DNA of 64,000 bases from assembly GCF_000284315.1 (NCBI RefSeq), contig NC_017094.1, positions 2,449,486 to 2,513,485 of the forward strand, given 5' to 3'. The notes below the pieces were generated by a model. It was given only the letters and a program-made list of their open reading frames with translations, did no database searches and had not been told where the DNA came from. Shown piece after piece: positions 1 to 64,000 of the stretch (its first letter is position 1; every line of letters starts with the position of its first letter). The stretch comes from Leptospirillum ferrooxidans C2-3. Its GTDB lineage: Bacteria > Nitrospirota > Leptospirillia > Leptospirillales > Leptospirillaceae. A program made the translations under genes and the position numbers.

Positions 1-334
1 GATATCGATCGATGACTTCGGAATCGGCTACTCCTCCCTTTCCTACCTGACCCAGCTGGTGACAGATGAAATCAAGGTCCCGCAGGAGTTTGTCCTCAGG
101 ATGAGGGAAAATCCGACGGACATGGCCCTGGTGAAAACGATCATCCAGATGGCTGAGAATCTGAATCTCGATCTGGTTGGAGAAGGGGCCCAGACACCAG
201 AAGAGGTCGCCATTCTGAAAAGCCTCTCCTGTCCGGTCATTCAGGGATTTGCCCTGTCAAGACCGCTGCCTATCGATGAGCTGGAAGTCTTCCTGACGCA
301 ATACACAAGGGAACATCCGGAGAATGTCCCATAA
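1..334 (+). CDS. EAL-domain protein, C-terminal fragment (cyclic-di-GMP phosphodiesterase-like)
   Basis: The gene is cut by the left edge of the window; only the last ~110 residues are visible, read in frame from base 2. They contain the EAL-family motif DDFGIGYSSLSYL, then VGEGAQT (usual form EGVET) and QGFALSRPLP near the end. These are conserved blocks of EAL phosphodiesterases that hydrolyse cyclic-di-GMP. The glutamate of EGAQT is kept. The catalytic EAL signature itself lies outside the window, so activity cannot be judged, nor can any upstream GGDEF or PAS domains. Confidence 0.85.
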   Translation, partial: ISIDDFGIGYSSLSYLTQLVTDEIKVPQEFVLRMRENPTDMALVKTIIQMAENLNLDLVGEGAQTPEEVAILKSLSCPVIQGFALSRPLPIDELEVFLTQYTREHPENVP

Positions 335-552
335 AGAACATCTTCCGGGTCATCGTTTCCGATAGGCTTCAATTCAGATCTGAACCCGCCACTGGAGGTC
401 GCCCCGTTTCACAGACGTTGCCATGAAGATCCCCTTTCCCCGAAGACCCAAAATAGATTAAAGTGAACGGGTAAACGGAATTCGATCGCACCAGGATTGC
501 ATCCAAAAATCCATTTTGGGAGAAGGACGTTTTCAGGAATGACAGGGGGGAA

Positions 553-627
553 TGGTGGGCGATACAGGTTTCGAACCTGTGACCCCTGCCGTGTGAAGGC
601 AGTGCTCTACCGCTGAGCTAATCGCCC
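553..627 (-). tRNA. tRNA-Val (anticodon CAC)
   Basis: The reverse complement folds as a full cloverleaf. The acceptor stem GGGCGAT pairs with ATCGCCC, followed by discriminator A and an encoded CCA. The D arm is GCTCAGCGGTAGAGC. The anticodon stem CTGCC/GGCAG encloses the loop TTCACAC, giving anticodon CAC, which reads GUG valine codons. The T arm is ACAGGTTCGAAACCTGT. It is transcribed away from ileS. Confidence 0.95.
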
Positions 628-640
628 ATTCAGAACGCCC

Positions 641-669
641 ATCATAACCAAATGGCCTGAGTTAGACAA
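641..669 (-). promoter_or_regulatory. Candidate sigma-70 promoter for tRNA-Val
   Basis: On the minus strand TTGTCT (-35) and TATGAT (-10) are separated by exactly 17 bases. The -10 box ends 14 bases before the mature 5' end of the tRNA. Position and spacing are good; this is a motif match only. Confidence 0.5.
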
Positions 670-737
670 GAGCCCGTCAACTTCTGACGGATCCCCGTTA
701 TTGGCCGGATATCAGATACAGGAGAAAAAGAGACCTC

Positions 738-3650
738 GTGGAAATCAAAGAGACATTAAACCTTCCCAAGACAAATTTCCCCATGAAAGCGGGGCTTCCA
801 GAAAAAGAACCTTCCATTTTGAATCATTGGAACTCGATTGGCCTCGAACAGGCCCTTTTGTCCAGGATGGGTAGCCGGCCCCTTTTCATTCTCCACGACG
901 GCCCTCCCTACGCCAACGGACACCTTCACATGGGACATGCCCTGAACAAGGTGCTGAAAGACATGATCAACCGTGTCGCTATCCGGGAGGGCAAACGCCC
1001 TGCCTACATTCCCGGCTGGGACTGTCATGGGCTCCCGATCGAACACAAGGTCCTGAAAGACCTGAAAAAGAATCGATCCGAACTGACACCTGTCGAGATC
1101 CGGACGAAATGCCGGGAATCCGCGAATGAATTCGTCAAGATCCAGATGGAGGAGTTTCGCCGGATGGGAGTGATGGCCGACTGGGATCACCCCTATCTCA
1201 CGATGTCTTTTGACTATGAAGCCACCATCCTCGATTCTTTCAGGGAAATGGTGAAAAAAGGACTGGTCTACAAGGGCGTCAAGCCGGTTCTCTGGTGCCC
1301 CCAGTGCGAAACAGCCCTCGCCGAGGCTGAGGTCGAATACGAAGACCATACCTCCCAAGCCGCAACGGTTCTTTTTGCAACCCCCGAATCCGGAACCTCT
1401 CCTGAAAACACCTTCATTGCCATCTGGACCACGACCCCATGGACACTGCCGGCCAACAAGGCGGTCGCCTATCATCCTGATGCCGACTATCTTGAACTCA
1501 GCCACACCGGCGGAGAAGACTCCGGCCCCTTTTCCAAAAATGACCGGCTCTTTGTCTCAAGCGCGCTCTGGACAGAAGAGGGAAGCTTTGCCGGGCTCGG
1601 CAATCTCTCGGGAGGATTTTCCATCGTCAGGACCCTGAAGGGAGAGGATCTCGCCCGGGAGATTCCCTTTGTCACATCTCCCCTCACAGGAGCCAGGGTT
1701 CCCCTTCTTCCGGGGGATTTTGTCACAATGGACCAGGGAACGGGGATGGTCCATATCGCTCCCGGCCATGGAGAGGACGACCATCGACTGGGACTCCTCC
1801 ACGGACTTCCCGTCGAGGCACCCGTGGACAATCGCGGACGATATCTGCAGACCCTTTCCGAAATGGGACTTGACGAGTTTGTCGGAAAACCCGTCATGGC
1901 TTCAAACGAGCAGATTCTGGCGCTTTTATCCTCCCTTGGCCGTCTGATTTCCCATTCTGCCTATCGCCACTCCTACCCTCACTGCTGGAGATGCAAAAAA
2001 CCGGTGATTTTCCGGGCCACTCCCCAATGGTTTCTTTCCCTGTCCGCGGAAAATCTCCGACAGAGAACCCTGGCTGCGATCCGGACAGTTTCATGGATTC
2101 CCGCCAGGGGTGAAAACAGGATCACCTCCATGATCGAGAACAGGCCCGACTGGTGTCTTTCAAGACAGAGATCCTGGGGTGTCCCGATCCCGGCGCTCGG
2201 ATGTTCCGATTGCGGAGAAAGCTTCCTCGACAACAATCTCATGGAACGGCTCGTTGCCAGGACCCGGAAGGAAGGGATCGATTTCTGGTTTGATCCAGAA
2301 CAGGCCGGAGAAATCAAAAAAGGGGTCTCCTGTCCGCGTTGCCACGGCCAGAACCTTGAACTCGAACGGGATATCCTCGATGTCTGGTTCGATTCGGGGG
2401 TCAGCCATGAAGCGGTCCTCAAGAGAAGACCAGGACTTTCCTGGCCGGCAGACCTGTACCTTGAAGGCTCTGACCAGCACAGGGGGTGGTTCCATTCCTC
2501 CCTTCTCACAAGTGTGGCCCTTCATGATGCCCCTCCTTACAGATCGGTTTTGACACACGGCTTTGTAGTCGACGGCCAAGGACGAAAAATGGCCAAGACG
2601 ATCGGAAACGTCATCAGCCCGTCGGAAATCATCAAGCAGCATGGAGCGGATATCCTGCGGCTCTGGGCAGCCTCATCCGACTACCGGGAGGACATCCGGC
2701 TCTCACCGGTCATCTTGTCCCATCTGGTCGAATCCTACCGAAAGATCAGAAACACATTCCGCTTCATGATGGGGAATCTCTACGACTATCAGCCGGACTT
2801 TTCTGGAACGGAAGATTCAGCAGACCCGCTTGACCGGTGGATTCTCTCCCTCTGGGAAGGGACAAAAGGGACAATCATAGCCGCCTACCGGGACTATGAT
2901 TTCCCGGCGGTAGTGCACCATCTGTCAGGATTCTGCTCCGTTTCCCTCTCGGCATTGTACTTCGACATGATCAAGGACCGTCTCTATACAGAGGCCGCCC
3001 GATCACCCCTCAGGACCGGAACGCAAAAAACGATGGCCCTGATCCTTAAGGAACTCTTGCTTTTGATCCAGCCAATACTCGTTTTCACATCGGACGAGAT
3101 TGCCGAAAACCTTCTCCCTCTCGGCCTTCTCCCCAGCGGGGAAACCGATGCAACCGCATGGATACAAGGCGAAGCTTACCCGCCACTGATTCCCGGACGG
3201 AGAGATGAAACCCTCGAAAAAAGTATGGAAGAGCTGCTGGTTTATCGTCAGGAGTTTGGCCGGATCATTGACGACCTAAGGAAAAAAAAGGAAGCAGGGT
3301 CGGGCCTTGATGTCGAAGTATCTTTTATCACAGGGGAAAACACGATTCCCGGGGCATGGAAGCATTTTCCACCGGACTATCCGGCCATGTTCCTCATCGT
3401 CTCTGGATTCTCTTTCCTGAAAGAGGTGCCGGAAAAAGAGGAACAAACCATCCTTGCGATGACAGAAAGTCAGGCTCTTCCGGGTGCAAAATGGATGATA
3501 CGTCGGGCTTCGGGAACCAAGTGCGAACGGTGCTGGATGGTGACACCCGCCACTGGAGACAACCCGGAGCACCTCCCTTTATGTCACCGGTGCTTCCCGA
3601 TCGTCCAGGAAGCAAAACGCCATGAAGAAGGCTCCTCCAATGGAGCCTAG
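738..3650 (+). CDS. ileS: Isoleucyl-tRNA synthetase
   Basis: This class I aminoacyl-tRNA synthetase charges tRNA-Ile. The protein has 970 residues, a normal length for bacterial IleRS. The HIGH motif appears as HMGH (residues 64-67) in the context PPYANGHLHMGHALNKVLKD. The KMSKS loop is KMAKT (617 onward). The editing domain lies between them, and the C-terminal zinc module shows CERCW and CHRC. The start is GTG at 738, preceded by AGGAGA around 720. lspA overlaps its 3' end, a common bacterial pairing. Confidence 0.97.
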   Translation: MEIKETLNLPKTNFPMKAGLPEKEPSILNHWNSIGLEQALLSRMGSRPLFILHDGPPYANGHLHMGHALNKVLKDMINRVAIREGKRPAYIPGWDCHGLPIEHKVLKDLKKNRSELTPVEIRTKCRESANEFVKIQMEEFRRMGVMADWDHPYLTMSFDYEATILDSFREMVKKGLVYKGVKPVLWCPQCETALAEAEVEYEDHTSQAATVLFATPESGTSPENTFIAIWTTTPWTLPANKAVAYHPDADYLELSHTGGEDSGPFSKNDRLFVSSALWTEEGSFAGLGNLSGGFSIVRTLKGEDLAREIPFVTSPLTGARVPLLPGDFVTMDQGTGMVHIAPGHGEDDHRLGLLHGLPVEAPVDNRGRYLQTLSEMGLDEFVGKPVMASNEQILALLSSLGRLISHSAYRHSYPHCWRCKKPVIFRATPQWFLSLSAENLRQRTLAAIRTVSWIPARGENRITSMIENRPDWCLSRQRSWGVPIPALGCSDCGESFLDNNLMERLVARTRKEGIDFWFDPEQAGEIKKGVSCPRCHGQNLELERDILDVWFDSGVSHEAVLKRRPGLSWPADLYLEGSDQHRGWFHSSLLTSVALHDAPPYRSVLTHGFVVDGQGRKMAKTIGNVISPSEIIKQHGADILRLWAASSDYREDIRLSPVILSHLVESYRKIRNTFRFMMGNLYDYQPDFSGTEDSADPLDRWILSLWEGTKGTIIAAYRDYDFPAVVHHLSGFCSVSLSALYFDMIKDRLYTEAARSPLRTGTQKTMALILKELLLLIQPILVFTSDEIAENLLPLGLLPSGETDATAWIQGEAYPPLIPGRRDETLEKSMEELLVYRQEFGRIIDDLRKKKEAGSGLDVEVSFITGENTIPGAWKHFPPDYPAMFLIVSGFSFLKEVPEKEEQTILAMTESQALPGAKWMIRRASGTKCERCWMVTPATGDNPEHLPLCHRCFPIVQEAKRHEEGSSNGA

Positions 3651-4206
3651 CCGGGAAACAACTGCCTCCTGGAAATTCAGCTGGTGGATCTACATACTGA
3701 TTGCAGCAACTGTTTTTCTCCTCGACCAGCTCACGAAAAACTGGATCCACCAGTCTCTCTTTCCGGGAGAGGCCATCGTGGTCATTCCCCATTTTTTCCA
3801 GATCGTCTCTGTCAGGAACACCGGGATTGTCTTCGGGATGTTTCAGGGGGACGGAGAGAACCTTCATCGGATGATTCTTGTGGGGGTGACCGTTGCGGCC
3901 GCGGCGGGGATCATTTATTATAGTTCCAGAAGGCGGCGTGAAAGAGGATTTGAGTTCCTCCCCCTGGCGCTGGTTCTGGGAGGTGCCCTCGGAAACCTGA
4001 GTGACAGGGTTCTGGGGGGCCGGGTCGTGGATTTTCTCGATTTCCAGGTCGCAGGTCATCACTGGCCGGCTTTTAATATTGCGGATTCGGCCATTGTCAT
4101 CGGTGTTTCCCTGCTCGTGGGTCTCGGATTGTTCCCGACACCTTCCGGAACGTCTCCGGAATCATCACCCGGAAAACCTCAAAACCCCGGCAATACGACT
4201 CACTAG
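3622..4206 (+). CDS. lspA: Lipoprotein signal peptidase (signal peptidase II)
   Basis: This inner-membrane aspartyl protease removes lipoprotein signal peptides after lipidation. It has 194 residues with the expected hydrophobic segments. Conserved blocks are DQLTKNW, NTGIVFGMFQGD, GNLSDRVLGGRVVDFLDF and FNIADSAI. The aspartates of GNxxDR and FNxAD are the family's catalytic pair. The start lies 29 bases inside ileS, so the two are probably translated together. Likely substrates in this window include the lipobox proteins at 15.1 kb and 33.8 kb. Confidence 0.95.
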   Translation: MKKAPPMEPSRETTASWKFSWWIYILIAATVFLLDQLTKNWIHQSLFPGEAIVVIPHFFQIVSVRNTGIVFGMFQGDGENLHRMILVGVTVAAAAGIIYYSSRRRRERGFEFLPLALVLGGALGNLSDRVLGGRVVDFLDFQVAGHHWPAFNIADSAIVIGVSLLVGLGLFPTPSGTSPESSPGKPQNPGNTTH

Positions 4207-4253
4207 GAAAGATTTGAATGAAAAAAAGTACGACGGGCAAAGGAGGTCTCTCC

Positions 4254-5189
4254 ATGGACAACGCTGCAAAGCAGTTAACGCCCAGAATACAAATTGCCCT
4301 TGAGAACAAAGAGTGGCTCAAGGCCTATAATCTTTGCCTGGCCCTTCTCGCCTCCGACCCCAAATCGGAAGTGGGCAGATATTGTCTGATCGACTCTCTC
4401 ATCATGGCCGAACGCTTTGACCTTGCCATGACAAAAGTCCGTGAATTCCTGCAGGAAATGCCGAAAAACAATCGTCTGTCGCTCTATCTTCTCCATCTTC
4501 TGGTCTATCACCGGGAATTCGAAGAGGCGACGACCGTCGGGCGCATGCTCCTGAAAAGAACCCTTTCCACCTCCGAACAGCGCGATGCCATGCTCCATAC
4601 GGCTTTTGCCCTGCACGGAAAAGGCGAAATCCGTCAGGCCGTTCGGCTTTTAAACGCTCTTCTCGAAGAAGATCCCCTGAACACCGATGCCTTTGAAACC
4701 ATTGGGAAAATCTTTTTTGAACAGGGCCATCTTGACGAGGCCGAAAGAATCTTTCTTGAGCTTTCCGAAGTGGATCCCACCCACCCAAGGGTCCATCAGC
4801 TTCTTGGTCTTCTTTATTCAGAGCAGGGAAAGTGGGAAGAGGCCATTCTGGAGTGGGAAGATGCTCTGGAAATCTCTCCGAGTGACGAGATTCTCCGGGA
4901 ACTTGGCTGGTCTCTGTCCATGGCCGGAGAAAAAGATGCCGCCATTTCCATGCTTGAAGAAGCACTCTCCCTCAACCCAATGAACCTTCAGGCAAGGATT
5001 GATCTCGGATCGGTCCTGATGGACCAGAAGAACATCGAACGGGCCATCTCCGAATGGAAGATTGCCCAGACACAGGATCCCGGAAACAGCATGATCCGCC
5101 TGTATCTGGAAAATGCCCAGAAAGCCGCTGCAAGGACCACAGACGCTGCCACACCCAGAAAACGGTCCCGAAAAAAAGGGGATGCCTGA
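4254..5189 (+). CDS. TPR-repeat protein
   Basis: About 311 residues made almost entirely of tetratricopeptide repeats (for example AFETIGKIFFEQGHLDEAE and VHQLLGLLYSEQGKWEEAI), a protein-protein interaction scaffold. No signal peptide is visible, so it is probably cytoplasmic. An in-frame ATG exists at 4218, but the ATG at 4254 is preceded by AGGAGG (4241-4246) at ideal spacing and is preferred. The C-terminus is basic (KRSRKKG). Its stop overlaps the rluD start. The partner is unknown. Confidence 0.75.
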   Translation: MDNAAKQLTPRIQIALENKEWLKAYNLCLALLASDPKSEVGRYCLIDSLIMAERFDLAMTKVREFLQEMPKNNRLSLYLLHLLVYHREFEEATTVGRMLLKRTLSTSEQRDAMLHTAFALHGKGEIRQAVRLLNALLEEDPLNTDAFETIGKIFFEQGHLDEAERIFLELSEVDPTHPRVHQLLGLLYSEQGKWEEAILEWEDALEISPSDEILRELGWSLSMAGEKDAAISMLEEALSLNPMNLQARIDLGSVLMDQKNIERAISEWKIAQTQDPGNSMIRLYLENAQKAAARTTDAATPRKRSRKKGDA

Positions 5190-6252
5190 GACTTCCCGGC
5201 CTCATCCCGAACAGGGAGAGTTCCGGGAGTACAAGGTCCCCAGAATTGAAACACCCAGAAGGGTTGACCATTACCTTGTCGCCCAGTGCGTTCCCTTTTC
5301 CCGCTCAAGAGTTCATAAACTCATGGAGGAAGGGCTTGTCCTCGTTAACGGCCAGATGGTATCCCCTTCCCACAAGGTCAGGATGGGGGATACCATTCAG
5401 CTTTTGATCCCGCCTCCCCGCCAGCAGATGGATCTTCCCCAAAAAATGGATCTTCAGATCCTCTACGAAGATGAGGTCGTCCTTGTCCTGAACAAACCGG
5501 CCGGTCTTGTCGTACACCCGGCTCCCGGTCACCCCAACGGAACGCTCGTCAATGGCCTTCTAGCCCATTTCGGTCAAAATAATGAAAGTCCTGTCAGTGA
5601 CCTTGCGGAATTGGCATTTGAAGCAAAGGAAACCGACTTGGAAGAAAAGGCTCCTCCGGCCGAAGGCGATGATGGAGAGGCTCCCGGAAAATTGGCGCGG
5701 GCGGGGCTCGTCCATCGTCTTGACCAGGATACCTCTGGAGTGATGGTCATTGGCAAAACAGAACACGCCGTCAACAATCTGATGGTCCAGTTCAGGGACA
5801 GGATCGTCTCAAAGCGTTATTTGGCGCTGGTCTCCGGAATCCCAAAAAAACGCAGGGGAGAGATCGATGCCCCTCTTGGAAGGTCTTCCCATGACCGGAA
5901 AATGTTTGCCGTGCGAGAAGACGGAAAACAGTCGACCACACGCTATCGGGTCATCACCTCCTATCGGGAGAATTGCGCCTTGGTGGACATTACGCTTCTC
6001 ACCGGAAGAACCCACCAGATCCGGGTCCACTTCAAGCATATCGGACATCCCCTTTTGGGTGACAAGGTCTATGCCGGAAAAAATGCCGGCTCTCCAGAAC
6101 GTTATCCCCGTCAAATGCTCCATGCCGCCAAACTGACCTTTCTCCATCCCGAGACTGGGGTCGAGCTCGCCTTTGAAGCACCACTTCCGGATGACTTCTC
6201 CCGGGCGCTCGCACGGCTGACGCCCTTGGAGCATTCTGGAACCCCTCAATAA
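5182..6252 (+). CDS. rluD: Ribosomal large-subunit pseudouridine synthase, RluD family
   Basis: Predicted to isomerise uridines in 23S rRNA. An N-terminal S4 RNA-binding domain (PRRVDHYLVAQ...SRVHKLMEEGLVLVNG) is followed by the catalytic RluA-type domain with HRLDQDTSG; its aspartate is the family nucleophile. The RTHQIRVH block is also present. The frame is open upstream to 5113, but ATG 5182 overlaps the TPR stop codon and has AAGGGG in front, giving ~356 residues. A ~35-residue acidic insert sits just before HRLD. Assignment to RluD rather than a paralogue is moderate. Confidence 0.9.
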   Translation: MPETSRPHPEQGEFREYKVPRIETPRRVDHYLVAQCVPFSRSRVHKLMEEGLVLVNGQMVSPSHKVRMGDTIQLLIPPPRQQMDLPQKMDLQILYEDEVVLVLNKPAGLVVHPAPGHPNGTLVNGLLAHFGQNNESPVSDLAELAFEAKETDLEEKAPPAEGDDGEAPGKLARAGLVHRLDQDTSGVMVIGKTEHAVNNLMVQFRDRIVSKRYLALVSGIPKKRRGEIDAPLGRSSHDRKMFAVREDGKQSTTRYRVITSYRENCALVDITLLTGRTHQIRVHFKHIGHPLLGDKVYAGKNAGSPERYPRQMLHAAKLTFLHPETGVELAFEAPLPDDFSRALARLTPLEHSGTPQ

Positions 6253-6284
6253 AAAAGGGGGTCAGGACCCAAGTCCCGACCCCC
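6251..6284 (-). terminator. Intrinsic terminator between convergent rluD and the DUF1015 gene
   Basis: The stem GGGGGTC...GGAC (6257-6268) pairs with GTCC...GACCCCC (6273-6284) around the loop CCAA, with one mismatch. On the minus strand the stem is followed by six T residues (A6 at 6251-6256 on plus), so it terminates the minus-strand gene. It may also slow plus-strand readthrough from rluD. Confidence 0.75.
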
Positions 6285-6323
6285 TACTGAAGTTTGCCCG
6301 ATCTCAAAAACGGGACAAATTTT

Positions 6324-7604
6324 TTACAAGAGCCTCATCACCATACCCGTCAACGGTTTTGGATAAAAGTAAGTCGACTTCTGCGGCATCAGCTCGCCCC
6401 GGAGAGAAACATCCTCTACCACCCGGGCACCGGTCGGTCTCAGGATAAAGGCCACAGGATATTCACCCGCACGAATCTTCTTGATGACTTCATCTGCGGA
6501 TTTGCTGTATCGAAGAAGATCTTCCTTCGCCACACGCTCTCGGGTCACGGAAAGGACTTCGGCGAGCACCCCTTCCTGGAGCCAATAGCTGTCAAGTGCC
6601 TGAACCCCTGGCCCTTTGGCACGGGGAAGCGAAACAATCCGGTATTCCACAGGGGATCCCCCGACCATACCGAAGAGAATTTCTCCGGGAGGGGATTCGA
6701 GAAGGGCTTTCTGGAAGGCAGTCTCCTGGCCAACGGGAAACGTAGCCACCGTCTTGAGCGGGCTTTTGGAACCAGTCAGGGCAGCCCATGGGTTTTCACC
6801 CACGTTATGCACCATCCGGTGTGTCGGAAGAACGGTCAACCCGGGGTTTTCCATCGCAACGAGAAACACTGTCACGAATTCAAATGGAGCGTTCGGACCG
6901 GCGTTAGGATCTTCTTTCCTGCGTTCGTTCCTGTAGGCGAGATAGGTTTCATACCGATGATGCCCGTCGGCAATAAAAAGCGGAGTCGATGGAAAGAATG
7001 CGGATACAGCCGAAACCACTTTGGGATCTGTGACGGACGCAACCTCGTGAATGACTCCATCTCCATCGACACAACGAAACCTCGGGACGGACGCGGAAGA
7101 AAGACTTCCCATGATTTTGGCCGAAGGATCTGAATAGACACAGTAGATCTGGCTAAAAGAGGCTTTTGTGGCACGGAAAAGAGCCATACGGTCTTCTTTA
7201 GGGCCGGCAAGGGTTCTTTCGTGGGGATAAACGACCTTTTTTTCCCACTCTTCAAGACGGACGCGTCCGATAAATCCCTCTACCGTCCGAAGCTCGTTTT
7301 CCGGTCCGAAACGATAGCTCATTTTATAGGTGTAGAAGGCAGGAACGGAATCTTCGACCAAAACGCCCTCGGAGATCATCCGGGCCAGATCGGAAGCCGC
7401 CTGGGAATAGCGGTTTTTTCCGGGGACCTCTCCCTCAAAACCTTTGGGGAGCTCGAGCCGAATGACGTTGTTCGGATCTTTTTTGTAAAACTCCTCCTGG
7501 GCTTCCTTCGAGATAATGTCGTAGGGAGGGGTGGTTAATGATTCCATTTTTCCCTTGAGGGAATCCGGGTAAACAAGACCTTTGAATGGTTGCACTTCTG
7601 CCAA
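6324..7604 (-). CDS. DUF1015 family protein
   Basis: 426 residues beginning MAEVQPFKGLVYP, with TTPPYDIISKEAQEEFYKKDP; this opening (PFKG...PPYDVI) is typical of the DUF1015 family. A central IADGHHRYETYLAYRNE block is also characteristic. The biochemical function is not established. It is monocistronic between a convergent rluD and the upstream polyprenyl synthase gene, and ends in a clear terminator. Confidence 0.85.
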   Translation of the reverse strand: MAEVQPFKGLVYPDSLKGKMESLTTPPYDIISKEAQEEFYKKDPNNVIRLELPKGFEGEVPGKNRYSQAASDLARMISEGVLVEDSVPAFYTYKMSYRFGPENELRTVEGFIGRVRLEEWEKKVVYPHERTLAGPKEDRMALFRATKASFSQIYCVYSDPSAKIMGSLSSASVPRFRCVDGDGVIHEVASVTDPKVVSAVSAFFPSTPLFIADGHHRYETYLAYRNERRKEDPNAGPNAPFEFVTVFLVAMENPGLTVLPTHRMVHNVGENPWAALTGSKSPLKTVATFPVGQETAFQKALLESPPGEILFGMVGGSPVEYRIVSLPRAKGPGVQALDSYWLQEGVLAEVLSVTRERVAKEDLLRYSKSADEVIKKIRAGEYPVAFILRPTGARVVEDVSLRGELMPQKSTYFYPKPLTGMVMRLL

Positions 7605-7668
7605 GGTAAAATCCTTTCAGATGGATGGGTGGAATACAGGGTGAAACATCATTGGACGGCCCGGATCT

Positions 7669-8661
7669 TCAGAGATCCCGGTCGATGATAAAATCAGACA
7701 ATGCCAGAAGATTTTGCCGATGAGAAGAGTCGGGGAAGTAGTCCAGGGCAGCACGGGCCTGATTCATGAACCCTGTCGCGCGCGACAGGGCATATTCGAG
7801 CGACGATGTCTCTTTCATGAACGAGAGGACCATTTTCAGGTCACCCGGAGAAAGATCCCCCTTGCCCATGCAGGAAATGATCTTCTCCCGGTCCGAAGGA
7901 GAGACAGCAGACAGGCAATGGAGCAGAGGCAGGGTCATTTTTCCCTCGGAAAGATCTTTTCCAAGAGTTTTCCCAAGCCTCTCCTCCTTGGCCATATAAT
8001 CAAGCGCATCGTCCGCAACCTGAAAAGCCATTCCGGCAAAGTAGCCATAATCCTCAAGAGCTTTTCGGCCTGCGGCATCAAGCCCGCCCAGAATGCCTCC
8101 CATCCGGCATGTTCCGGCTGTGAGGGCGGCGGTCTTTCTCGCGACAACTTCCAGATACTCTTCTTCCGTTGCCTGGGGGTTGTTATCCAGCATCAACTCC
8201 AGGATTTCTCCTTCTGACATCTGCCGGCACGCCAGGGTCAGGATATCGTTGATCTCATGGTCATGGATGCCTGTGGCGATGTACAGGGCTGTCGCATAAA
8301 GATAGTCCCCCACCAGAATGGCCGCCTGATTGCCCCAAACCTGATTGGCCGCCGGTTTGCCGCGGCGAATCTCGGCATGGTCCACAACATCATCGTGGAG
8401 AAGCGTTGCCGTATGGATAAACTCTACAGCTGCGGACAGGAGAACCATATTTGACCCGTCATAACCCGACAGTCTGGAGGATATAATCAGGAGCATCGGC
8501 CTCAGACGCTTGCCACCGCTTCCGAACAGATGAGCCGTCACATCGCGTATTGTGCTATTGGCGTCGAGCGTCAGGCCGTGAAGGGAGCTCTCTACAGCCT
8601 TCAGGTCCGTGGCGTAATCCGTCCAAACATTTCTCAGGCTTTCCATCGCAAGGGGATTCAT
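7669..8661 (-). CDS. Polyprenyl diphosphate synthase (trans-isoprenyl, IspB-like)
   Basis: 330 residues. The first aspartate-rich motif is LLHDDVVDHAEIRRG and the second is AFQVADDALDY; both bind Mg-diphosphate in chain-elongating prenyltransferases. GGKRLRPMLL near the N-terminus fits. Product length cannot be read from the sequence. A long-chain quinone side-chain synthase is the likeliest role, since no other ubiquinone or menaquinone genes are nearby to refine it. Confidence 0.88.
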   Translation of the reverse strand: MNPLAMESLRNVWTDYATDLKAVESSLHGLTLDANSTIRDVTAHLFGSGGKRLRPMLLIISSRLSGYDGSNMVLLSAAVEFIHTATLLHDDVVDHAEIRRGKPAANQVWGNQAAILVGDYLYATALYIATGIHDHEINDILTLACRQMSEGEILELMLDNNPQATEEEYLEVVARKTAALTAGTCRMGGILGGLDAAGRKALEDYGYFAGMAFQVADDALDYMAKEERLGKTLGKDLSEGKMTLPLLHCLSAVSPSDREKIISCMGKGDLSPGDLKMVLSFMKETSSLEYALSRATGFMNQARAALDYFPDSSHRQNLLALSDFIIDRDL

Positions 8662-9232
8662 GCGTTATAAATTAAGGCTTTTCCAGAGAACTTGTCAATC
8701 AAAAAATCAGGGCTGCAGATTCGAAGAATGAAGCGGATGTTTTTCATGCTTCAGGTTCTTCTGTTATCTTATCATATTCAAAAATGATTTAATCTAAAAC
8801 AAGAAGTGGTCTTTAATGGTTTTTTTGACTCTTTTTTGCCCTCGAACCGCCACCAAAACTGATACGGTTCTCCCTTTTCTCACTCACAACGATTTTTGAA
8901 AGAGAATAACGATACATAGTTTTATCAGGTCGGGATTTCATTCAATGGTTGAGAAGAAACAGCACTGTTGAGCGAATGTGTGGCCAAATCAGGATCCGAT
9001 CCAGACAACGCTGTGTTCTTCCGGGACGGAGTTGATCTATAACCTCTTGATCGGGTTCAGGGCGACACGCATTATGAGCCATGGCTGGATCGAACGATAG
9101 CGGAGCTGAATCTTAAAACATCCCCGGAAACGGATCAGGGCGCTTGGACCCGATTCTCAATCGGCATTCGACTTTCCAAGAAGGCTTTCCGTACCACCCT
9201 GCTGCTGATATGATTGGAGGAGGAGGTATCCC
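8662..9232. other. 571-base intergenic region
   Basis: Separates the minus-strand polyprenyl synthase gene from the plus-strand 109-aa gene. The left part (8662-8950) is AT-rich with no convincing gene or RNA. The right part contains a possible coding remnant (8968-9213, listed separately). No tRNA, repeat array or terminator was recognised. Confidence 0.5.
8968..9213 (+). pseudogene. Possible degenerate coding remnant
   Basis: One frame starting with TTG at 8968 stays protein-like for 82 codons (segments such as FFRDGVDL and TIAELNLKTSPETDQ). It is broken by a TAA at 9040-9042 and ends in TGA at 9211. No family was recognised. It may be a decayed gene or simply chance. Confidence 0.2.
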
Positions 9233-9562
9233 ATGAGCGAGGACCCAAGAACATTTCAGCAGACTCAGGTCGGAAAAGACCTTCAGAAATCCCAGGGTCC
9301 CATTCCCTACTGGATGATGGTCCTGACCGCTATTGTCTACAGTGTGGCTTTGATACTGTCCCTTCCCCTATTTGGAAACCGCCACACGCCCACCAACAGA
9401 CCCCCAACTTTCCTGAACAAAACCCATACCAGAGCTTGGGTCGACTACGGGACAGTTGCTGGAGCGGCCTACCTTGGTGTTGGGTTTTATGTCATTTATT
9501 ACATGATGATGATCCGTCCCAAGAAGAGAAAAAATCACAATAGCCAGTTTCCCGAGGAATGA
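9233..9562 (+). CDS. Small two-helix membrane protein, unknown function
   Basis: 109 residues. Hydrophobic segments are near residues 25-45 (PYWMMVLTAIVYSVALILSL) and 70-92 (GTVAGAAYLGVGFYVIYYMMM), followed by a basic tail RPKKRKN. The RBS is strong (GGAGGAGGAGG at 9217-9227). The stop overlaps the start of the M50 protease gene, implying co-translation. It could be an accessory to that protease or to a respiratory complex; nothing in the sequence decides. Confidence 0.7.
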   Translation: MSEDPRTFQQTQVGKDLQKSQGPIPYWMMVLTAIVYSVALILSLPLFGNRHTPTNRPPTFLNKTHTRAWVDYGTVAGAAYLGVGFYVIYYMMMIRPKKRKNHNSQFPEE

Positions 9563-10449
9563 GCTCCTTGGAAGAGGATCTTTTCCCGGAGACCGTTCTC
9601 TCCCCCCCGCCTCCCCGTCGCAATTTGCTTCCGGCCGTTTTGTATGGCCTGACCTGGATCACCACCACCGGCGCAGGAGCGATGCTTTCCGGACAGAATC
9701 CCCTGGACTTTCCTGGGGGATTTTTAAAAGGGTTGCCTTTTTCCTTCACGCTCATGGCCATCCTGACACTCCATGAGGCGGGGCATTACCTCGTGGCCCG
9801 CTGGTACAATGTGCCGACAAGCTGGCCCTACTTCATCCCCGCACCCACCCTGATCGGAACCTTTGGAGCCATTATCCGGACACCCCCGGCACCAACGTCC
9901 TCCAATGTCCTTTTTGACATCGCCGCTGCTGGCCCAGTGGCCGGACTCATTCCGGCGATCATTGCACTCATCGCGGGAGTCCATTCATCTACCGTTGTCA
10001 GCACCATTCCCCCAGCGGGAGGTGGTCAACTCGAGCTGGGAGAATCCCTGCTTTTTAAAGCCGTGGGAGCTCTTTTCGGACCTCAAAACATCCATGGAGA
10101 GCTTCTTCTGTCTCCAATTGCTTTTGCCGGATGGATGGGTCTTCTCATTACGTCCCTGAATCTCATTCCGGCAGGTCAGCTCGACGGAGGTCACGTTTTT
10201 TACGCGTTTTTCGGAAAACGGCTCCACCGGGCAGCAAGACCTGTCATTTTGTCCATTCTATTGATTCTCGGGTGGGAAACATGGCATGGATGGATCGTAT
10301 GGGCGGTACTTCTGTTCGTCATGGGAGCCGGACATCCGCCCGGCATCGCTCATGACATGGGACTCTCAAAACGCAGGAAAATTCTCGGAGTTCTTCTTTT
10401 TATCGTCGAATGCCTGATCTTCGTTCCCTCTCCCCTGAAGGGAAGCTAG
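9559..10449 (+). CDS. Site-2-protease-type M50 membrane metalloprotease
   Basis: 296 residues with several membrane segments. The zinc motif HExxH is HEAGH (TLHEAGHYLVARWYNV), and the third ligand region is LIPAGQLDGGHVFYAFFGKR, equivalent to the NPDG block. FGAIIRTPPAP and FDIAAAGPVAG are typical of the family. Such enzymes cleave within membranes, often in sigma-factor or sterol-type signalling; the substrate is unknown. It overlaps the 109-aa gene by an ATGA-type junction. Confidence 0.88.
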   Translation: MSSLEEDLFPETVLSPPPPRRNLLPAVLYGLTWITTTGAGAMLSGQNPLDFPGGFLKGLPFSFTLMAILTLHEAGHYLVARWYNVPTSWPYFIPAPTLIGTFGAIIRTPPAPTSSNVLFDIAAAGPVAGLIPAIIALIAGVHSSTVVSTIPPAGGGQLELGESLLFKAVGALFGPQNIHGELLLSPIAFAGWMGLLITSLNLIPAGQLDGGHVFYAFFGKRLHRAARPVILSILLILGWETWHGWIVWAVLLFVMGAGHPPGIAHDMGLSKRRKILGVLLFIVECLIFVPSPLKGS

Positions 10450-10459
10450 CGCCTCCCCT

Positions 10460-11260
10460 TCAGATTGCCAGAGTCGAAATCATTTCTGGATGGATAAGGC
10501 CATTTGAGGCGACAATACATCCACTCTTCAATGTATGAGGGGATCCGTCCCGATCGGTAACGGTCCCTCCGGCCTCCCGTACAATCAGGCTTCCCGCTGC
10601 GGTATCCCATGGTGAAAGCCCCAATTCCCAAAATCCGTCGAGCGCCCCTGTGGCGACATAGCATAGATCGAGAGCCGCCGACCCTGTTCTCCGGATTCCA
10701 TGACATTTTTTCCAGAAGCGGTCAAAAAATGGCATGTTGTTCCTTTCAGGATCGTCTCTTCTCGCAGCGGCAAATCCTGTGCACAAAAGAGCGGCCGACA
10801 GCTTCGGCGTCTTGGAAACCTGGAGCGGCTCACCATTCAGGGTTGCACCTTTTCCTTTTTCCGCCTCAAATGTCTGGCGACGGATCGGATCGTGAATGAT
10901 TCCGTACTGGAGGACACCCTTTTGCTCAAAGCCAATGGAAATGCAAAAAAAGGGAAAGTGATGGGCGAAATTGGTCGTTCCGTCGAGAGGATCAATCACC
11001 CACCGGTACTCGGCTTCTGATCGGACCTCCCCTCCTTCCTCCCCCAGAATTCCGTCCCCGGGAAAACTTTCCTCGATAATGGCAACAATCCCTTTTTCCG
11101 AAGCCAGATCGATTTCCGTTACAAGATCCATTTCATTTTTATAAGAGATCGTCAGACGACGATCAAAACCGGCCATGATCAGTGGACGAACCTGCTCAAT
11201 GGCAGCCCTGCCCACTGACCGGACCTTTGCCAAATCCCTCATTGACTTCCTTTCCGGCAC
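10460..11260 (-). CDS. Inositol-1-monophosphatase family enzyme (SuhB-like)
   Basis: 266 residues. The metal-binding signature appears as ILGEEGGE, then WVIDPLDGTTNFAHHFPFF, then ELGLSPWDTAAGSLIVREAGG. These carry the acidic ligands of the lithium-sensitive Mg-dependent phosphatase superfamily. The substrate could be inositol phosphate, fructose-1,6-bisphosphate or PAP; a SuhB-like role is only a guess. It is convergent with the M50 gene, with just 10 bases between stops. Confidence 0.9.
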   Translation of the reverse strand: MPERKSMRDLAKVRSVGRAAIEQVRPLIMAGFDRRLTISYKNEMDLVTEIDLASEKGIVAIIEESFPGDGILGEEGGEVRSEAEYRWVIDPLDGTTNFAHHFPFFCISIGFEQKGVLQYGIIHDPIRRQTFEAEKGKGATLNGEPLQVSKTPKLSAALLCTGFAAARRDDPERNNMPFFDRFWKKCHGIRRTGSAALDLCYVATGALDGFWELGLSPWDTAAGSLIVREAGGTVTDRDGSPHTLKSGCIVASNGLIHPEMISTLAI

Positions 11261-11447
11261 ATGCGTTCACCGTTTCCCAAAAAGGCCAAGCGATCCCATT
11301 AGAAACACGATCAAGGATATCCTACAGACACCATCTTATGATAGACTCGCTCGTTAGGAACTTAAAATGGGAGCAACTGGCTTCACCTATGACCGTCTGG
11401 ATTCAGCCACCCGGATCCAGCTTAAAATACCTACCTGGGAGCCAACG

Positions 11448-11990
11448 ATGTTCGTAACGATCACATTCATACGGTGGTTGCATCTCGTGGGGGCCGCGGC
11501 TCTTGTCGGCGGAATGGTCCTCCAGCTCTTCGTCCTGTCACCCCTGCTTTCGGGAATTGACCCTTCTGTCAGAGGGAAGCTGGCCAAAAAAGCTTCAGAG
11601 TTCTATCTTCCCGTCTTTTGGGTCAGCATGGCTCTTTTGATCATCACAGGGGCCTTTGTCATTTTTGATCGCCTTGTCTCACTGGAGAACATGGTGTTCC
11701 CCTACAAGAATTCCTATGAGACATTCTGGCTTCTGAAACTGAGTTTTGTCGGCGCCATCGGCATCCTGGGCATCCTGACCGCCAAAATGTCCGGAGAAAT
11801 TCGAGGACTTTCGCTGAAACAGCTCGAGACAACCGCCGACTCACGGATGATTGATGAGCTCGAAGTCCAGAAATCGGCTCTCAGACGACGGGTGAGCCTT
11901 TTAAGAAATATCAATGTCATGCTGGGCATTTTTGTCCTTCTCTGGGCTGCAGTCCTCCAAAATATTTTTGGTCTTCTCATCCTTCGCTGA
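11448..11990 (+). CDS. CopD-like four-helix membrane protein
   Basis: About 180 residues from ATG 11448, which has GGGAG upstream. The frame is open to 11367, but that extension is not hydrophobic. The N-terminal helix IRWLHLVGAAALVGGMVLQLF resembles the histidine-bearing helix of the CopD/YebZ and DUF2269 families. Four membrane helices are apparent. Copper or haem binding is possible but not demonstrated. PEP carboxylase follows directly. Confidence 0.65.
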   Translation: MFVTITFIRWLHLVGAAALVGGMVLQLFVLSPLLSGIDPSVRGKLAKKASEFYLPVFWVSMALLIITGAFVIFDRLVSLENMVFPYKNSYETFWLLKLSFVGAIGILGILTAKMSGEIRGLSLKQLETTADSRMIDELEVQKSALRRRVSLLRNINVMLGIFVLLWAAVLQNIFGLLILR

Positions 11991-12018
11991 CCAACCTTTT
12001 CCTATAAGGAGAATCCTT

Positions 12019-13587
12019 TTGCCCGAAAACTTTCTTCGTCCGGTCTATCACCAGTCCTTTCTGGATCGAAAGATCCCCACAACCATGGCGACGCAGCACC
12101 CGGACAATGCAAGCGCTCCATACTGGAAATCCAACGGAGAAGCCTTTATCAGCACACTCGACGAGCTTGAGGAGTGCTTTCGCAGTTATACCGATATCGG
12201 CTGCCAGGAATATATGTGGGACTGGGAAGGAAAGTATGTTGACGAAGGGGTGGTAGACAAACTCTTTTCCTCATATCACGAGTATTTTCAAAAATATCAG
12301 CTGGGAAAGGATGTCTTTCTCACCTTCAGGCTTCCCAACATCTGGTATGAAAAAGGATACCGGATCGCCAGGGCTTACATTGGCATTCTGACCTTCGCGG
12401 ATCTGGCTCGCGATCTCGGACTGAACTCTCCTCCTGTTTTTGAAGTGATTTTGCCAATGACGGACGAAGCCCAGAAAATGCTTCACCTCAAGACCACGTT
12501 CCAGAAGATCGCCCGACTCAAAAGCCAGGTCTTTGACGAGGTTCCGCTTGAACAGGAGACGGATTCTTCCTATCTCCAGGTGATCCCCCTCATAGAAGGC
12601 GTACCACAGCTGACGGCATCCCACAACATACTGAACGAGTATGCCCAGATCCATGAACAGGCCTATGGGGAAAAGCCTCCCTACATTCGGCCGTTTATCG
12701 CCCGATCCGATCCAGCACTGAACTCCGGATTCATTCCTGCCACGATCGCCGCCAAGGTCGCCCTCTCCGAGTACTATAAATTCGGAAAAGAATCCGGCAT
12801 CGGCATTTATCCCATCATGGGTGTCGGTTCACTCCCATTTCGCGGAGGCCTTTCGCCCAATACCGTCCCCCAATTTGCGGAGGAATATGCCGGCGTCCGG
12901 ACAGTCACACTCCAGTCGGCCTTCCGCTACGACTATCCCCTCGAAAAGGTTCGGGAGGCAGTACACCTTCTGAACAGGACCCTTCCTTTCACAACTCCTC
13001 TTTCCTATTCCGAAAAGGAAATCCGGGAGGGGGAACGACTCGCGACGATCTTTTCCGAGATCTATCAGAAAACGGTGGAAGAAATCGCCGATACCATCAA
13101 CCTCGTATCGGAACATATCCCTTCCAGAAGGGAACGACGCCTGCATATCGGCCTGTTCGGGTATTCCAGGGGAATTGGACAAAAACGTCTCCCCCGAGCC
13201 ATCGGATTTACGGCATCGCTCTACTCCCTGGGGATCCCTCCGGAACTCATTTCTCTCGGCAGGGGAATCCAGCAGGCCTTGTCCGAAGGGCTTGAAGAAT
13301 CCCTCGCCACATTCTGTCGCTCCCTCAAGGAAGATGTGCGTCAGGCAGGTTTTTATCTGAACAGGGAAAATCTCAGATTCCTGTCTTCCGAAAACACGGC
13401 ATGGGAAATGATTGCCCAGGACATTTCCATAGCGGAGTCATTCTTCAAGATAGAGCTGGGACCGGTGACGATTGAACATTATCTCCATCGCAACATTGTT
13501 TCGAGCATTTACTTTCTCTTGCAGGAAAACAAGAACATCACCCCGTACCTGCAAGATGCGGCCATTCTCAGAAAATCGCTTGGCTAA
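12019..13587 (+). CDS. ppcA: Archaeal-type phosphoenolpyruvate carboxylase
   Basis: Converts PEP and bicarbonate to oxaloacetate, replenishing the TCA cycle, here probably a reductive or incomplete one. About 522 residues, the size of the short archaeal-type PEPC and roughly half that of classical bacterial Ppc. Diagnostic blocks are TMATQHPDNASAPYW, RPFIARSDPALNSGFIPATIAAK, VGSLPFRGGLSP and TLQSAFRYDYP. The frame is open upstream to 11914 inside the CopD-like gene. The TTG at 12019 with AGGAGA (12008-12013) is chosen because family members extend a few residues upstream of the STQHPDN block, which rules out ATG 12085. Confidence 0.88.
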   Translation: MPENFLRPVYHQSFLDRKIPTTMATQHPDNASAPYWKSNGEAFISTLDELEECFRSYTDIGCQEYMWDWEGKYVDEGVVDKLFSSYHEYFQKYQLGKDVFLTFRLPNIWYEKGYRIARAYIGILTFADLARDLGLNSPPVFEVILPMTDEAQKMLHLKTTFQKIARLKSQVFDEVPLEQETDSSYLQVIPLIEGVPQLTASHNILNEYAQIHEQAYGEKPPYIRPFIARSDPALNSGFIPATIAAKVALSEYYKFGKESGIGIYPIMGVGSLPFRGGLSPNTVPQFAEEYAGVRTVTLQSAFRYDYPLEKVREAVHLLNRTLPFTTPLSYSEKEIREGERLATIFSEIYQKTVEEIADTINLVSEHIPSRRERRLHIGLFGYSRGIGQKRLPRAIGFTASLYSLGIPPELISLGRGIQQALSEGLEESLATFCRSLKEDVRQAGFYLNRENLRFLSSENTAWEMIAQDISIAESFFKIELGPVTIEHYLHRNIVSSIYFLLQENKNITPYLQDAAILRKSLG

Positions 13588-13599
13588 TCCGGAGATAGC

Positions 13600-13905
13600 A
13601 TGAAACCTCTCGAGAATCGACTTTTTCTCCGTGTGGTGATCCCAACACTCATCACTGTCCTGATCTCGTGGATCCTTTACACAGTCAAGGATCCACTCAT
13701 GAAAGGGGCCGCTTCTGTCGCCCTTCTTTTCTTTCTCACCTTTTTTATTTTTGTCCTCAGAAAGCAGTACCAAAACAGGCAGGACTTCAAGATTCCCACC
13801 TGGCTCTTCATCACACTGATTTTCATCTTCATTTCTTTCTTTTCTTTTGTCGGAGCGATTCCCATCATCACCATGTTTACCCATCCACCGGCCGATATCC
13901 CTTAA
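13600..13905 (+). CDS. Small three-helix membrane protein, unknown function
   Basis: 101 residues with three hydrophobic segments (about 12-28, 36-52 and 69-90), separated by the basic loop RKQYQNRQDFK. GGAGATAG lies in front of the ATG. It follows PEP carboxylase by 12 bases and is probably in its operon. No family was recognised. Confidence 0.65.
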   Translation: MKPLENRLFLRVVIPTLITVLISWILYTVKDPLMKGAASVALLFFLTFFIFVLRKQYQNRQDFKIPTWLFITLIFIFISFFSFVGAIPIITMFTHPPADIP

Positions 13906-13912
13906 AGTCACT

Positions 13913-13948
13913 GTGGCGGAGTTACCACATTAGTGACAACTCCGTCAC
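13913..13948 (+). terminator. Stem-loop downstream of the PEPC operon
   Basis: GTGGCGGAGTT (13913-13923) pairs with AACTCCGTCAC (13938-13948), including one G-U pair, around a 14-base loop. The following tract is T-rich but interrupted (TCTATTCCTCT), so it could be a weak terminator or a 3'-end stabiliser. Confidence 0.45.
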
Positions 13949-14102
13949 TCTATTCCTCTAACAATCCTGTCCGATAAGACCCATAAGGGGAACGGACAAG
14001 TCCCGTGGATGCTGAATCCAAGGACCATCCCTCCCCTCCCGTTTCATTCTGGCATAAAAAGTGCTTCTGATAAGGCCAGAAAACCTATGGAAGGAGTGAC
14101 TC

Positions 14103-15011
14103 ATGAGCGGAACAGTCCGGAATCAAAGAACATTAAAACAAACAGTTGTTCTCGAAGGGATAGGCTTACATCAGGGGCTCCCCGCCAAAGCCACAATCCA
14201 CCCCGCCCCGGTCAATACAGGAATTGTTTTTGTACGTGAGGATCTTGGTGGCAAGACCGTTCGCGCTCATGTGGAAAATGTTTCTTCAAGCAAATCTGTC
14301 CTTTCAACCGTCCTTGCCGAGAACAATGCTGAAATTCAGACAGTGGAACACCTTCTGTCCGCGGCAACCGGCCTTTACCTAGACAATATGATTGTCTCCC
14401 TCTCCGGTCCGGAGATGCCTATCCTCGACGGAAGCGCTCTCAACTTTATCCAGGCTTTTCGCAAGGCAGGAATTGTGGAGCAAACCTCCCCGGCAAGACT
14501 TCTCGCAATCACAAGACCTGTCTCTTTTGTCCACGGAAACAAGGAAATTCATGCAGAGCCATCTTCCCAATTCGAAGTCCATTATGAAATTGATTTTTTT
14601 GGAAAGCTTGTTCAGGATTTTTCTTTCCGACTGACAAAACATCGCTTCCAGCAGGAAATCGCTCCATCAAAAACCTTCTGTTTCGCCTCCGATGTCGAGA
14701 AAATGCAGGCTGCGGGAATGGCCAAGGGCGGTTCCTTTCAAAACGCACTTGTCTATGGGGATCAGGGACTCTTGAATCCGGAAGCACAAACTTTTGAAAA
14801 CGAGTTCGTACGCCATAAAATCCTGGATTTTCTCGGAGACATGAGACTCGCCGGAGCGCCCATCATCGGCAAATTCACTGTCAAACGCGGCGGACATGCT
14901 TTCCACACCAAGTTTCTCTCTCATCTCCTTTCGGAAAATCTTCTGGAAGAGATTGATCACGTACCGGTCTATCAAGATTCTTCCATGGAACTTGCGCTCC
15001 ATTGGGCCTGA
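14103..15011 (+). CDS. lpxC: UDP-3-O-acyl-N-acetylglucosamine deacetylase
   Basis: Catalyses the committed step of lipid A synthesis and so shows a Gram-negative outer membrane. 302 residues. The zinc ligands fall in VEHLLSAATGLYLDN and in HKILDFLGDMRLAG; the HAFHTKF region near the C-terminus carries a catalytic histidine. GPEMPILDGSA is also conserved. It stands alone, with its own downstream terminator. Confidence 0.96.
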   Translation: MSGTVRNQRTLKQTVVLEGIGLHQGLPAKATIHPAPVNTGIVFVREDLGGKTVRAHVENVSSSKSVLSTVLAENNAEIQTVEHLLSAATGLYLDNMIVSLSGPEMPILDGSALNFIQAFRKAGIVEQTSPARLLAITRPVSFVHGNKEIHAEPSSQFEVHYEIDFFGKLVQDFSFRLTKHRFQQEIAPSKTFCFASDVEKMQAAGMAKGGSFQNALVYGDQGLLNPEAQTFENEFVRHKILDFLGDMRLAGAPIIGKFTVKRGGHAFHTKFLSHLLSENLLEEIDHVPVYQDSSMELALHWA

Positions 15012-15031
15012 TTACGACATAATAAAGACAT

Positions 15032-15068
15032 AAAAAAAGGGTACCAGGTTTTCCTGGTACCCTTTTTT
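15032..15068. terminator. Bidirectional intrinsic terminator after lpxC
   Basis: A perfect 10-bp stem GGGTACCAGG (15039-15048) / CCTGGTACCC (15053-15062) with a TTTT loop. A T tract follows on plus, and an A7 tract precedes it (T7 on minus). It ends lpxC and the convergent lipoprotein gene. Confidence 0.9.
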
Positions 15069-15087
15069 ACTTTCATCCCGATGGGAC

Positions 15088-15771
15088 CTACCTTCTTTCG
15101 ATCTCCTTTACCAGCCCCTTTACCGCTACCGCCGCATCTTTTTCAAAGGAAGCCGGTACTGCAGGAAAGAACATATAGACATAACCCCTTGCTTCACCAT
15201 AGCCTGTCCAGATGATCTCATCATCCTCCGTATCCCAGATTCGTCCGAATAACCTCACATGTTCCGCTCCCCCAGAAACTTCCGACAATCTGAGATCTGT
15301 TTGCAAAAGATACCGGACATGCAGCTTCTGTCCAAGCGGAGATAGACCCACAATCCCCCTTACAGTATCGGGAGCGGATTTTTTCTTGAGATTTTTTAAA
15401 ATCTCCGCAACGGATGGATCTTTCAAATACCCGCTGACAACATCCGGACCAACGATTTGCGACTTTCCGAAGTCTGAAGCAAGATCTTTTGCAAGTTCCG
15501 TCCCCAACCACTTCGTTTCGGATGAAATCCCTTCTGACTGACCAACAGGAAGAACAGCCAATCGGCCATTCGTAATCAGGGACGGAGTAAATTTTTCTGT
15601 TTTCCACTCGATCACTGAGAGATTGTTGATCGTTTTATGGCAAGACGATAAACTGATCAAAATCAAGAACAACGGGAAAAATGTGTTTGGATTGTTAGCT
15701 TTCCGGGCTGTCCGATTCTTCCGGATGGTCAAGAAGCTGGCGAAAATCCGGGGCATCCGGCATTTGATCAA
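15088..15771 (-). CDS. Predicted lipoprotein, unknown function
   Basis: Up to 227 residues. A hydrophobic stretch FFPLFLILISLSSC ends in a lipobox-like cysteine, followed by a mature domain of ~180 residues (AVLPVGQSEGIS..., GYLKDPSVAEILK..., GRIWDTEDDEIIWTGYG). The mature part resembles generic envelope lipoproteins that respond to a GNA1162/DUF799-like fold, but I cannot name a family. The start is uncertain: ATG 15771, ATG 15756 and a TTG further in all overlap the upstream BFN gene. Confidence 0.65.
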   Translation of the reverse strand: MIKCRMPRIFASFLTIRKNRTARKANNPNTFFPLFLILISLSSCHKTINNLSVIEWKTEKFTPSLITNGRLAVLPVGQSEGISSETKWLGTELAKDLASDFGKSQIVGPDVVSGYLKDPSVAEILKNLKKKSAPDTVRGIVGLSPLGQKLHVRYLLQTDLRLSEVSGGAEHVRLFGRIWDTEDDEIIWTGYGEARGYVYMFFPAVPASFEKDAAVAVKGLVKEIERR

Positions 15772-16144
15772 GAACTTCCTCCTTTACAAAAATAGGCGCT
15801 TTGGCCCTTAGCGCAACGGCAATCGCGTCACTAGGACGGGCATCGATGGAAAATTCCGAATCTTTCGATAACAGGTGAAGGGCGGCATAAAAAGTCCCTT
15901 CTTCCACCCGGGAGATCACGACGGACAACACTTTCACATCCAAATGTTCCAGAAGGGCATTGAACAGATCATGTGTCTGCGGCCGCTCCGGGGGTTGATT
16001 CGCTCTCCCCATTGATATGGACTGGGCTTCAAACGGACCAATCCATATTGGTAAAGTATGTTCTTTCTCCAAGTCCTGCAAAATCAGGATGTAAGACTTT
16101 GTCATCCCGTCAAATATAATCTCTCTTACCTCGAATTCCAGCAT
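15695..16144 (-). CDS. Bifunctional-nuclease-domain (DUF151) protein
   Basis: 149 residues beginning MLEFEVREIIFDGMTKSYILIL, with LPIWIGPFEAQSISMG, SVVISRVEEGTFYAALHL and IDARPSDAIAVALRAKAPIFV. These are the hallmark blocks of the BFN/DUF151 family. Plant and Thermotoga-type members have been described as nucleases, but the bacterial role is poorly defined. It probably forms an operon with the overlapping downstream lipoprotein gene. Confidence 0.88.
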   Translation of the reverse strand: MLEFEVREIIFDGMTKSYILILQDLEKEHTLPIWIGPFEAQSISMGRANQPPERPQTHDLFNALLEHLDVKVLSVVISRVEEGTFYAALHLLSKDSEFSIDARPSDAIAVALRAKAPIFVKEEVLDQMPDAPDFRQLLDHPEESDSPES

Positions 16145-16399
16145 GGTGGATCTCCTTTCCAGTTAACCAATGGTATCTCCCGCGGAGAGGAACTTCAACT
16201 TTTTGATCCTGCTCAAAATGGCTCTCTTAAATCTTTCAGTTGACCACACGGTTCCTTAACAAATAGAATAACAGGTGTTTTTCTGATTACACCGGTTGGA
16301 ACCGACTATCGTTCCCGAAAAGGTCTTTCCTTGAATTGAGCATCTGAATTTTTGAGAAGATATTCCTGTCAACAATGAGCTATTCTGGAGAATTCTTTC

Positions 16400-16729
16400 A
16401 TGCCCAAACTTACAATTACAGAACTGAACAAATCGGTAGAGATCGAAACTGGCGTTCCCATTTTGATCTCCCTGATGGTTCAGGGAATTTCATTTGGATT
16501 TGTTTGCGGCGGAAATGCCGCATGCGGTACCTGTAACCTCATCATCAAGGAAGGGGCAGAGACCCTCAAGCCCAGAAATGCCAAAGAAGGTTTCCTCGCA
16601 AAAGCCATGATGCTGGCCGATGACAACAGGCTCGCTTGCCAGACAGAAATGGGCTCTGGAGACCTGACAGTCTCCGTACCGGCACTTGGTCGCCCTCAGA
16701 CCCCCTTTTCAATGCCATTTCCCAAATAA
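16400..16729 (+). CDS. 2Fe-2S ferredoxin (Cx5Cx2C type)
   Basis: 109 residues. The ligand motif is CGGNAACGTC (Cx5Cx2C), with a fourth cysteine in LACQTEM. This is the adrenodoxin/vertebrate-like and chlorosome-ferredoxin spacing rather than the plant Cx4Cx2C spacing. A small soluble electron carrier; its partner is unknown. An intrinsic terminator follows within a few bases, so it is transcribed alone. Confidence 0.88.
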   Translation: MPKLTITELNKSVEIETGVPILISLMVQGISFGFVCGGNAACGTCNLIIKEGAETLKPRNAKEGFLAKAMMLADDNRLACQTEMGSGDLTVSVPALGRPQTPFSMPFPK

Positions 16730-16731
16730 AT

Positions 16732-16770
16732 AAAAGCCCTGGAGCCCTTAAATACCTCTCCAGGGCTTTT
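16732..16770 (+). terminator. Intrinsic terminator after the 2Fe-2S ferredoxin
   Basis: The stem AAAAGCCCTGGAG (16732-16744) pairs perfectly with CTCCAGGGCTTTT (16758-16770), with a 13-base loop. The A and T tracts make it potentially bidirectional with the convergent TusA gene. Confidence 0.85.
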
Positions 16771-16802
16771 CCCTATTCCCCAAACCGGGTCTAGTGTATC
16801 GG

Positions 16803-17048
16803 TCAGATCCCTTCTTTCTCTTTCCTGATCCAAAACAAAAAAGACTTGTCCTTTTCTTCACTTTTCAGCAGAGTGTGTCCTGTTTTTTTGGTCCATGCCT
16901 CCATATCCGGACGACTGCCTGGGTCCGTTGAAATCATCAGAACAATTTCACCCACATTCATTTCGTTGATTTGTTTCCTGGTTTTTAGTACCGGCATGGG
17001 ACACATCATTCCGGAACAGTCCAGTTTTACCGACTCGATATAATCCAC
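16803..17048 (-). CDS. TusA/SirA-family sulfur carrier protein
   Basis: 81 residues. The core CSGMMCPMPVLKTRKQI contains the CPxP motif whose cysteine carries persulfide in TusA-type proteins. DPGSRPDMEAWTKKTGH is the second conserved block. It may act in tRNA thiolation (mnmA lies at 20 kb) or in sulfur oxidation metabolism; the sequence does not decide. Confidence 0.85.
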   Translation of the reverse strand: MDYIESVKLDCSGMMCPMPVLKTRKQINEMNVGEIVLMISTDPGSRPDMEAWTKKTGHTLLKSEEKDKSFLFWIRKEKEGI

Positions 17049-17113
17049 TCAATTCTCCTTCACGCTATCCAATAATTCTCTTAACTTATTACAAAAAATA
17101 ACAAATAAATGCG

Positions 17114-17186
17114 TTGACAATCCCCATTGTTCATGTTACGTTTCATTTATGAAACATGACTGATCACTTTTGAAATCATGTTTCAT
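17114..17186 (+). promoter_or_regulatory. Candidate promoter with nested inverted repeats upstream of the 43-aa ORF
   Basis: TTGACA (17114-17119), 17 bases, then TACGTT (17137-17142). A palindrome GTTTCATTTATGAAAC (17140-17155) covers the -10 edge. The right half, ATGAAACATGA (17149-17159), pairs again with TCATGTTTCAT (17176-17186). Three copies of the same half-site suggest an operator. Confidence 0.45.
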
Positions 17187-17279
17187 GGCTTTTCTAACAT
17201 TCAAACCCAATGAACCACTAGGGGATATGATCCGGTTCCCAAGAGAGCATGGAGCATGTTCATTCAGAAGGAGCTCATC

Positions 17280-17411
17280 ATGAAAAGAATTTCTGATTCC
17301 GGCGGTGTAGCCTTCACTTATGTTTCTGTAATCGGCACACTGGTAGCACTGGTGATCGTTTTTGGACATTTTTATGCAGTTGCCAACCACACACCCATCG
17401 GTGGATTGTAA
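17280..17411 (+). CDS. 43-residue single-helix membrane peptide
   Basis: A short gene starting at ATG 17280 with AAGGAG (17268-17273) at good spacing. The peptide begins MKRISDSGGVAFTYVS, continues with a single hydrophobic helix (GTLVALVIVFGHFYAV) and ends NHTPIGGL. It has its own promoter-like region and a perfect terminator, which supports a real transcript. Similar tiny proteins occur as accessory subunits of respiratory oxidases, but no family was recognised. Confidence 0.6.
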   Translation: MKRISDSGGVAFTYVSVIGTLVALVIVFGHFYAVANHTPIGGL

Positions 17412-17452
17412 AACGACCTCCTCCTCAAATCCATCCCTACGAGAATCTCTCT

Positions 17453-17489
17453 AAAAAAAGGGCGACCCATTCCGGGTTGCCCTTTTTTT
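17453..17489. terminator. Bidirectional intrinsic terminator
   Basis: A7-GGGC-G-ACCC, loop ATTCC, GGGT-T-GCCC-T7. One mismatch interrupts an otherwise strong stem. It serves the 43-aa ORF on plus and rnc on minus. Confidence 0.88.
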
Positions 17490-17519
17490 GGAAAACCATT
17501 TACCATCATAGATTATTCC

Positions 17520-18641
17520 CTAAAATCCTTGGAAAGACTCACTTTGTTCGCCAGCCGAACTCTTTTCCCCAGGCGCAACAACCTCTTTACTCATCATCAA
17601 ACCCGAGTCCTCAATCAATGGTTCTTCCTGGTCAGAAGGAAATGCCTCACGAGCCTGTAAAGTCTCAGTCATCTTGGTAGGGGCTTCGTGATCCAGATTT
17701 TCAGGAGCTGTTTCCGTCATTTCCCCGGTTCTCTCGCCCGGCTCATGGATGACTTCTTCAGCCATATGACTTTTATGAATTCCTGGTTCTTCCTGCAATG
17801 GTTCATCTGTCTTTTTTGTTTCACCATCCCGGCCACTGACCACTTCCCAGGCATTCTTGGCCGCAAGGATGGAAGCTCCCCTTTTGGTCGTTGTCTCCCC
17901 GGAGGCCAAAAGCTCCTCCTTCACAAAAGCTCCAACCCTGAAGCGTCTCTGGTGGGGAGGACCAAATTCTTCGATAACACGATATTCCGGTTGAACTCCA
18001 TGGCTCCTTTGACACCATTTCTGCACAAGCATCTTGTAGTTCAAGGAGGGAGGCCGGCGAGGCACCAGGACAGAGGCAATGCTCGCTTCGGGCTCTTTTC
18101 TTTCCTTACCGTCTTTCGCTTCCTTGATCACATTGGCCTGTTCAAGACCAATGACAATTTCCCGAAGAGGCTGGGCAAACCAAGGGATCAGAATCTGTCG
18201 AACCGTTTCAAGGCCATACTCAAGATATAGACATGCTGTCAGGGATTCCAGGGTATCAGCCAGAATTGACGGATTATCCCGGTCTCCCGATGAATGGCTT
18301 CCCTTCCCCAAAATCATGAAAGAACCCAGATCCATTCGCCTTGCAATCGAAGCCAAAATCTGTGTACTGACGATGCTCGAGAAAATCTGGCCAATATCCC
18401 CTTCATTAGCGGTGGGCCAAGTGTTCAAGAGATACTCGCTCACAATCAGTCCAATGACTCGGTCTCCTAAAAACTCCAGGCGTTCATAGTTTGGAACAGG
18501 ATTTTTTCTGCCTCTTTCGTGAGATGCGGACCGATGGGTCAACGCCTCTTCAATCCTAAGGTTTTCCTTTACAGGAAGTCCCAGAATACGAATGAGTAAT
18601 TCGGGTGATCGGGGAAGGGTCTTCCCCCGATATTCAAACAA
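17520..18641 (-). CDS. rnc: Ribonuclease III with long acidic C-terminal extension
   Basis: Cleaves double-stranded RNA in rRNA and mRNA processing. The catalytic signature is NYERLEFLGDRVIGLIVSEYL, and the second acidic site is ILADTLESLTACLYLEYG. The dsRNA-binding domain spans about residues 200-268 (NYKMLVQKWCQRSHGVQPEYRV... GASILAAKNAWEVV). The protein has 373 residues against a usual ~230. The excess is a ~105-residue tail rich in Glu, Thr and Pro, plus a charged linker before the dsRBD. The family assignment is firm; the tail's role is unknown. Confidence 0.92.
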   Translation of the reverse strand: MFEYRGKTLPRSPELLIRILGLPVKENLRIEEALTHRSASHERGRKNPVPNYERLEFLGDRVIGLIVSEYLLNTWPTANEGDIGQIFSSIVSTQILASIARRMDLGSFMILGKGSHSSGDRDNPSILADTLESLTACLYLEYGLETVRQILIPWFAQPLREIVIGLEQANVIKEAKDGKERKEPEASIASVLVPRRPPSLNYKMLVQKWCQRSHGVQPEYRVIEEFGPPHQRRFRVGAFVKEELLASGETTTKRGASILAAKNAWEVVSGRDGETKKTDEPLQEEPGIHKSHMAEEVIHEPGERTGEMTETAPENLDHEAPTKMTETLQAREAFPSDQEEPLIEDSGLMMSKEVVAPGEKSSAGEQSESFQGF

Positions 18642-18745
18642 TACTGCCTCCTCTTCGAATTACCGAAATCAAATTGTGAACACAATATAACGGACGACAT
18701 TCTCCCACAAAAAGGACTTTCAAATCCAACAGATTCTTCCATTTT

Positions 18746-19534
18746 TCAGATCGATACCAATTTTACAGCCATGACGTCCTGCATGGACAGGCTTGATTCC
18801 TCACCCCCCTGTTCGATACATACGCTTTCACCATTTAAAGAAATGACTTTACCTTCTATCGAGCCCCAGGACAGGAACCCTCCAGGAAAACTTCTCTCTA
18901 TCAAGACAGGCAAATCCCGTTGCTGGGCCCACGACAGAAGATCCTTCTGATATCGGTGGGCGCTCGTTCCTCCCCATCCGCACCACATTCTGAGAACACC
19001 TTCATCATGGGAAGAAAGGGATTTTTCAAATAATTTTGTCAGTATTCCCCTCATTGCGTCCACATCACCCATAGCCCGGTGGGGATTATCATGAACCACC
19101 CCCATAGTCCGGACAAGTTCAGTCAACTTATAGGACGAAAGCTCAGGTTTCATCCTGCGGAAAAGAGCAAGAGAGTCGATTCCAGGATTCCCTAAAGGGA
19201 TTTCGCCTTGCCGGATCAGGTCCCTGTTGATCATTCCCAAATCAAAAGACAGATTATGGGCCACAACGATCGCGTTTATCAGATGATTCTTCCATTTCCC
19301 GTATAACGCTTTCAAGGGAGGATAGCCTATGGTCATTTCTGTTGTAATCCCATTGATCCGGCTGACTTCCTCCGGAATGGCCCCCTGACCACCGACCATG
19401 CTTTCCCCCCGGAACACCTCGACATCACCCTGCCAGACGGATAATCCCCACTCCACGACTCTCGCCTCCGGGTCCCGTAACAGACCCGATGTCTCCACGT
19501 CGAGATACGCAATGTTCAACCGGTCCCCCTTCAA
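18746..19534 (-). CDS. DEDDh 3'-5' exonuclease (DnaQ-like)
   Basis: 262 residues. Exo I is YLDVETSG, Exo II is VVAHNLSFDLGMINRDL, and Exo III is HRAMGDVDAMRGIL, including the characteristic histidine. This is the proofreading-exonuclease fold of DnaQ/PolC-epsilon proteins, here free-standing with a ~90-residue C-terminal part. The start is a TTG overlapping the TGA stop of mnmA. It could act as a DNA repair or RNA-trimming nuclease. Confidence 0.85.
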   Translation of the reverse strand: MKGDRLNIAYLDVETSGLLRDPEARVVEWGLSVWQGDVEVFRGESMVGGQGAIPEEVSRINGITTEMTIGYPPLKALYGKWKNHLINAIVVAHNLSFDLGMINRDLIRQGEIPLGNPGIDSLALFRRMKPELSSYKLTELVRTMGVVHDNPHRAMGDVDAMRGILTKLFEKSLSSHDEGVLRMWCGWGGTSAHRYQKDLLSWAQQRDLPVLIERSFPGGFLSWGSIEGKVISLNGESVCIEQGGEESSLSMQDVMAVKLVSI

Positions 19535-20655
19535 GATTCTTCATTCCCGGATAAGGAGATCGTTCCGGCTCCAAGAATGATCTCCCTATCAAACAATATT
19601 GCACCAACCTGTCCTGGAGAAACCCAAGGAGAAGGTTCCATAAGAGTCAGTCCAACCTTTTTCTGGCCAGGAGAATACCAGGATATCTGGCAAGCCACCG
19701 GTTTCATTGAGGACCTGAAAACGACCGACAAGGGGGTTTTAATGGAATCGGGATCTGGACCACTCCAATCTTCAAGGATACATTCCTCAACAGAAAGGCT
19801 CTCTTTCGAACCAAGAACGACTTGCTTCCTTTCGGGAATAATATCGAGGACATACACTCGTTCTCCAAACCCTGTTCCCATCCCTCTTCGTTGACCTCGC
19901 GTAAGTCCCAGACCACCTTCCATCGATCCGATCTTTTCCCCCGATTGCCCGACGGCTTCCCATTGTCCCTTCATTTCCAAGGGAATCCAGCGATCAAGGT
20001 AAGACTTCAGATTTTTATCCGACACAAAACAAGCTTCCATGTTTTCAACCATCTCTGAAACCGGAAAACCGGAATTTCTGGCAATCTCCCGGACTTCTTC
20101 CTTCGTCAATTCTGCCAAGGGCCATTCAAGTCGCTCAATTTCAGACGACTGAAGCTTTGCCAAAAAATAGGACTGGTCTTTTTTGGAATCTTTCCCTTTC
20201 GCAACATGGAAAGCTCCCGTAAGAGGGGAATGGGTCTTTCTGGCATAATGACCTGTTGCGACTTTCTGAATATTCAGGGAATCGGCAAGCGCCATCAACT
20301 CATGGATCTTCACCTGAGCATTGCATGTCACGCAGGGATTCGGGGTTTGAGCCTTCAGATACTCCTCACGAAAGGGATCCATGACCTTTTTCCGGAACGC
20401 ATCACGCCGGTCAACCATGATAAATGGGATCGAAAGAATTTCTTCGCAGAGGTATTTGACCATGGGCACATGACAGCATCCCCGTTCGGACCAGGGACGG
20501 GAGGTTTCGGGAGATGTCCCGCATTCAGACTGATCTTGTGGGTCCCATATTTCGATGATAGCCCCGGTAACGTCATATCCTGCCTGTTGCATCTTCAGGG
20601 CGGCCACAGCGGAATCCACTCCTCCGCTCATTCCAACCAGGACTTTATTATTCAT
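19531..20655 (-). CDS. mnmA: tRNA-specific 2-thiouridylase
   Basis: Installs s2U34 in tRNAs for Glu, Gln and Lys. 374 residues. The PP-loop is VGMSGGVDSAVAA. The two catalytic cysteines are in TPNPCVTCNAQVKI and ACFVSDKNLKSYL. VATGHYAR is present. It sits in the same run as mnmG and mnmE, which build the 5-carbon part of the same wobble modification. Confidence 0.95.
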   Translation of the reverse strand: MNNKVLVGMSGGVDSAVAALKMQQAGYDVTGAIIEIWDPQDQSECGTSPETSRPWSERGCCHVPMVKYLCEEILSIPFIMVDRRDAFRKKVMDPFREEYLKAQTPNPCVTCNAQVKIHELMALADSLNIQKVATGHYARKTHSPLTGAFHVAKGKDSKKDQSYFLAKLQSSEIERLEWPLAELTKEEVREIARNSGFPVSEMVENMEACFVSDKNLKSYLDRWIPLEMKGQWEAVGQSGEKIGSMEGGLGLTRGQRRGMGTGFGERVYVLDIIPERKQVVLGSKESLSVEECILEDWSGPDPDSIKTPLSVVFRSSMKPVACQISWYSPGQKKVGLTLMEPSPWVSPGQVGAILFDREIILGAGTISLSGNEES

Positions 20656-21050
20656 TTTCTTGTCTTGTCGGATTCTCCGCTCCCGGCTTCCGGCATTTCA
20701 CATTGACCATTAAAGATCACCCCTTCCTCAACCAGCAATGATCTCGTCTGTATTTTTGCCCTGACTTTTGACGGTTTGACAAGATGGAGAGAATCCCCCG
20801 ATTCGATTTCCCCGGTGATCTGGCCACCGCAAACCACAGTCCTGACCCGGACAGCTCCATCGATTTCGGCCGTTTCCCCAATGATCAGAGTGTGGTTTGA
20901 GATAATCTCCCCATCGACCTTTCCATCAATTCGCATGGTCCCTTCAAACTGGATCACACCTTTAAAGTAGGTTTCCTTCCCCAGGAAAGCCGTTATGTTT
21001 TTTCCGGACAAACCGGACTGGTTCTTGAACGAATTGCTTTCAGATGACAT
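20652..21050 (-). CDS. Bactofilin (polymer-forming cytoskeletal protein)
   Basis: 132 residues with a central beta-helical core of short repeated strands (GTMRIDGKVDGEI, HTLIIGETAEIDGAV, GGQITGEIES), typical of the bactofilin/DUF583 family. Ends are flexible and hydrophilic. Bactofilins form nucleotide-free filaments involved in cell shape or chromosome and ParAB positioning. The gene directly follows parB, which is consistent with a link to segregation. Confidence 0.9.
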   Translation of the reverse strand: MSSESNSFKNQSGLSGKNITAFLGKETYFKGVIQFEGTMRIDGKVDGEIISNHTLIIGETAEIDGAVRVRTVVCGGQITGEIESGDSLHLVKPSKVRAKIQTRSLLVEEGVIFNGQCEMPEAGSGESDKTRK

Positions 21051-21916
21051 TATTCAGACCTTTCGCTTTCATAATCGGGAGTAAGACCCAATCGCCCAAG
21101 AAAGTCATTCAGATCCTTCTCATCCTGAATGTCGACCGTAATCTGAAACGCTTTTTTCACTGGTTTGATCCGGACAGCCCTTCCAAAACTTGACGTCAAG
21201 GTTTCCTGACTTGACACTGCCCATTCGGGAACGGCTTTTTTGGGAAACGTTTTTTTCCCAATATTCTTTTCAAGACTTCTGACAGAGAGACCCTCTTCTA
21301 TAATGCTGTTTTCCCACTTCTTCTGCATCTGGGGGTCTTTGATGCCAAGCAGGATTTTTGCATGGCCCATATTCAACTCTCCGGTTTCCAGAAGGCCCAG
21401 CGTTTCAATAGGCAATGCAAGAATGCGGAGATAGTTTGCAATGGTAGAGCGTTTCATGCCCAAATGTTTGGCCAATTGTTCCTGTGTCCAGGTACATTCT
21501 TCAATCAACTGGTTCAGTCCCACGGCGATTTCAACAGGGTTCAGATCCGAACGCTGCAGATTTTCGACCAGAGCGATCTCGAGCAAACTGGTCTCCGGAA
21601 TATCCTTGACGATTCCCGGAATCGTTTCCCAGCCCAAACGGCACGCTGCCCGGTACCGTCTTTCTCCGGCCACCAGGAAGTATCCCTCTCCCCGACTGGG
21701 AATTTTGGTCAAAATAATCGGCTGGAGAATTCCATGATTGGCCAGAGAGTCCATCATCTCAAGGAGCTCTTCTTCCCTGAAGGTCTTCCTCGGCTGATAG
21801 GGATTTCCCTGAATATCCGTTACCGGAATCATGAGGATATCCCCCTCATGGCTCGGTCCTTCTGGTTCAAAAAGAGAATCAAGCCCTCGTCCCAAACTGT
21901 TTTTAGCCATATGCAA
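21050..21916 (-). CDS. parB: Chromosome-partitioning protein ParB
   Basis: 288 residues. The N-terminal motif NPYQPRKTFREEEL and the CTPase-associated AGERRYRAACRLG block are followed by the HTH region (EQLAKHLGMKRSTIANYLRIL) and a C-terminal dimerisation domain. ATG 21916 is preceded by GGGAG at 8 bases; a second ATG lies two codons inside. It overlaps parA. It binds parS; a matching site lies at 22711-22726. Confidence 0.95.
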   Translation of the reverse strand: MHMAKNSLGRGLDSLFEPEGPSHEGDILMIPVTDIQGNPYQPRKTFREEELLEMMDSLANHGILQPIILTKIPSRGEGYFLVAGERRYRAACRLGWETIPGIVKDIPETSLLEIALVENLQRSDLNPVEIAVGLNQLIEECTWTQEQLAKHLGMKRSTIANYLRILALPIETLGLLETGELNMGHAKILLGIKDPQMQKKWENSIIEEGLSVRSLEKNIGKKTFPKKAVPEWAVSSQETLTSSFGRAVRIKPVKKAFQITVDIQDEKDLNDFLGRLGLTPDYESERSE

Positions 21917-22667
21917 GGATCTCCCGTGCCAAATGCAGATACGATTGGGCCCCGCGGCTCATCGCGTCATAGAGAAGAACTGGCTTACCGTGGCTTGGTG
22001 CCTCACCAAGAGTCACATTTCTGGGGATGATGCTTTTAAAAACCATCTCGGGAAAATGATTTTTCAACTCATCCAATACCTGATTCGAGAGTCTGTTTCT
22101 CTTGTCAAACATTGTTGGGAGTATTCCCTCGATTTCAAGGGAGGGATTCCATGACTTCCTGACCCGTTCAAGCGTTTTCAAAAGATGGGACAATCCTTCC
22201 AAAGCAAAAAACTCACATTGAACAGGTATTAAAACAGAATCGGCCGCGACCAGGGCATTAATCGTGATATAGCCAAGAGATGGAGGGCAATCCAGAAAAA
22301 TAAAATCATAATCCGAAAGGGAACACTCTGCCATTTTTTTCCGAAGTGTCAGATGTGGATTTGACATTTTGGCCCCTTCAGCTTCAAATCCTGCCATCTG
22401 CATCGTTCCCGGCAACAGCGATAAGTACTTCAGACTTGTTTCCAGCATGCACTCACCCATCGATCGGGTTCCGGCAATAAACTGATAGGATGACGGTGCC
22501 GAAGGAGAAAGGGAGATACCCAAACCACTTGTCGTGTTTCCTTGAGGGTCCAGATCAATGATCAGAACTTTTTTTTCTTCAACAGCCAGGGACGCTGCAA
22601 GATTGATCGTTGTAGTCGTCTTCCCGACTCCACCCTTCTGATTTGCAACCGCCATGATTCTTGGCAT
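21903..22667 (-). CDS. parA: Chromosome-partitioning ATPase ParA
   Basis: 254 residues. The deviant Walker A is NQKGGVGKTTTTINLAASLA, the A' box is VLIIDLDPQGN, and the Walker B region is FIFLDCPPSLGY. It works with ParB to move parS-bearing DNA. Together with rsmG upstream and parB downstream it forms the usual chromosomal segregation unit. Confidence 0.96.
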   Translation of the reverse strand: MPRIMAVANQKGGVGKTTTTINLAASLAVEEKKVLIIDLDPQGNTTSGLGISLSPSAPSSYQFIAGTRSMGECMLETSLKYLSLLPGTMQMAGFEAEGAKMSNPHLTLRKKMAECSLSDYDFIFLDCPPSLGYITINALVAADSVLIPVQCEFFALEGLSHLLKTLERVRKSWNPSLEIEGILPTMFDKRNRLSNQVLDELKNHFPEMVFKSIIPRNVTLGEAPSHGKPVLLYDAMSRGAQSYLHLAREILAYG

Positions 22668-22707
22668 TCAATCCTCCGCCCGAGCGATATACATAGTCTT
22701 TTTAGCC

Positions 22708-22729
22708 GATTGTTCCACGTGGAACAATC
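22708..22729. promoter_or_regulatory. parS-like centromere site
   Basis: A perfect 22-base palindrome centred on TGTTCCACGTGGAACA (22711-22726). It differs from the ParB consensus TGTTTCACGTGAAACA by one symmetrical change per arm. It lies in the 66-base gap between rsmG and parA. Confidence 0.85.
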
Positions 22730-22733
22730 CTCA

Positions 22734-23342
22734 TCAAAGGCCGGTTTGGCCAGACAAAAGAGCTTCTGAGACATAAAAGTCTGCCACTTTTCCAGACTGT
22801 CCGGATTCCTTAAAATCTTTGAATGTTATCCCATGAACAGCCATGGAAGAGCAAGTCAATAAAGGAAGATCCTCACCAAATTTTCGAATCCGGATCGGAG
22901 AGTACAGAGGCAATAGCGGTAAACACGCCTTCAAAAGATCTTCCCAGGAAACTGCCTTCGACCAGATATCGACTTGGCTCCCTGAAAGATACGGCTTAAT
23001 CATCGTAATATCTTCCAGAACATGAACATTGGACAGTTTGAGGTTTCCGGCGGCATACAGTAGAAAGGTCATTTTTTTTTGGCGACGCTCAATTAAGAAT
23101 ATGGGCCTGGCAGGATTTAAAATGGCAAAAATGATTCCTGGAGATCCATTCCCGGATCCCAGATCTACAAGAGGAAAAGGATCATTCTGCAAGGAGAAAT
23201 ACCTGGAGGCACTCGCTGGCTCAAAAATGAGATTTTTTTGGATTTCGCTTTTGGTGTGGAATCCTGTCAAGCGAACCCTGGAGTTCCAATGGAGTAACAA
23301 GTCGCAATATTGATCCAGAAGACGTTCCTGTTCAGCCACCAT
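22734..23342 (-). CDS. rsmG: 16S rRNA 7-methylguanosine methyltransferase
   Basis: 202 residues. The SAM-binding segment is VDLGSGNGSPGIIFAIL, with the downstream RRQKKMTFLLYAAGNLKLSNVHV block of RsmG (GidB). It methylates G527 of 16S rRNA. It overlaps the end of mnmG by 11 bases, conserving the mnmG-rsmG-parA order. Confidence 0.93.
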   Translation of the reverse strand: MVAEQERLLDQYCDLLLHWNSRVRLTGFHTKSEIQKNLIFEPASASRYFSLQNDPFPLVDLGSGNGSPGIIFAILNPARPIFLIERRQKKMTFLLYAAGNLKLSNVHVLEDITMIKPYLSGSQVDIWSKAVSWEDLLKACLPLLPLYSPIRIRKFGEDLPLLTCSSMAVHGITFKDFKESGQSGKVADFYVSEALLSGQTGL

Positions 23343-25149
23343 GAACCGACTTTTGACGCTTCAGCCTCATCCTGAGAGCCTCAAGCGCTCCAGGGCTGAC
23401 GCCTTTTACCTGACTTGCATCAGAAAAAGTCCGGGGGTTTGCCTTTCTCAGACGAACCATCATTTCAGTCGAAATCCCAGGGACATCTTCTTGCAGGATT
23501 GAAGGAGGAATGATCGTCTCGGCTGCCAATGGACTCCGCGAATCATGGATCTGAATATACCCCTCATATTTGACCTCAGACTCAAAAGCAATCTTCCAGG
23601 ATATTGGCCATGAACACAAAGCGGAGGAATCTTCGGAAAAGAGATCATCAAAAGACATTTCAGGCCTTTTCAATTGATCAATCGCCTTTTTCCCGTCAAT
23701 GACCTTACGGGAGATCTCTCCCCTCCCCGCAGAAAATTCCTCCATCTTTTGAAGGAATCCCTCTTTCTGGTCTTCCCCCAACAATCCAAGTTCAATGGCG
23801 ACCGGAGAGAGACGCATATCCGCATTGTGATAGCGAAGGGAGAGACGATTTTCCGCTCTTGAGGTGAACATCCGATAAGGCTCGTCAATTCCCTGGGTTA
23901 CAAGATCATCAACCATGACACCGAGATACGATAACGACCGGTCCGGATACCAGAAGGAAGAGCCGCGGGCATAAGCTGCCGCGTTGATTCCGGCTACAAG
24001 TCCCTGCCCCGCGGCCTCTTCATAACCAGTCGTCCCATTAATCTGCCCTGCAAGAAAAAGATTTTCCAGATGTTGAACCTTTAAACCATGATCAAGCTGG
24101 TCCGGAAAAACGAAGTCGTATTCCACCGCATAACCGGGGCGCATGATGGCGGCTCTTTCAAGACCGGGGATCGATGCGACGATCTGTTCCTGAACATCGA
24201 CCGGTAGACTCGTGGAGATTCCGTTTGGATAGACCTCATCGATTCCAAGACCCTCCGGCTCAATAAAAATGTGGTGGGAGTCCCGGTCAGGAAACTTGAC
24301 GATTTTATCTTCAATAGAAGGGCAATATCGGGGACCAATCCCGCGGATTTTTCCGCTGTAGAGGGGTGAGCGGTCAAGGTTGTTTCGGATGATCTCTGAT
24401 GTTTGGGCCGTTGTCCTGGTCAGATGACAAGGAATTTGAGCACCTTCATAAAAAATCCCGGTTGTTTTTCCAGAGAAAAAAGAAGGAGGATCATCCCCAG
24501 GCTGAATCGTTAATTTTGCCCAGTCTATGGTTTTGCCTGATAATCTTGGTGGTGTCCCGGTTTTAAGGCGGCCGAGCTGAAGCCCCAGATCTTCCGATAG
24601 AGGTCTGGAAAGTCGTTTTGAAGCCCGGTCTCCGGATCGTCCTCCTTCAAGAGTGGAAAAGCCCTGATGAAGGATACCCGAGAGAAAGGTCCCCGTCGTC
24701 AAAACAAAGGACTTCCCGGAAATTCTGGTCTCGTCGTGAAGAAGAAGAGATTGGACCTTCCCCCCTATCACCTCAACGCCGACAACCTCTCCTTGCCTCA
24801 ACGAGAGACCAGGATAGGACTCCAGAAGTCTTCTCGCCAAATCACGATAACGATACCGGTCGGTCTGGACCCGCAGAGCCTGAACAGCATAACCTTTCCG
24901 GGTATTCAGCATACGAAACTGGAGCCCGGACTGATCTGCAAGCCGTCCCATGCCCCCGCCCATAGCCTCAATTTCTGCAACAATATGCCCTTTACCGATC
25001 CCTCCCACGGAAGGATTGCAGGACATTTGCCCGATCATATCAAGATTCAGCGTGATCAGAAGAGTGCGGAGCCCCATCCGGCAGGAAGCCAAAGCAGCCT
25101 CAATACCAGAATGACCTCCTCCTACAACGACCACATCCCATGAATTCAC
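23332..25149 (-). CDS. mnmG: tRNA uridine-5-carboxymethylaminomethyl modification enzyme MnmG
   Basis: FAD-dependent partner of MnmE in forming (c)mnm5U34. 605 residues. The N-terminal dinucleotide fold is VVVVGGGHSGIEAALA. CNPSVGGIGKGHIVAEIEAMGG and AGQINGTTGYEEAAGQGLVAG are MnmG signatures. The start is GTG 25149 with GGAGG upstream. Confidence 0.96.
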   Translation of the reverse strand: MNSWDVVVVGGGHSGIEAALASCRMGLRTLLITLNLDMIGQMSCNPSVGGIGKGHIVAEIEAMGGGMGRLADQSGLQFRMLNTRKGYAVQALRVQTDRYRYRDLARRLLESYPGLSLRQGEVVGVEVIGGKVQSLLLHDETRISGKSFVLTTGTFLSGILHQGFSTLEGGRSGDRASKRLSRPLSEDLGLQLGRLKTGTPPRLSGKTIDWAKLTIQPGDDPPSFFSGKTTGIFYEGAQIPCHLTRTTAQTSEIIRNNLDRSPLYSGKIRGIGPRYCPSIEDKIVKFPDRDSHHIFIEPEGLGIDEVYPNGISTSLPVDVQEQIVASIPGLERAAIMRPGYAVEYDFVFPDQLDHGLKVQHLENLFLAGQINGTTGYEEAAGQGLVAGINAAAYARGSSFWYPDRSLSYLGVMVDDLVTQGIDEPYRMFTSRAENRLSLRYHNADMRLSPVAIELGLLGEDQKEGFLQKMEEFSAGRGEISRKVIDGKKAIDQLKRPEMSFDDLFSEDSSALCSWPISWKIAFESEVKYEGYIQIHDSRSPLAAETIIPPSILQEDVPGISTEMMVRLRKANPRTFSDASQVKGVSPGALEALRMRLKRQKSVHGG

Positions 25150-25161
25150 GATTCCTCCAAA

Positions 25162-26514
25162 CTACTTCCCGATACAAAAGGTTGAAAAGATCCGGTCATA
25201 AACTTCTTCATGAGAGACGACACCAAACAGATCCTCCCACTCTCTGCGCATTTGCTCAAGTCTGTGGAGTGACTCGAGAAACTGGCCTGCAGAAAGCGGA
25301 ATCCGCGCCTGCCTCATTGACCGTTGAAAACGCTGTAGCAAATCCAGTCGGATTGGAGAAGAATCCCCTCCAGAGTTTACGGATCCACCCTCATAATAGA
25401 TCCTCGCCCGTTCGCCTATTGCCATTAAGAGCTCGGGAAGCCCCCTTCCCGTTCTGGAAGAAACGGGGTAAAGGACGGAAGGAGCAGGAGAAAGCTCCTT
25501 TAGAAAACGGTTGAGGGAGCCCTTTGGAAGAAGGTCCGACTTGTTCAGGACTGTCAGAAACTCTCCCGTGTGGTTCAGTAAGACAGGAGAAGGATCTTCG
25601 GGAGTCCGCAGGAATATCCCAAGAGAAATCTCTTTCAGGAGAGATTTTGTCATCCGGATTCCCTCTTTTTCAAGAGGATCATCTGTAACCCGAATGCCCG
25701 CTGTGTCCAGAAGGATCACATCCCCAAAAGCGGTTTGATAGCGACCTTCGATAACATCCCTTGTTGTTCCCGGAACGGTCGAGACTATTGCTCTCGACTC
25801 TCCGAGAATACGGTTAAAAAGGCTCGATTTCCCGGTATTGGGATGGCCGACAAGAGCGACGGTGAATCCGGATCGCTTTTTCAGCCCCCGTTTTTGATCC
25901 CGTACCATGGACGAAAGTTTTAGCAGGATCTGGTCCATGCGGCCAAGGAGATCTGAAAGCTCAGGAGCTTCCTCATCGGGAAGATCCAGGTGATCCACTA
26001 CGACATAAAAATGAGCCAGAAGGGCGACCAGATCCTCCCTGAGGCGAGCCAAAGGATCATCCGAAGGAGATATAAAGTTTTTTAAACCCTGCAGATAAGT
26101 TTGATAGGAAGGAGCCTGAATCATCCTGTTCAGGGATTCAGCCTTTAAAAGGGTCATCTTCTTGTGCAAAAAAGCCCTGTAGGAAAACTCTCCAGGCTTT
26201 GCCGTACGGGCACCAAGGGAAATGAGCAGATTCTGGATTTTGCGGAGAGAATGGGGATTTCCATGCATCTGGAACTCTAGGATATCTTCCCCTGTAAAGC
26301 TGTCGGGCGCTCGAAAATACAAAACAATCCCTTCATCAACAGGAATCCCGTCCAAATTGATAACAGAAGTCAGATAAGCGTGTCGGGGGGTAGGGGATTC
26401 CGGAAAGGGAGAAAGAACCTTCCCAAAGGTGGAGAGCAGATCGGGCCCCGACAGACGCACGATCCCCAAGGGACCGGGAACCAAGGGTGTCGCCAGGGCA
26501 ACGATCTGGTCCAT
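25162..26514 (-). CDS. mnmE: tRNA modification GTPase MnmE
   Basis: 450 residues. The N-terminal domain has the formyl-THF-type fold (GIVRLSGPD...). The G domain shows the P-loop GHPNTGKSSLFNRIL, switch region VPGTTRDV, DTAGIR and NKSD. The C-terminus ends FSTFCIGK, carrying the conserved CxGK. It forms the MnmEG complex with the next gene. Confidence 0.96.
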   Translation of the reverse strand: MDQIVALATPLVPGPLGIVRLSGPDLLSTFGKVLSPFPESPTPRHAYLTSVINLDGIPVDEGIVLYFRAPDSFTGEDILEFQMHGNPHSLRKIQNLLISLGARTAKPGEFSYRAFLHKKMTLLKAESLNRMIQAPSYQTYLQGLKNFISPSDDPLARLREDLVALLAHFYVVVDHLDLPDEEAPELSDLLGRMDQILLKLSSMVRDQKRGLKKRSGFTVALVGHPNTGKSSLFNRILGESRAIVSTVPGTTRDVIEGRYQTAFGDVILLDTAGIRVTDDPLEKEGIRMTKSLLKEISLGIFLRTPEDPSPVLLNHTGEFLTVLNKSDLLPKGSLNRFLKELSPAPSVLYPVSSRTGRGLPELLMAIGERARIYYEGGSVNSGGDSSPIRLDLLQRFQRSMRQARIPLSAGQFLESLHRLEQMRREWEDLFGVVSHEEVYDRIFSTFCIGK

Positions 26515-26529
26515 GACTTTCTCCTGATG

Positions 26530-28062
26530 TCAGGCGGACTGTTTTTTCAGGTAACTCGTCGTCAGATATTGCTGAAGGATCGTCAGCATATTGTTGACCA
26601 GCCAATAAAGAACAAGTCCAGACGGAAAATTCAAGAAGAAAAAAGTCATGATGACAGGAACGACCATCATGACTTTCTGCTGTACAGGATCCGGAGAGGC
26701 CGGATTCAGACGGTATTGGAGAATCATTGTCAAACCCATCAGTACAGGAAGGATATAGTAAGGATCCTTCAGGGAAAGATCATGGATCCAGAGCATAAAG
26801 GGGGCCTGACGAAGCTCCACCGTATTGTTCAGAATATTATAAAGGGCGACGAAAACAGGGATCTGGACCAACATTGGCAAACATCCGCCAAGGGGATTGA
26901 CCCGCCGTTCCTTATAAAGCGCCATTAAAGCCTGATTGAGGGCTGCCTTGTCGTCTTTATACTGATTCTGGAGTTTCTTGATTTCTGGCTGAAGTGTCTG
27001 CATCTGGTGAATGCTTCGATAACTCATGAACGCCAGTGGAGAAAAGATCAGCTTGATGATGATCGTCACCAGAATGATCGCCAGACCATAATTATGAAAA
27101 ACATGGTGAAGATAGGTCATCAGGAGAAAAAGCGGTTTGGCAATGAGACTGATGAACATGATCCGGCCAAACATGAACCATCCGAAATCGATCGTATCAA
27201 TCAGCGAAGGGTTTTGGGCTTTTAGAAGCGAGTATCTTTTGGGTTCACCGATAACGGAAAAGGTAGCGTCTCCCAGTGTTTCCATCTGAATCCAGGAGTT
27301 TGCTCCCGAGCGATGGATATCGGAAAGGGAAACTCCCTTTGGATTTGCGAAAAGCCCGATAAAGTACTTGTCCTCGTTTCCAAGCCATGCAAGGGGATGA
27401 TCAAAAGAAAAAGCTCCGTCCTTCTTGACCTCTTCCATCTTCCCTTCGGTCGAGTGAATTGGGCCCTGAAACTCCGTTCCGTAGCTCTGGGTAATTTGCG
27501 AAAGGCCGAAATTCTCGCCCGACCCGAATACAACGGCCGCCTTGCCGGGGTTTTTGATTGCGACAGCGACTTCATATCCGGATGAAGGAAGCGTCAATGA
27601 CAATGTGACGGGGTTCCCGTTCACCATGAACTTTTCTTCAAGAAGCGCCGATCCGGTCGAAATCGACTGGGCGGTCATGGAAAGAGGATTTCCGTTGAGG
27701 GTGATCGTGGCCGGATAAAGAGGAATCAGTGTTCCGGAAGATTTGGTGTAAAGCCCCATGGAAGAGAAACCGGGTTTCCGGGGAAGAAGTTCCAGCGGTT
27801 TACCATTGGAAATGTGAGAATAATGGGCCAGTTGCCAACCGACAACCTGTCCGGATTTCAGGGAAACGGTCCAGTGGACATCGGAGCCATTGATCGGGGC
27901 TAGTGCCGTCAATGGATCATCAACCATCGGGATCGAAAGGGCTTCCAATGTTTTTTGTGCGGTAGGAGGAAGATCCTTGGTTTTTGGTTTTTCCCAGATG
28001 GTATAGATCAGAAAATTGAAAGCCAGAACGATCAAGACAACCGGAAGGAGTTTTTTTAACAT
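26530..28062 (-). CDS. yidC: Membrane protein insertase YidC
   Basis: 510 residues. An N-terminal membrane anchor is followed by a large periplasmic beta domain (about residues 30-310) and the five-helix core (YGLAIILVTIIIKLIFSPL, NPLGGCLPMLVQIPVFVALY, FPSGLVLYWLVNNMLTILQQ). The conserved arginine of the core groove is in MSYRSIHQMQ. It is the Gram-negative-type long form, inserting respiratory and other membrane proteins. Confidence 0.96.
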   Translation of the reverse strand: MLKKLLPVVLIVLAFNFLIYTIWEKPKTKDLPPTAQKTLEALSIPMVDDPLTALAPINGSDVHWTVSLKSGQVVGWQLAHYSHISNGKPLELLPRKPGFSSMGLYTKSSGTLIPLYPATITLNGNPLSMTAQSISTGSALLEEKFMVNGNPVTLSLTLPSSGYEVAVAIKNPGKAAVVFGSGENFGLSQITQSYGTEFQGPIHSTEGKMEEVKKDGAFSFDHPLAWLGNEDKYFIGLFANPKGVSLSDIHRSGANSWIQMETLGDATFSVIGEPKRYSLLKAQNPSLIDTIDFGWFMFGRIMFISLIAKPLFLLMTYLHHVFHNYGLAIILVTIIIKLIFSPLAFMSYRSIHQMQTLQPEIKKLQNQYKDDKAALNQALMALYKERRVNPLGGCLPMLVQIPVFVALYNILNNTVELRQAPFMLWIHDLSLKDPYYILPVLMGLTMILQYRLNPASPDPVQQKVMMVVPVIMTFFFLNFPSGLVLYWLVNNMLTILQQYLTTSYLKKQSA

Positions 28063-28122
28063 TGAGGTAAGGACCTTTCCTTCATATCCAATGAATAGGG
28101 GGAGAAAGCTCAGAAGGGGAAC

Positions 28123-28425
28123 CTAGGGATCGTCCCTGCCACCGGGATGGAACGGATTGCACCGGAGGATTCTCCAGAGGGATTTCCGAAAAGCCTTCAA
28201 AAAAGGGTATTTCCGAAAAGCCTCGGCAGAATAGGATGAGCATGAGGGTTCAAAACGGCACGATGGAGCCAACCATGGGGACATGAAGCGCTTGTAAGCG
28301 ACAATCAGACCGATGGAGACCCGTCTGGCCGTTCCCGCAGGATCTCCTTCAGGGCTTTCTGCAGGTGAGCCTGCATCAGGAGAAACTCGACCTTGATGGC
28401 CGGACGTCTTCCCATGAAAATCCAT
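28123..28425 (-). CDS. yidD: Membrane protein insertion efficiency factor YidD
   Basis: The conserved core is LIVAYKRFMSPWLAPSCRFEPSCSSYSAEAFRKYP...LKAFRKSLWRILRCNPFHPGG. This is diagnostic of YidD, a small amphipathic protein next to rnpA and yidC. The frame opens with ATG 28425, overlapping rnpA by 121 bases, which would add an unusual ~40-residue N-terminal segment. No ATG, GTG or TTG occurs nearer the core, so the real start is unclear. Confidence 0.85.
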   Translation of the reverse strand: MDFHGKTSGHQGRVSPDAGSPAESPEGDPAGTARRVSIGLIVAYKRFMSPWLAPSCRFEPSCSSYSAEAFRKYPFLKAFRKSLWRILRCNPFHPGGRDDP

Positions 28426-28646
28426 TGCCCCTCCGAAATGAGTCCAAGAGGCCGGATCGCTTCGCGTATCCGGCGGCGGATACGATTTCTCTCATGAGCT
28501 TTGCCAAGCTTGCGGCCGGAGATGACTGAAACCTGTAAAGCATCACCTGGCTGATAAAATACGACACATTCCTGGAGGGAGATCTTGCGGGAAGGACTCC
28601 GGATCATCTCCTGAATCTGGGATTTTCGCAGAGGGACCCACTTCAA
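28305..28646 (-). CDS. rnpA: Ribonuclease P protein component
   Basis: 113 residues. The RNR motif is AHERNRIRRRIREAIR, with VSVISGRKLGKA before it. It assists the RNase P RNA in trimming tRNA 5' ends. It follows rpmH by 16 bases, the universal bacterial order. Confidence 0.93.
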   Translation of the reverse strand: MKWVPLRKSQIQEMIRSPSRKISLQECVVFYQPGDALQVSVISGRKLGKAHERNRIRRRIREAIRPLGLISEGQWIFMGRRPAIKVEFLLMQAHLQKALKEILRERPDGSPSV

Positions 28647-28662
28647 GATACGAAAACCTGAG

Positions 28663-28797
28663 TCAAACGGTCAGGCGATGACGACCCTTTGCCCTGCGTC
28701 TTTTGATCACATTGCGTCCCTGTGGCGTGGACATTCTCTTCATAAAACCATGTGTTCTCTTGCGCCGAAGATTGCTCGGCTTGAATGTAATGGACAT
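28663..28797 (-). CDS. rpmH: 50S ribosomal protein L34
   Basis: 44 residues, strongly basic. It starts [18 protein letters not shown] and ends [12 protein letters not shown], the full L34 pattern including the [16 protein letters not shown] block. Reading the reverse complement gives ATG at 28797 and TGA at 28663. It is upstream of rnpA as usual. Confidence 0.96.
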
Positions 28798-28821
28798 GGT
28801 GCAATTTCTCCCTTATGAATT

Positions 28822-28839
28822 GGGGGGCGAAAGCCCCCC
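28822..28839 (-). other. GC-rich hairpin in the rplI-rpmH gap
   Basis: GGGGGGC / GCCCCCC with a GAAA-type tetraloop, 25 bases before rpmH. No T tract follows on either strand, so it is more likely an mRNA processing or attenuation structure separating rplI from rpmH than a full terminator. Confidence 0.5.
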
Positions 28840-28868
28840 TGATTACGATTGTTTCTGTCCGGACAGGT

Positions 28869-29324
28869 TCAGGCAGAAGGAACCAGCTCAACCTTGAGGT
28901 TGGCCTGGACTTTCTCTCCCAGCCTGACGGGAACAACACAATGTCCGAGTTCCTTTATGGGACGCTCGAGATGGATTTGTTTGCGATCAAGATGAATCTC
29001 GTGTTTTTGCAAACCGTCGACAATATCCTGAGCCGTAACCGAACCGAACAAACGGTCAGCATCCCCAACCTTGACGGAAAGGGTAAGCTCCATCTCTGAA
29101 AGGCGTCCTGCGAGAACGAGAAGTGACTGATGGTGTTTCTCGGCACGCTCCTTGGCCTGCTTCCGATGAAGTTCAACAAGCTCAAGATTATGCCTGTCCG
29201 CTTCAATGACCAACTGCTTGGGCATCAGGAAGTTTCTGGCAAAGCCCTTTGACACCTGAACGAGATCCCCAGCTTTTCCCAATTTTTCAACATCTTGCTT
29301 TAAAATGACAGAAACTTTGCTCAT
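28869..29324 (-). CDS. rplI: 50S ribosomal protein L9
   Basis: 151 residues from ATG 29324, which is preceded by AAAGGAGGAG. The open frame extends to 29381 but lacks an RBS. The N-terminal L9 signature is SVILKQDVEKLGKAGDLVQVSKGFARNFLMP, followed by the long helix and the C-terminal domain. It stands upstream of rpmH where dnaA is often found. Confidence 0.94.
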   Translation of the reverse strand: MSKVSVILKQDVEKLGKAGDLVQVSKGFARNFLMPKQLVIEADRHNLELVELHRKQAKERAEKHHQSLLVLAGRLSEMELTLSVKVGDADRLFGSVTAQDIVDGLQKHEIHLDRKQIHLERPIKELGHCVVPVRLGEKVQANLKVELVPSA

Positions 29325-29352
29325 GGCTCCTCCTTTAATCCTTAACCGGGGA

Positions 29353-29381
29353 AAGTTATCAGATCTGGACAATCGAGTCAA
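29353..29381 (-). promoter_or_regulatory. Candidate sigma-70 promoter for rplI and downstream genes
   Basis: On the minus strand TTGACT and TAACTT are 17 bases apart, with the start codon about 30 bases further on. The -10 box is weak. The whole rplI-to-mnmA run could be driven from here. Confidence 0.35.
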
Positions 29382-29699
29382 TCCTAATTGGAAAATCCAA
29401 AACGCCTACCCCTTTTCCGGGTCTGGATGACCCCAGATATTGAGGTAAGGGCAACCTACAACAATTGTAAACAAAAAAACATTTTTGAATTCATAAAGCC
29501 GTCTCTTTTCCACACCAGATTCTGAATGAAGAGAGGGAATTCCAGCTCTTCTAACCATCGGCATCAATATTGCTTAGTCAAAAAAACCACCCGGGCTGAC
29601 GAAAGCCTGTCGTTCAAATTCTGTTTTATCCCACTGTCAAAACAAATCACGATTCAAAGCGAAGGAGCTGTCGCCATCAATTGCGGGCGAATACTGCCA
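29382..29699. other. Divergent intergenic region between rplI and the MOT1-like gene
   Basis: AT-rich, with ATTGTAAACAAAAAAAC around 29463-29479. An open frame runs through it from ATG 29526 into the MOT1-like gene, but the encoded stretch is not conserved-looking. No DnaA-box cluster (TTATCCACA) was seen, so it does not look like an origin. Confidence 0.45.
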
Positions 29700-31295
29700 A
29701 TGGAACGCTTACGCTTATTTTGCGCTTTTTCAAAAATCGGTCTGGGGACATTCCGGCCCAGGGAATTATGGGGATCGTTCTTCGACCTCTGGTTCCTTGT
29801 GCCCATTACCGGAATTCTCGTCGATTCCGAGTCGGGAGGAGATGCCAGAAGTCTGGGTCTGAATTTCCTCTACCTCGGATGCGCCTATCTTATGTCCGCG
29901 CTGATCTTCAGAACACCCCTCCCCCTTCAGCCCCTGAAAGTCTGGGCCTTTCTCTTTCTGATCCTGCACCCGACACCCATGATCGCATCCATTTCAGCGG
30001 TTCTATTGGGAATATTGCTCTTCCTGTCCGGTCAGTCCGGACTCACCGACAGACTGTCCCGTATTCTGGACGATCGCGCCATCAGGGGAGTGAAACGGGC
30101 GGTCTCCATCTATGTCACCAGCGTGGGGGGGATTTCTCTCCTTCTTTGGGGTCTTCATCACATTCCGGGGATCAACCTTTCCCGATTTACGGGATCGAAC
30201 CCAGGGTTCGGCCCCCATGCACCAGGAAGCCTTCTTGAAGTTCTTCTACTGGTTCTTCCCCAATTGCCGGTCACTCTTATCAATGGAATTCTGGCAACGG
30301 TCCGGGAAAAGCAGACATCCGATACTCTTTCCGAACAGTCCAGAGACAGACTGACAGGAAACATCACCTCGTGCTGGCTGGGTCTTGCCAATCTTCTGGC
30401 CGGTTTTTTGGGTTTGCTTCCCTTCTGCCACGGCTCCGGGGGTCTCCGCTCTTACCGGAGGCACGATATCCGGACCATTCTTCCGTCTCTTTCTTCATCC
30501 GCCGTTCTGATCGCTCTCGGAGCGATTTTGATACGGGAGAAAATCACCTTGCCCGGACCGGCATTTTTCGCCCTTTTCCTCGCCGGATTCCTTTTTTCGG
30601 AATATCTCATCGCCCGAAGGGGTCTCCTGAAATCCGGAGTCTACGAGAAGGTCTCAAAGGCCGATCAACAGAGAAACCCTCTTGAGATCTGGATTCTCTC
30701 AGGGGGAATGATCTCTGGTCTCCTCGCTCTTGGGGGAATTCCGGCGGTAATGGTTTTTCTTCTGGGAATGAATACGGTCCTGACCATTTCAAAAACAAAC
30801 CATCGTCTGGAAAGAGCCCCTGGACAAGGAGCCGTCCTGACCATTACAGAAAACATTTTGATCCCGGGAAAAATCTGGGAAGCAAAGAGCGATTTCAGAC
30901 CGGTCATGAAGAAGAACCGGATCTTTACCAATAAGCGTTTCGTGGAAGGAACAATCACTCCATCCTTGTCTGAAAACAAGCCCTCCACAAGGACCAACCG
31001 GTTCAATCAGGGAATCGATTTCCCGGTATTTGCCGACGGGAACGCCCTGATTTCCGATCCCCAGATTTCATCTTCGTCTCCGGTAAGGGGAGATCCGGAA
31101 CAGATCAGCACCATGAGATCGCTCTATCGTCGCCCAAGAGAAGCGATCGATATCATCCCTGGATCCATTCTCCTTTTGTTCCTCTTTTTCTTCTTTGTCC
31201 TGCCCTGCCCCCAATCCTTTCCCAAAAAATCCAAAAACATTCCACTTGCCCAGAAAAGACTCTTCTCGGGACCCACCCGAATCCGCGCTCCATAG
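29700..31295 (+). CDS. MOT1-type molybdate/sulfate transporter homologue with C-terminal extension
   Basis: A multi-helix membrane protein. Family landmarks are LGTFRPRELWGSFFDLW, PLQPLKVWA, LPQLPVTLINGILAT and LANLLAGFLGLLPFCHGSGGL. These correspond to the GDLGTF, QPMKA, QLPVT and PMCHGxGG motifs of MOT1 transporters. The frame is open from 29526, but ATG 29700 fits the usual N-terminus. After the transport core (about residue 380) come ~150 extra residues, largely polar, with a terminal hydrophobic helix (IIPGSILLLFLFFFFVLP) and a basic tail. Molybdate import would suit the nif genes 4 kb downstream. The usual GDLG aspartate is not conserved here, so specificity is uncertain. Confidence 0.75.
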   Translation: MERLRLFCAFSKIGLGTFRPRELWGSFFDLWFLVPITGILVDSESGGDARSLGLNFLYLGCAYLMSALIFRTPLPLQPLKVWAFLFLILHPTPMIASISAVLLGILLFLSGQSGLTDRLSRILDDRAIRGVKRAVSIYVTSVGGISLLLWGLHHIPGINLSRFTGSNPGFGPHAPGSLLEVLLLVLPQLPVTLINGILATVREKQTSDTLSEQSRDRLTGNITSCWLGLANLLAGFLGLLPFCHGSGGLRSYRRHDIRTILPSLSSSAVLIALGAILIREKITLPGPAFFALFLAGFLFSEYLIARRGLLKSGVYEKVSKADQQRNPLEIWILSGGMISGLLALGGIPAVMVFLLGMNTVLTISKTNHRLERAPGQGAVLTITENILIPGKIWEAKSDFRPVMKKNRIFTNKRFVEGTITPSLSENKPSTRTNRFNQGIDFPVFADGNALISDPQISSSSPVRGDPEQISTMRSLYRRPREAIDIIPGSILLLFLFFFFVLPCPQSFPKKSKNIPLAQKRLFSGPTRIRAP

Positions 31296-31391
31296 ATCAC
31301 CTCCGATTTCTTGCGACCACTTCCAAAGACACAGTCCTGTCTTTGGAACATTCACTTCCGTCGAAAAACACAAGAATCGAAAGGGATCGCC

Positions 31392-32552
31392 ATGAGACCG
31401 TTTCATATCACAAGAAGACACGGAAAACCGCTTTTTCCGGTGAAATATTTGCTGTTGATTCTCCTTGTATCAATACCCGGATTCAAACAGGCTTTTGCCG
31501 ATACCCAAAGCCAGACATCTCCCGCCACAGCCGACAAAATCAAAAAATCGGACAAGGCCGGTAACACCCCATCACCGGATGGTGACGGATTGTCCTGGAA
31601 CGGGATAGATGCCCTTAAAGCCTACCGGAAGATGTGGAACCCTCTTTCTGCAGGACCGGAGCTCATTCCCATGGCCGACACCGCCCCTCCGGGAGAGTTC
31701 TATATCCGGCCATTCTTCTATGGCCAGTTTACCCAAGCCCAGTATACCGACAGCGGAGGCATTCATTCCCTTCCTGCCGGCTTTTACCAGACACAGCTTC
31801 TTTCCCTTGCGGAAATCGGAGTCGGACTGACGGACAACACCCAATTCACCATTTTCCCATCGATGGTCTCGCTTTGGTCCGGAGCCGACGGACGGATCAA
31901 CAACGGAAGCGGATTCTCGGATCTGACCATGGAGATCAAGTACCGTTTCTTTGTCCAGCACCCGGACCGGAAAATCCCCTCGATGGCATTCGCCATGCAT
32001 GTGACCCTTCCAACATCAAGCTGGACGAATGCTCCTGTTCCTCCGGGAGGATTACCCCCTCTTGCCAGGATTCCATCCACCCACTATGGAGCTCCGGCCA
32101 TCACCCCGGCTCTTCTGACCCGTTATATTGCCAAACCATTTCGACTCTACGCAGATTTTTTCTACACATATGACTTTCCAAACAATGCGGCAATAGCGGG
32201 ATCCCCCGGAAAACCACTCGTCCAGTTCGGAGATATCGCCCAGTACCGGCTGGGAGCCGAAACCATGATCAATGACAAAACAGGCACCGGATTCATCTTG
32301 GAGTTTGCCGGGGAGTCCGGTCTCCCCTTCTCTGTCGACGGCCTCCCGATCAATGGAGGAGGCGCCCATGTCGGTGCGTTCAACATCTGGGGACTTCAAC
32401 CCACCTTCGAAACCAATCTGTCCAGAAACATCATCTGTTCCATCGGCGTGCTTTTGCCGATCGCCGGAACCAATCAATACCAGTCGATCAACCCCAATTT
32501 TTCGATTTACTGGTATTGGGGACCAGGCGGAGGAGATGTCGTAGCCAGATAG
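31392..32552 (+). CDS. Predicted outer-membrane beta-barrel protein, unknown function (paralogue A)
   Basis: About 386 residues from ATG 31392; the frame is open to 31311 but the signal peptide starts here. The signal sequence is basic then hydrophobic (KYLLLILLVSIPGFKQAFA). The mature part has alternating aromatic/glycine strands (FYIRPFFYGQF, TMEIKYRFFV, FRLYADFFYTYDF) and ends in YWYWGPGGGDVVAR. This resembles the transporter-like or MetA-pathway outer-membrane proteins. It shares architecture with the next gene. Confidence 0.65.
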   Translation: MRPFHITRRHGKPLFPVKYLLLILLVSIPGFKQAFADTQSQTSPATADKIKKSDKAGNTPSPDGDGLSWNGIDALKAYRKMWNPLSAGPELIPMADTAPPGEFYIRPFFYGQFTQAQYTDSGGIHSLPAGFYQTQLLSLAEIGVGLTDNTQFTIFPSMVSLWSGADGRINNGSGFSDLTMEIKYRFFVQHPDRKIPSMAFAMHVTLPTSSWTNAPVPPGGLPPLARIPSTHYGAPAITPALLTRYIAKPFRLYADFFYTYDFPNNAAIAGSPGKPLVQFGDIAQYRLGAETMINDKTGTGFILEFAGESGLPFSVDGLPINGGGAHVGAFNIWGLQPTFETNLSRNIICSIGVLLPIAGTNQYQSINPNFSIYWYWGPGGGDVVAR

Positions 32553-32646
32553 ATTTCCGTTGTTATCGTGAACGTTCTGGAGGTTGGAGAAAAGATCCAC
32601 CAGCCTCCAGAACATGCTTCTCTTTAAAATACAGGAGGACCCGAAG

Positions 32647-33774
32647 ATGGACATACTCTCCGGCATACGCATCGCCATTCCCGTTCTTCTGCTTTTACTG
32701 CCCGTTCCGAATGCGGCCTGGTCAAGCTCTCCTGCCCCGACCGGAACGGACAGTCAAAATGGGGCGCCTTCCAATATCCAGCCTCCCTCCGAGGATGATC
32801 TTCTCCCGGAGTTCGACAAATTGATGAAACCGGACTACCTCCCATGGGGACCATTGACAAGCGGCCCATTTTTTACAGGGAACGCCAATACCGTTCCGGT
32901 CGGATCCTTTTTTGTCCGCAGTGCCTGGTCCGACAATCTGATGTTTGGCCAGGGACTGAACCTGTCATCCATGAGCGGAGAATCGCGCATTGATGTGGGA
33001 CTTATGAAAAACCTTGAGATGGATCTGGTCGTCCCTGTCGGAATCAATTCCCAGGACAGCGCGGGAACAAACAACCAGAGAATAACCCGCTGGGGCGTGG
33101 GAGATACCGTGATCTTTTTCCGATACAACTTTCTATTGGAACACGATGTCTATTCCCTGTGGCACCGGCCATCCCTGACCATCGAACCACAGATTGTCCT
33201 CCCCACCGGGAAATACACGGAACTCAGCCCGACAGCCAACGGACTCGACCAGATGGGAAACGGAACCACCAACGAAGGGCTCTACCTGATCGCTAAAAAA
33301 AGTGCGAAACCCTTCCGTCTGTATTTCATGGCGGGAGATATTGTGCAAAACCCGGCCACAGTGGGCGCCAACTATGCCTCCAACAATGTCACCTTCACCC
33401 CCATTCCCTGTACGGCGTCCGGTCAATGCCAATCGGGCCGATTCAACATGGTGGACGGAAATCTTGTCGACTATTCGCTCGCTGTTGAACAGATTCTGAA
33501 CGACAACTACGGACTCGGATATGTCCTGGAGGTGGTGGGGCAGACACAAACAGGCTCAAGCCTTGTCTTCGGAAATGCGACAGTGCCTTCCTGGAGCTAT
33601 TTATGGGTCGCACCGTCCTTTGAAGTGAAGTATCCCAGTACCGGGAAAATGGCGGTCACATGGAGCGTCGGGGTAGCGTTACCCCTTTACCAGTCGAATA
33701 TTCCGCAGATGTATACCCCATTCGGAATGGCGACTGTCTGGTATAACGGTGTCTTCGGATACAGAGGAGAATAA
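32647..33774 (+). CDS. Predicted outer-membrane beta-barrel protein, unknown function (paralogue B)
   Basis: About 375 residues from ATG 32647, with AGGAGG at 32633-32638. Signal peptide IAIPVLLLLLPVPNAAWS. Mature features parallel the upstream gene: a lead-in with PVGSFFVRSAW, VGDTVIFFRYNF, AKPFRLYFMAGD, then YSLAVEQILNDNYGLGYVLEVVG and a C-terminal SVGVALPLYQ strand. The two are probably diverged duplicates. It precedes the TPR lipoprotein gene by one base. Confidence 0.65.
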   Translation: MDILSGIRIAIPVLLLLLPVPNAAWSSSPAPTGTDSQNGAPSNIQPPSEDDLLPEFDKLMKPDYLPWGPLTSGPFFTGNANTVPVGSFFVRSAWSDNLMFGQGLNLSSMSGESRIDVGLMKNLEMDLVVPVGINSQDSAGTNNQRITRWGVGDTVIFFRYNFLLEHDVYSLWHRPSLTIEPQIVLPTGKYTELSPTANGLDQMGNGTTNEGLYLIAKKSAKPFRLYFMAGDIVQNPATVGANYASNNVTFTPIPCTASGQCQSGRFNMVDGNLVDYSLAVEQILNDNYGLGYVLEVVGQTQTGSSLVFGNATVPSWSYLWVAPSFEVKYPSTGKMAVTWSVGVALPLYQSNIPQMYTPFGMATVWYNGVFGYRGE

Positions 33775-33775
33775 A

Positions 33776-34465
33776 ATGAATACCAAAAAAATGGAAAGAA
33801 AAATCCTTTACCGAGCCTTCTTTGGGTGTCTCATCCTCTTTTCGGTTCTTTCCGGTTGTGCGGAGACTCCCACAAAAACAGAATCCGCCTATTTGTTCGA
33901 ACGCGATGGCTACAAGGCCTATCAGGACCATCGGTGGGTCGAGGCGGAAAAGGATTACCGCCAGGCATCGAATCTTGATCCCCTGAACCTCAAGTACAGG
34001 AATAATCTTTCCATCATCCTTCACAGGGAAGGGAAGGAAAGGGAAGCGGGAAAGATTCTTGAACTTGGGCAGATGGAAAACTCCCCGGCAGGAGAACATA
34101 TCCTCATCAGCCGCGCCCATACGTTGCTGGAGCGACATCAATATCCACAGGCTAAAGAGATCCTTGACGGAATGCGCTTCTCCCGAAGCTGGCCCACAGG
34201 ATTCAAGAGGCTGATGGCCTATGCGGATATCCGAACCGGCCATTATGGAGAGGCATCCATTCTCCTTCACGAAATCATTCAAAAAAGACCCCGGGATCCG
34301 GTGGTATTGGGATATCTCTCAATTGTATACAAGAAAGAGGGAGCGGAGAGTCTGGCCCAGAAAAATTTCCAACGGGCCCTGGAGCTCTCCCGCTCATCGA
34401 GATTCCGGAAATCCCTCGCGCTTCTTTTTAACGAAACAGACAGCGGAAGTAAAAATGCTCCCTGA
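33776..34465 (+). CDS. TPR-repeat lipoprotein
   Basis: About 229 residues from ATG 33776 (GAGGAGAATAAA in front). A signal sequence ends in the lipobox FSVLSGC. The mature protein has several TPR units (DGYKAYQDHRWVEAEKDYRQAS, ILLHEIIQKRPRDPVVLGYLS, YKKEGAESLAQKNFQRALEL). TadD- or PilF-like lipoproteins have this layout, but no pilus genes are nearby. It is co-transcribed with the two barrel proteins, so it may assist their assembly. Confidence 0.75.
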   Translation: MNTKKMERKILYRAFFGCLILFSVLSGCAETPTKTESAYLFERDGYKAYQDHRWVEAEKDYRQASNLDPLNLKYRNNLSIILHREGKEREAGKILELGQMENSPAGEHILISRAHTLLERHQYPQAKEILDGMRFSRSWPTGFKRLMAYADIRTGHYGEASILLHEIIQKRPRDPVVLGYLSIVYKKEGAESLAQKNFQRALELSRSSRFRKSLALLFNETDSGSKNAP

Positions 34466-34562
34466 CGACAATGCTCCGATAGACCTGTAAAATCTTTAAC
34501 TTATTTTGTCATTTGGATTTTATGGAAAATTGACAGGGGGGTGAGAGGTCCCTTTGACCCCA

Positions 34563-34611
34563 TACCATTTTTGTACCTAAATGGTACGATTGTTGACATT
34601 TTGTGATCACA
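34563..34611. promoter_or_regulatory. Two palindromes upstream of the nif promoter
   Basis: TACCATTT (34563-34570) and AAATGGTA (34579-34586) form an inverted repeat with an 8-base spacer. TGTGATCACA (34602-34611) is a perfect palindrome. They lie 53-101 bases before the -24 box, where enhancer or repressor sites are expected. A TTGACA sits between them at 34593-34598. No regulator can be named. Confidence 0.4.
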
Positions 34612-34663
34612 TTTCCTTTTTCCAGAAAAGCAGAAATCCTGTTTCAAGCATAACATGCGGATC

Positions 34664-34679
34664 TGGCACGCTCATTGCT
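34664..34679 (+). promoter_or_regulatory. Sigma-54 (-24/-12) promoter of the nif cluster
   Basis: TGGCACG-CTCA-TTGCT matches the RpoN consensus TGGCACG-N4-TTGCW at every fixed position. Transcription would begin near 34690, about 200 bases before nifH. It requires an enhancer-binding activator, normally NifA, which is not encoded in this window. Confidence 0.93.
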
Positions 34680-34689
34680 AGTAATATCA

Positions 34690-35766
<1,077 letters not shown>

Positions 35767-35787
35767 TTCTCGCTCTTTTCAATCATG

Positions 35788-35808
35788 AAGGGGGAGCTGC
35801 TCCCCCTT
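35788..35808 (+). other. nifH-nifD intercistronic hairpin
   Basis: AAGGGGGAG / CTCCCCCTT with a 3-base loop, 22 bases after the nifH stop. The following CTATCTTCCTTC is pyrimidine-rich but not a T run, so mRNA 3'-end protection or partial termination is likely. This would give more nifH than nifDK message. Confidence 0.6.
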
Positions 35809-35875
35809 CTATCTTCCTTCTGTCCCACCTTATGCAGGGAAATGTCCCTGAATCGCCATCCGATCGGAGGGTTCC

Positions 35876-37306
35876 ATGAGCAACAACATTGAAGAAGCCA
35901 AAAAAATTATTGAGGAGGTCCTGAGCGTCTACCCCGAAAAAACCCGGAAAAAACGCGAAAAGCACCTGAATGTCTTCGAAGAGGGAAAGCCGGATTGCGG
36001 AGTCAAGTCCAACATCAAGACCGTCCCTGGCGTGATGACCATTCGCGGATGCGCCTATGCCGGATCCAAGGGAGTGGTCTGGGGCCCCATCAAGGACATG
36101 ATTCACATCAGCCACGGTCCCGTGGGTTGCGGGCAATATTCCTGGGCCGCGCGCAGAAACTACTACATCGGCACAACAGGCGTCGACTCCTTTGTCACCA
36201 TGCAGTTCACCTCCGACTTCCAGGAGAAGGATATCGTCTTCGGTGGAGACAAGAAGCTCGAGAAAATCATCGACGAGATCGAAGTCCTGTTTCCCCTGAA
36301 CAACGGAATCACCATCCAGTCGGAATGCCCGATCGGTCTCATTGGAGACGACATCGAGGCGGTCTCGAAGAAAAAGAGCAAGGAACACAACGGAAAGACC
36401 ATCGTGCCGGTCCGCTGCGAAGGATTTCGGGGAGTCAGCCAGTCACTCGGACACCATATCGCCAACGATACGATCCGCGACTGGGTTTTTGACAAAAAAA
36501 CAGGCAAGCCCATCGAGACAACTCCCTACGATGTGGCCATCATCGGCGATTACAACATCGGCGGAGATGCCTGGTCTTCCAGGATCCTCCTCGAAGAAAT
36601 GGGGCTCAGGGTCGTTGCCCAATGGTCTGGAGACGGTTCGATCGAGGAGCTCATCAATACCCCGAAGGTCAAGCTGAACGTTCTCCATTGCTATCGCTCC
36701 ATGAACTACATCTCCCGTCACATGGAAGAGAAGTACGGGATTCCATGGGTGGAATACAACTTCTTCGGACCTTCGAAGATCGCCGAATCCCTCAGGAAGA
36801 TCGCCGCTTTCTTCGATGACACCATCAAGGAAAATGCGGAAAAGGTCATCGCCAAATATGAAGCCCTGACCAAGGCCACCATCGAAAAATACAAGCCACG
36901 GCTTGCAGACAAGACGGTCATGCTGTTCGTCGGCGGACTCAGGCCACGACACGTGATCGGCGCCTATGAAGATCTCGGCATGAATGTCATCGGAACCGGC
37001 TATGAGTTCGGCCATAACGACGACTACCAGCGCACCACTCACTACGTCAAGGACGGAACCATCATCTACGACGATGTTACGGGATACGAGTTCGAGAAGT
37101 TCGTCGAGGCCCTCAAGCCTGACCTCGTAGCTTCCGGAATCAAGGAAAAATATGTTTTCCAGAAGATGGGATATCCATTCCGTCAGATGCACTCCTGGGA
37201 TTATTCCGGCCCCTATCACGGGTACGACGGTTTTACGATCTTTGCCCGGGACATGGACATGGCAATCAACAATCCAGTCTGGCAAATGGCAAAGGCCCCC
37301 TTTTGA
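35876..37306 (+). CDS. nifD: Nitrogenase molybdenum-iron protein alpha chain
   Basis: 476 residues. P-cluster and cofactor regions are recognisable: [57 protein letters not shown] and, near the C-terminus, [17 protein letters not shown], whose histidine coordinates FeMo-co. [17 protein letters not shown] is present. It forms the heterotetramer with NifK. GGAGG precedes the ATG. Confidence 0.97.
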
Positions 37307-37330
37307 GGCAATGCCAACAACCAGTCCGGT

Positions 37331-37349
37331 CGGGCAGGCTTGCCGCCCG
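37331..37349 (+). other. nifD-nifK intercistronic hairpin
   Basis: CGGGC-A-GGC, loop TT, GCC-GCCCG; a compact stem with one bulge between the nifD stop and the nifK RBS. Probably an mRNA stability or translation element. Confidence 0.45.
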
Positions 37350-37369
37350 TTTCATGTGAGGAACAGACA

Positions 37370-38908
37370 ATGAGCCAGAATCCAAAACACGTTCTAGATC
37401 ACTTCAATCTTTTCCGGGAACCGGAATATGTGGAGATGTTCGAGAACAAGAAAAAGAACTTTGAAAATCCCCATCCGGAGGATGAGGTCTCTCGCATCAT
37501 CGAGTGGACCAAAACCGAGGAATACAAGGAACTGAACTTCAACAGGGATTCCCTGACGGTCAATCCGGCCAAGGCCTGTCAACCCCTGGGAGCCGTCTTT
37601 CTGGCTCTCGGGTTTGAAAATACGCTTCCGTTCGTCCATGGATCCCAGGGCTGCGTGGCTTATTACAGAAGTCATCTCTCCCGTCATTTCAAGGAACCGA
37701 CCTCCTGCGTCTCCTCTTCCATGACGGAAGATGCTGCCGTCTTCGGTGGTCTCAACAACATGATCGATGGACTGGCCAACGCCTACGCCATGTACAAGCC
37801 CAAGATGATCGCCGTCTCGACGACCTGCATGGCCGAGGTCATCGGCGACGATCTCAACGCCTTCATCAAGACCTCGAAGGAAAAGGGTTCCGTACCGGAA
37901 GAATATGATGTCCCGTTCGCTCATACGCCTGCGTTTGTCGGTTCCCACATCACCGGCTACGACAATGCCCTGAAAGGAATCATGGAGCATTTCTGGGCCA
38001 AGAAAGAACGTACCGAAAACGAGACGATCAACATCGTCATGGGATTTGATGGCTACGCCGTCGGCAACATCCGGGAGCTGAAAAGGGTTTTGAAGGAGAT
38101 GGGCATCAAGGCCATCATTCTCTCCGACACAAGCGACGTCTTCGACACCCCGACAGACGGAACCTTCCGGATGTACATGGGCGGTACGACCCTTGAAGAG
38201 GCCAAGGAAGCCCTGCATTCGAAGGCGACCGTCTCTTTCCAGGAGTTCAACACTCCCAAATCGCTCGAATATGCCCAGAGTCTCGGGCAGAAGACGATGG
38301 CGTTCCAGTACCCCATCGGAGTCCGGGCAACCGATCGCTGGCTGATGGCGCTCTCCGAGCTGACCGGAAAGGAAATTCCGGAGTCCATCAAGCTTGAAAG
38401 AGGACGATTGGTCGATGCCGTGGCCGATTCCACCTCACATATCCACGGAAAGAAGTTTGCCCTTTACGGCGATCCCGACCAGATGCTGGGTCTATCCGAG
38501 TTTCTTATGGAGCTCGGTGCCGAACCGGTGCATGTCCTGGCCACAAACGGCGGCAAGGATTGGGAAGAAAAGATGAACGCCCTTTTCGCCACCTCCCCAT
38601 TCGGAGCCGGATGCCATGCGTACCCGGGCCGTGATCTCTGGCACATGAGAAGCCTTCTCTTTACCGAACCGGTGGACTTCCTGATCGGAAACACCTACGG
38701 GAAATACCTTGAAAGAGACACAGGAACGCCGTTGCTCCGGATCGGATTCCCGATCTTCGACCGTCACCATCACCACCGCTACCCGACAGTCGGCTACCAG
38801 GGGGCGATGAACGTCCTCGTGAAGATCCTCGACAAGATCTTCGACGAAATCGACAAGAACACCAATGTTCCCAGCAAGACGGACTACAGCTACGACATCA
38901 TTCGGTAA
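37370..38908 (+). CDS. nifK: Nitrogenase molybdenum-iron protein beta chain
   Basis: 512 residues from ATG 37370 with GAGGAA upstream; an earlier in-frame ATG at 37340 lies in the hairpin. Blocks: [46 protein letters not shown] (P-cluster cysteines), [16 protein letters not shown] and [23 protein letters not shown]. Pairs with NifD. Confidence 0.97.
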
Positions 38909-38932
38909 CACGGGAAACACTTGCATCGGATG

Positions 38933-38959
38933 CCGGGGAGAAAAGAAATCTCTCCCCGG
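38933..38959 (+). other. nifK-nifE intercistronic hairpin
   Basis: CCGGGGAGA (38933-38941) / TCTCCCCGG (38951-38959), a 9-bp perfect stem with a 9-base loop, followed by ATTTTGGG. It separates structural nifHDK from cofactor-assembly nifEN and may lower downstream expression. Confidence 0.55.
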
Positions 38960-38975
38960 ATTTTGGGAGAACACC

Positions 38976-40376
38976 ATGCTAAACCAAAAGGTTCAGGAAG
39001 TTTTTGAAGAACCGGCCTGCGGTCACAACAAGGCCAAATCGGAAAAAGATCGTAAAAAGGGTTGCACGAAAGTGGCAACACCAGGAGCAGCAGCTGGCGG
39101 ATGCGCATTTGACGGCGCCAAGATTGCCCTCCAGCCCATCGTCGATGCCGCCCACCTGGTTCATGGCCCGATCGCCTGCGAGGGGAACTCCTGGGACAAC
39201 CGCTCTGCGCTGTCCTCCGGATCCAGACTGTATCGCACAGGCTTTACGACGGACATGAACGAGATGGACGTCATCTATGGCGGAGAAAAACACCTTTTCA
39301 AGGCCATCCGCCAAATCATCGAACGCTTTGATCCCCCGGCGGTCTTTCTGTACCAGACATGCGTTCCCGCCATTATCGGCGACGATATCGAGGCCGTGGC
39401 AAAGGCCGCGACTGAAAAATTCGGAAAGCCGGTCATTCCGGTCAACGCTCCCGGTTTCGTCGGCGGGAAAAATCTCGGGAACAAGCTGGCGGGAGAAGCT
39501 CTCCTGGACTATGTCATCGGAACCATGGAGCCGGAGACAACAACGCCGACCGATCTCAACATCATCGGAGAATACAACCTCTCGGGAGAGCTCTGGCAGG
39601 TCAGTCCCCTTCTCGACCGACTCGGGATCCGGGTATCGGCCTGCATCAGCGGAGACGCACGCTACCGGGAGGTCGCCTCTTCCCACAGGGCAAGGGCCGC
39701 CATGCTGGTTTGCAGCAAGGCCATGATCAACATCGCGAGCAAGATGGAAGAGCGCTACCAGATTCCATGGTTCGAGGGTTCGTTCTACGGGATCTCCGAC
39801 ATGAGCACATCGCTTCGAAACATTTCCCGTCTGCTGGTCGACAGGGGGGCTCCTTCGGATCTCATCGAACGCACGGAAGACCTGATCGTGTCGGAAGAGA
39901 AGGAAGCATGGGCGGCGATTGAACGTTTCCGGCCAGGTCTCGAAGGCAAACGGGCGCTCCTGATCACCGGCGGAGTCAAAAGCTGGTCGGTGGTATCGGC
40001 CCTGATGGAAGCGGGTCTTGTGGTGGTGGGTACGAGCGTCAAAAAGTCCACGAAAGAGGACAAGGAGCGCATTACCGAGCTCATGGGCGAAGATGCGCAC
40101 ATGATCGACACCATGACCCCGAGAGAGATGTACCGGATGCTGAAGGATGCTGAAGCGGACATCCTCATGGCCGGAGGGAGATCCCAGTTTGTCGCGCTCA
40201 AGGCCAGGGTTCCTTTCCTCGATGTCAACCAGGAAAGACGATTTGCCTTTGCGGGTTACAAGGGCATGGTGACTCTGGTCTCCGAGCTCCATCGCACCAT
40301 TACCAACCCGATTTTCCAGACGCTCAAGAATCCGGCTCCGTGGTCCCCCGGCTGCCGGACCACACCGCTGGTGTAG
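38976..40376 (+). CDS. nifE: FeMo-cofactor scaffold protein NifE
   Basis: 466 residues from ATG 38976 (GGGAGA upstream); the frame is open to 38865 inside nifK. It is homologous to Nif[66 protein letters not shown] and [16 protein letters not shown]. NifEN matures the NifB cofactor into FeMo-co. Confidence 0.96.
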
Positions 40377-40388
40377 GGCAAGGAGAAG

Positions 40389-41843
40389 ATGATGACCACG
40401 ACAGAAAAACCAGGAGAAAACATCCAGACGCCAACGGAATTCGTGTCGGAAAACCCTCTCAAGATGAGTTCTCCCCTCGGAGGGGCCCTTTTCTTTCTCG
40501 GACTCGACCGGAGCCTGCCGGTCTTCCACGGATCACAAGGATGCACCTCTTTCGCGCTGGTTCTGCTTGGACGTCATTTCAAGGAATCCATCCCCCTCCA
40601 GACCACAGCGATGAGCGAGGTCACGACGGTTCTCGGAGGCGGCGACAACATACAGGCGGCGATTCTCAAGATTCTTGAGAAAGGAAAGCCGGGTGTCATC
40701 GGGATCTGCTCCACCGGTCTCACCGAAACAAAAGGCGAAGACATCGTCGGGGAGGTCGCCCTGTTCCGGAAAAAACATCCGGAGCACGACGATGTTCCAC
40801 TGGTGGCGGTGTCGACTCCCGACTTCCGCGGCTCCCATGAAGACGGTTTCAGGGATGCCATGATCCGGACGATCGAGGAGCTGGTGGTCACCGGAGAGAA
40901 GACCATCAAGAACCAGATCAATGTCCTGGCGGGATCCCACCTCACGGTGGCCGATATCGATTATCTCCGGGACGTTCTGAATGACTTCGGATTTTCTCCG
41001 ATCTTCCTTCCGGATCTCTCCCGCTCTCTCGACGGGATTATCCCGGACAATTTCGAACCGGTTTCCATGGGGGGAACAACCGTTGAAGAGATCCGGAAGA
41101 TGGGCTCTTCAGAACACACCCTGGTGATCGGTGAGTCTCTCCGGGGAGCCGGGGAGGCTCTGTTGAAAAAAAGCGGTATCCCCTATGTCGTGGTCAACCG
41201 CTTGATGGGAATCAACGCCTTCGACCGTTTTCTGGTCACTCTCAAAAACCTTTCCGGACGGGACTATCCGGAAGGGCTCAAGCGGGAAAGGAACCGTCTG
41301 ACCGACTCCATGCTCGACGCCCACTTCTATCTGGGAGGCGTCAAGGTGGCCATGGGTCTTGAACCCGACCACCTGTTCGATCTGGCTCATTTTTTGACAG
41401 AAAACGGAATGGAGATGGTCGGATCGGTAACCACAACCACCTCCACTCTTCTCCCCAAGACACCAGGACCGAAACCGGTCATTGGAGATCTTGGAACGCT
41501 GGAACGCCAGGCCAGATCCGCAAACGCGGGTCTTTTGGTGACCCATTCCCATGGCCGCCAGGGGGCAAGCCGACTCAATATCCCCCTTTTCCGGGTGGGA
41601 TTCCCCATCTTTGACCGGCTCGGGGCGACCCACCGACTTTTCGTGGGGTATCGGGGAGCGATGGAAACATTATTTCGCCTGTCCAACATGATGTGGTCGA
41701 GAGATCCGGAAAACCAGCCCGACACCTGGTACCCCGAAGTCGGGGAAAAGACCCCAATCGTCTTCGGGGACGTTGACCCGGAGGAATTTGTTCCCGTGAC
41801 CTTTCAGGGACTCAATGAAAGAAGTGAAGGAGGACGTCCGTGA
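40389..41843 (+). CDS. nifN: FeMo-cofactor scaffold protein NifN
   Basis: 484 residues, homologous to NifK: ENPLKMSSPLGGALFFLGLDRSLPVFHGSQGCTSFALVLLGRHFKE, STGLTETKGEDIVGEV and FRVGFPIFDRLGATHRLFVGYRGA. Two ATG codons in tandem follow GGAGA. Its stop overlaps the nifX start. Confidence 0.96.
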   Translation: MMTTTEKPGENIQTPTEFVSENPLKMSSPLGGALFFLGLDRSLPVFHGSQGCTSFALVLLGRHFKESIPLQTTAMSEVTTVLGGGDNIQAAILKILEKGKPGVIGICSTGLTETKGEDIVGEVALFRKKHPEHDDVPLVAVSTPDFRGSHEDGFRDAMIRTIEELVVTGEKTIKNQINVLAGSHLTVADIDYLRDVLNDFGFSPIFLPDLSRSLDGIIPDNFEPVSMGGTTVEEIRKMGSSEHTLVIGESLRGAGEALLKKSGIPYVVVNRLMGINAFDRFLVTLKNLSGRDYPEGLKRERNRLTDSMLDAHFYLGGVKVAMGLEPDHLFDLAHFLTENGMEMVGSVTTTTSTLLPKTPGPKPVIGDLGTLERQARSANAGLLVTHSHGRQGASRLNIPLFRVGFPIFDRLGATHRLFVGYRGAMETLFRLSNMMWSRDPENQPDTWYPEVGEKTPIVFGDVDPEEFVPVTFQGLNERSEGGRP

Positions 41844-42238
41844 AGATAGCTTTTGCGACCCAGGACATGGAAACCGTCGATGCTCACTTCGGATGGGCCA
41901 AGAATATCGCCATTTACGATCTCGAGCCGGATTCTTTCAACCTCTCCCATGTGGCCTCCTTTGAATCCAATCTGGCCGAGGACGGAAACGAGGACAAGCT
42001 GGTTCCGAAGATCGATGCATTGAAAGGTTGCGCCATCTTGTATGTGGCGGCCATCGGGGGATCAGGCGCTGCCCGCGTTGTCGCCCAGAAAGTACACCCG
42101 ATCAAGGTCGAAAAGCCCGAAAAGATTACCGATCTTCTTGAAAAACTCAGACTTCTCATCAATGGCACACCGCCACCTTGGATGAGAAAGATTCTCCGTG
42201 ACAAGGGAGAAAAACAGGCCGACTTTCTCGAAGACTGA
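41840..42238 (+). CDS. nifX: NifX, FeMo-cofactor biosynthesis and trafficking protein
   Basis: 132 residues from GTG 41840, with AGGAGG in front. KIAFATQDMETVDAHFGWAKNIAIYDLE is the NifX/NifB-C/VnfX fold signature that binds NifB-co or the VK cluster. The C-terminus continues LLEKLRLLINGTPPPWMRKIL. It sits between nifN and the DUF269 gene, the usual order. Confidence 0.94.
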   Translation: MKIAFATQDMETVDAHFGWAKNIAIYDLEPDSFNLSHVASFESNLAEDGNEDKLVPKIDALKGCAILYVAAIGGSGAARVVAQKVHPIKVEKPEKITDLLEKLRLLINGTPPPWMRKILRDKGEKQADFLED

Positions 42239-42310
42239 CAGAGCAGGTCAGAACGGAAAGATCCTTTCGACAACAGATCATTCCAATCCAAAAATAGCGG
42301 GAGACACTCC

Positions 42311-42772
42311 ATGACCAATACAGAATCGACACAGGCAGCATCAGAACAGTTTTTCAAGGATCTCGCCCTGCAGTTCCGCTCCCATGACGGCTTCGGCGCC
42401 TGGGACAAGCTGACCGACGAGCAGGTTTTGAAACCGTTCATTCTCGATGCCGAAGCCAGACGCGCGATTCCCATCATCGGCGACCCGGATCCGGACATTC
42501 TCTGGAGGCTCGAAATCTTTTACAACACGATCGCCCTGTCCATCGAAAAAAGGACAGGAGTGATGGTCACCCCGATGATGAAGATGTCCCACGAGGGATT
42601 TGGCCGTATGGTCCTGATCGGCGGACGTCTCGTCGTCGTGAACAAGAATCTCAGGGATGTGCACCGGTTCGGGTTCGCATCCAGGGAGAAGCTCCTGGAA
42701 GAAGCAGAAAAGCTGATCACCCAGGGGACGGAAATGATCGAGAAATTCAAAGAGGCAGCAACATTCGGATAA
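42311..42772 (+). CDS. NifX-associated protein (DUF269 family)
   Basis: 153 residues. [29 protein letters not shown] and [14 protein letters not shown]-type blocks are typical of the small proteins encoded next to nifX in proteobacterial clusters. The exact biochemical role is undefined, but it is restricted to nitrogen fixers. ATG 42311 has a GGGAGA RBS. Confidence 0.88.
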
Positions 42773-42817
42773 AGAAAAAGGCTAACCGGTCCCGCGAAAG
42801 GGACAAAGGGGGAGACG

Positions 42818-44383
42818 ATGGATTCCAAGGACATGAATTTTCTGAAGATGATTCAAGAACCGGAAACAGAAGCGTCAGGGTGTTCGGAGACATCGACCTG
42901 TGGCAGCTCGGGAGGTCCGGCCGACATGGATCCCGAAGTCTGGAACAAGGTCAAGAATCATCCCTGCTACAGCGAGGAAGCGCATCACTTTTACGCCCGT
43001 ATGCATGTGGCCGTCGCGCCGGCCTGCAACATCCAGTGCAACTACTGTAACCGCAAATACGATTGTTCCAACGAATCCAGGCCCGGCGTGGTTTCAGAGC
43101 GCCTTACACCGGAACTCGCGGCCAAGAAGGTTCTCGCCGTCGCATCGGAAATCCATCAGATGACGGTCGTCGGCATCGCCGGAGCGGGGGACTCCCTTGC
43201 CAATCCGGACAAGACATTCAAGACCTTCGAACTGATCTCGAAGGCGGCACCTGACATCAAGCTCTGCCTTTCGACCAACGGACTGGCTCTTCCCGACATG
43301 GTCGACAGGATCGCCGACTACAACGTCGACCATGTCACCGTCACCATCAATATGGTCGACCCTGAAGTGGGCGAGCAGATCTATCCCTGGATCTACTTCA
43401 ACAAGAAACGCTGGAGAGGGCGCGACGCGGCAAAGATTCTCTCCGAAAGACAGCTTTTGGGTCTCGAGATGCTCACGGCCAGAAAGATTCTGGTGAAGGT
43501 GAATTCCGTGATGATTCCCGGTGTCAACGACGAGCACCTGAAAGATGTGAACCGTGAAGTCAAAAGACGGGGCGCTTTCCTCCACAACATCATGCCCCTT
43601 ATCTCCGAGCCGGAGCATGGAACATTCTACGGCTTGAACGGACAGCGGGGACCCACGGCGGAAGAACTGAAACATCTCCAGGATTCCTGCGAAGGGGAGA
43701 TGAACATGATGCGCCATTGCCGCCAGTGCCGGGCCGATGCCGTTGGCCTTCTCGGTGAGGACCGTTCCGCCGAATTCACCAATGAAAAAATTGAGGCCAT
43801 CGAAATCGCAGATGTCCAGTACGACCTCGCAGCCCGCGAAGAATACCGGGACAAGGTGGAAAACATCCGGGAAACGGAGCGAAGGATCAAGGAAATGATC
43901 GTCTCGGGACTTGGACAAAACAAGGATCTCGAAAAAGCCCCACCCATCCTTGTCGCGGTCGCGACCCAGGGGGGCGGTGAGATCAACCAGCATTTCGGCC
44001 ATGCCCGGGAATTCCAGGTCTATGAGGTCGATGCCAATGAAGCCAAATTTGTGGGACATCGCCGGGTCGACCTTTACTGCGAGGGAGGTTTTGGGGAGGA
44101 AGATTCACTGACAAGAATCACCGAAGCCCTCTCCGATTGTGTCGCCGTCATGTGCGCAAAAATCGGCGGATGCCCTAAAAAGACGCTGGAAGAAGCCAAC
44201 ATTCTCGGAATCGACAAATTTGCGTTCCAGTCGATCAAACCGGCCCTCCTCAACTATTTCAAGGAATATGTCGAGGGTGTCAAGTCGGGAGCGATCACTC
44301 CCAAAGAGGTCACAAGCCAGACAAAGATCAGGTCGGGAGCCTATACCGCTCCTGCTGGTAGTCCAATCACAATCCTGTCGTAA
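42818..44383 (+). CDS. nifB: NifB, radical-SAM enzyme for the FeMo-cofactor core
   Basis: 521 residues. The radical-SAM cluster motif is CNIQCNYC (Cx3Cx2C) near residue 70, preceded by the NHPCYSEEAHHFYARMHVAVAPA block. GIAGAGDSLANP and the CRQCRADAVGLLGED region carry further cluster ligands. The C-terminal ~110 residues are a NifX-like domain (GGGEINQHFGHAREFQVYEV). It inserts carbide and sulfur to make NifB-co. Confidence 0.97.
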   Translation: MDSKDMNFLKMIQEPETEASGCSETSTCGSSGGPADMDPEVWNKVKNHPCYSEEAHHFYARMHVAVAPACNIQCNYCNRKYDCSNESRPGVVSERLTPELAAKKVLAVASEIHQMTVVGIAGAGDSLANPDKTFKTFELISKAAPDIKLCLSTNGLALPDMVDRIADYNVDHVTVTINMVDPEVGEQIYPWIYFNKKRWRGRDAAKILSERQLLGLEMLTARKILVKVNSVMIPGVNDEHLKDVNREVKRRGAFLHNIMPLISEPEHGTFYGLNGQRGPTAEELKHLQDSCEGEMNMMRHCRQCRADAVGLLGEDRSAEFTNEKIEAIEIADVQYDLAAREEYRDKVENIRETERRIKEMIVSGLGQNKDLEKAPPILVAVATQGGGEINQHFGHAREFQVYEVDANEAKFVGHRRVDLYCEGGFGEEDSLTRITEALSDCVAVMCAKIGGCPKKTLEEANILGIDKFAFQSIKPALLNYFKEYVEGVKSGAITPKEVTSQTKIRSGAYTAPAGSPITILS

Positions 44384-44394
44384 GGAGGGGGCAG

Positions 44395-44652
44395 ATGGCT
44401 TACACAATCGTTCTCGAAAACTGTACGGGGTGCTCGATCTGTGAGCTGGCGTGTCCCAACAGCGCCATTTTCTCAAACGACGATGGCCTCTACCAGATCG
44501 ACCCTGACCTGTGCACAGAGTGTGTCGGTCATTTCGATGAGGCCCAGTGTAACGTCGTCTGTCCGATAGAACTGACATGCATTCCCGATCCTGCCATTGT
44601 GGAGGATCGGGAACTGCTCATGGCCAGGAAGATCAAGCTGCACGGATCTTGA
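44395..44652 (+). CDS. 2[4Fe-4S] ferredoxin associated with nifB
   Basis: 85 residues. Ligands: CTGCSICELACP (Cx2Cx2Cx3CP) and CTECVGHFDEAQCNVVCP (Cx2Cx8Cx3CP); the longer second spacing is typical of nif-linked FdxN ferredoxins. It starts 11 bases after nifB, so electron delivery to NifB or nitrogenase is likely. Confidence 0.92.
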   Translation: MAYTIVLENCTGCSICELACPNSAIFSNDDGLYQIDPDLCTECVGHFDEAQCNVVCPIELTCIPDPAIVEDRELLMARKIKLHGS

Positions 44653-44694
44653 GGCGAAGCTTTCTTTGTTCATTCTGAAAAAAGGAGAACCACC

Positions 44695-45087
44695 GTGGGC
44701 GTTACAGTGACAGAAAAGGCAAGTGTCTATCTTCGAAGGATGATCCAGTTCAACGGAGGCAACAGCCGGTCGGGAATCCGTCTGATCGTCAAGCCGGGAG
44801 GATGTTCAGGCTACTCCTACGACATGGAACTCGCCGACACGACCCTGCCAAGCGACCATGTCTTTCCCGGACCGGGATTTTCCGTTCACATTCCAAACGA
44901 ATGTCTGCCTCTCGTCGATGGCTGCGAAATCGATTTTGAGGACAACATGATGAGCACGTCCCTTGTTTTTAAAAATCCCAACGCAACCAGTTCCTGCGGT
45001 TGCGGAACATCGTTCAATGTCGAGGGAGGACCAGCTCCTGCCGAAGGAGGGTGCTCCAAAAAAGGACCCGAGAATACGGCAGGCTGA
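44695..45087 (+). CDS. HesB/IscA-like iron-sulfur carrier
   Basis: 130 residues from GTG 44695, with AAAGGAG upstream. VTEKASVYLRRMIQ, GIRLIVKPGGCSGYSYDMEL and CGCGTSFNVEGG show the three conserved cysteines of A-type carriers. It ends in a short Cys/Gly/Lys tail. It probably loads clusters onto nitrogenase components; no nifU is present in the window, so its role may be enlarged. Confidence 0.9.
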   Translation: MGVTVTEKASVYLRRMIQFNGGNSRSGIRLIVKPGGCSGYSYDMELADTTLPSDHVFPGPGFSVHIPNECLPLVDGCEIDFEDNMMSTSLVFKNPNATSSCGCGTSFNVEGGPAPAEGGCSKKGPENTAG

Positions 45088-45089
45088 AG

Positions 45090-45602
45090 ATGTCGGACAT
45101 GCTCCTTGATTCCTGGGAAGAAGCGGCCGGAGCCGCCATTCTTCTAGCTCCTCCTGAAGCGGTGGCCCTTCTCAGATCGGCAGCGATGGCCTATCTGGAT
45201 ACGGAGCTCGCCCTCGAATACCTGAAGGAGGCGGACAGGCTTTACGGGGACTCCATACCGGTTGTGGTCGGAATCTACAAGTTCCACTTTTACAAGGGAA
45301 TGCTCAGGGAAGCGATCCCTTATGCGCTGAAAGCGGCCCGGATCATGGGTGACCGTCTCGGACTTCCCGATTCTTTTGAACAGGTCAGACCGGAAGATGC
45401 GGCTTTTTCAGAATACGAACAGGAACCAAGGTTCTACATGTTCGCCATGAAGGCGGCGGGATACCTCCACGCCCGGCTTGGAGAAATGGAAAAGGCTCTT
45501 GAAATCCTCCGAAAGGTCCAGGAGCTGGATTCCCGGGACCGGATGGGAATCACCCGCCTGATCGGGGTGATTGAAAATGGAGGAAAGGAGGAGGAGGAAT
45601 GA
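45090..45602 (+). CDS. TPR-like nif-cluster protein
   Basis: About 170 residues from ATG 45090; the open frame begins at 45000 inside the IscA-like gene. Helical pairs (ALEYLKEADRLYG, FHFYKGMLREAIPYALKAARIMG, ARLGEMEKALEILRKVQEL) suggest TPR repeats. It overlaps the LRV gene by 4 bases. Function unknown; a scaffold for cofactor assembly is conceivable. Confidence 0.7.
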   Translation: MSDMLLDSWEEAAGAAILLAPPEAVALLRSAAMAYLDTELALEYLKEADRLYGDSIPVVVGIYKFHFYKGMLREAIPYALKAARIMGDRLGLPDSFEQVRPEDAAFSEYEQEPRFYMFAMKAAGYLHARLGEMEKALEILRKVQELDSRDRMGITRLIGVIENGGKEEEE

Positions 45603-46411
45603 AAAATCAAAAGACAGACCGTTCATTCAGGATCGATTCTCCTGTCTCCCCTCTCCCTTCCGGAGGGAACGTTTCCTGCCAGAACGAATGCGCCTCCTGT
45701 CCGGTCTTTCCCTTCCGGATGGAAACTCTTTGCGACCCGGGGCGCTCCTGTGTCAGGACGACCTACGCCAGACACATTGAACGTTTTTTCCGGACCAATC
45801 CGTCCTGGGCGGAAAGATTCTGGCAAGACCCTTATTTTGAGGTTCGGGCGATCGTGACCCGCTACCTTCCACAAAAGATTTTAAAGCGTTTGATCGAAGA
45901 CCCGGATGAAACAGTCCGTATGAATGTGGCTCTTTTCATGGAATCCAGAGACCTTATCCGGATGATCGCTGACCCCGATCGAGAGGTCAGGATCCGGGTC
46001 GCGGCAAGGATTCCGGTTTCACTTCTTCCGATGATGCTTTTTGATCCGGACTACTATGTCCGTCTTCAGGTCGCCCTGCGGGTTCGTCCCGACAGCCTGT
46101 TCTCCCTGATGGAGGACAGCGATGCCGAGGTTCGCAGGGTTGTGGCGGCGAGAATTCCCTCCCCGCACCACCTGAAGCTCAAAGATGATCCGGATCCCCT
46201 TGTCCGGATAGCGGTTCTGGAGCGCCTGAGCCCTGAACTCTGGATGGATGCGACGGAAGACAATGATATCCGGGTGCGATTCTGGCTCGCGGAACGCGCA
46301 TTGGGGACCGTCCTCCTAAAAATGGCCGCGGATCCTGATTCGTTTATCAAAGACATCGCGAATGGCCGGTTAAAACAGTTGGAAACAGCATCGGAAAGGG
46401 TCGCGTCATGA
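45599..46411 (+). CDS. [4Fe-4S]-binding leucine-rich-variant (LRV) repeat protein
   Basis: 270 residues. The N-terminal cysteine cluster is CQNECASCP...CDPGRSC. About eight short alpha-helical repeats follow (DPDETVRMNVALFM, DPDREVRIRVAARIP, DSDAEVRRVVAARIP, DPDPLVRIAVLERLS). This is the architecture of the LRV protein known from the Azotobacter nif region. Overlapping junctions with its neighbours suggest tight co-translation. The partner is unknown. Confidence 0.88.
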   Translation: MKNQKTDRSFRIDSPVSPLPSGGNVSCQNECASCPVFPFRMETLCDPGRSCVRTTYARHIERFFRTNPSWAERFWQDPYFEVRAIVTRYLPQKILKRLIEDPDETVRMNVALFMESRDLIRMIADPDREVRIRVAARIPVSLLPMMLFDPDYYVRLQVALRVRPDSLFSLMEDSDAEVRRVVAARIPSPHHLKLKDDPDPLVRIAVLERLSPELWMDATEDNDIRVRFWLAERALGTVLLKMAADPDSFIKDIANGRLKQLETASERVAS

Positions 46412-47568
46412 ACATTCAAAAACCGTCTTTTATCGATCTTGATTCCTCGGCAACGACACCCGTATCTCCCGGAGTCCTTGAATCCATGATTCCCTATTTC
46501 CGGGAAGATTACGGAAATCCATCAAGCCCATATCCCCTGGGAGAGAGAGCCAAGGAAGCGGTCTCCCAGGCAAGGGAAAAACTTGCATGGCTTCTTTCGG
46601 CCCAGTCGCGGGAGATCCTTTTCACAAGCGGAGGAACAGAGTCCAACCAGACGGCGGTCAGGGGAGCCCTCTCGGCAAGACCCGGAAAAAAGGAAATCCT
46701 GATCAGTTCGATCGAACACTCCTCCATTCTCGGACTCGCTCCTTTTCTGGAGAAGGAAGGGTACAAGGTCACGCTCCTTCCCGTGAACCCATGTGGCCGA
46801 ATCGAACCTGAAACGGTGAGAAACGCCCTTTCCGAAAATACAGCCCTGGTTTCCGTCATGTGGGTCAATAACGAAACAGGTGCGATCCAGCCGATCGAGG
46901 AAATCGTGGCCGATGCCCACAAGGCGGGTGCCCTTGTTCACACGGACGCCGTCGCAGCGACAGGAAAGGTCCCCATTGATCTCTCAAAGGTCCGGGTGGA
47001 CTCCCTCTCCATGTCTTCCCACAAGATTTATGGACCCAAGGGAATCGGCGCCCTCTTTCTCCGCAAAGGAGAAACGTTCTCCTCTCTCATGCCGGGCTCG
47101 CAGGAAAGAAAACGACGGGGAGGAACGGAAAACGTCCCGGGAATCGTCGGACTGGGATATGCAGCGGTGGAGGCGGCCGAATTTCTCCAGAACAGTATCG
47201 CAAAAATAACCCTTCTCAGGGATCACCTTGAGGAATCCCTGATGGACTATTTTCCTTTTATCCGGAGAAATGGCCCGAAAGAACCATCTTTTAGGGCTCC
47301 CCATATCACGAATCTGGGATTTTTGGGCATTGCCGCGGAAAAACTCCTTATGGATCTGGTCCGGGAAGGGATCTACGTGTCAATGGGCTCGGCCTGCTCC
47401 TCCGGATCGATCGACCCCTCCCATGTCCTGACCGCAATGGGGCAGACACGGGAGGAGGCACTGTCGGCGCTCCGATTTTCCCTGGGACGATCAACCACAG
47501 CCAGAGACATTGACCGGACGACAACCATTCTGTCCGGAATTCTCAAGGAAAAACGGAGGGCGTCATGA
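46408..47568 (+). CDS. nifS: Cysteine desulfurase NifS
   Basis: 386 residues. PLP lysine in SMSSHKIYGPKGIGALFL; persulfide cysteine in SMGSACSSGSIDPSHVL; the N-terminal FIDLDSSATTPVSPGVLE is typical. It supplies sulfur for clusters. Its start overlaps the LRV stop, and its stop overlaps the DegT-like start. Confidence 0.94.
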   Translation: MNIQKPSFIDLDSSATTPVSPGVLESMIPYFREDYGNPSSPYPLGERAKEAVSQAREKLAWLLSAQSREILFTSGGTESNQTAVRGALSARPGKKEILISSIEHSSILGLAPFLEKEGYKVTLLPVNPCGRIEPETVRNALSENTALVSVMWVNNETGAIQPIEEIVADAHKAGALVHTDAVAATGKVPIDLSKVRVDSLSMSSHKIYGPKGIGALFLRKGETFSSLMPGSQERKRRGGTENVPGIVGLGYAAVEAAEFLQNSIAKITLLRDHLEESLMDYFPFIRRNGPKEPSFRAPHITNLGFLGIAAEKLLMDLVREGIYVSMGSACSSGSIDPSHVLTAMGQTREEALSALRFSLGRSTTARDIDRTTTILSGILKEKRRAS

Positions 47569-48719
47569 ATACGGAAAAGCCCCAGGAAAACCCCATCGCC
47601 TTTGACCGTGGCCAATGGACAAAGGAAGAGGAAGAACAGTGGGTCGCTCTTCTCGGAAGGGAGGGATTCGACAGGCCGGTCGAGACGCTCGAGGCCCGGC
47701 TTGGATTTGTCTTTGGGAGGGCCAAGGTTCTTTTGGTCCCCAGCCCATCCATCGCGCTCCATATTGTCTTGACCTCCCTCGGAATCAACGAGGGAAGCGA
47801 AGTCATCGCCTCCCCGTTTTCCTGGTTCGGTACGGCCAGAGCCATTCCCTGGAGCGGAGCGAAGCTTGTTGTCTCCGATATCGACTCCTGGTCTTTCACT
47901 CTGGACCCGGACAAGGTCTCAAAACGGATCAACGAGAAAACCCGCGCCGTCCTGATCGGAAACTCCCTTGGCCATCCGGCGGACTGGGATCGCTTTGAAG
48001 ACATCAAAAAAGATCATCCGGTGATCCTGATCGAAGACTCGACCGAAGCTCTTTTTTCCGAATACCGGGGCCGACGCACAGGAAGTTTCGGAGATGTGTC
48101 GATCCTTGCTTTTGGATCGCCGCACCCCAATCTTGGCGAATCCTATGCGGCAATCCTCACCGACAGGGAGGAGCTGGACACCCTTTTCCGGGCCATGAGG
48201 GACAGCCATCGGGCCTTGCCCCTGTCGCTACCGGATCCCATTCTCTCAATGGACCTCGGAATCTCTCCGGCCCTGGCCATGACCGGTCTTTCTTCTCTTG
48301 GACGACTGGCGGGAGGTCTCAAGAAAAGAGCCCTGCTTCTGGAAGCTTACCAGGATGCCATGCGCTCCTTCGAGGGGGTCAAGGACCTCTATCTCTCCCC
48401 CAATGTGGAATGGGTCAACTGGATGACCTACATGGTCCATCTCGGAACCCGATTCTCGGTTCTCTCGAGAAACGCCATTGTCGATGATCTCAGACAATCC
48501 GGTATTGAGGCCATGGCTTTTCCAAAAGCCCTTCACCTCGATCCCTGGTTTTTGGCCCGGGGATATTCCAAAGGAATGGCGCCTATTGCGGAGAAACTTT
48601 CAGAGAGGGCCATCGCCCTGCCATTTCACCCGGGAATGAATCCCGAAGATGCGGGGCAGATCATCGAACGATTCAAGGAGGCGGCGATCAATGTCGGTGC
48701 CGGAGCGGCCATTTACTGA
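47565..48719 (+). CDS. DegT/DnrJ/EryC1-family PLP-fold protein lacking the catalytic lysine
   Basis: 384 residues of the sugar-aminotransferase fold: VLLVPSPSIALHIVLTSLGINEGSEVIASPFSW, IEDSTEALFSEYRGRRTGSFGDVSILAFGS. Where the PLP lysine stands in active members (S-F-H-x-x-K), this protein reads FGSPHPNLGES (residues 183-193) with histidine 187. Histidine also replaces lysine in the ColD dehydratase, so altered chemistry or loss of catalysis are both possible. Members occur in other nif clusters; the substrate is unknown. Confidence 0.8.
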   Translation: MNTEKPQENPIAFDRGQWTKEEEEQWVALLGREGFDRPVETLEARLGFVFGRAKVLLVPSPSIALHIVLTSLGINEGSEVIASPFSWFGTARAIPWSGAKLVVSDIDSWSFTLDPDKVSKRINEKTRAVLIGNSLGHPADWDRFEDIKKDHPVILIEDSTEALFSEYRGRRTGSFGDVSILAFGSPHPNLGESYAAILTDREELDTLFRAMRDSHRALPLSLPDPILSMDLGISPALAMTGLSSLGRLAGGLKKRALLLEAYQDAMRSFEGVKDLYLSPNVEWVNWMTYMVHLGTRFSVLSRNAIVDDLRQSGIEAMAFPKALHLDPWFLARGYSKGMAPIAEKLSERAIALPFHPGMNPEDAGQIIERFKEAAINVGAGAAIY

Positions 48720-48789
48720 CAATCAGGTCATGGGAAAAACCATTCTCCCGGAATTTCCGGGAGACGAGAAAAGATGGAGGATGAGCACA

Positions 48790-48993
48790 ATGGAAATGGT
48801 TCATGTCGTGTTCCTGAATAACGGATCGGTCCAGAAAATCACACATTGTCCGGAAGGGATGAGCTTTCAGTCCTGGTTCAACTTTCTTTCAAGGTCGACG
48901 GTGGACCGGTACGAACCCCTTTCCGGCGGGCGGGGAGTGTTTCGCTTCGAACCGGGAGAGATCGAGGACCTAAACCGGAAAGCCCTGGCCTGA
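48790..48993 (+). CDS. 67-residue nif-cluster protein, unknown
   Basis: ATG 48790 has GGAGG nine bases upstream. The frame is open from 48649, but that part overlaps the DegT-like gene. Sequence motifs: VHVVFLNNGSVQKITHCPEG, FNFLSRSTVDRYEPL and GVFRFEPGEIEDL. Predicted small beta-alpha domain with one cysteine. Not recognised; it lies between the DegT-like gene and nifZ. Confidence 0.6.
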   Translation: MEMVHVVFLNNGSVQKITHCPEGMSFQSWFNFLSRSTVDRYEPLSGGRGVFRFEPGEIEDLNRKALA

Positions 48994-49034
48994 ACAGGAC
49001 CGGAACGTCTTTTTGATTGGAAAGGAGAACCTCC

Positions 49035-49343
49035 ATGAGTGGAAGCGATATTGTCGAACTGACCGGACCACCTTTTTTTGAATTTGGCGAAAAGGTCAAG
49101 CTCAAGAAACATATCCGAAATGACGGAACGTTCCCGAACCGCGAAGTGGGGGACATTCTGGCAAGAAAAGGAGATGAGGGATACATCCGGAGTATCGGCA
49201 CCTTTCTCCAGCAGTTCTATATCTATGCCGTCTATATCCCTGAAACCGGGGTCACCGTCGGGTGCAAGTTCCGGGAGATAGAGTCTCTCGATTACGACGA
49301 CAGTCCCGATGAAGAGCCAGTCAAAACCGAAAACCCCTCATGA
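49035..49343 (+). CDS. nifZ: NifZ
   Basis: 102 residues from ATG 49035 with AAAGGAG upstream. FEFGEKVKLKKHIRNDGTFP, VGDILARKGDEGYIRSIGTFLQQFYIYAV and TVGCKFREIE match the NifZ domain. NifZ assists P-cluster formation in the second half of the MoFe protein. An acidic tail follows. Confidence 0.9.
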   Translation: MSGSDIVELTGPPFFEFGEKVKLKKHIRNDGTFPNREVGDILARKGDEGYIRSIGTFLQQFYIYAVYIPETGVTVGCKFREIESLDYDDSPDEEPVKTENPS

Positions 49344-49407
49344 CCGGATCGGACAGATCCGGGGAACCGATGATTCGGAAACGTTTTTTCCACTGAAGGA
49401 GAGGACC

Positions 49408-49707
49408 GTGGACGAAATATTTGAAGAGCCGGATGCCGACCGGGATGACTTTGTCGGCGACTTCTACTGGTCTTTGCACAGCGTGATGGATCCCATCCGG
49501 TGCGAGCTGATTCTTGCGGGAGGAGATGTCCGGCTGGCCGGTGTTGCCACCGATGGCCGGGTCATCGTCCGGCTCATGGGCCCCTTTACGAAATCCTGCA
49601 TGGACAAAAGGGCGGTTGTCGAACAGATCGAACAATATCTGAAGTCAAAGGACGATCGCGTCACACAGGTTCTTCCTGTTTGCCCGAATCCTGAAGAAAC
49701 CCTTTGA
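49408..49707 (+). CDS. Nfu/NifU-C-like protein without the CxxC motif
   Basis: About 99 residues from GTG 49408 with AAGGAG (49396-49401); an ATG at 49309 would overlap nifZ. The fold pattern MDPIRCELILAGGDVRLAGVATDGRVIVRLMGPF...KRAVVEQIEQYL mirrors the NifU C-terminal (Nfu) domain. The usual cluster-binding CxxC is missing: only SCMD remains in that segment. It may be a non-cluster-binding relative. Confidence 0.7.
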   Translation: MDEIFEEPDADRDDFVGDFYWSLHSVMDPIRCELILAGGDVRLAGVATDGRVIVRLMGPFTKSCMDKRAVVEQIEQYLKSKDDRVTQVLPVCPNPEETL

Positions 49708-49767
49708 TTTCCGGATGATCTGGAAACCACCTTTTCTCTTCATGAACCCTTAAACGAAAGGCCGACT

Positions 49768-49977
49768 GTGAAAGTCATGGTCCGTAAAAATGCAGACGGT
49801 ATTTTTTCAGTCTATGTCCCGAAAAAGGACCTTGAAGAACCGATCGTCCAGTCCGACAAGGAAGCCTTGTTCGGAGGAAATGTCACTTTGGCCAATGGAA
49901 TGGTGCTGGAGCTTCCCGAGTTGACCGATGGCCAATCTCTTCCGATTACGGTCGAGGCACGGAAAGTTTCGGGATGA
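49768..49977 (+). CDS. nifT: NifT/FixU
   Basis: 69 residues from GTG 49768. VMVRKNADGIFSVYVPKKDLEE and GGNVTLANGMVLELPEL are the NifT/FixU family blocks. A small beta protein of unknown role, normally in nif clusters, often beside nifK or nifZ. Confidence 0.9.
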   Translation: MKVMVRKNADGIFSVYVPKKDLEEPIVQSDKEALFGGNVTLANGMVLELPELTDGQSLPITVEARKVSG

Positions 49978-50001
49978 GCAAGCAAAGATGGAGGAGGAAC
50001 G

Positions 50002-50262
50002 ATGGAGGAGACAATGCTTGACGAAGTCACGGCGGTTGTCGCCGAACATTGGGAGGGAATGGGACGGAGGACGCTTCTTCTTTTGAAGGAGCAGTTTCCC
50101 GGAATTGTCTTCATCGCCGTTCCGGCCTCTGACGTCATAGAGGAACCTGCCCGCAGATCCGGATCGATCGACCTGCATTTCATCGATACGCAGAACCATT
50201 GCGTATCGGTTATCAGCGACTCAAAAAGAGCGGGCGGCATTTTGCTCGCAATCAGGGAATGA
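50002..50262 (+). CDS. Small nif-cluster protein (possibly DUF6129-like)
   Basis: 86 residues: LDEVTAVVAEHWEGMGRRTLLLLKEQFPGIVFIAVPASDV..., ending AGGILLAIRE. It resembles the short proteins found between nif genes in other diazotrophs; the family name is from memory and uncertain. GGAGG precedes the ATG. Confidence 0.6.
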   Translation: MEETMLDEVTAVVAEHWEGMGRRTLLLLKEQFPGIVFIAVPASDVIEEPARRSGSIDLHFIDTQNHCVSVISDSKRAGGILLAIRE

Positions 50263-50270
50263 GGGAAATC

Positions 50271-51140
50271 ATGGCCATTGTCCAAACCAGTATGGAAGTT
50301 TCGCCGGAAGAGATGACCAATACCATCGGAGAAATTGCAAAGTTTTGGAAGGATGGATCCCTTGTCGTCTATCTCGGGCCGGACCTGTTTGTTAATCCTC
50401 CGGGATTTCCGACAAGCGAACCTGAGCTCTGCGCAAGGCTTTGTGAAAAAATTACCGTTCCCGGACGGCTCAAAGGCAAGCTTCACGAATCCGCCCAGTA
50501 TATAGAGTCCTACAAGCACAGGAAAACACTCACGTCCCTGATGGGGGAGCTTTTTACAAAAGACGCGGACGAAGCTCCCGTCCATCGGATTTTATCCGAA
50601 TATCCCCTGCCTCTCGTCGTCGATACCTGGTTTTCAACCATATCGTCAAAGTGTCTGGTCAGGACGGGAGAGATCCAGATCAGCGCCGTGAGCAAGGCGG
50701 AATACAGGGACAAATGGTACCGGATCGACCGGAAGACCAAAGACGGGTGGGAGCCGGCAGATCATGTCTCTCCCTCTGATCATGTCCTCTATCGTCCGTT
50801 CGGAACGATGATTCCCAATGTGGAGGTGCTGGTCTCCGACGCCGACTTTGTCGAGGTCCTGACCGAAATCGACATACAGACCCCCATTCCCGAGTGGATC
50901 AAGACCCACCGGACAGGCAAACACTTTCTTTTTCTCGGTTGCCATTTTGACGATCAGACAACCCGGATGTTTGCCCGCCAGATCATGAAACGGTCCTCAA
51001 ACCGGCACTTTGTCGTCACCGACGGGGCCGTGCTCCCAAAAGAAGGGCGTTTCTACGAGCAGGAAGGGATTTCGATTCTTCCCCTGGCTCTCAACAGCAC
51101 TTTTCTCCCGAAACTCAAGGAAGTGCTCGGAAAAGACTGA
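50271..51140 (+). CDS. SIR2-like protein with altered NAD motif
   Basis: About 289 residues from ATG 50271 (GAGGGA upstream); an alternative start, ATG 50259, overlaps the previous stop. LVVYLGPDLFVNPPGFPTSEPELCARL occupies the place of the sirtuin GAGxS...GIPTW block. FLFLGCHFDDQTTRMFARQIM and the C-terminal VVTDGAVL...FYEQEGISIL strand fit SIR2_2-type proteins. The canonical GAG is replaced by GPD, so deacylase activity is doubtful. Related genes occur in other nif clusters. Confidence 0.7.
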   Translation: MAIVQTSMEVSPEEMTNTIGEIAKFWKDGSLVVYLGPDLFVNPPGFPTSEPELCARLCEKITVPGRLKGKLHESAQYIESYKHRKTLTSLMGELFTKDADEAPVHRILSEYPLPLVVDTWFSTISSKCLVRTGEIQISAVSKAEYRDKWYRIDRKTKDGWEPADHVSPSDHVLYRPFGTMIPNVEVLVSDADFVEVLTEIDIQTPIPEWIKTHRTGKHFLFLGCHFDDQTTRMFARQIMKRSSNRHFVVTDGAVLPKEGRFYEQEGISILPLALNSTFLPKLKEVLGKD

Positions 51141-51174
51141 CCGATCGAAAAACGGTCACGAAAGGAGGGTTTCC

Positions 51175-51486
51175 ATGGACGGATCGGCCTGTGTCACGGG
51201 AACCACAAGAGGTCAACTGACCTGGACCCCGCGATTTGTCGAAACGATCGACATCGACAAGTGCATCGGATGTGGCCGCTGCTTCAAGGTCTGCGGGCGG
51301 GGAATCCTGGCCCTCATGGGCATCGACGAGGATGGAGAGGCGGTGGTCATTACGGCTGAAAACGAAGACGAACTCGACAAGAAAGTCATGAACATCGTTC
51401 ATCCGGAATTGTGTATCGGCTGTGAGTCATGTGCCAAGGTGTGTCCCAAAAAGTGCTACCAACACAAGGAAATGCAAACATCCTGA
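51175..51486 (+). CDS. fdxB: Ferredoxin III, nif-specific
   Basis: 103 residues from ATG 51175 with AAAGGAGG. Ligands: CIGCGRCFKVCG and CIGCESCAKVCPKKC, with the long insert of FdxB between them and the conserved opening TRGQLTWTPRFVETIDIDK. Probable electron donor to nitrogenase or to cofactor assembly. Confidence 0.93.
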   Translation: MDGSACVTGTTRGQLTWTPRFVETIDIDKCIGCGRCFKVCGRGILALMGIDEDGEAVVITAENEDELDKKVMNIVHPELCIGCESCAKVCPKKCYQHKEMQTS

Positions 51487-51518
51487 CGGAAAATTCCGTT
51501 TGGATCAGGAGGTCTCTG

Positions 51519-51851
51519 ATGGTCGTATGGGAAGAAGAATCCAGAAAACTGAGCGCTGCCGAGGACTATTTCCATTTTTTCAATGTGGAATTTGACCCAA
51601 AGGTCGTCCATGTCAATCGACTGCACATCCTGAAAAAATTCGGACAGTTCCGTGACGCGATCGAAAAGGAATGGCCTTCGGACGGCTCTCCGGAACAAAA
51701 GCGCGAAGCTTACCGGAGGGCTCTTGAAATGGCCTATGAAACCTTTCTGACAGCAACGGCACAGGATGAAAAACTGTTCAAGGTGTTCCAGCATGAAGCT
51801 CAGGTTTTCAATGTGGAGTTTCACCCTGAAGGAACAAAGGATCGGGATTAG
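51519..51851 (+). CDS. nifW: Nitrogenase-stabilising/protective protein NifW
   Basis: 110 residues from ATG 51519 with AGGAGG at 51507-51512. LSAAEDYFHFFNVEFDPKVVHVNRLHILKKFGQF and AYETFLTATAQDEKLFKVFQ are the NifW blocks. NifW is linked to MoFe maturation or oxygen protection. Confidence 0.9.
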   Translation: MVVWEEESRKLSAAEDYFHFFNVEFDPKVVHVNRLHILKKFGQFRDAIEKEWPSDGSPEQKREAYRRALEMAYETFLTATAQDEKLFKVFQHEAQVFNVEFHPEGTKDRD

Positions 51852-51902
51852 CCCGATTCTTGATAACGCATCCAACCCCAACAACACCATGGAGAGCAAA
51901 AA

Positions 51903-52223
51903 ATGATGAAAATGGTTCGGGCAATTGTTCGTCCTGAGAAAGAAAACGACGTGGTTCTGGCACTGGAAGCCAAAGGTTTTCCCGCGTTGACAAAAACGCA
52001 TGTGTTTGGACGCGGAAAACAGAAAGGAATCACCGTTGGCCCGATCCATTATGACGAACTTCCCAAGGTCATGCTCATGATTGTCACAGAGGATGAATCT
52101 GTCCCTGTCATCATCGATGTCATACAGAAGGCAGCCTTTGTGGGCTACGAAGGGGATGGAAAGATTTTTGTCTCGCCTGTGACAGAAAGCTATACCATCA
52201 GAACCGGGGCAAAAGCCGAATAA
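51903..52223 (+). CDS. nifI1: PII-like nitrogenase regulator NifI1
   Basis: 106 residues. VRAIVRPEKENDVVLALEAKGFPALTKTHVFGRGKQKGI is PII-like, but the T-loop lacks the uridylylated tyrosine of GlnB, and YDELPKVMLMIVTEDE plus GDGKIFVSPVTESYTIRTG match NifI1. NifI1-NifI2 complexes switch nitrogenase off in response to 2-oxoglutarate and nitrogen status. Confidence 0.88.
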   Translation: MMKMVRAIVRPEKENDVVLALEAKGFPALTKTHVFGRGKQKGITVGPIHYDELPKVMLMIVTEDESVPVIIDVIQKAAFVGYEGDGKIFVSPVTESYTIRTGAKAE

Positions 52224-52250
52224 TCGCTTTCTGGAAAGGGAGATGTGAGC

Positions 52251-52676
52251 ATGTTGGTCGAAATAACTGCAATTTTGCGCCGTGACAAGGTGGGTCCCAC
52301 AATGAAGGGGCTCGATGCCATGGGTCTTGGGGCGATGACGCTGACAACGGTCAACGGACGGGGTCTCCAGGGAGGCAATGTGATGACCGATATCGATCGG
52401 GCGGTTCCCGCCGAATATGAGTCGGTCTCCAAAATTGTCAACCATCTGACCCCTGCGTCTTTCGCACTGTCCCATTCGTTGACCCGTCCCGTGTTCTGGA
52501 TTCCCAAGAGGATGATCCAGATCGTCGTTCCGACATCGATGAAAAACGAGGTGATCGATCTGATCATGAGTGTAAACAGGACAGGCTGGATGGGTGACGG
52601 AAAGATCTTCGTCAGCCCCATCGAGGAAAGTCTTCGTATCCGGACAGGTGAACACGGAACAGATTCCGTCTTGTAG
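52251..52676 (+). CDS. nifI2: PII-like nitrogenase regulator NifI2
   Basis: About 141 residues; ATG 52251 sits 8 bases after GGGAG and is preferred over GTG 52245. LVEITAILRRDKVGPTMKGLDAMGL, then an extended T-loop (about residues 40-75), then PKRMIQIVVPTSMKNEV and GDGKIFVSPIEESLRIRTGE. The long T-loop is the NifI2 hallmark. Pairs with NifI1. Confidence 0.88.
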   Translation: MLVEITAILRRDKVGPTMKGLDAMGLGAMTLTTVNGRGLQGGNVMTDIDRAVPAEYESVSKIVNHLTPASFALSHSLTRPVFWIPKRMIQIVVPTSMKNEVIDLIMSVNRTGWMGDGKIFVSPIEESLRIRTGEHGTDSVL

Positions 52677-52694
52677 ACCGGTTTGGCTTCTGAA

Positions 52695-52729
52695 ATGAAT
52701 ACCATTCTTACAAAATGGTATTCATTTTT
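52695..52729 (+). terminator. Intrinsic terminator after nifI2
   Basis: ATGAATACCATT (52695-52706) pairs perfectly with AATGGTATTCAT (52714-52725) around a 7-base loop, and TTTTT overlaps the end (52725-52729). It would close the nifH-to-nifI2 transcript and separate the ANTAR gene. Confidence 0.75.
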
Positions 52730-52750
52730 GTCTTTATGGATCCATTTCCC

Positions 52751-52785
52751 TACAGGGATAAGCCTGTAAAGTGGCCCCAAACAGG
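52751..52785 (+). promoter_or_regulatory. Competing hairpins upstream of the ANTAR-domain gene
   Basis: TACAGG (52751-52756) pairs with CCTGTA (52763-52768) around a six-base loop GATAAG. The same CCTGT (52763-52767) can instead pair with ACAGG (52781-52785). The two folds exclude each other, as in an RNA switch. Confidence 0.4.
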
Positions 52786-52849
52786 ATATTTCAAAGAAGG
52801 CATGGAACTTGCGATTATCTTCTGAATCTTCAACCGGAAGAGGCATATT

Positions 52850-53470
52850 ATGAGTACGATCGTTCTGGTTCAAAAAGACACCAATCGTCACACCGAAATC
52901 GTCCGGGAGCTGACCGCCATCGGAGTGGAGAGGGTTCTGGTCCTTTCACTTGAGGCCTTTCTTTCGAGGACGGACCCTGAGAGCGTGGACGGGATCCTTC
53001 TCGATCGGGGGGAATCCCTGGGAACCTTCTTTCAGATTGTCCAGAGTGTTGGAGGGGGCCCACCCATACCGATCATCCTTCTCATGGAGAGAAGGGATGA
53101 GCATGGGGGACGGGATTGTCTCACCGGAGTCATGCTGCAGCCGTTTTGCGACCTCCGCTTTGCCTCCCTGTTCAAGGAAGCCGTCTTCCATATCCGGGAC
53201 TTCTGCGCCGTATGCGAGGAAAACCAGAGACTCAAGGAGGAGGTGCTCGAGCGCAAGATCATCGAACGGGCCAAATGGATTCTGGTGAAGCAGGAAGGTC
53301 TTTCCGAGGACAATGCCTATCGTCGCATCCGGGCAGAAAGCATGAAAAAGCGACGGTCGATGAAAGATGTCGCCATCGACATTCTGGCCCGGTCAGGAGA
53401 GTTCGGAGAGGATCTGATGTACAGGGAGCATGAAACCGGTGAAAAAGGTCTCCCCGGCAATAGGCGCTAA
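52850..53470 (+). CDS. ANTAR-domain response-regulator-like RNA-binding antiterminator
   Basis: 206 residues. Residues 1-115 form a receiver-like domain without a clear acidic pair. A short coiled coil follows (CEENQRLKEEVLERKIIERAKW). The ANTAR domain is AKWILVKQEGLSEDNAYRRIRAESMKKRRSMKDVAIDIL. ANTAR proteins (NasR, AmiR, NasT, EutV) bind paired hairpins in nascent RNA and prevent intrinsic termination. A nif-leader terminator lies at 34806-34839, an obvious candidate target. The C-terminus is basic. Confidence 0.88.
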   Translation: MSTIVLVQKDTNRHTEIVRELTAIGVERVLVLSLEAFLSRTDPESVDGILLDRGESLGTFFQIVQSVGGGPPIPIILLMERRDEHGGRDCLTGVMLQPFCDLRFASLFKEAVFHIRDFCAVCEENQRLKEEVLERKIIERAKWILVKQEGLSEDNAYRRIRAESMKKRRSMKDVAIDILARSGEFGEDLMYREHETGEKGLPGNRR

Positions 53471-53504
53471 AACCGTTTTTTCGTCAAACAGTCAGGAGGT
53501 CTCG

Positions 53505-53702
53505 ATGGATCTGAAAGAACTTGAAGGAAAGTACCGAAAACTCGCACGTCAGGCATCTGAAACAGCCATGGAGCTTCACGACCTGACGGAGGAGCTTCCC
53601 GGGGCATACCAAAAAATTGAGGAAGTGGCCAGAAAGGCGATTTTGAAACACCAGGAATGGGCCGAAGCCAAGGAAGCCTTCGAAAAAGCTCAGTCTTCCT
53701 GA
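53505..53702 (+). CDS. CCE_0567-family (DUF683-like) nif-associated protein
   Basis: 65 residues from ATG 53505 with AGGAGG at 53494-53499; the frame is open to 53430 inside the ANTAR gene. DLKELEGKYRKLARQASETAMELHDLTEELP...IEEVARKA shows the two-helix pattern of the small nif-cluster family typified by CCE_0567. Metal binding has been proposed for the family. It sits before nifV. Confidence 0.8.
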   Translation: MDLKELEGKYRKLARQASETAMELHDLTEELPGAYQKIEEVARKAILKHQEWAEAKEAFEKAQSS

Positions 53703-53744
53703 CCTGTTTTACAACTCAGGGAAAACTGATGGGGAGGGCACAAG

Positions 53745-54959
53745 ATGATCGAGGAGGGAACAGAAGTCCATAACAAGGCGGATTCGGGTTTCGATCCTGT
53801 CTTTGTCGATACGACCATTCGTGATGGCGGACAGTCGCCTGGGGTTTTCTTTGATCGCCCCACCAAAATGGTCATCGTTACCACCCTTGCAAGAATAGGC
53901 GTTCGGGAAATCGAGGTCGGAACTCCCTGTCTGGGAGACCACGAGGTCGAGGATCTCCGGGCCTTGCTTTCCCTTCCGGTTCCGGTCGAACTTTTCCCGT
54001 GGCTGCGACCACTCGATACCGATTTTGAGACGGCACTGACGCTCGGTTTCAAGAGGGTCCATGTCTCTTTTCCCACATCGGATGCCCATCGGGCCTCAGT
54101 CCAGAACATGGGGCAGCCGGACATTATCGAGCGGGTCCGGAAAACCGTTCTCAAACTCTCAGGCGAGGGGTGCCGGGTCTCGATCGGACTTGAAGACGGA
54201 TCGAGGGCCCCCATGGATTTTCTGAAGGAGTTCATCGCCGCCGTCCGGGAGTCCGGGGGAATCCGGGTACGTTACTGCGACACAGTCGGAAAGCACCATC
54301 CGGCCGAACTGATTGGAAGAATTGAGGAGATTTCAAAAGAGGGTCTTCCGATCGAGATCCACTGCCACAATGATTTGGGTATGGCGACCGCCAATACGGT
54401 TGCCGCTTATCATTCCGGTGCCCGGTATCTCTCCACTACAGTGACCGGTGTCGGAGAGCGCGCAGGAAATGCGGCCATGGAAGAGGTGGCCTTTGCCCTG
54501 GCCTGCGAAAGGGGAGATCCGTCGCTTCCCGAATCCTCAACGATCGACCTTCCTGGACTTGCCCATATTTCCCGATGGCTTTATGGGGCTATCCGGAGAA
54601 CCCTCTCTCCCTATCGACCGGTGGTCGGCTCGCGAATCTTTCATCATTCCTCGGGAATTCATGTCGACGGGGTCATCAAGGATCCCGCCAATTATGAGCT
54701 TTTCCCCCCCGATCTTGTGGGTTCCAAGCGAAAAATCATCGTGACCCACCAGACAGGCCGGGCCGGGATCAAAAATGTTCTGGAACGCATGGGATATCGG
54801 CCGTCGAAAGAGATTCTCGACCGGCTGGTTCCCCTTGTGAGGGAAGAAGGATGGAAACTCAAGGGAATTGTTCCGGCACAGACGATTCTGAACCAGTTCA
54901 TGGCCATCCTGGATTCGAACGAGGGACGATTCCAGGAACCACTGGGACACAGGCTATGA
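53745..54959 (+). CDS. nifV: Homocitrate synthase NifV
   Basis: 404 residues. VDTTIRDGGQSPGVFFDRPTK, EIEVGTPCLGD, IEIHCHNDLGMATANTVAAYHSGARYLSTTVTGVGERAGNAAMEEV and SGIHVDGVIKDPANYE are the DRE-TIM metallolyase blocks. It makes the homocitrate ligand of FeMo-co. Its stop overlaps the hesA start. Confidence 0.93.
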   Translation: MIEEGTEVHNKADSGFDPVFVDTTIRDGGQSPGVFFDRPTKMVIVTTLARIGVREIEVGTPCLGDHEVEDLRALLSLPVPVELFPWLRPLDTDFETALTLGFKRVHVSFPTSDAHRASVQNMGQPDIIERVRKTVLKLSGEGCRVSIGLEDGSRAPMDFLKEFIAAVRESGGIRVRYCDTVGKHHPAELIGRIEEISKEGLPIEIHCHNDLGMATANTVAAYHSGARYLSTTVTGVGERAGNAAMEEVAFALACERGDPSLPESSTIDLPGLAHISRWLYGAIRRTLSPYRPVVGSRIFHHSSGIHVDGVIKDPANYELFPPDLVGSKRKIIVTHQTGRAGIKNVLERMGYRPSKEILDRLVPLVREEGWKLKGIVPAQTILNQFMAILDSNEGRFQEPLGHRL

Positions 54960-55693
54960 CCGCCATTCTGGAAAATGCCCGAGTAGCCCGTCAGATGAAC
55001 CTTCCCGGATGGAGCCAGGAGCATCAGGACCGTCTGTTCAGAAGCCGGGTTTTTCTCGCCGGAATCGGAGGGATCGGAGGAGTGGTCGCGGAATATCTGG
55101 TCATGGGCGGCGTTCGGGAGATCACTCTCGTCCATGAGGGGGAGCTCTGTCTTCCCGACCTGAACCGGCAGACCCTCATGAGCTTTGACGGAATCGGCAA
55201 AAGTCGGGTTCATCTGGCTGCCAACCGGCTCAGGAGCCTGGTTCCCGATTGCCATATCGAGGCCTTTGACACAAAGGTGACAAACGATCTTCTCCCTCTT
55301 CTTTCATCGGCGGACATCGTCATCGATGCACGAACAAACTTTGAGGAACGATTTCTCCTGAACAGGCTGTCGGCAGTCTCCGAAAAATCCCTGATTTTCT
55401 CGGCAATGAATGGCACGGAAGGGATGGTCGCCCATCTTCGACCGGGTCGGGGAGCCTGTCTTGAATGTGTCTTTCCCGAAGGAGATCCGGAATGGGATCC
55501 GCTCGGTTTTCCCGTTCTCGGAGCCATCTCGGGAACGGTTGGCGCGATGGCCGCCATTTTGGCCATCCGGATCCTCTCCGGCTATGGATCCCAGGCAGAA
55601 GAGCAGATGACCCTCTTCGAGGGGATGGACCTGTCGACCAGGAACTTCTCCCTGGTCAGACACAAGGCCTGTCCTTTCTGCCAGAGTCTGTGA
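54956..55693 (+). CDS. hesA: HesA/MoeB/ThiF-family E1-like adenylyltransferase
   Basis: 245 residues from ATG 54956, overlapping the nifV stop. Nucleotide loop AGIGGIGGVVAEYLVMGGV, DLNRQ, and paired CLEC and CPFC zinc cysteines. HesA-type proteins accompany nif genes in cyanobacteria and others and may act in molybdenum-cofactor or sulfur activation. The E1 catalytic cysteine is not obvious. Confidence 0.87.
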   Translation: MTAILENARVARQMNLPGWSQEHQDRLFRSRVFLAGIGGIGGVVAEYLVMGGVREITLVHEGELCLPDLNRQTLMSFDGIGKSRVHLAANRLRSLVPDCHIEAFDTKVTNDLLPLLSSADIVIDARTNFEERFLLNRLSAVSEKSLIFSAMNGTEGMVAHLRPGRGACLECVFPEGDPEWDPLGFPVLGAISGTVGAMAAILAIRILSGYGSQAEEQMTLFEGMDLSTRNFSLVRHKACPFCQSL

Positions 55694-55730
55694 TCATCAA
55701 TTACCTCCGTTGGAGAAAGGAAAAATCCTG

Positions 55731-56546
55731 ATGAACAAGCTTGTCAGAAATACGTCCTTCACCCCTGACAGCCCTTTCATGACCCTGTTCCTGTGTTTTG
55801 TGCTGATCGCTGTCTCGCTTTTACGGGTCCCGGCCAGTGCCTTCGGAGAAACGCTCAGGATCACGGCCGCAGCCGACCTGATGGCTGTCTTGCCGGAAAT
55901 CTCCCACAACTTTACAAAAAAGACGCACGTGACAGTGCGCATCTCCTACAGTTCTTCCGGTGAGTCCGCGATCGCGATTCGCCATCATGCTCCGTTCGAC
56001 CTGTTTCTTTCGGCCGATTCATCCTTTCCCGAGAACCTCTCAAAACAGGGCTGGGTGATCGCAGACAGTGTCAAAACATATACCAGGGGGATCCTTGTCC
56101 TCTGGGTCTCGCAAAAGGCCCTGCCTCCAAAAACAAACGGCAAGATCGGAACGTCAACCCTTCTGGACTCCGGGATCCGGAAAATCGCACTGGCCAATCC
56201 TCGCCTTGCTCCCTATGGCCACGCGGGGATGAAATGTCTCAAGTCCCGGAACCTCTGGACTCCGCTTCGCACAAAGCTCGTTTATGCCAACACCCTGGCT
56301 CAGGTTTCACAATATATGAGAACAAAAACCGCCGATGCAGGCTTTCTGTCCAAGGCCCAGGCCATGATTCTTTCCCGGCATTCGAAAGGGAGCTCCATCG
56401 AACTTTCTCCGGGATGCGTCCCCGATCTTGACCAGAAGATGGCCATCATCAAGACGAGCCCCCACCTGAAAGCGGCCAGAGACTTTGAAACCTTCATTCT
56501 GGGACAACCAACACAGGATTTCCTGAAAGCCCATGGATACCGTTAG
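55731..56546 (+). CDS. modA: Molybdate ABC transporter, periplasmic binding protein
   Basis: About 271 residues from ATG 55731; a TTG start at 55710 is possible. Signal peptide LFLCFVLIAVSLLRVPASAFG. The mature part opens LRITAAADLMAVLPEISHNF with YSSSGESAIAIRHHAPFDLFLSAD, the ModA oxyanion-binding blocks. The gene is in order with modB and modC and follows hesA. Confidence 0.92.
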   Translation: MNKLVRNTSFTPDSPFMTLFLCFVLIAVSLLRVPASAFGETLRITAAADLMAVLPEISHNFTKKTHVTVRISYSSSGESAIAIRHHAPFDLFLSADSSFPENLSKQGWVIADSVKTYTRGILVLWVSQKALPPKTNGKIGTSTLLDSGIRKIALANPRLAPYGHAGMKCLKSRNLWTPLRTKLVYANTLAQVSQYMRTKTADAGFLSKAQAMILSRHSKGSSIELSPGCVPDLDQKMAIIKTSPHLKAARDFETFILGQPTQDFLKAHGYR

Positions 56547-56570
56547 GCCATTTCCCAAAAGGAGGCTGTG

Positions 56571-57257
56571 ATGAACCATTCGGCTCTCTATGTGACGGTC
56601 TCCCTTTCCCTTCTCACCGCCACCATACTGACCGTCTCGAGTCTCCCGTTTGCATGGTGGATCGTTTATTCCGGAAGCCGTTGGGTCACTCTGGGGGAGG
56701 CGATCCTGACGCTCACCCTGGTGCTGCCCCCGGCCGTCCTGGGCTATCTCCTTCTCGTTGTCTTCAGCCCGGACAATCCGTTTGGGGGTTTTTTTGCAAA
56801 GATCCTGGGCCACCCGCTTCCTTTCTCCTTCGAAGGCCTCCTTGTCGCATCCCTCCTCTACAGCCTTCCGTTTGCCGTCCAGCCAGTGTCCCAGGCTTTT
56901 CGGCAAATCCCCCAAAGTACCATTGAAATGGCCAGGCTGCTTGGTGCCAGCCGGGCGAGAACCTTTTTCCGGATTATCGTTCCCCTTTCCCTTTCTGGTC
57001 TCTGGACAGGCTGGATACTGGGATTCGCCCACACAGTCGGAGAATTTGGGGTCGTCATGATGGTGGGAGGAAATATCCCCGGATCGACACGAACCCTGTC
57101 CCTTAAAGCCTATGACGATCTTCTCTCGATGAATGACAAAAGCGCCTGGGAATCCATCGGTTATCTTCTTCTCTTTTCCTTTCTGGCTCTCACCGCGCTG
57201 AACCTGATACGCCGAAAGGGAACATCCCGTGAATCCATCGAAGTCACTCGACGTTGA
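56571..57257 (+). CDS. modB: Molybdate ABC transporter permease
   Basis: 228 residues from ATG 56571 with AAGGAGG upstream. Five or so membrane helices and the EAA-type loop EMARLLGASRARTFFRIIVPLSLSG; TVGEFGVVMMVGGNIPGSTRTLS is a ModB signature. It overlaps modC by 29 bases. Confidence 0.93.
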   Translation: MNHSALYVTVSLSLLTATILTVSSLPFAWWIVYSGSRWVTLGEAILTLTLVLPPAVLGYLLLVVFSPDNPFGGFFAKILGHPLPFSFEGLLVASLLYSLPFAVQPVSQAFRQIPQSTIEMARLLGASRARTFFRIIVPLSLSGLWTGWILGFAHTVGEFGVVMMVGGNIPGSTRTLSLKAYDDLLSMNDKSAWESIGYLLLFSFLALTALNLIRRKGTSRESIEVTRR

Positions 57258-57990
57258 TCTTCTGCTCAGAAGACCGGGATCCCCAAGGCTAGAGATTCGA
57301 TGTTCCATCACTCTCGGCCAAAAATATCTCCTTGGGGTCTGTGGCGCTTCCGGATCGGGAAAGACCTCCTTCCTTCGCATGCTCGCCGGCCTTCTTTCCC
57401 CCGATGACGGATCGATCGTCATGGGAAACTCTGTCTGGTTTGACCGGCAAAAAGGAATCGAAGCCCCCACAGAGCAGCGGGACATTTCCTACCTTCCGCA
57501 GAATGTCTGTCTTTTTCCCCACATGACGATCCGGGAGAACCTTGTCTTTGCGGCGGAATCAGCAAGACCAGAAAAAACCCGCTTGGCTTTTTCCCTTTTT
57601 TCCGGAATAAAACGAACCGGAAAGATCTCAAAAGAACGCGATCAGGAGCTGACACGGTTGTCGACCCTTTTCGGGATCGAAGATCTCATGAACAAAAAAG
57701 TGGGAGAACTCTCCGGAGGGCAAGCCCGAAAGGCCGCCCTGGCCCGGATGTTTCTGAAACCCTGTTCCCTCTACCTTCTCGACGAGCCCCTGACAGCCAT
57801 CGATCCGGCGGCCAGACGGGTTTTGACCAGCGTGATCATGAATCTTCTCGACGAAACGGGAACTCCGGCGATATGGGTCACCCATTCTCCCGATGAGGTG
57901 GCCTGCGTGGCTAACGAAATGGCCGAGTTTTCCACCTCTGAGGCGGAAGACAAGACAGGATGGTGGCAAAAACCACTCCGAAACCAATAG
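57229..57990 (+). CDS. modC: Molybdate ABC transporter ATPase
   Basis: 253 residues from GTG 57229. Walker A VCGASGSGKTSFLRML, Q-loop SYLPQNVCLFPH, signature GELSGGQARKAALARM, Walker B LYLLDEPLTAID and switch H in WVTHSPDEV. It ends soon after, without the Mop (molybdate-sensing) domain found in many ModC proteins. Confidence 0.92.
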   Translation: MNPSKSLDVDLLLRRPGSPRLEIRCSITLGQKYLLGVCGASGSGKTSFLRMLAGLLSPDDGSIVMGNSVWFDRQKGIEAPTEQRDISYLPQNVCLFPHMTIRENLVFAAESARPEKTRLAFSLFSGIKRTGKISKERDQELTRLSTLFGIEDLMNKKVGELSGGQARKAALARMFLKPCSLYLLDEPLTAIDPAARRVLTSVIMNLLDETGTPAIWVTHSPDEVACVANEMAEFSTSEAEDKTGWWQKPLRNQ

Positions 57991-58337
57991 GAAACGTCCA
58001 CCCAAAATAGAAAAAAGCCTCTGCCAGAACCAGACTGGAAAAATGCCATGGATTTCATGAACTCCTGTTGAGCGCAAAAACCCCTTGTAATCTCTCCATC
58101 CCGAGATTATATTCTTGAACGGTATCTCTTCTCTGATTTCTCCTTCTCTTTTTCCCCTCCGACGCCGCTGTCGGTTTCCCCAATAGTCGATTGCCGGCAA
58201 AGAAGCCCTGCACCAATGCACAAGACCCCAGGATCCATTCCAAAATCATTTTATAAAGAATCCTGAAGACCAAAAGCCTGAACTCCGTCCCATGGTCTAC
58301 CGGGTCCTTCAAGTCTATCCTTCCCAAAGGAGGTCTC
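57991..58337. other. 347-base gap between modC and the hydrogenase operon
   Basis: Contains the candidate hup promoter at 58085-58113 and, on plus strand, a pyrimidine-rich stretch (58121-58180). No ORF or terminator with a convincing T tract was seen after modC, so readthrough from mod into hup cannot be excluded. Confidence 0.5.
58085..58113 (+). promoter_or_regulatory. Candidate promoter and operator of the hydrogenase operon
   Basis: TTGTAA (58085-58090), 17 bases, TATATT (58108-58113). A perfect 7-bp inverted repeat TAATCTC / GAGATTA (58088-58094 and 58103-58109, 8-base spacer) lies between the boxes, where a repressor would block RNA polymerase. Confidence 0.4.
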
Positions 58338-59483
58338 ATGCCCGAAACCGTTTATGAAGTGATGAAAAGTCAGGGAATCACCCGAAGAAGCTTTATCAAA
58401 TTTTGCAGTCTCATGGCGGCGGGAATGTCACTCGCACCATCATTCGTTCCGGTCATTGCCAGTGCGCTCGAGACCATGCCCAGAGTTCCGGTCCTCTGGC
58501 TCCATGGTCTTGAGTGCACCTGCTGCAGCGAATCCTTCATCCGTTCATCGCATCCGCTGGCGAAGGATGTGATCCTCTCGATGATCTCCCTTGACTATGA
58601 TGACACTCTGATGGCTGCAGCGGGACATGAAGCTGAAGACTGCCTTGAAAGCGTGATGAAAAAGCACCCGGGGGAATACATCCTCGCCGTCGAGGGCAAT
58701 CCGCCCATGAACGAAGACGGAATGTACTGCATTGTCGGCGGAAAACCGTTTGTGGAGCAGTTGAGAAGAGTCGCATCCAAGGCCAAGGCAGTGATCGCAT
58801 GGGGATCCTGCGCCTCGTGGGGATGCGTTCAGGCGGCCAAACCCAACCCCACCCAGGCAACCCCCATTCATGAAATCCTGACCGACAGGCAGGTCATCAA
58901 GATTCCGGGATGTCCTCCGATCGCCGAGGTGATGACCGGAGTCATCACCTATATCACCACCTTTGGCAGACTCCCTGAGCTCGACCGTGAGGGACGTCCC
59001 AAAATGTTTTACAGCCAGAGAATCCACGACAAGTGCTACCGTCGCCCCAACTACGATGCCGGGCAATACGTCGAACACTGGGACGACGAGGGAGCCCGCA
59101 AGGGATATTGCCTTTACAAAATGGGTTGCAAGGGGCCGGTGACCTACAATGCCTGCTCGACCACAGGGTGGAATAATGGGGTCTCTTTTCCCATCAAGTC
59201 CGGACACGGATGCATCGGTTGCTCCGAAAAGGATTTCTGGGACAAGGGCCCATTCTACAAACATCTTTCAAACCTTGAAGGATTTGGTGTAGAGGCTGAC
59301 GCCGACACGATCGGGCTCACCACCCTTGGTGTCGCGGGAGCAGGTGTTGCCGCCCACGCTCTCCTCACAGGCATTCAAAAATCCGGCGGAGGTCACGAAT
59401 CCGGAAAAACGAAGGCTTCCCGATCCGAAGCAGCCGGCAAGGATCAGGCACCGAACTTGCCTCAGAAGGAGACGAAAGAATGA
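58338..59483 (+). CDS. hupS: [NiFe] uptake hydrogenase small subunit
   Basis: 381 residues. Tat signal [15 protein letters not shown]. The proximal cluster motif is [16 protein letters not shown]; further ligands are in [50 protein letters not shown] and [17 protein letters not shown]. It carries electrons from the NiFe site. A C-terminal hydrophobic stretch ([18 protein letters not shown]) may anchor it, followed by an unusual ~35-residue polar tail. AAAGGAGG precedes the ATG. Confidence 0.95.
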
Positions 59484-61273
59484 GCGTCTATGAAACACAA
59501 GGTTTCCGGATGGACAATTCCGGACGAAGGGTGGTGGTTGACCCTGTTACAAGAATCGAGGGACATCTTCGCTGTGAAGTGAATCTTGACAGCAACAACA
59601 TCATCAGAAACGCGGTCAGTTCCGGAACAATGTGGCGAGGAATCGAGACCATCCTTAAAGGGAGAGATCCCCGGGACGCCTGGGCCTTCACCCAAAGGAT
59701 CTGCGGCGTTTGTACCGGAGTCCATGCCCTCGTCTCCGTCCGGACGGTCGAAGATGCCTTGGGAATCACCATTCCCGACAATGCCAACATCATCAGGAAT
59801 CTCATGCATCTGACTCTCATGGTTCAGGATCATCTGGTCCACTTCTACCACCTCCACGCCATGGACTGGGTCGATGTGCCCAATGCCCTGAAGGCAGACC
59901 CCAGACAAACCTCGGCAATCGCCCAAAAGATCTCCCGTTGGCCAAACTCGTCACCCGGATATTTCCGGGATGTCCAGAACCGGCTCAAAAAATTCGTCGA
60001 ATCCGGACAACTAGGCCCCTTCATGAACGGCTACTGGGGGAATCCCTCCTACAAACTTCCGGCAGAGGTCAATCTGCTCGCGGTGACCCACTATCTTGAA
60101 GCACTGGATTTCCAGAAGGAAATCGTCAAGATCCACACGATTTTCGGAGGAAAAAATCCCCATCCCAACTGGCTGGTTGGCGGCGTTCCCTGCGCGATCA
60201 ATATCGACGGAGATCTTTCGGCGGGAGCACCGCTCAACATGGAACGATTGAACTATGTCTCCCAGATCATCGAGAGAACCATCACGTTCATCGATCAGGT
60301 CTACATTCCGGACCTGGTCGCCATCGCGTCCTACTATAAGGACTGGCTGTACGGAGGAGGCCTGTCGAGCCAGAATGTCATGTCCTACGGAGAGTTTCCG
60401 GACCACCCGAATGATTACTCTCCCCGAAACCTTCTTCTTCCCCGCGGAGCGATCATCGGTGGAGACCTCTCCACCGTCCATCCGGTGGACCTCAAAAACC
60501 CCACCGAGATCGAAGAGTTTGTCGTCCACTCCTGGTACCGGTACCCGGATGAAACCAGAGGAATCCATCCCTGGGACGGCATCACCGATCCGAACTATAT
60601 TCTGGGGAAAAACGCCAAGGGAACACCGACCGACATCAAGGAGCTGGACGAGGAAGGTAAGTACTCCTTCATCAAGGCCCCGAGATGGAACGGCCATGCC
60701 ATGGAAGTGGGCCCATTGGCCAGATGGATCATCGGATACGCCCAAAAAAAACCGGAATTCAAGGAGCCGGTCGACAAACTCCTGAGTTCGCTTGGACTTC
60801 CCGTGAGCGCCCTTTTTTCAACGCTCGGCCGAACGGCGGCACGGGGTCTTGAAGCCTCCTGGTCGGCCCACAAGATGCGCTATTTCCATAAACGTCTGAT
60901 GGACAATATCCGCGCTGGAAATACAGCGACCGCCAATACGGAGAAGTGGGAACCCCGGACTTGGCCAAAAGAGTGCAAGGGGGTTGGATTCGCGGAGGCT
61001 CCGAGAGGCGCCCTCGGCCACTGGATCCGGATCAGGGAGGGGAAAATCGAAAACTATCAGGCGGTCGTTCCCACCACCTGGAACGGATCTCCACGTGACC
61101 CCAAGGGACAGATCGGCGCGTTCGAGGCCGCCCTTATGAACACCCCTCTCGCCGATCCGAAACAGCCTCTTGAGATACTCAGGACACTCCACAGCTTCGA
61201 TCCCTGCCTGGCCTGCTCCACTCATATCCTCGGGCCAGAGGGGAAACCTCTTCACAGTGTGAAAGTCCGGTAA
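59480..61273 (+). CDS. hupL: [NiFe] uptake hydrogenase large subunit
   Basis: 597 residues. N-terminal nickel motif [23 protein letters not shown] and C-terminal DPCLACSTH, after which ~15 residues are expected to be removed on maturation. [14 protein letters not shown] opens the protein. Oxidises H2, for example that evolved by nitrogenase. It overlaps hupS by 4 bases. Confidence 0.96.
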
Positions 61274-61296
61274 AAATCCGGACATGGAGGAAAAAT

Positions 61297-61998
61297 ATGG
61301 GGTACGAGGTCGAAGTTTCCACGGTGGCTCCGGAAAACGATGAAGGGGTCCACTACATCTATGAAGCTCCGGTCCGAATTTGGCACTGGATCAATGCCGG
61401 ATCGATCCTCGTCCTGGCGGTGAGCGGTTATCTAATCGCCCACCCGTTTCCAAGTCTCATGGGCGAGGCAAGCCATCATTTCCTGATGGGAGACATCCGG
61501 TTCTCCCATTTTGTCGCAGCCTATCTCTTCGGCGGGGGATTTCTCATCCGGTTTTTATGGAGCTTCATCGGAAACACCTATTCCCGGGAACTTTTCCGCA
61601 TCCCGGTAACAAGCGGCGAATGGTGGAAGGATCTGTCCCGTGAAATCCGCTGGATCTTCTTTCTGGAAAAGAGTCCAAGGAAATACTATGGACACAATCC
61701 CGTGGCCCAGTCGGCCATGTTTGTCTTTTTCGTACTCGGCTCCCTTGTGATGATCGGTACAGGCGGGGCGATGTACGCAGAGGGACTCGGAGCAGGTTCA
61801 TGGGCCGATCGATTGTTTGGCTGGATCACTCCCCTAGTTGGACAGCCCCAGGATTTGAGAACGCTCCACCACCTCGGCATGTGGTTTATTCTGGTCTTTG
61901 TTTTGGGACATATCTACATGGCGATCAGGGAAGACATTGTGGGACGTCAGACCTCGGTCGGGACCATGATCAGCGGTTTCCGGTTCTTCAGAAAGTGA
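61297..61998 (+). CDS. hupC: Hydrogenase membrane-bound cytochrome b subunit
   Basis: 233 residues with four membrane helices. Haem-ligand histidines are expected in VRIWHWINAGSILVLAVSGYLI, GDIRFSHFVAAYLFGG, LRTLHHLGMWF and LGHIYMAIREDIVGR. It passes electrons from HupSL to the quinone pool. It follows hupL by 23 bases. Confidence 0.93.
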   Translation: MGYEVEVSTVAPENDEGVHYIYEAPVRIWHWINAGSILVLAVSGYLIAHPFPSLMGEASHHFLMGDIRFSHFVAAYLFGGGFLIRFLWSFIGNTYSRELFRIPVTSGEWWKDLSREIRWIFFLEKSPRKYYGHNPVAQSAMFVFFVLGSLVMIGTGGAMYAEGLGAGSWADRLFGWITPLVGQPQDLRTLHHLGMWFILVFVLGHIYMAIREDIVGRQTSVGTMISGFRFFRK

Positions 61999-62006
61999 TC
62001 GGAAAA

Positions 62007-62579
62007 ATGGAGAGTCTCCCAAAAACATTGATTCTGGGGATTGGAAACCTCCTGTGGGGAGACGAGGGGTTGGGCGTCCGGGCCGTCTGGGCCTTTCAGG
62101 AACAGTTTCATCTTCCCGAGGGAGTCACCATCATGGACGGAGGAACCCAGGGGCTTTCACTCACCCCGTTCATCCAGGAAACCGACCGTCTCCTGATCTT
62201 TGATGCCGTGGACTTTCAACAAGAGCCCGGATCCATTGTTGTGCGCCGAAATGAAGAGGTCCCGGCTTACCTTCACTCAGGCAAGATGAGCCTTCATCAA
62301 ACCGGCTTCCAGGAGGTGCTGATCCTGTGCGACCTCCTTGGATCATCTCCGAGGGAAATGGCCCTGGTCGGAGTGCAGCCATTGGAGTGGGATGAATTCG
62401 GTGGATCACTCACCGCTCTGGTAGAAGGACAGATTCCCCTTATTCTGGAAAAAGGAGCGGAGATCCTCGCTGAATGGGGGCTCGTCCTGTCTCCCGGAAA
62501 GGAGATTCCCTTTGACAGGATCTCTCCCGACCCTATTCACATGACCATATCCGACCGGAGAACATTCCCATGTGCCTAG
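62007..62579 (+). CDS. hupD: Hydrogenase maturation protease
   Basis: 190 residues from ATG 62007; the frame is open to 61800 inside hupC but out of register with it. ILGIGNLLWGDEGLGVRAV, MDGGTQGLSL, DAVDFQQEPG and MSLHQTGFQEVL carry the nickel-sensing Glu, Asp and His of the HyaD/HupD family. Cleaves the HupL C-terminus. Confidence 0.93.
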   Translation: MESLPKTLILGIGNLLWGDEGLGVRAVWAFQEQFHLPEGVTIMDGGTQGLSLTPFIQETDRLLIFDAVDFQQEPGSIVVRRNEEVPAYLHSGKMSLHQTGFQEVLILCDLLGSSPREMALVGVQPLEWDEFGGSLTALVEGQIPLILEKGAEILAEWGLVLSPGKEIPFDRISPDPIHMTISDRRTFPCA

Positions 62580-62878
62580 GAGTGCCCATGAGGGTTCTTG
62601 AGTCCCACCCTTTCCTTTCGAAATGCGAGGGTCGTGGGGAAATCCGATCCATTCAGATGGCCCTGGTCGGAGCTCAGACGCCGGGAACATGGGTCATGGC
62701 CTTTCTGGGTCAGGCCCGCCAGGTTCTGACGGAGGATGAGGCAATGGAGATCAATCTTGCCCTGGACGCCCTTGAGGCGGCATTTGCCGGGGAGACTGAC
62801 TTTGAGCGCTTTTTTCCGGACATCCCTTCCCGCTCCTCCGGAGCGGCCAATGGACTCACCGATGGAGAAAACCCATGA
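62570..62878 (+). CDS. hupF: HypC/HupF hydrogenase chaperone
   Basis: 102 residues. MCLGVPMRVLE is the defining N-terminus with the metal-carrying cysteine. GTWVMAFLGQARQVLTEDEA follows the family pattern. It overlaps hupD by 10 bases and hupH by 4. HupF protects or delivers the Fe(CN)2CO unit during maturation. A ~25-residue C-terminal tail is longer than in plain HypC. Confidence 0.93.
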   Translation: MCLGVPMRVLESHPFLSKCEGRGEIRSIQMALVGAQTPGTWVMAFLGQARQVLTEDEAMEINLALDALEAAFAGETDFERFFPDIPSRSSGAANGLTDGENP

Positions 62879-63681
62879 GCATGACCTCCTCTCCGGACAT
62901 TCCGGAACACACACGCATCACCCCCAGACTTTACGAATCCATGGTCGCCATTCAAGATCTGCTGGCAAAAGCCATCGAACACCCCGATGAAAGCTATGGG
63001 TTATCCCTTGAATCCCTCACGCCGGAAGAATGCGGCCACCTTGTCGAACTCTTGGGAGAAGGAGAGATCTCCGGGAGGATTCTTTCGGACGATCCGGAAA
63101 AAAAAGGCAAGGCACTCCATGTCCGGGAATCAAACTATCCAGGTCTATGGCTTCTGGGAAACAGTCCGGAGGGGTCTTCGAACGGAGTGGTCCTTTCGGA
63201 AATTGAGGTGGGAAGATCTCCCCGGCTTCTCCGCACAAAACCGGTCGTGGCGCCCGGCCTCGTCCCGGACGAGCGTTATGAAGGCCCACTCAAGCACCTC
63301 TTTCCCCATCTCATGAATGCTCGTCCACTCCTGGGCGAGTTGGCATGGCATCTTGAAAACCATTCCCCCCGAAAGGGGGCCCATAAAATCTTTCTGAACA
63401 AGCTTCCCCTGTCTGAAGCAGATGCCGAATGGATCGACCGGCTCTTGAAAGAAGACCGGATCTCTCTGGTCTCCAGGGGGTACGGAGCCTGCCAGATCCA
63501 TTCGACTGCTTTTCCGGGTCTATGGAGGGTCCTCTACAAAAATCCGGAAGGAATCCTGCTTCTCGATGCCATTTGTGTGACGGACGTTCCGGATGAGGTT
63601 GCGGCGACAGGGGAGGACATGACCGATGGTCTTCTCCAATATGAGGAATTTCTCAAATGGATCGCATCGGACCTTTCTTGA
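62875..63681 (+). CDS. hupH: HupH/HyaF-like hydrogenase assembly protein
   Basis: 268 residues with an internal duplication: LTPEECGHLVELLGEGEISGRI...HVRESNYPGLWLLG in the first half and LSEADAEWIDRLLKEDRISLVSRGYG...IHSTAFPGLWRVLY in the second. This is the HupH/HyaF pattern. It is thought to help install the small-subunit clusters. The next gene starts inside its 3' end. Confidence 0.88.
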   Translation: MSMTSSPDIPEHTRITPRLYESMVAIQDLLAKAIEHPDESYGLSLESLTPEECGHLVELLGEGEISGRILSDDPEKKGKALHVRESNYPGLWLLGNSPEGSSNGVVLSEIEVGRSPRLLRTKPVVAPGLVPDERYEGPLKHLFPHLMNARPLLGELAWHLENHSPRKGAHKIFLNKLPLSEADAEWIDRLLKEDRISLVSRGYGACQIHSTAFPGLWRVLYKNPEGILLLDAICVTDVPDEVAATGEDMTDGLLQYEEFLKWIASDLS

Positions 63682-64000
63682 GACCGATCAAAACTCCAAA
63701 AGCTCCCCCCGGACTGATCGAGCTTTGTCTGGAGAGTGACCCGGGCGGGCCTTCGGGGAGGATCGGGATTGTTCCCAGGAACCTTTCCCATCTGAAACTT
63801 CTTGAGGGCATTGATGCCGGGAAGAGCCTCGCCCGGGTGGGATTTCTCTTCACCCTTTGTCGCATGGCCCAGACCACCTTGGCCCGGGAAGCTTTATGCT
63901 GTGCCCAGTCACGGCCCATCCTTCCAAACGAGCGAAGAAAAGCCGAATGGATGGTCCTGAAAGAAAGTCTTCTCGAGTCGCTCAGAACCGTCCTGACTCT
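63657..64000 (+). CDS. hupK: HupK-like hydrogenase assembly protein, N-terminal fragment
   Basis: Open from ATG 63657 to the right edge without a stop (114 codons visible). GRIGIVPRNLSHLKLLEGI and ARVGFLFTLCRMAQTTLAREA resemble HupK, a diverged homologue of the large subunit found after hupH. It overlaps hupH. The identification rests largely on position. Confidence 0.6.
   Translation, partial: MDRIGPFLRPIKTPKAPPGLIELCLESDPGGPSGRIGIVPRNLSHLKLLEGIDAGKSLARVGFLFTLCRMAQTTLAREALCCAQSRPILPNERRKAEWMVLKESLLESLRTVLT

Follow-up and report, generated by a model that had tools for sequence, protein, structure and literature searches.

Within the nitrogen-fixation (nif) cluster of Leptospirillum ferrooxidans C2-3 lies a gene for an ANTAR protein, and the question is which RNA this protein reads. 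The DNA analysed is a stretch of 64,000 nt (the window), and all window features given below are on its forward strand. The original prediction made the protein a candidate partner of the leader of nifH, in the same window. The phyletic match between the two, the conserved synteny and the invariance of the residues equivalent to the G4 pocket of EutV argue for this pairing. We give a probability of about 80% to the reading in which the nif-linked ANTAR protein serves the operon beginning with nifHDK as its dedicated transcription antiterminator. This reading draws on sequence, predicted structure, conservation and co-occurrence; from these we infer the binding, the read-through, the control by NifA and the signal. 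The promoter of the ANTAR gene, of sigma-54 type, the four cysteines of its product, the degenerate receiver and the long linker between the two leader hairpins were absent from the original prediction.

The nif-linked ANTAR protein and its gene

The open reading frame at 52850–53470 encodes a protein of 206 aa with a degenerate receiver-like N-terminal domain, a coiled-coil linker and, at the C-terminal end, an ANTAR domain (residues 127–179) that matches Pfam PF03861 with 63.6 bits (cut-off 27.3). The same Pfam family is matched in 9/9 aligned orthologs. The product is a member of the ANTAR family with a canonical ANTAR RNA-binding domain, and its gene does lie inside the nif cluster, with nif genes on both sides. 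By sequence, the closest solved structures are Rv1626, EutV, NasR and AmiR. By fold, they are RNA-bound EutV, EutV, Rv1626 and AmiR, with an AlphaFold2 model of modest quality (pLDDT 70.6, pTM 0.46, and mostly below 60 in the cysteine region).

In the EutV–RNA structure, Y164 provides the stacking surface for the flipped-out G4 of the hexaloop, R142, K149 and E160 hold this base, R168 and M172 are likewise at the hexaloop, and A1 of the loop makes no specific contact (PMC8934654). The EutV residues of the G4 pocket and loop, R142, K143, K149, E160, Y164, R168 and M172 (PMC8934654), correspond here to R135, K136, K142, E153, Y157, R161 and M165. All seven are invariant across the nif-linked orthologs (an alignment of 13 sequences, down to 51% identity). 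The equivalents of EutV N173 and R177 are not conserved (K166 and S170 here), and W143 stands where EutV, Rv1626 and NasR have a small residue.

In the receiver-like domain, D52 is retained, the conserved Lys (KPF) is replaced by Gln (QPF), the acidic pair is incomplete (QKD) and the strand-4 stretch contains no Thr or Ser. There is no Pfam receiver match in the protein, even at an E-value of 10, and the canonical set of a response regulator (phospho-Asp, acidic pair, switch Thr/Ser and conserved Lys) is not present as a whole.

The upstream neighbors of the gene are fdxN, nifW and two P-II genes; downstream are a Rop-like gene, nifV, a thiF-like gene and modA. Within the reach of the contigs, the nine loci examined all have the order nifB ... 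nifS ... SIR2-like, fdxN, nifW, P-II, P-II, ANTAR, Rop-like, nifV, thiF-like, modA. The SIR2-like gene (PF13289; 50199–51137) occupies the same place inside the nif cluster in 8/9 relatives' loci, the ninth contig stopping short. The two consecutive P-II genes (51903–52223 and 52245–52676) directly precede the ANTAR gene and are NifI1/NifI2-like in position, the second, with 143 aa, being the longer one; through them, nitrogen status could reach the ANTAR module. An AT-rich inverted repeat followed by T5 (52690–52732) separates the second P-II gene from the ANTAR promoter; it was seen in the window's genus only and may terminate the upstream nif operon.

The ANTAR gene has a putative promoter of its own, with the -24/-12 elements of sigma-54 type (AGGCATGGAACTTGC, 52798–52812), 52 nt upstream of the start codon. 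Of the orthologs with upstream sequence, 12/12 have the pattern GG[C/T]A[C/T]-N5-TTGC at -51 to -54. We found no terminator between this promoter and the ATG of the gene.

The nifH leader: conserved hairpins and a predicted divergent target

The nifH operon starts with a sigma-54 promoter (TGGCACGCTCATTGC, 34664–34678), the only strict match in the 64-kb window; it is conserved in each of the 13 leaders that extend far enough upstream. Upstream, a degenerate NifA-type site GGT-N10-ACA is present at 34583–34598; in most relatives outside the window's genus, an intact TGT-N10-ACA stands at the aligned place, as judged by eye. A NifA scoring above the family cut-off is encoded in the genome. Downstream of the promoter comes P1 (34703–34730), a hairpin with an 11-bp stem and the hexaloop GAGGCA (34714–34719), as first noted from the sequence. 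A middle hairpin GGTCGG...CCGACC (34777–34797) follows; it is in the predicted fold of the window's leader and, with changed sequence, in that of most relatives. Next is the predicted antiterminator hairpin P2, GGC-GCTGAA-GCC (34799–34810), whose stem is invariant and whose loop is GC[T/C]GAA in the 12/12 aligned leaders. The intrinsic terminator (34807–34839) has a 13-bp stem, 96% paired, and a U-run kept in 12/12. For the first gene of the operon, nifH (34891–35766), the family search found homologs with 90%–99% identity in 13 relatives.

The original prediction that P2 shares its 3′ arm with the terminator is confirmed: the 3′ arm of P2 and the 5′ arm of the terminator have the GCC at 34808–34810 in common, and P2 overlaps and excludes the terminator, as in an attenuator. 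On both strands of the 64-kb window, P2 is the only C-G-closed hexaloop of the type [AG]NNG[AC][AG] that overlaps a terminator. Against dinucleotide shuffles, the leader fold has z = -7.0. Sliding and shuffling controls favor the leader structure, in a set of 12 aligned leaders that form one family and whose kinship inflates the shuffle statistics.

A terminator at this place might merely insulate nif from upstream transcription, since the upstream gene (33749–34465) runs in the same direction, or protect the 5′ end of the mRNA, with no regulated antitermination. We regard this as very improbable: the terminator is downstream of the conserved sigma-54 promoter, in the path of the nif transcripts; being strong and kept at all readable nifH starts, it would shut nif off if nothing overrode it; and P2 is invariant.

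The leader precedes every readable nifH copy in Leptospirillaceae (14 copies, 13 of them in full). In the aligned nifH upstream regions of the family, the promoter, the P1 and P2 hairpins and the terminator stay conserved while most of the leader sequence drifts. Two genomes, G008 (L048, L044) and G016 (L047, L038), contain two nifH copies each, every copy preceded by a leader of its own. The most diverged leader belongs to the copy on contig C68 of G008, and this copy lies within an open frame of 601 codons.

Two hairpins with stems of at least 3 bp, six-base loops and C-G closing pairs can form in 12/12 aligned leaders, and the P1 hexaloop is present in the minimum-energy fold of the leaders. 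In P1, 7 of the 11 pairs have two-sided changes. The three pairs next to the loop are paired in 12/12 leaders, with an invariant closing C-G, while the second and third pairs from the loop vary among UA, UG, CG and GC. Since the fourth pair is broken in 7/12 leaders, the conserved unit is three pairs plus the hexaloop, the part that EutV touches; several caps consist of exactly this unit, followed by a mismatch.

The P1 loops are GAGGCA, GAGGAA, GATGCA, GACGAA and GCTGAA, and the P2 loops are GCTGAA and GCCGAA; in leader L047, the P1 loop GCTGAA is identical to its P2 loop. Both loops obey G-N-N-G-[A/C]-A. The G4 and A6 pointed out in the original prediction are joined by a G1, so that 24/24 loops have G at positions 1 and 4 and A at position 6, while positions 2, 3 and 5 drift.

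The leader RNA is, from its sequence, a predicted divergent ANTAR target that departs from the canonical type in two respects, the A at loop position 1 and the linker. The missing A1, already acknowledged in the original prediction, proves general, with G at that position in 24/24 loops. In SELEX with NasR, A is preferred at loop position 1. The objection is a weak one because EutV makes no specific contact to A1 (PMC8934654) and the equivalents of its G4-binding residues are invariant here. A cross-loop pair between G1 and A6 may replace the structural role of A1.

The linker between P1 and P2 is 61–76 nt long in the leaders and contains the extra hairpin. Known linkers have 5–12 nt in E. faecalis and 2–25 nt in actinobacteria, and antitermination is harmed when the eutP linker is lengthened to 14 nt or by 20 nt. 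The middle hairpin shortens the distance from P1 to P2, with ∼30 nt of A-rich RNA still left. Either the two hairpins are bound successively over a greater distance, or P1 acts as a loading site. Inspection by eye of the A-rich linker, the middle hairpin and the GCTAGGTGAAGC stretch of some relatives revealed no conserved G4 hexaloop that could be a closer P1.

These features bear on another reading, in which read-through depends on another factor or on a ligand bound by the leader (riboswitch-like, an RNA chaperone or another antiterminator), the hexaloops being incidental. The leader is indeed large and structured, with a covarying P1 stem and, in addition, a middle hairpin, and so long a linker is atypical for ANTAR targets. 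However, the three fixed positions and the C-G closure are the same in both loops, several P1 caps stop after exactly three pairs, and a dedicated ANTAR gene co-occurs with nif. In addition, Rfam has no match in the nifH leader at E-values up to 5; at the gathering threshold, the whole window contains one tRNA and nothing else. We consider this reading improbable and retain the ANTAR protein as the likelier factor.

Co-occurrence, a second ANTAR protein and the proposed gate

Among the 21 genomes of the family, the nif-type ANTAR gene is found in 13/14 nifH-positive genomes and in 0/7 nifH-negative ones. The leader is present in every nifH-positive genome with an assembled nifH upstream region and in no nifH-negative genome. 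In the single mismatch, G006, the leader is present and the nif-linked ANTAR gene was not found; the absence is likely an assembly gap because nifW is missing too and the second nif P-II gene has no close match there.

A better hairpin pair elsewhere in the genome had been named as an observation that would speak against the pairing. In the genome of C2-3 (complete, 2.56 Mb), a genome-wide search with models of the nif leader found no second target comparable to it, and in the family together with 198 genomes of the phylum, the strong matches are nifH leaders only. The weak matches (at 1888729 of the same genome, on relatives' contigs and in two other Nitrospirota genomes) look like plain terminators without the pair of hexaloops, and we rejected them as targets. 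The one at genome position 1888729 (L122:1230-1408, L123) is a terminator after a hairpin, conserved between two genomes of the same genus and without an Rfam match; it is possibly an unrelated leader element.

The only other clear ANTAR protein of the genome has the arrangement GAF-GAF-ANTAR (431 aa, at genome position 1492850, L001:1474-2769), its N-terminal domains having been read by eye. Its ANTAR domain is strong (74.7 bits), and it occurs in nif-positive genomes including G006. The leader could thus be an ANTAR target with this protein as its partner, the nif-linked protein regulating something else. GAF-GAF-ANTAR is, however, the weaker candidate because it is also kept in nif-minus relatives, which are without the leader. 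Moreover, the nif-linked gene is syntenic with nif in 9/9 loci examined, and the searches with the nif-leader models found no second leader-like target. This assignment therefore seems improbable to us, and the nif-linked protein is preferred as the partner of the nifH leader.

The proposed mechanism of the nif-linked protein is as follows. Sigma-54 polymerase, most likely activated by NifA, would start just downstream of the promoter at 34664, and the first RNA made would be P1, the long hairpin capped by a six-base loop. In the absence of the ANTAR protein, the RNA downstream would fold into the 13-bp terminator and transcription would stop before nifH. An active ANTAR dimer would dock on the P1 loop and then capture the P2 hexaloop; P2 would take the GCC needed by the terminator, and the polymerase would read into nifH. 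With the terminator-free promoter of the ANTAR gene, NifA and sigma-54 would first make the antiterminator and then need it. Since the antiterminator and the attenuated nif transcript have the same promoter type, the arrangement would be a coherent feed-forward AND gate. Such a gate would also solve the start-up problem of a gene placed downstream in the cluster it controls.

The possible signal and the known ANTAR systems

Each of the 13 nif-linked ANTAR orthologs has exactly four cysteines and no others. In the window they are C90, C100, C119 and C122 (C-x9-C-x18-C-x2-C; codons within 53117–53215). With low confidence, the predicted secondary structure places them in strand 5, in the loop after it and at the start of the coiled coil, and we claim no cluster geometry because the AlphaFold2 confidence there is too low. 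EutV dimerizes through the region that matches these positions (PMC8934654). The pattern is absent from the more distant ANTAR proteins of the phylum found with the ortholog profile. The NifA of the genome has two cysteines only and is devoid of the cysteine motif of oxygen-sensitive NifA proteins. In oxygen-sensing NifA proteins, that motif is in a linker.

The degeneracy of the receiver makes classical phosphorylation an improbable activating signal. The four cysteines near the predicted dimer region suggest, as a reasonable hypothesis, a metal, Fe-S or thiol/disulfide switch. A more specific proposal, which we put forward tentatively and with more doubt than belief, is that the protein is a redox- or Fe-S-sensing antiterminator in which a cysteine cluster or disulfides control dimerization in place of receiver phosphorylation. 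Oxygen or iron–sulfur status would then gate nitrogenase at transcription elongation.

ANTAR control of nif is already known in Geobacter and predicted in Pelobacter and Desulfotomaculum; the novelty here lies in the lineage, in a degenerate sensor with four cysteines, in the variant loop and in the proposed gate of two promoters. In the literature searched, no paper has both "Leptospirillum" and "ANTAR." The antitermination of nitrogen fixation by GnfK/GnfR in Geobacter sulfurreducens was reportedly described by Ueki and Lovley in NAR in 2010, a study cited in PMC8164766. As there, an ANTAR protein would act on terminators of nif leaders in addition to sigma-54-dependent activation, the binding being predicted in the present case. 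GnfR is said to be a phosphorylated response regulator with the histidine kinase GnfK, whereas here the receiver is degenerate, four cysteines are invariant, and the gene is part of the nif cluster, next to two P-II genes and with no adjacent kinase gene.

AmiR and NasT have atypical receivers and no kinase drive, and NasR, NasT and AmiR are controlled by a nitrate-sensing domain or by the partner proteins NasS and AmiC. The nif-linked protein resembles these three as an ANTAR antiterminator, here a predicted one, of nitrogen-related genes. It differs from them in its novel set of cysteines, and we saw no partner of the NasS/AmiC kind.

In the predicted ANTAR nitrogenase regulons of Pelobacter carbinolicus and Desulfotomaculum acetoxidans, as in the present leaders, dual-hexaloop targets are found upstream of nitrogenase genes (PMC3369931). 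Those targets follow an A1/G4 model (PMC3369931), whereas both loops have G1 here and the linker has 61–76 nt. With EutV of E. faecalis and the eut leaders, the present system has in common the ANTAR fold, the G4-binding residues, the three-pair stem with hexaloop and a P2 that overlaps the terminator (PMC3369931, PMC8934654). Receiver phosphorylation is here probably replaced or lost, unlike in EutV, and loop position 1, linker length and target genes differ.

The leaders suggest that the published search rule, with A1 and a short linker, can miss real targets. The proposed pairing would extend ANTAR control of nitrogenase to the Leptospirillaceae, iron oxidizers common in acid mine drainage, as a compact and testable AND gate of sigma-54 start and antitermination. 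It would place a second lock, possibly redox-sensitive, on the known control of nitrogenase. If the cysteines do sense redox, transcription of nitrogenase would be tied to oxygen through RNA and independently of a kinase.
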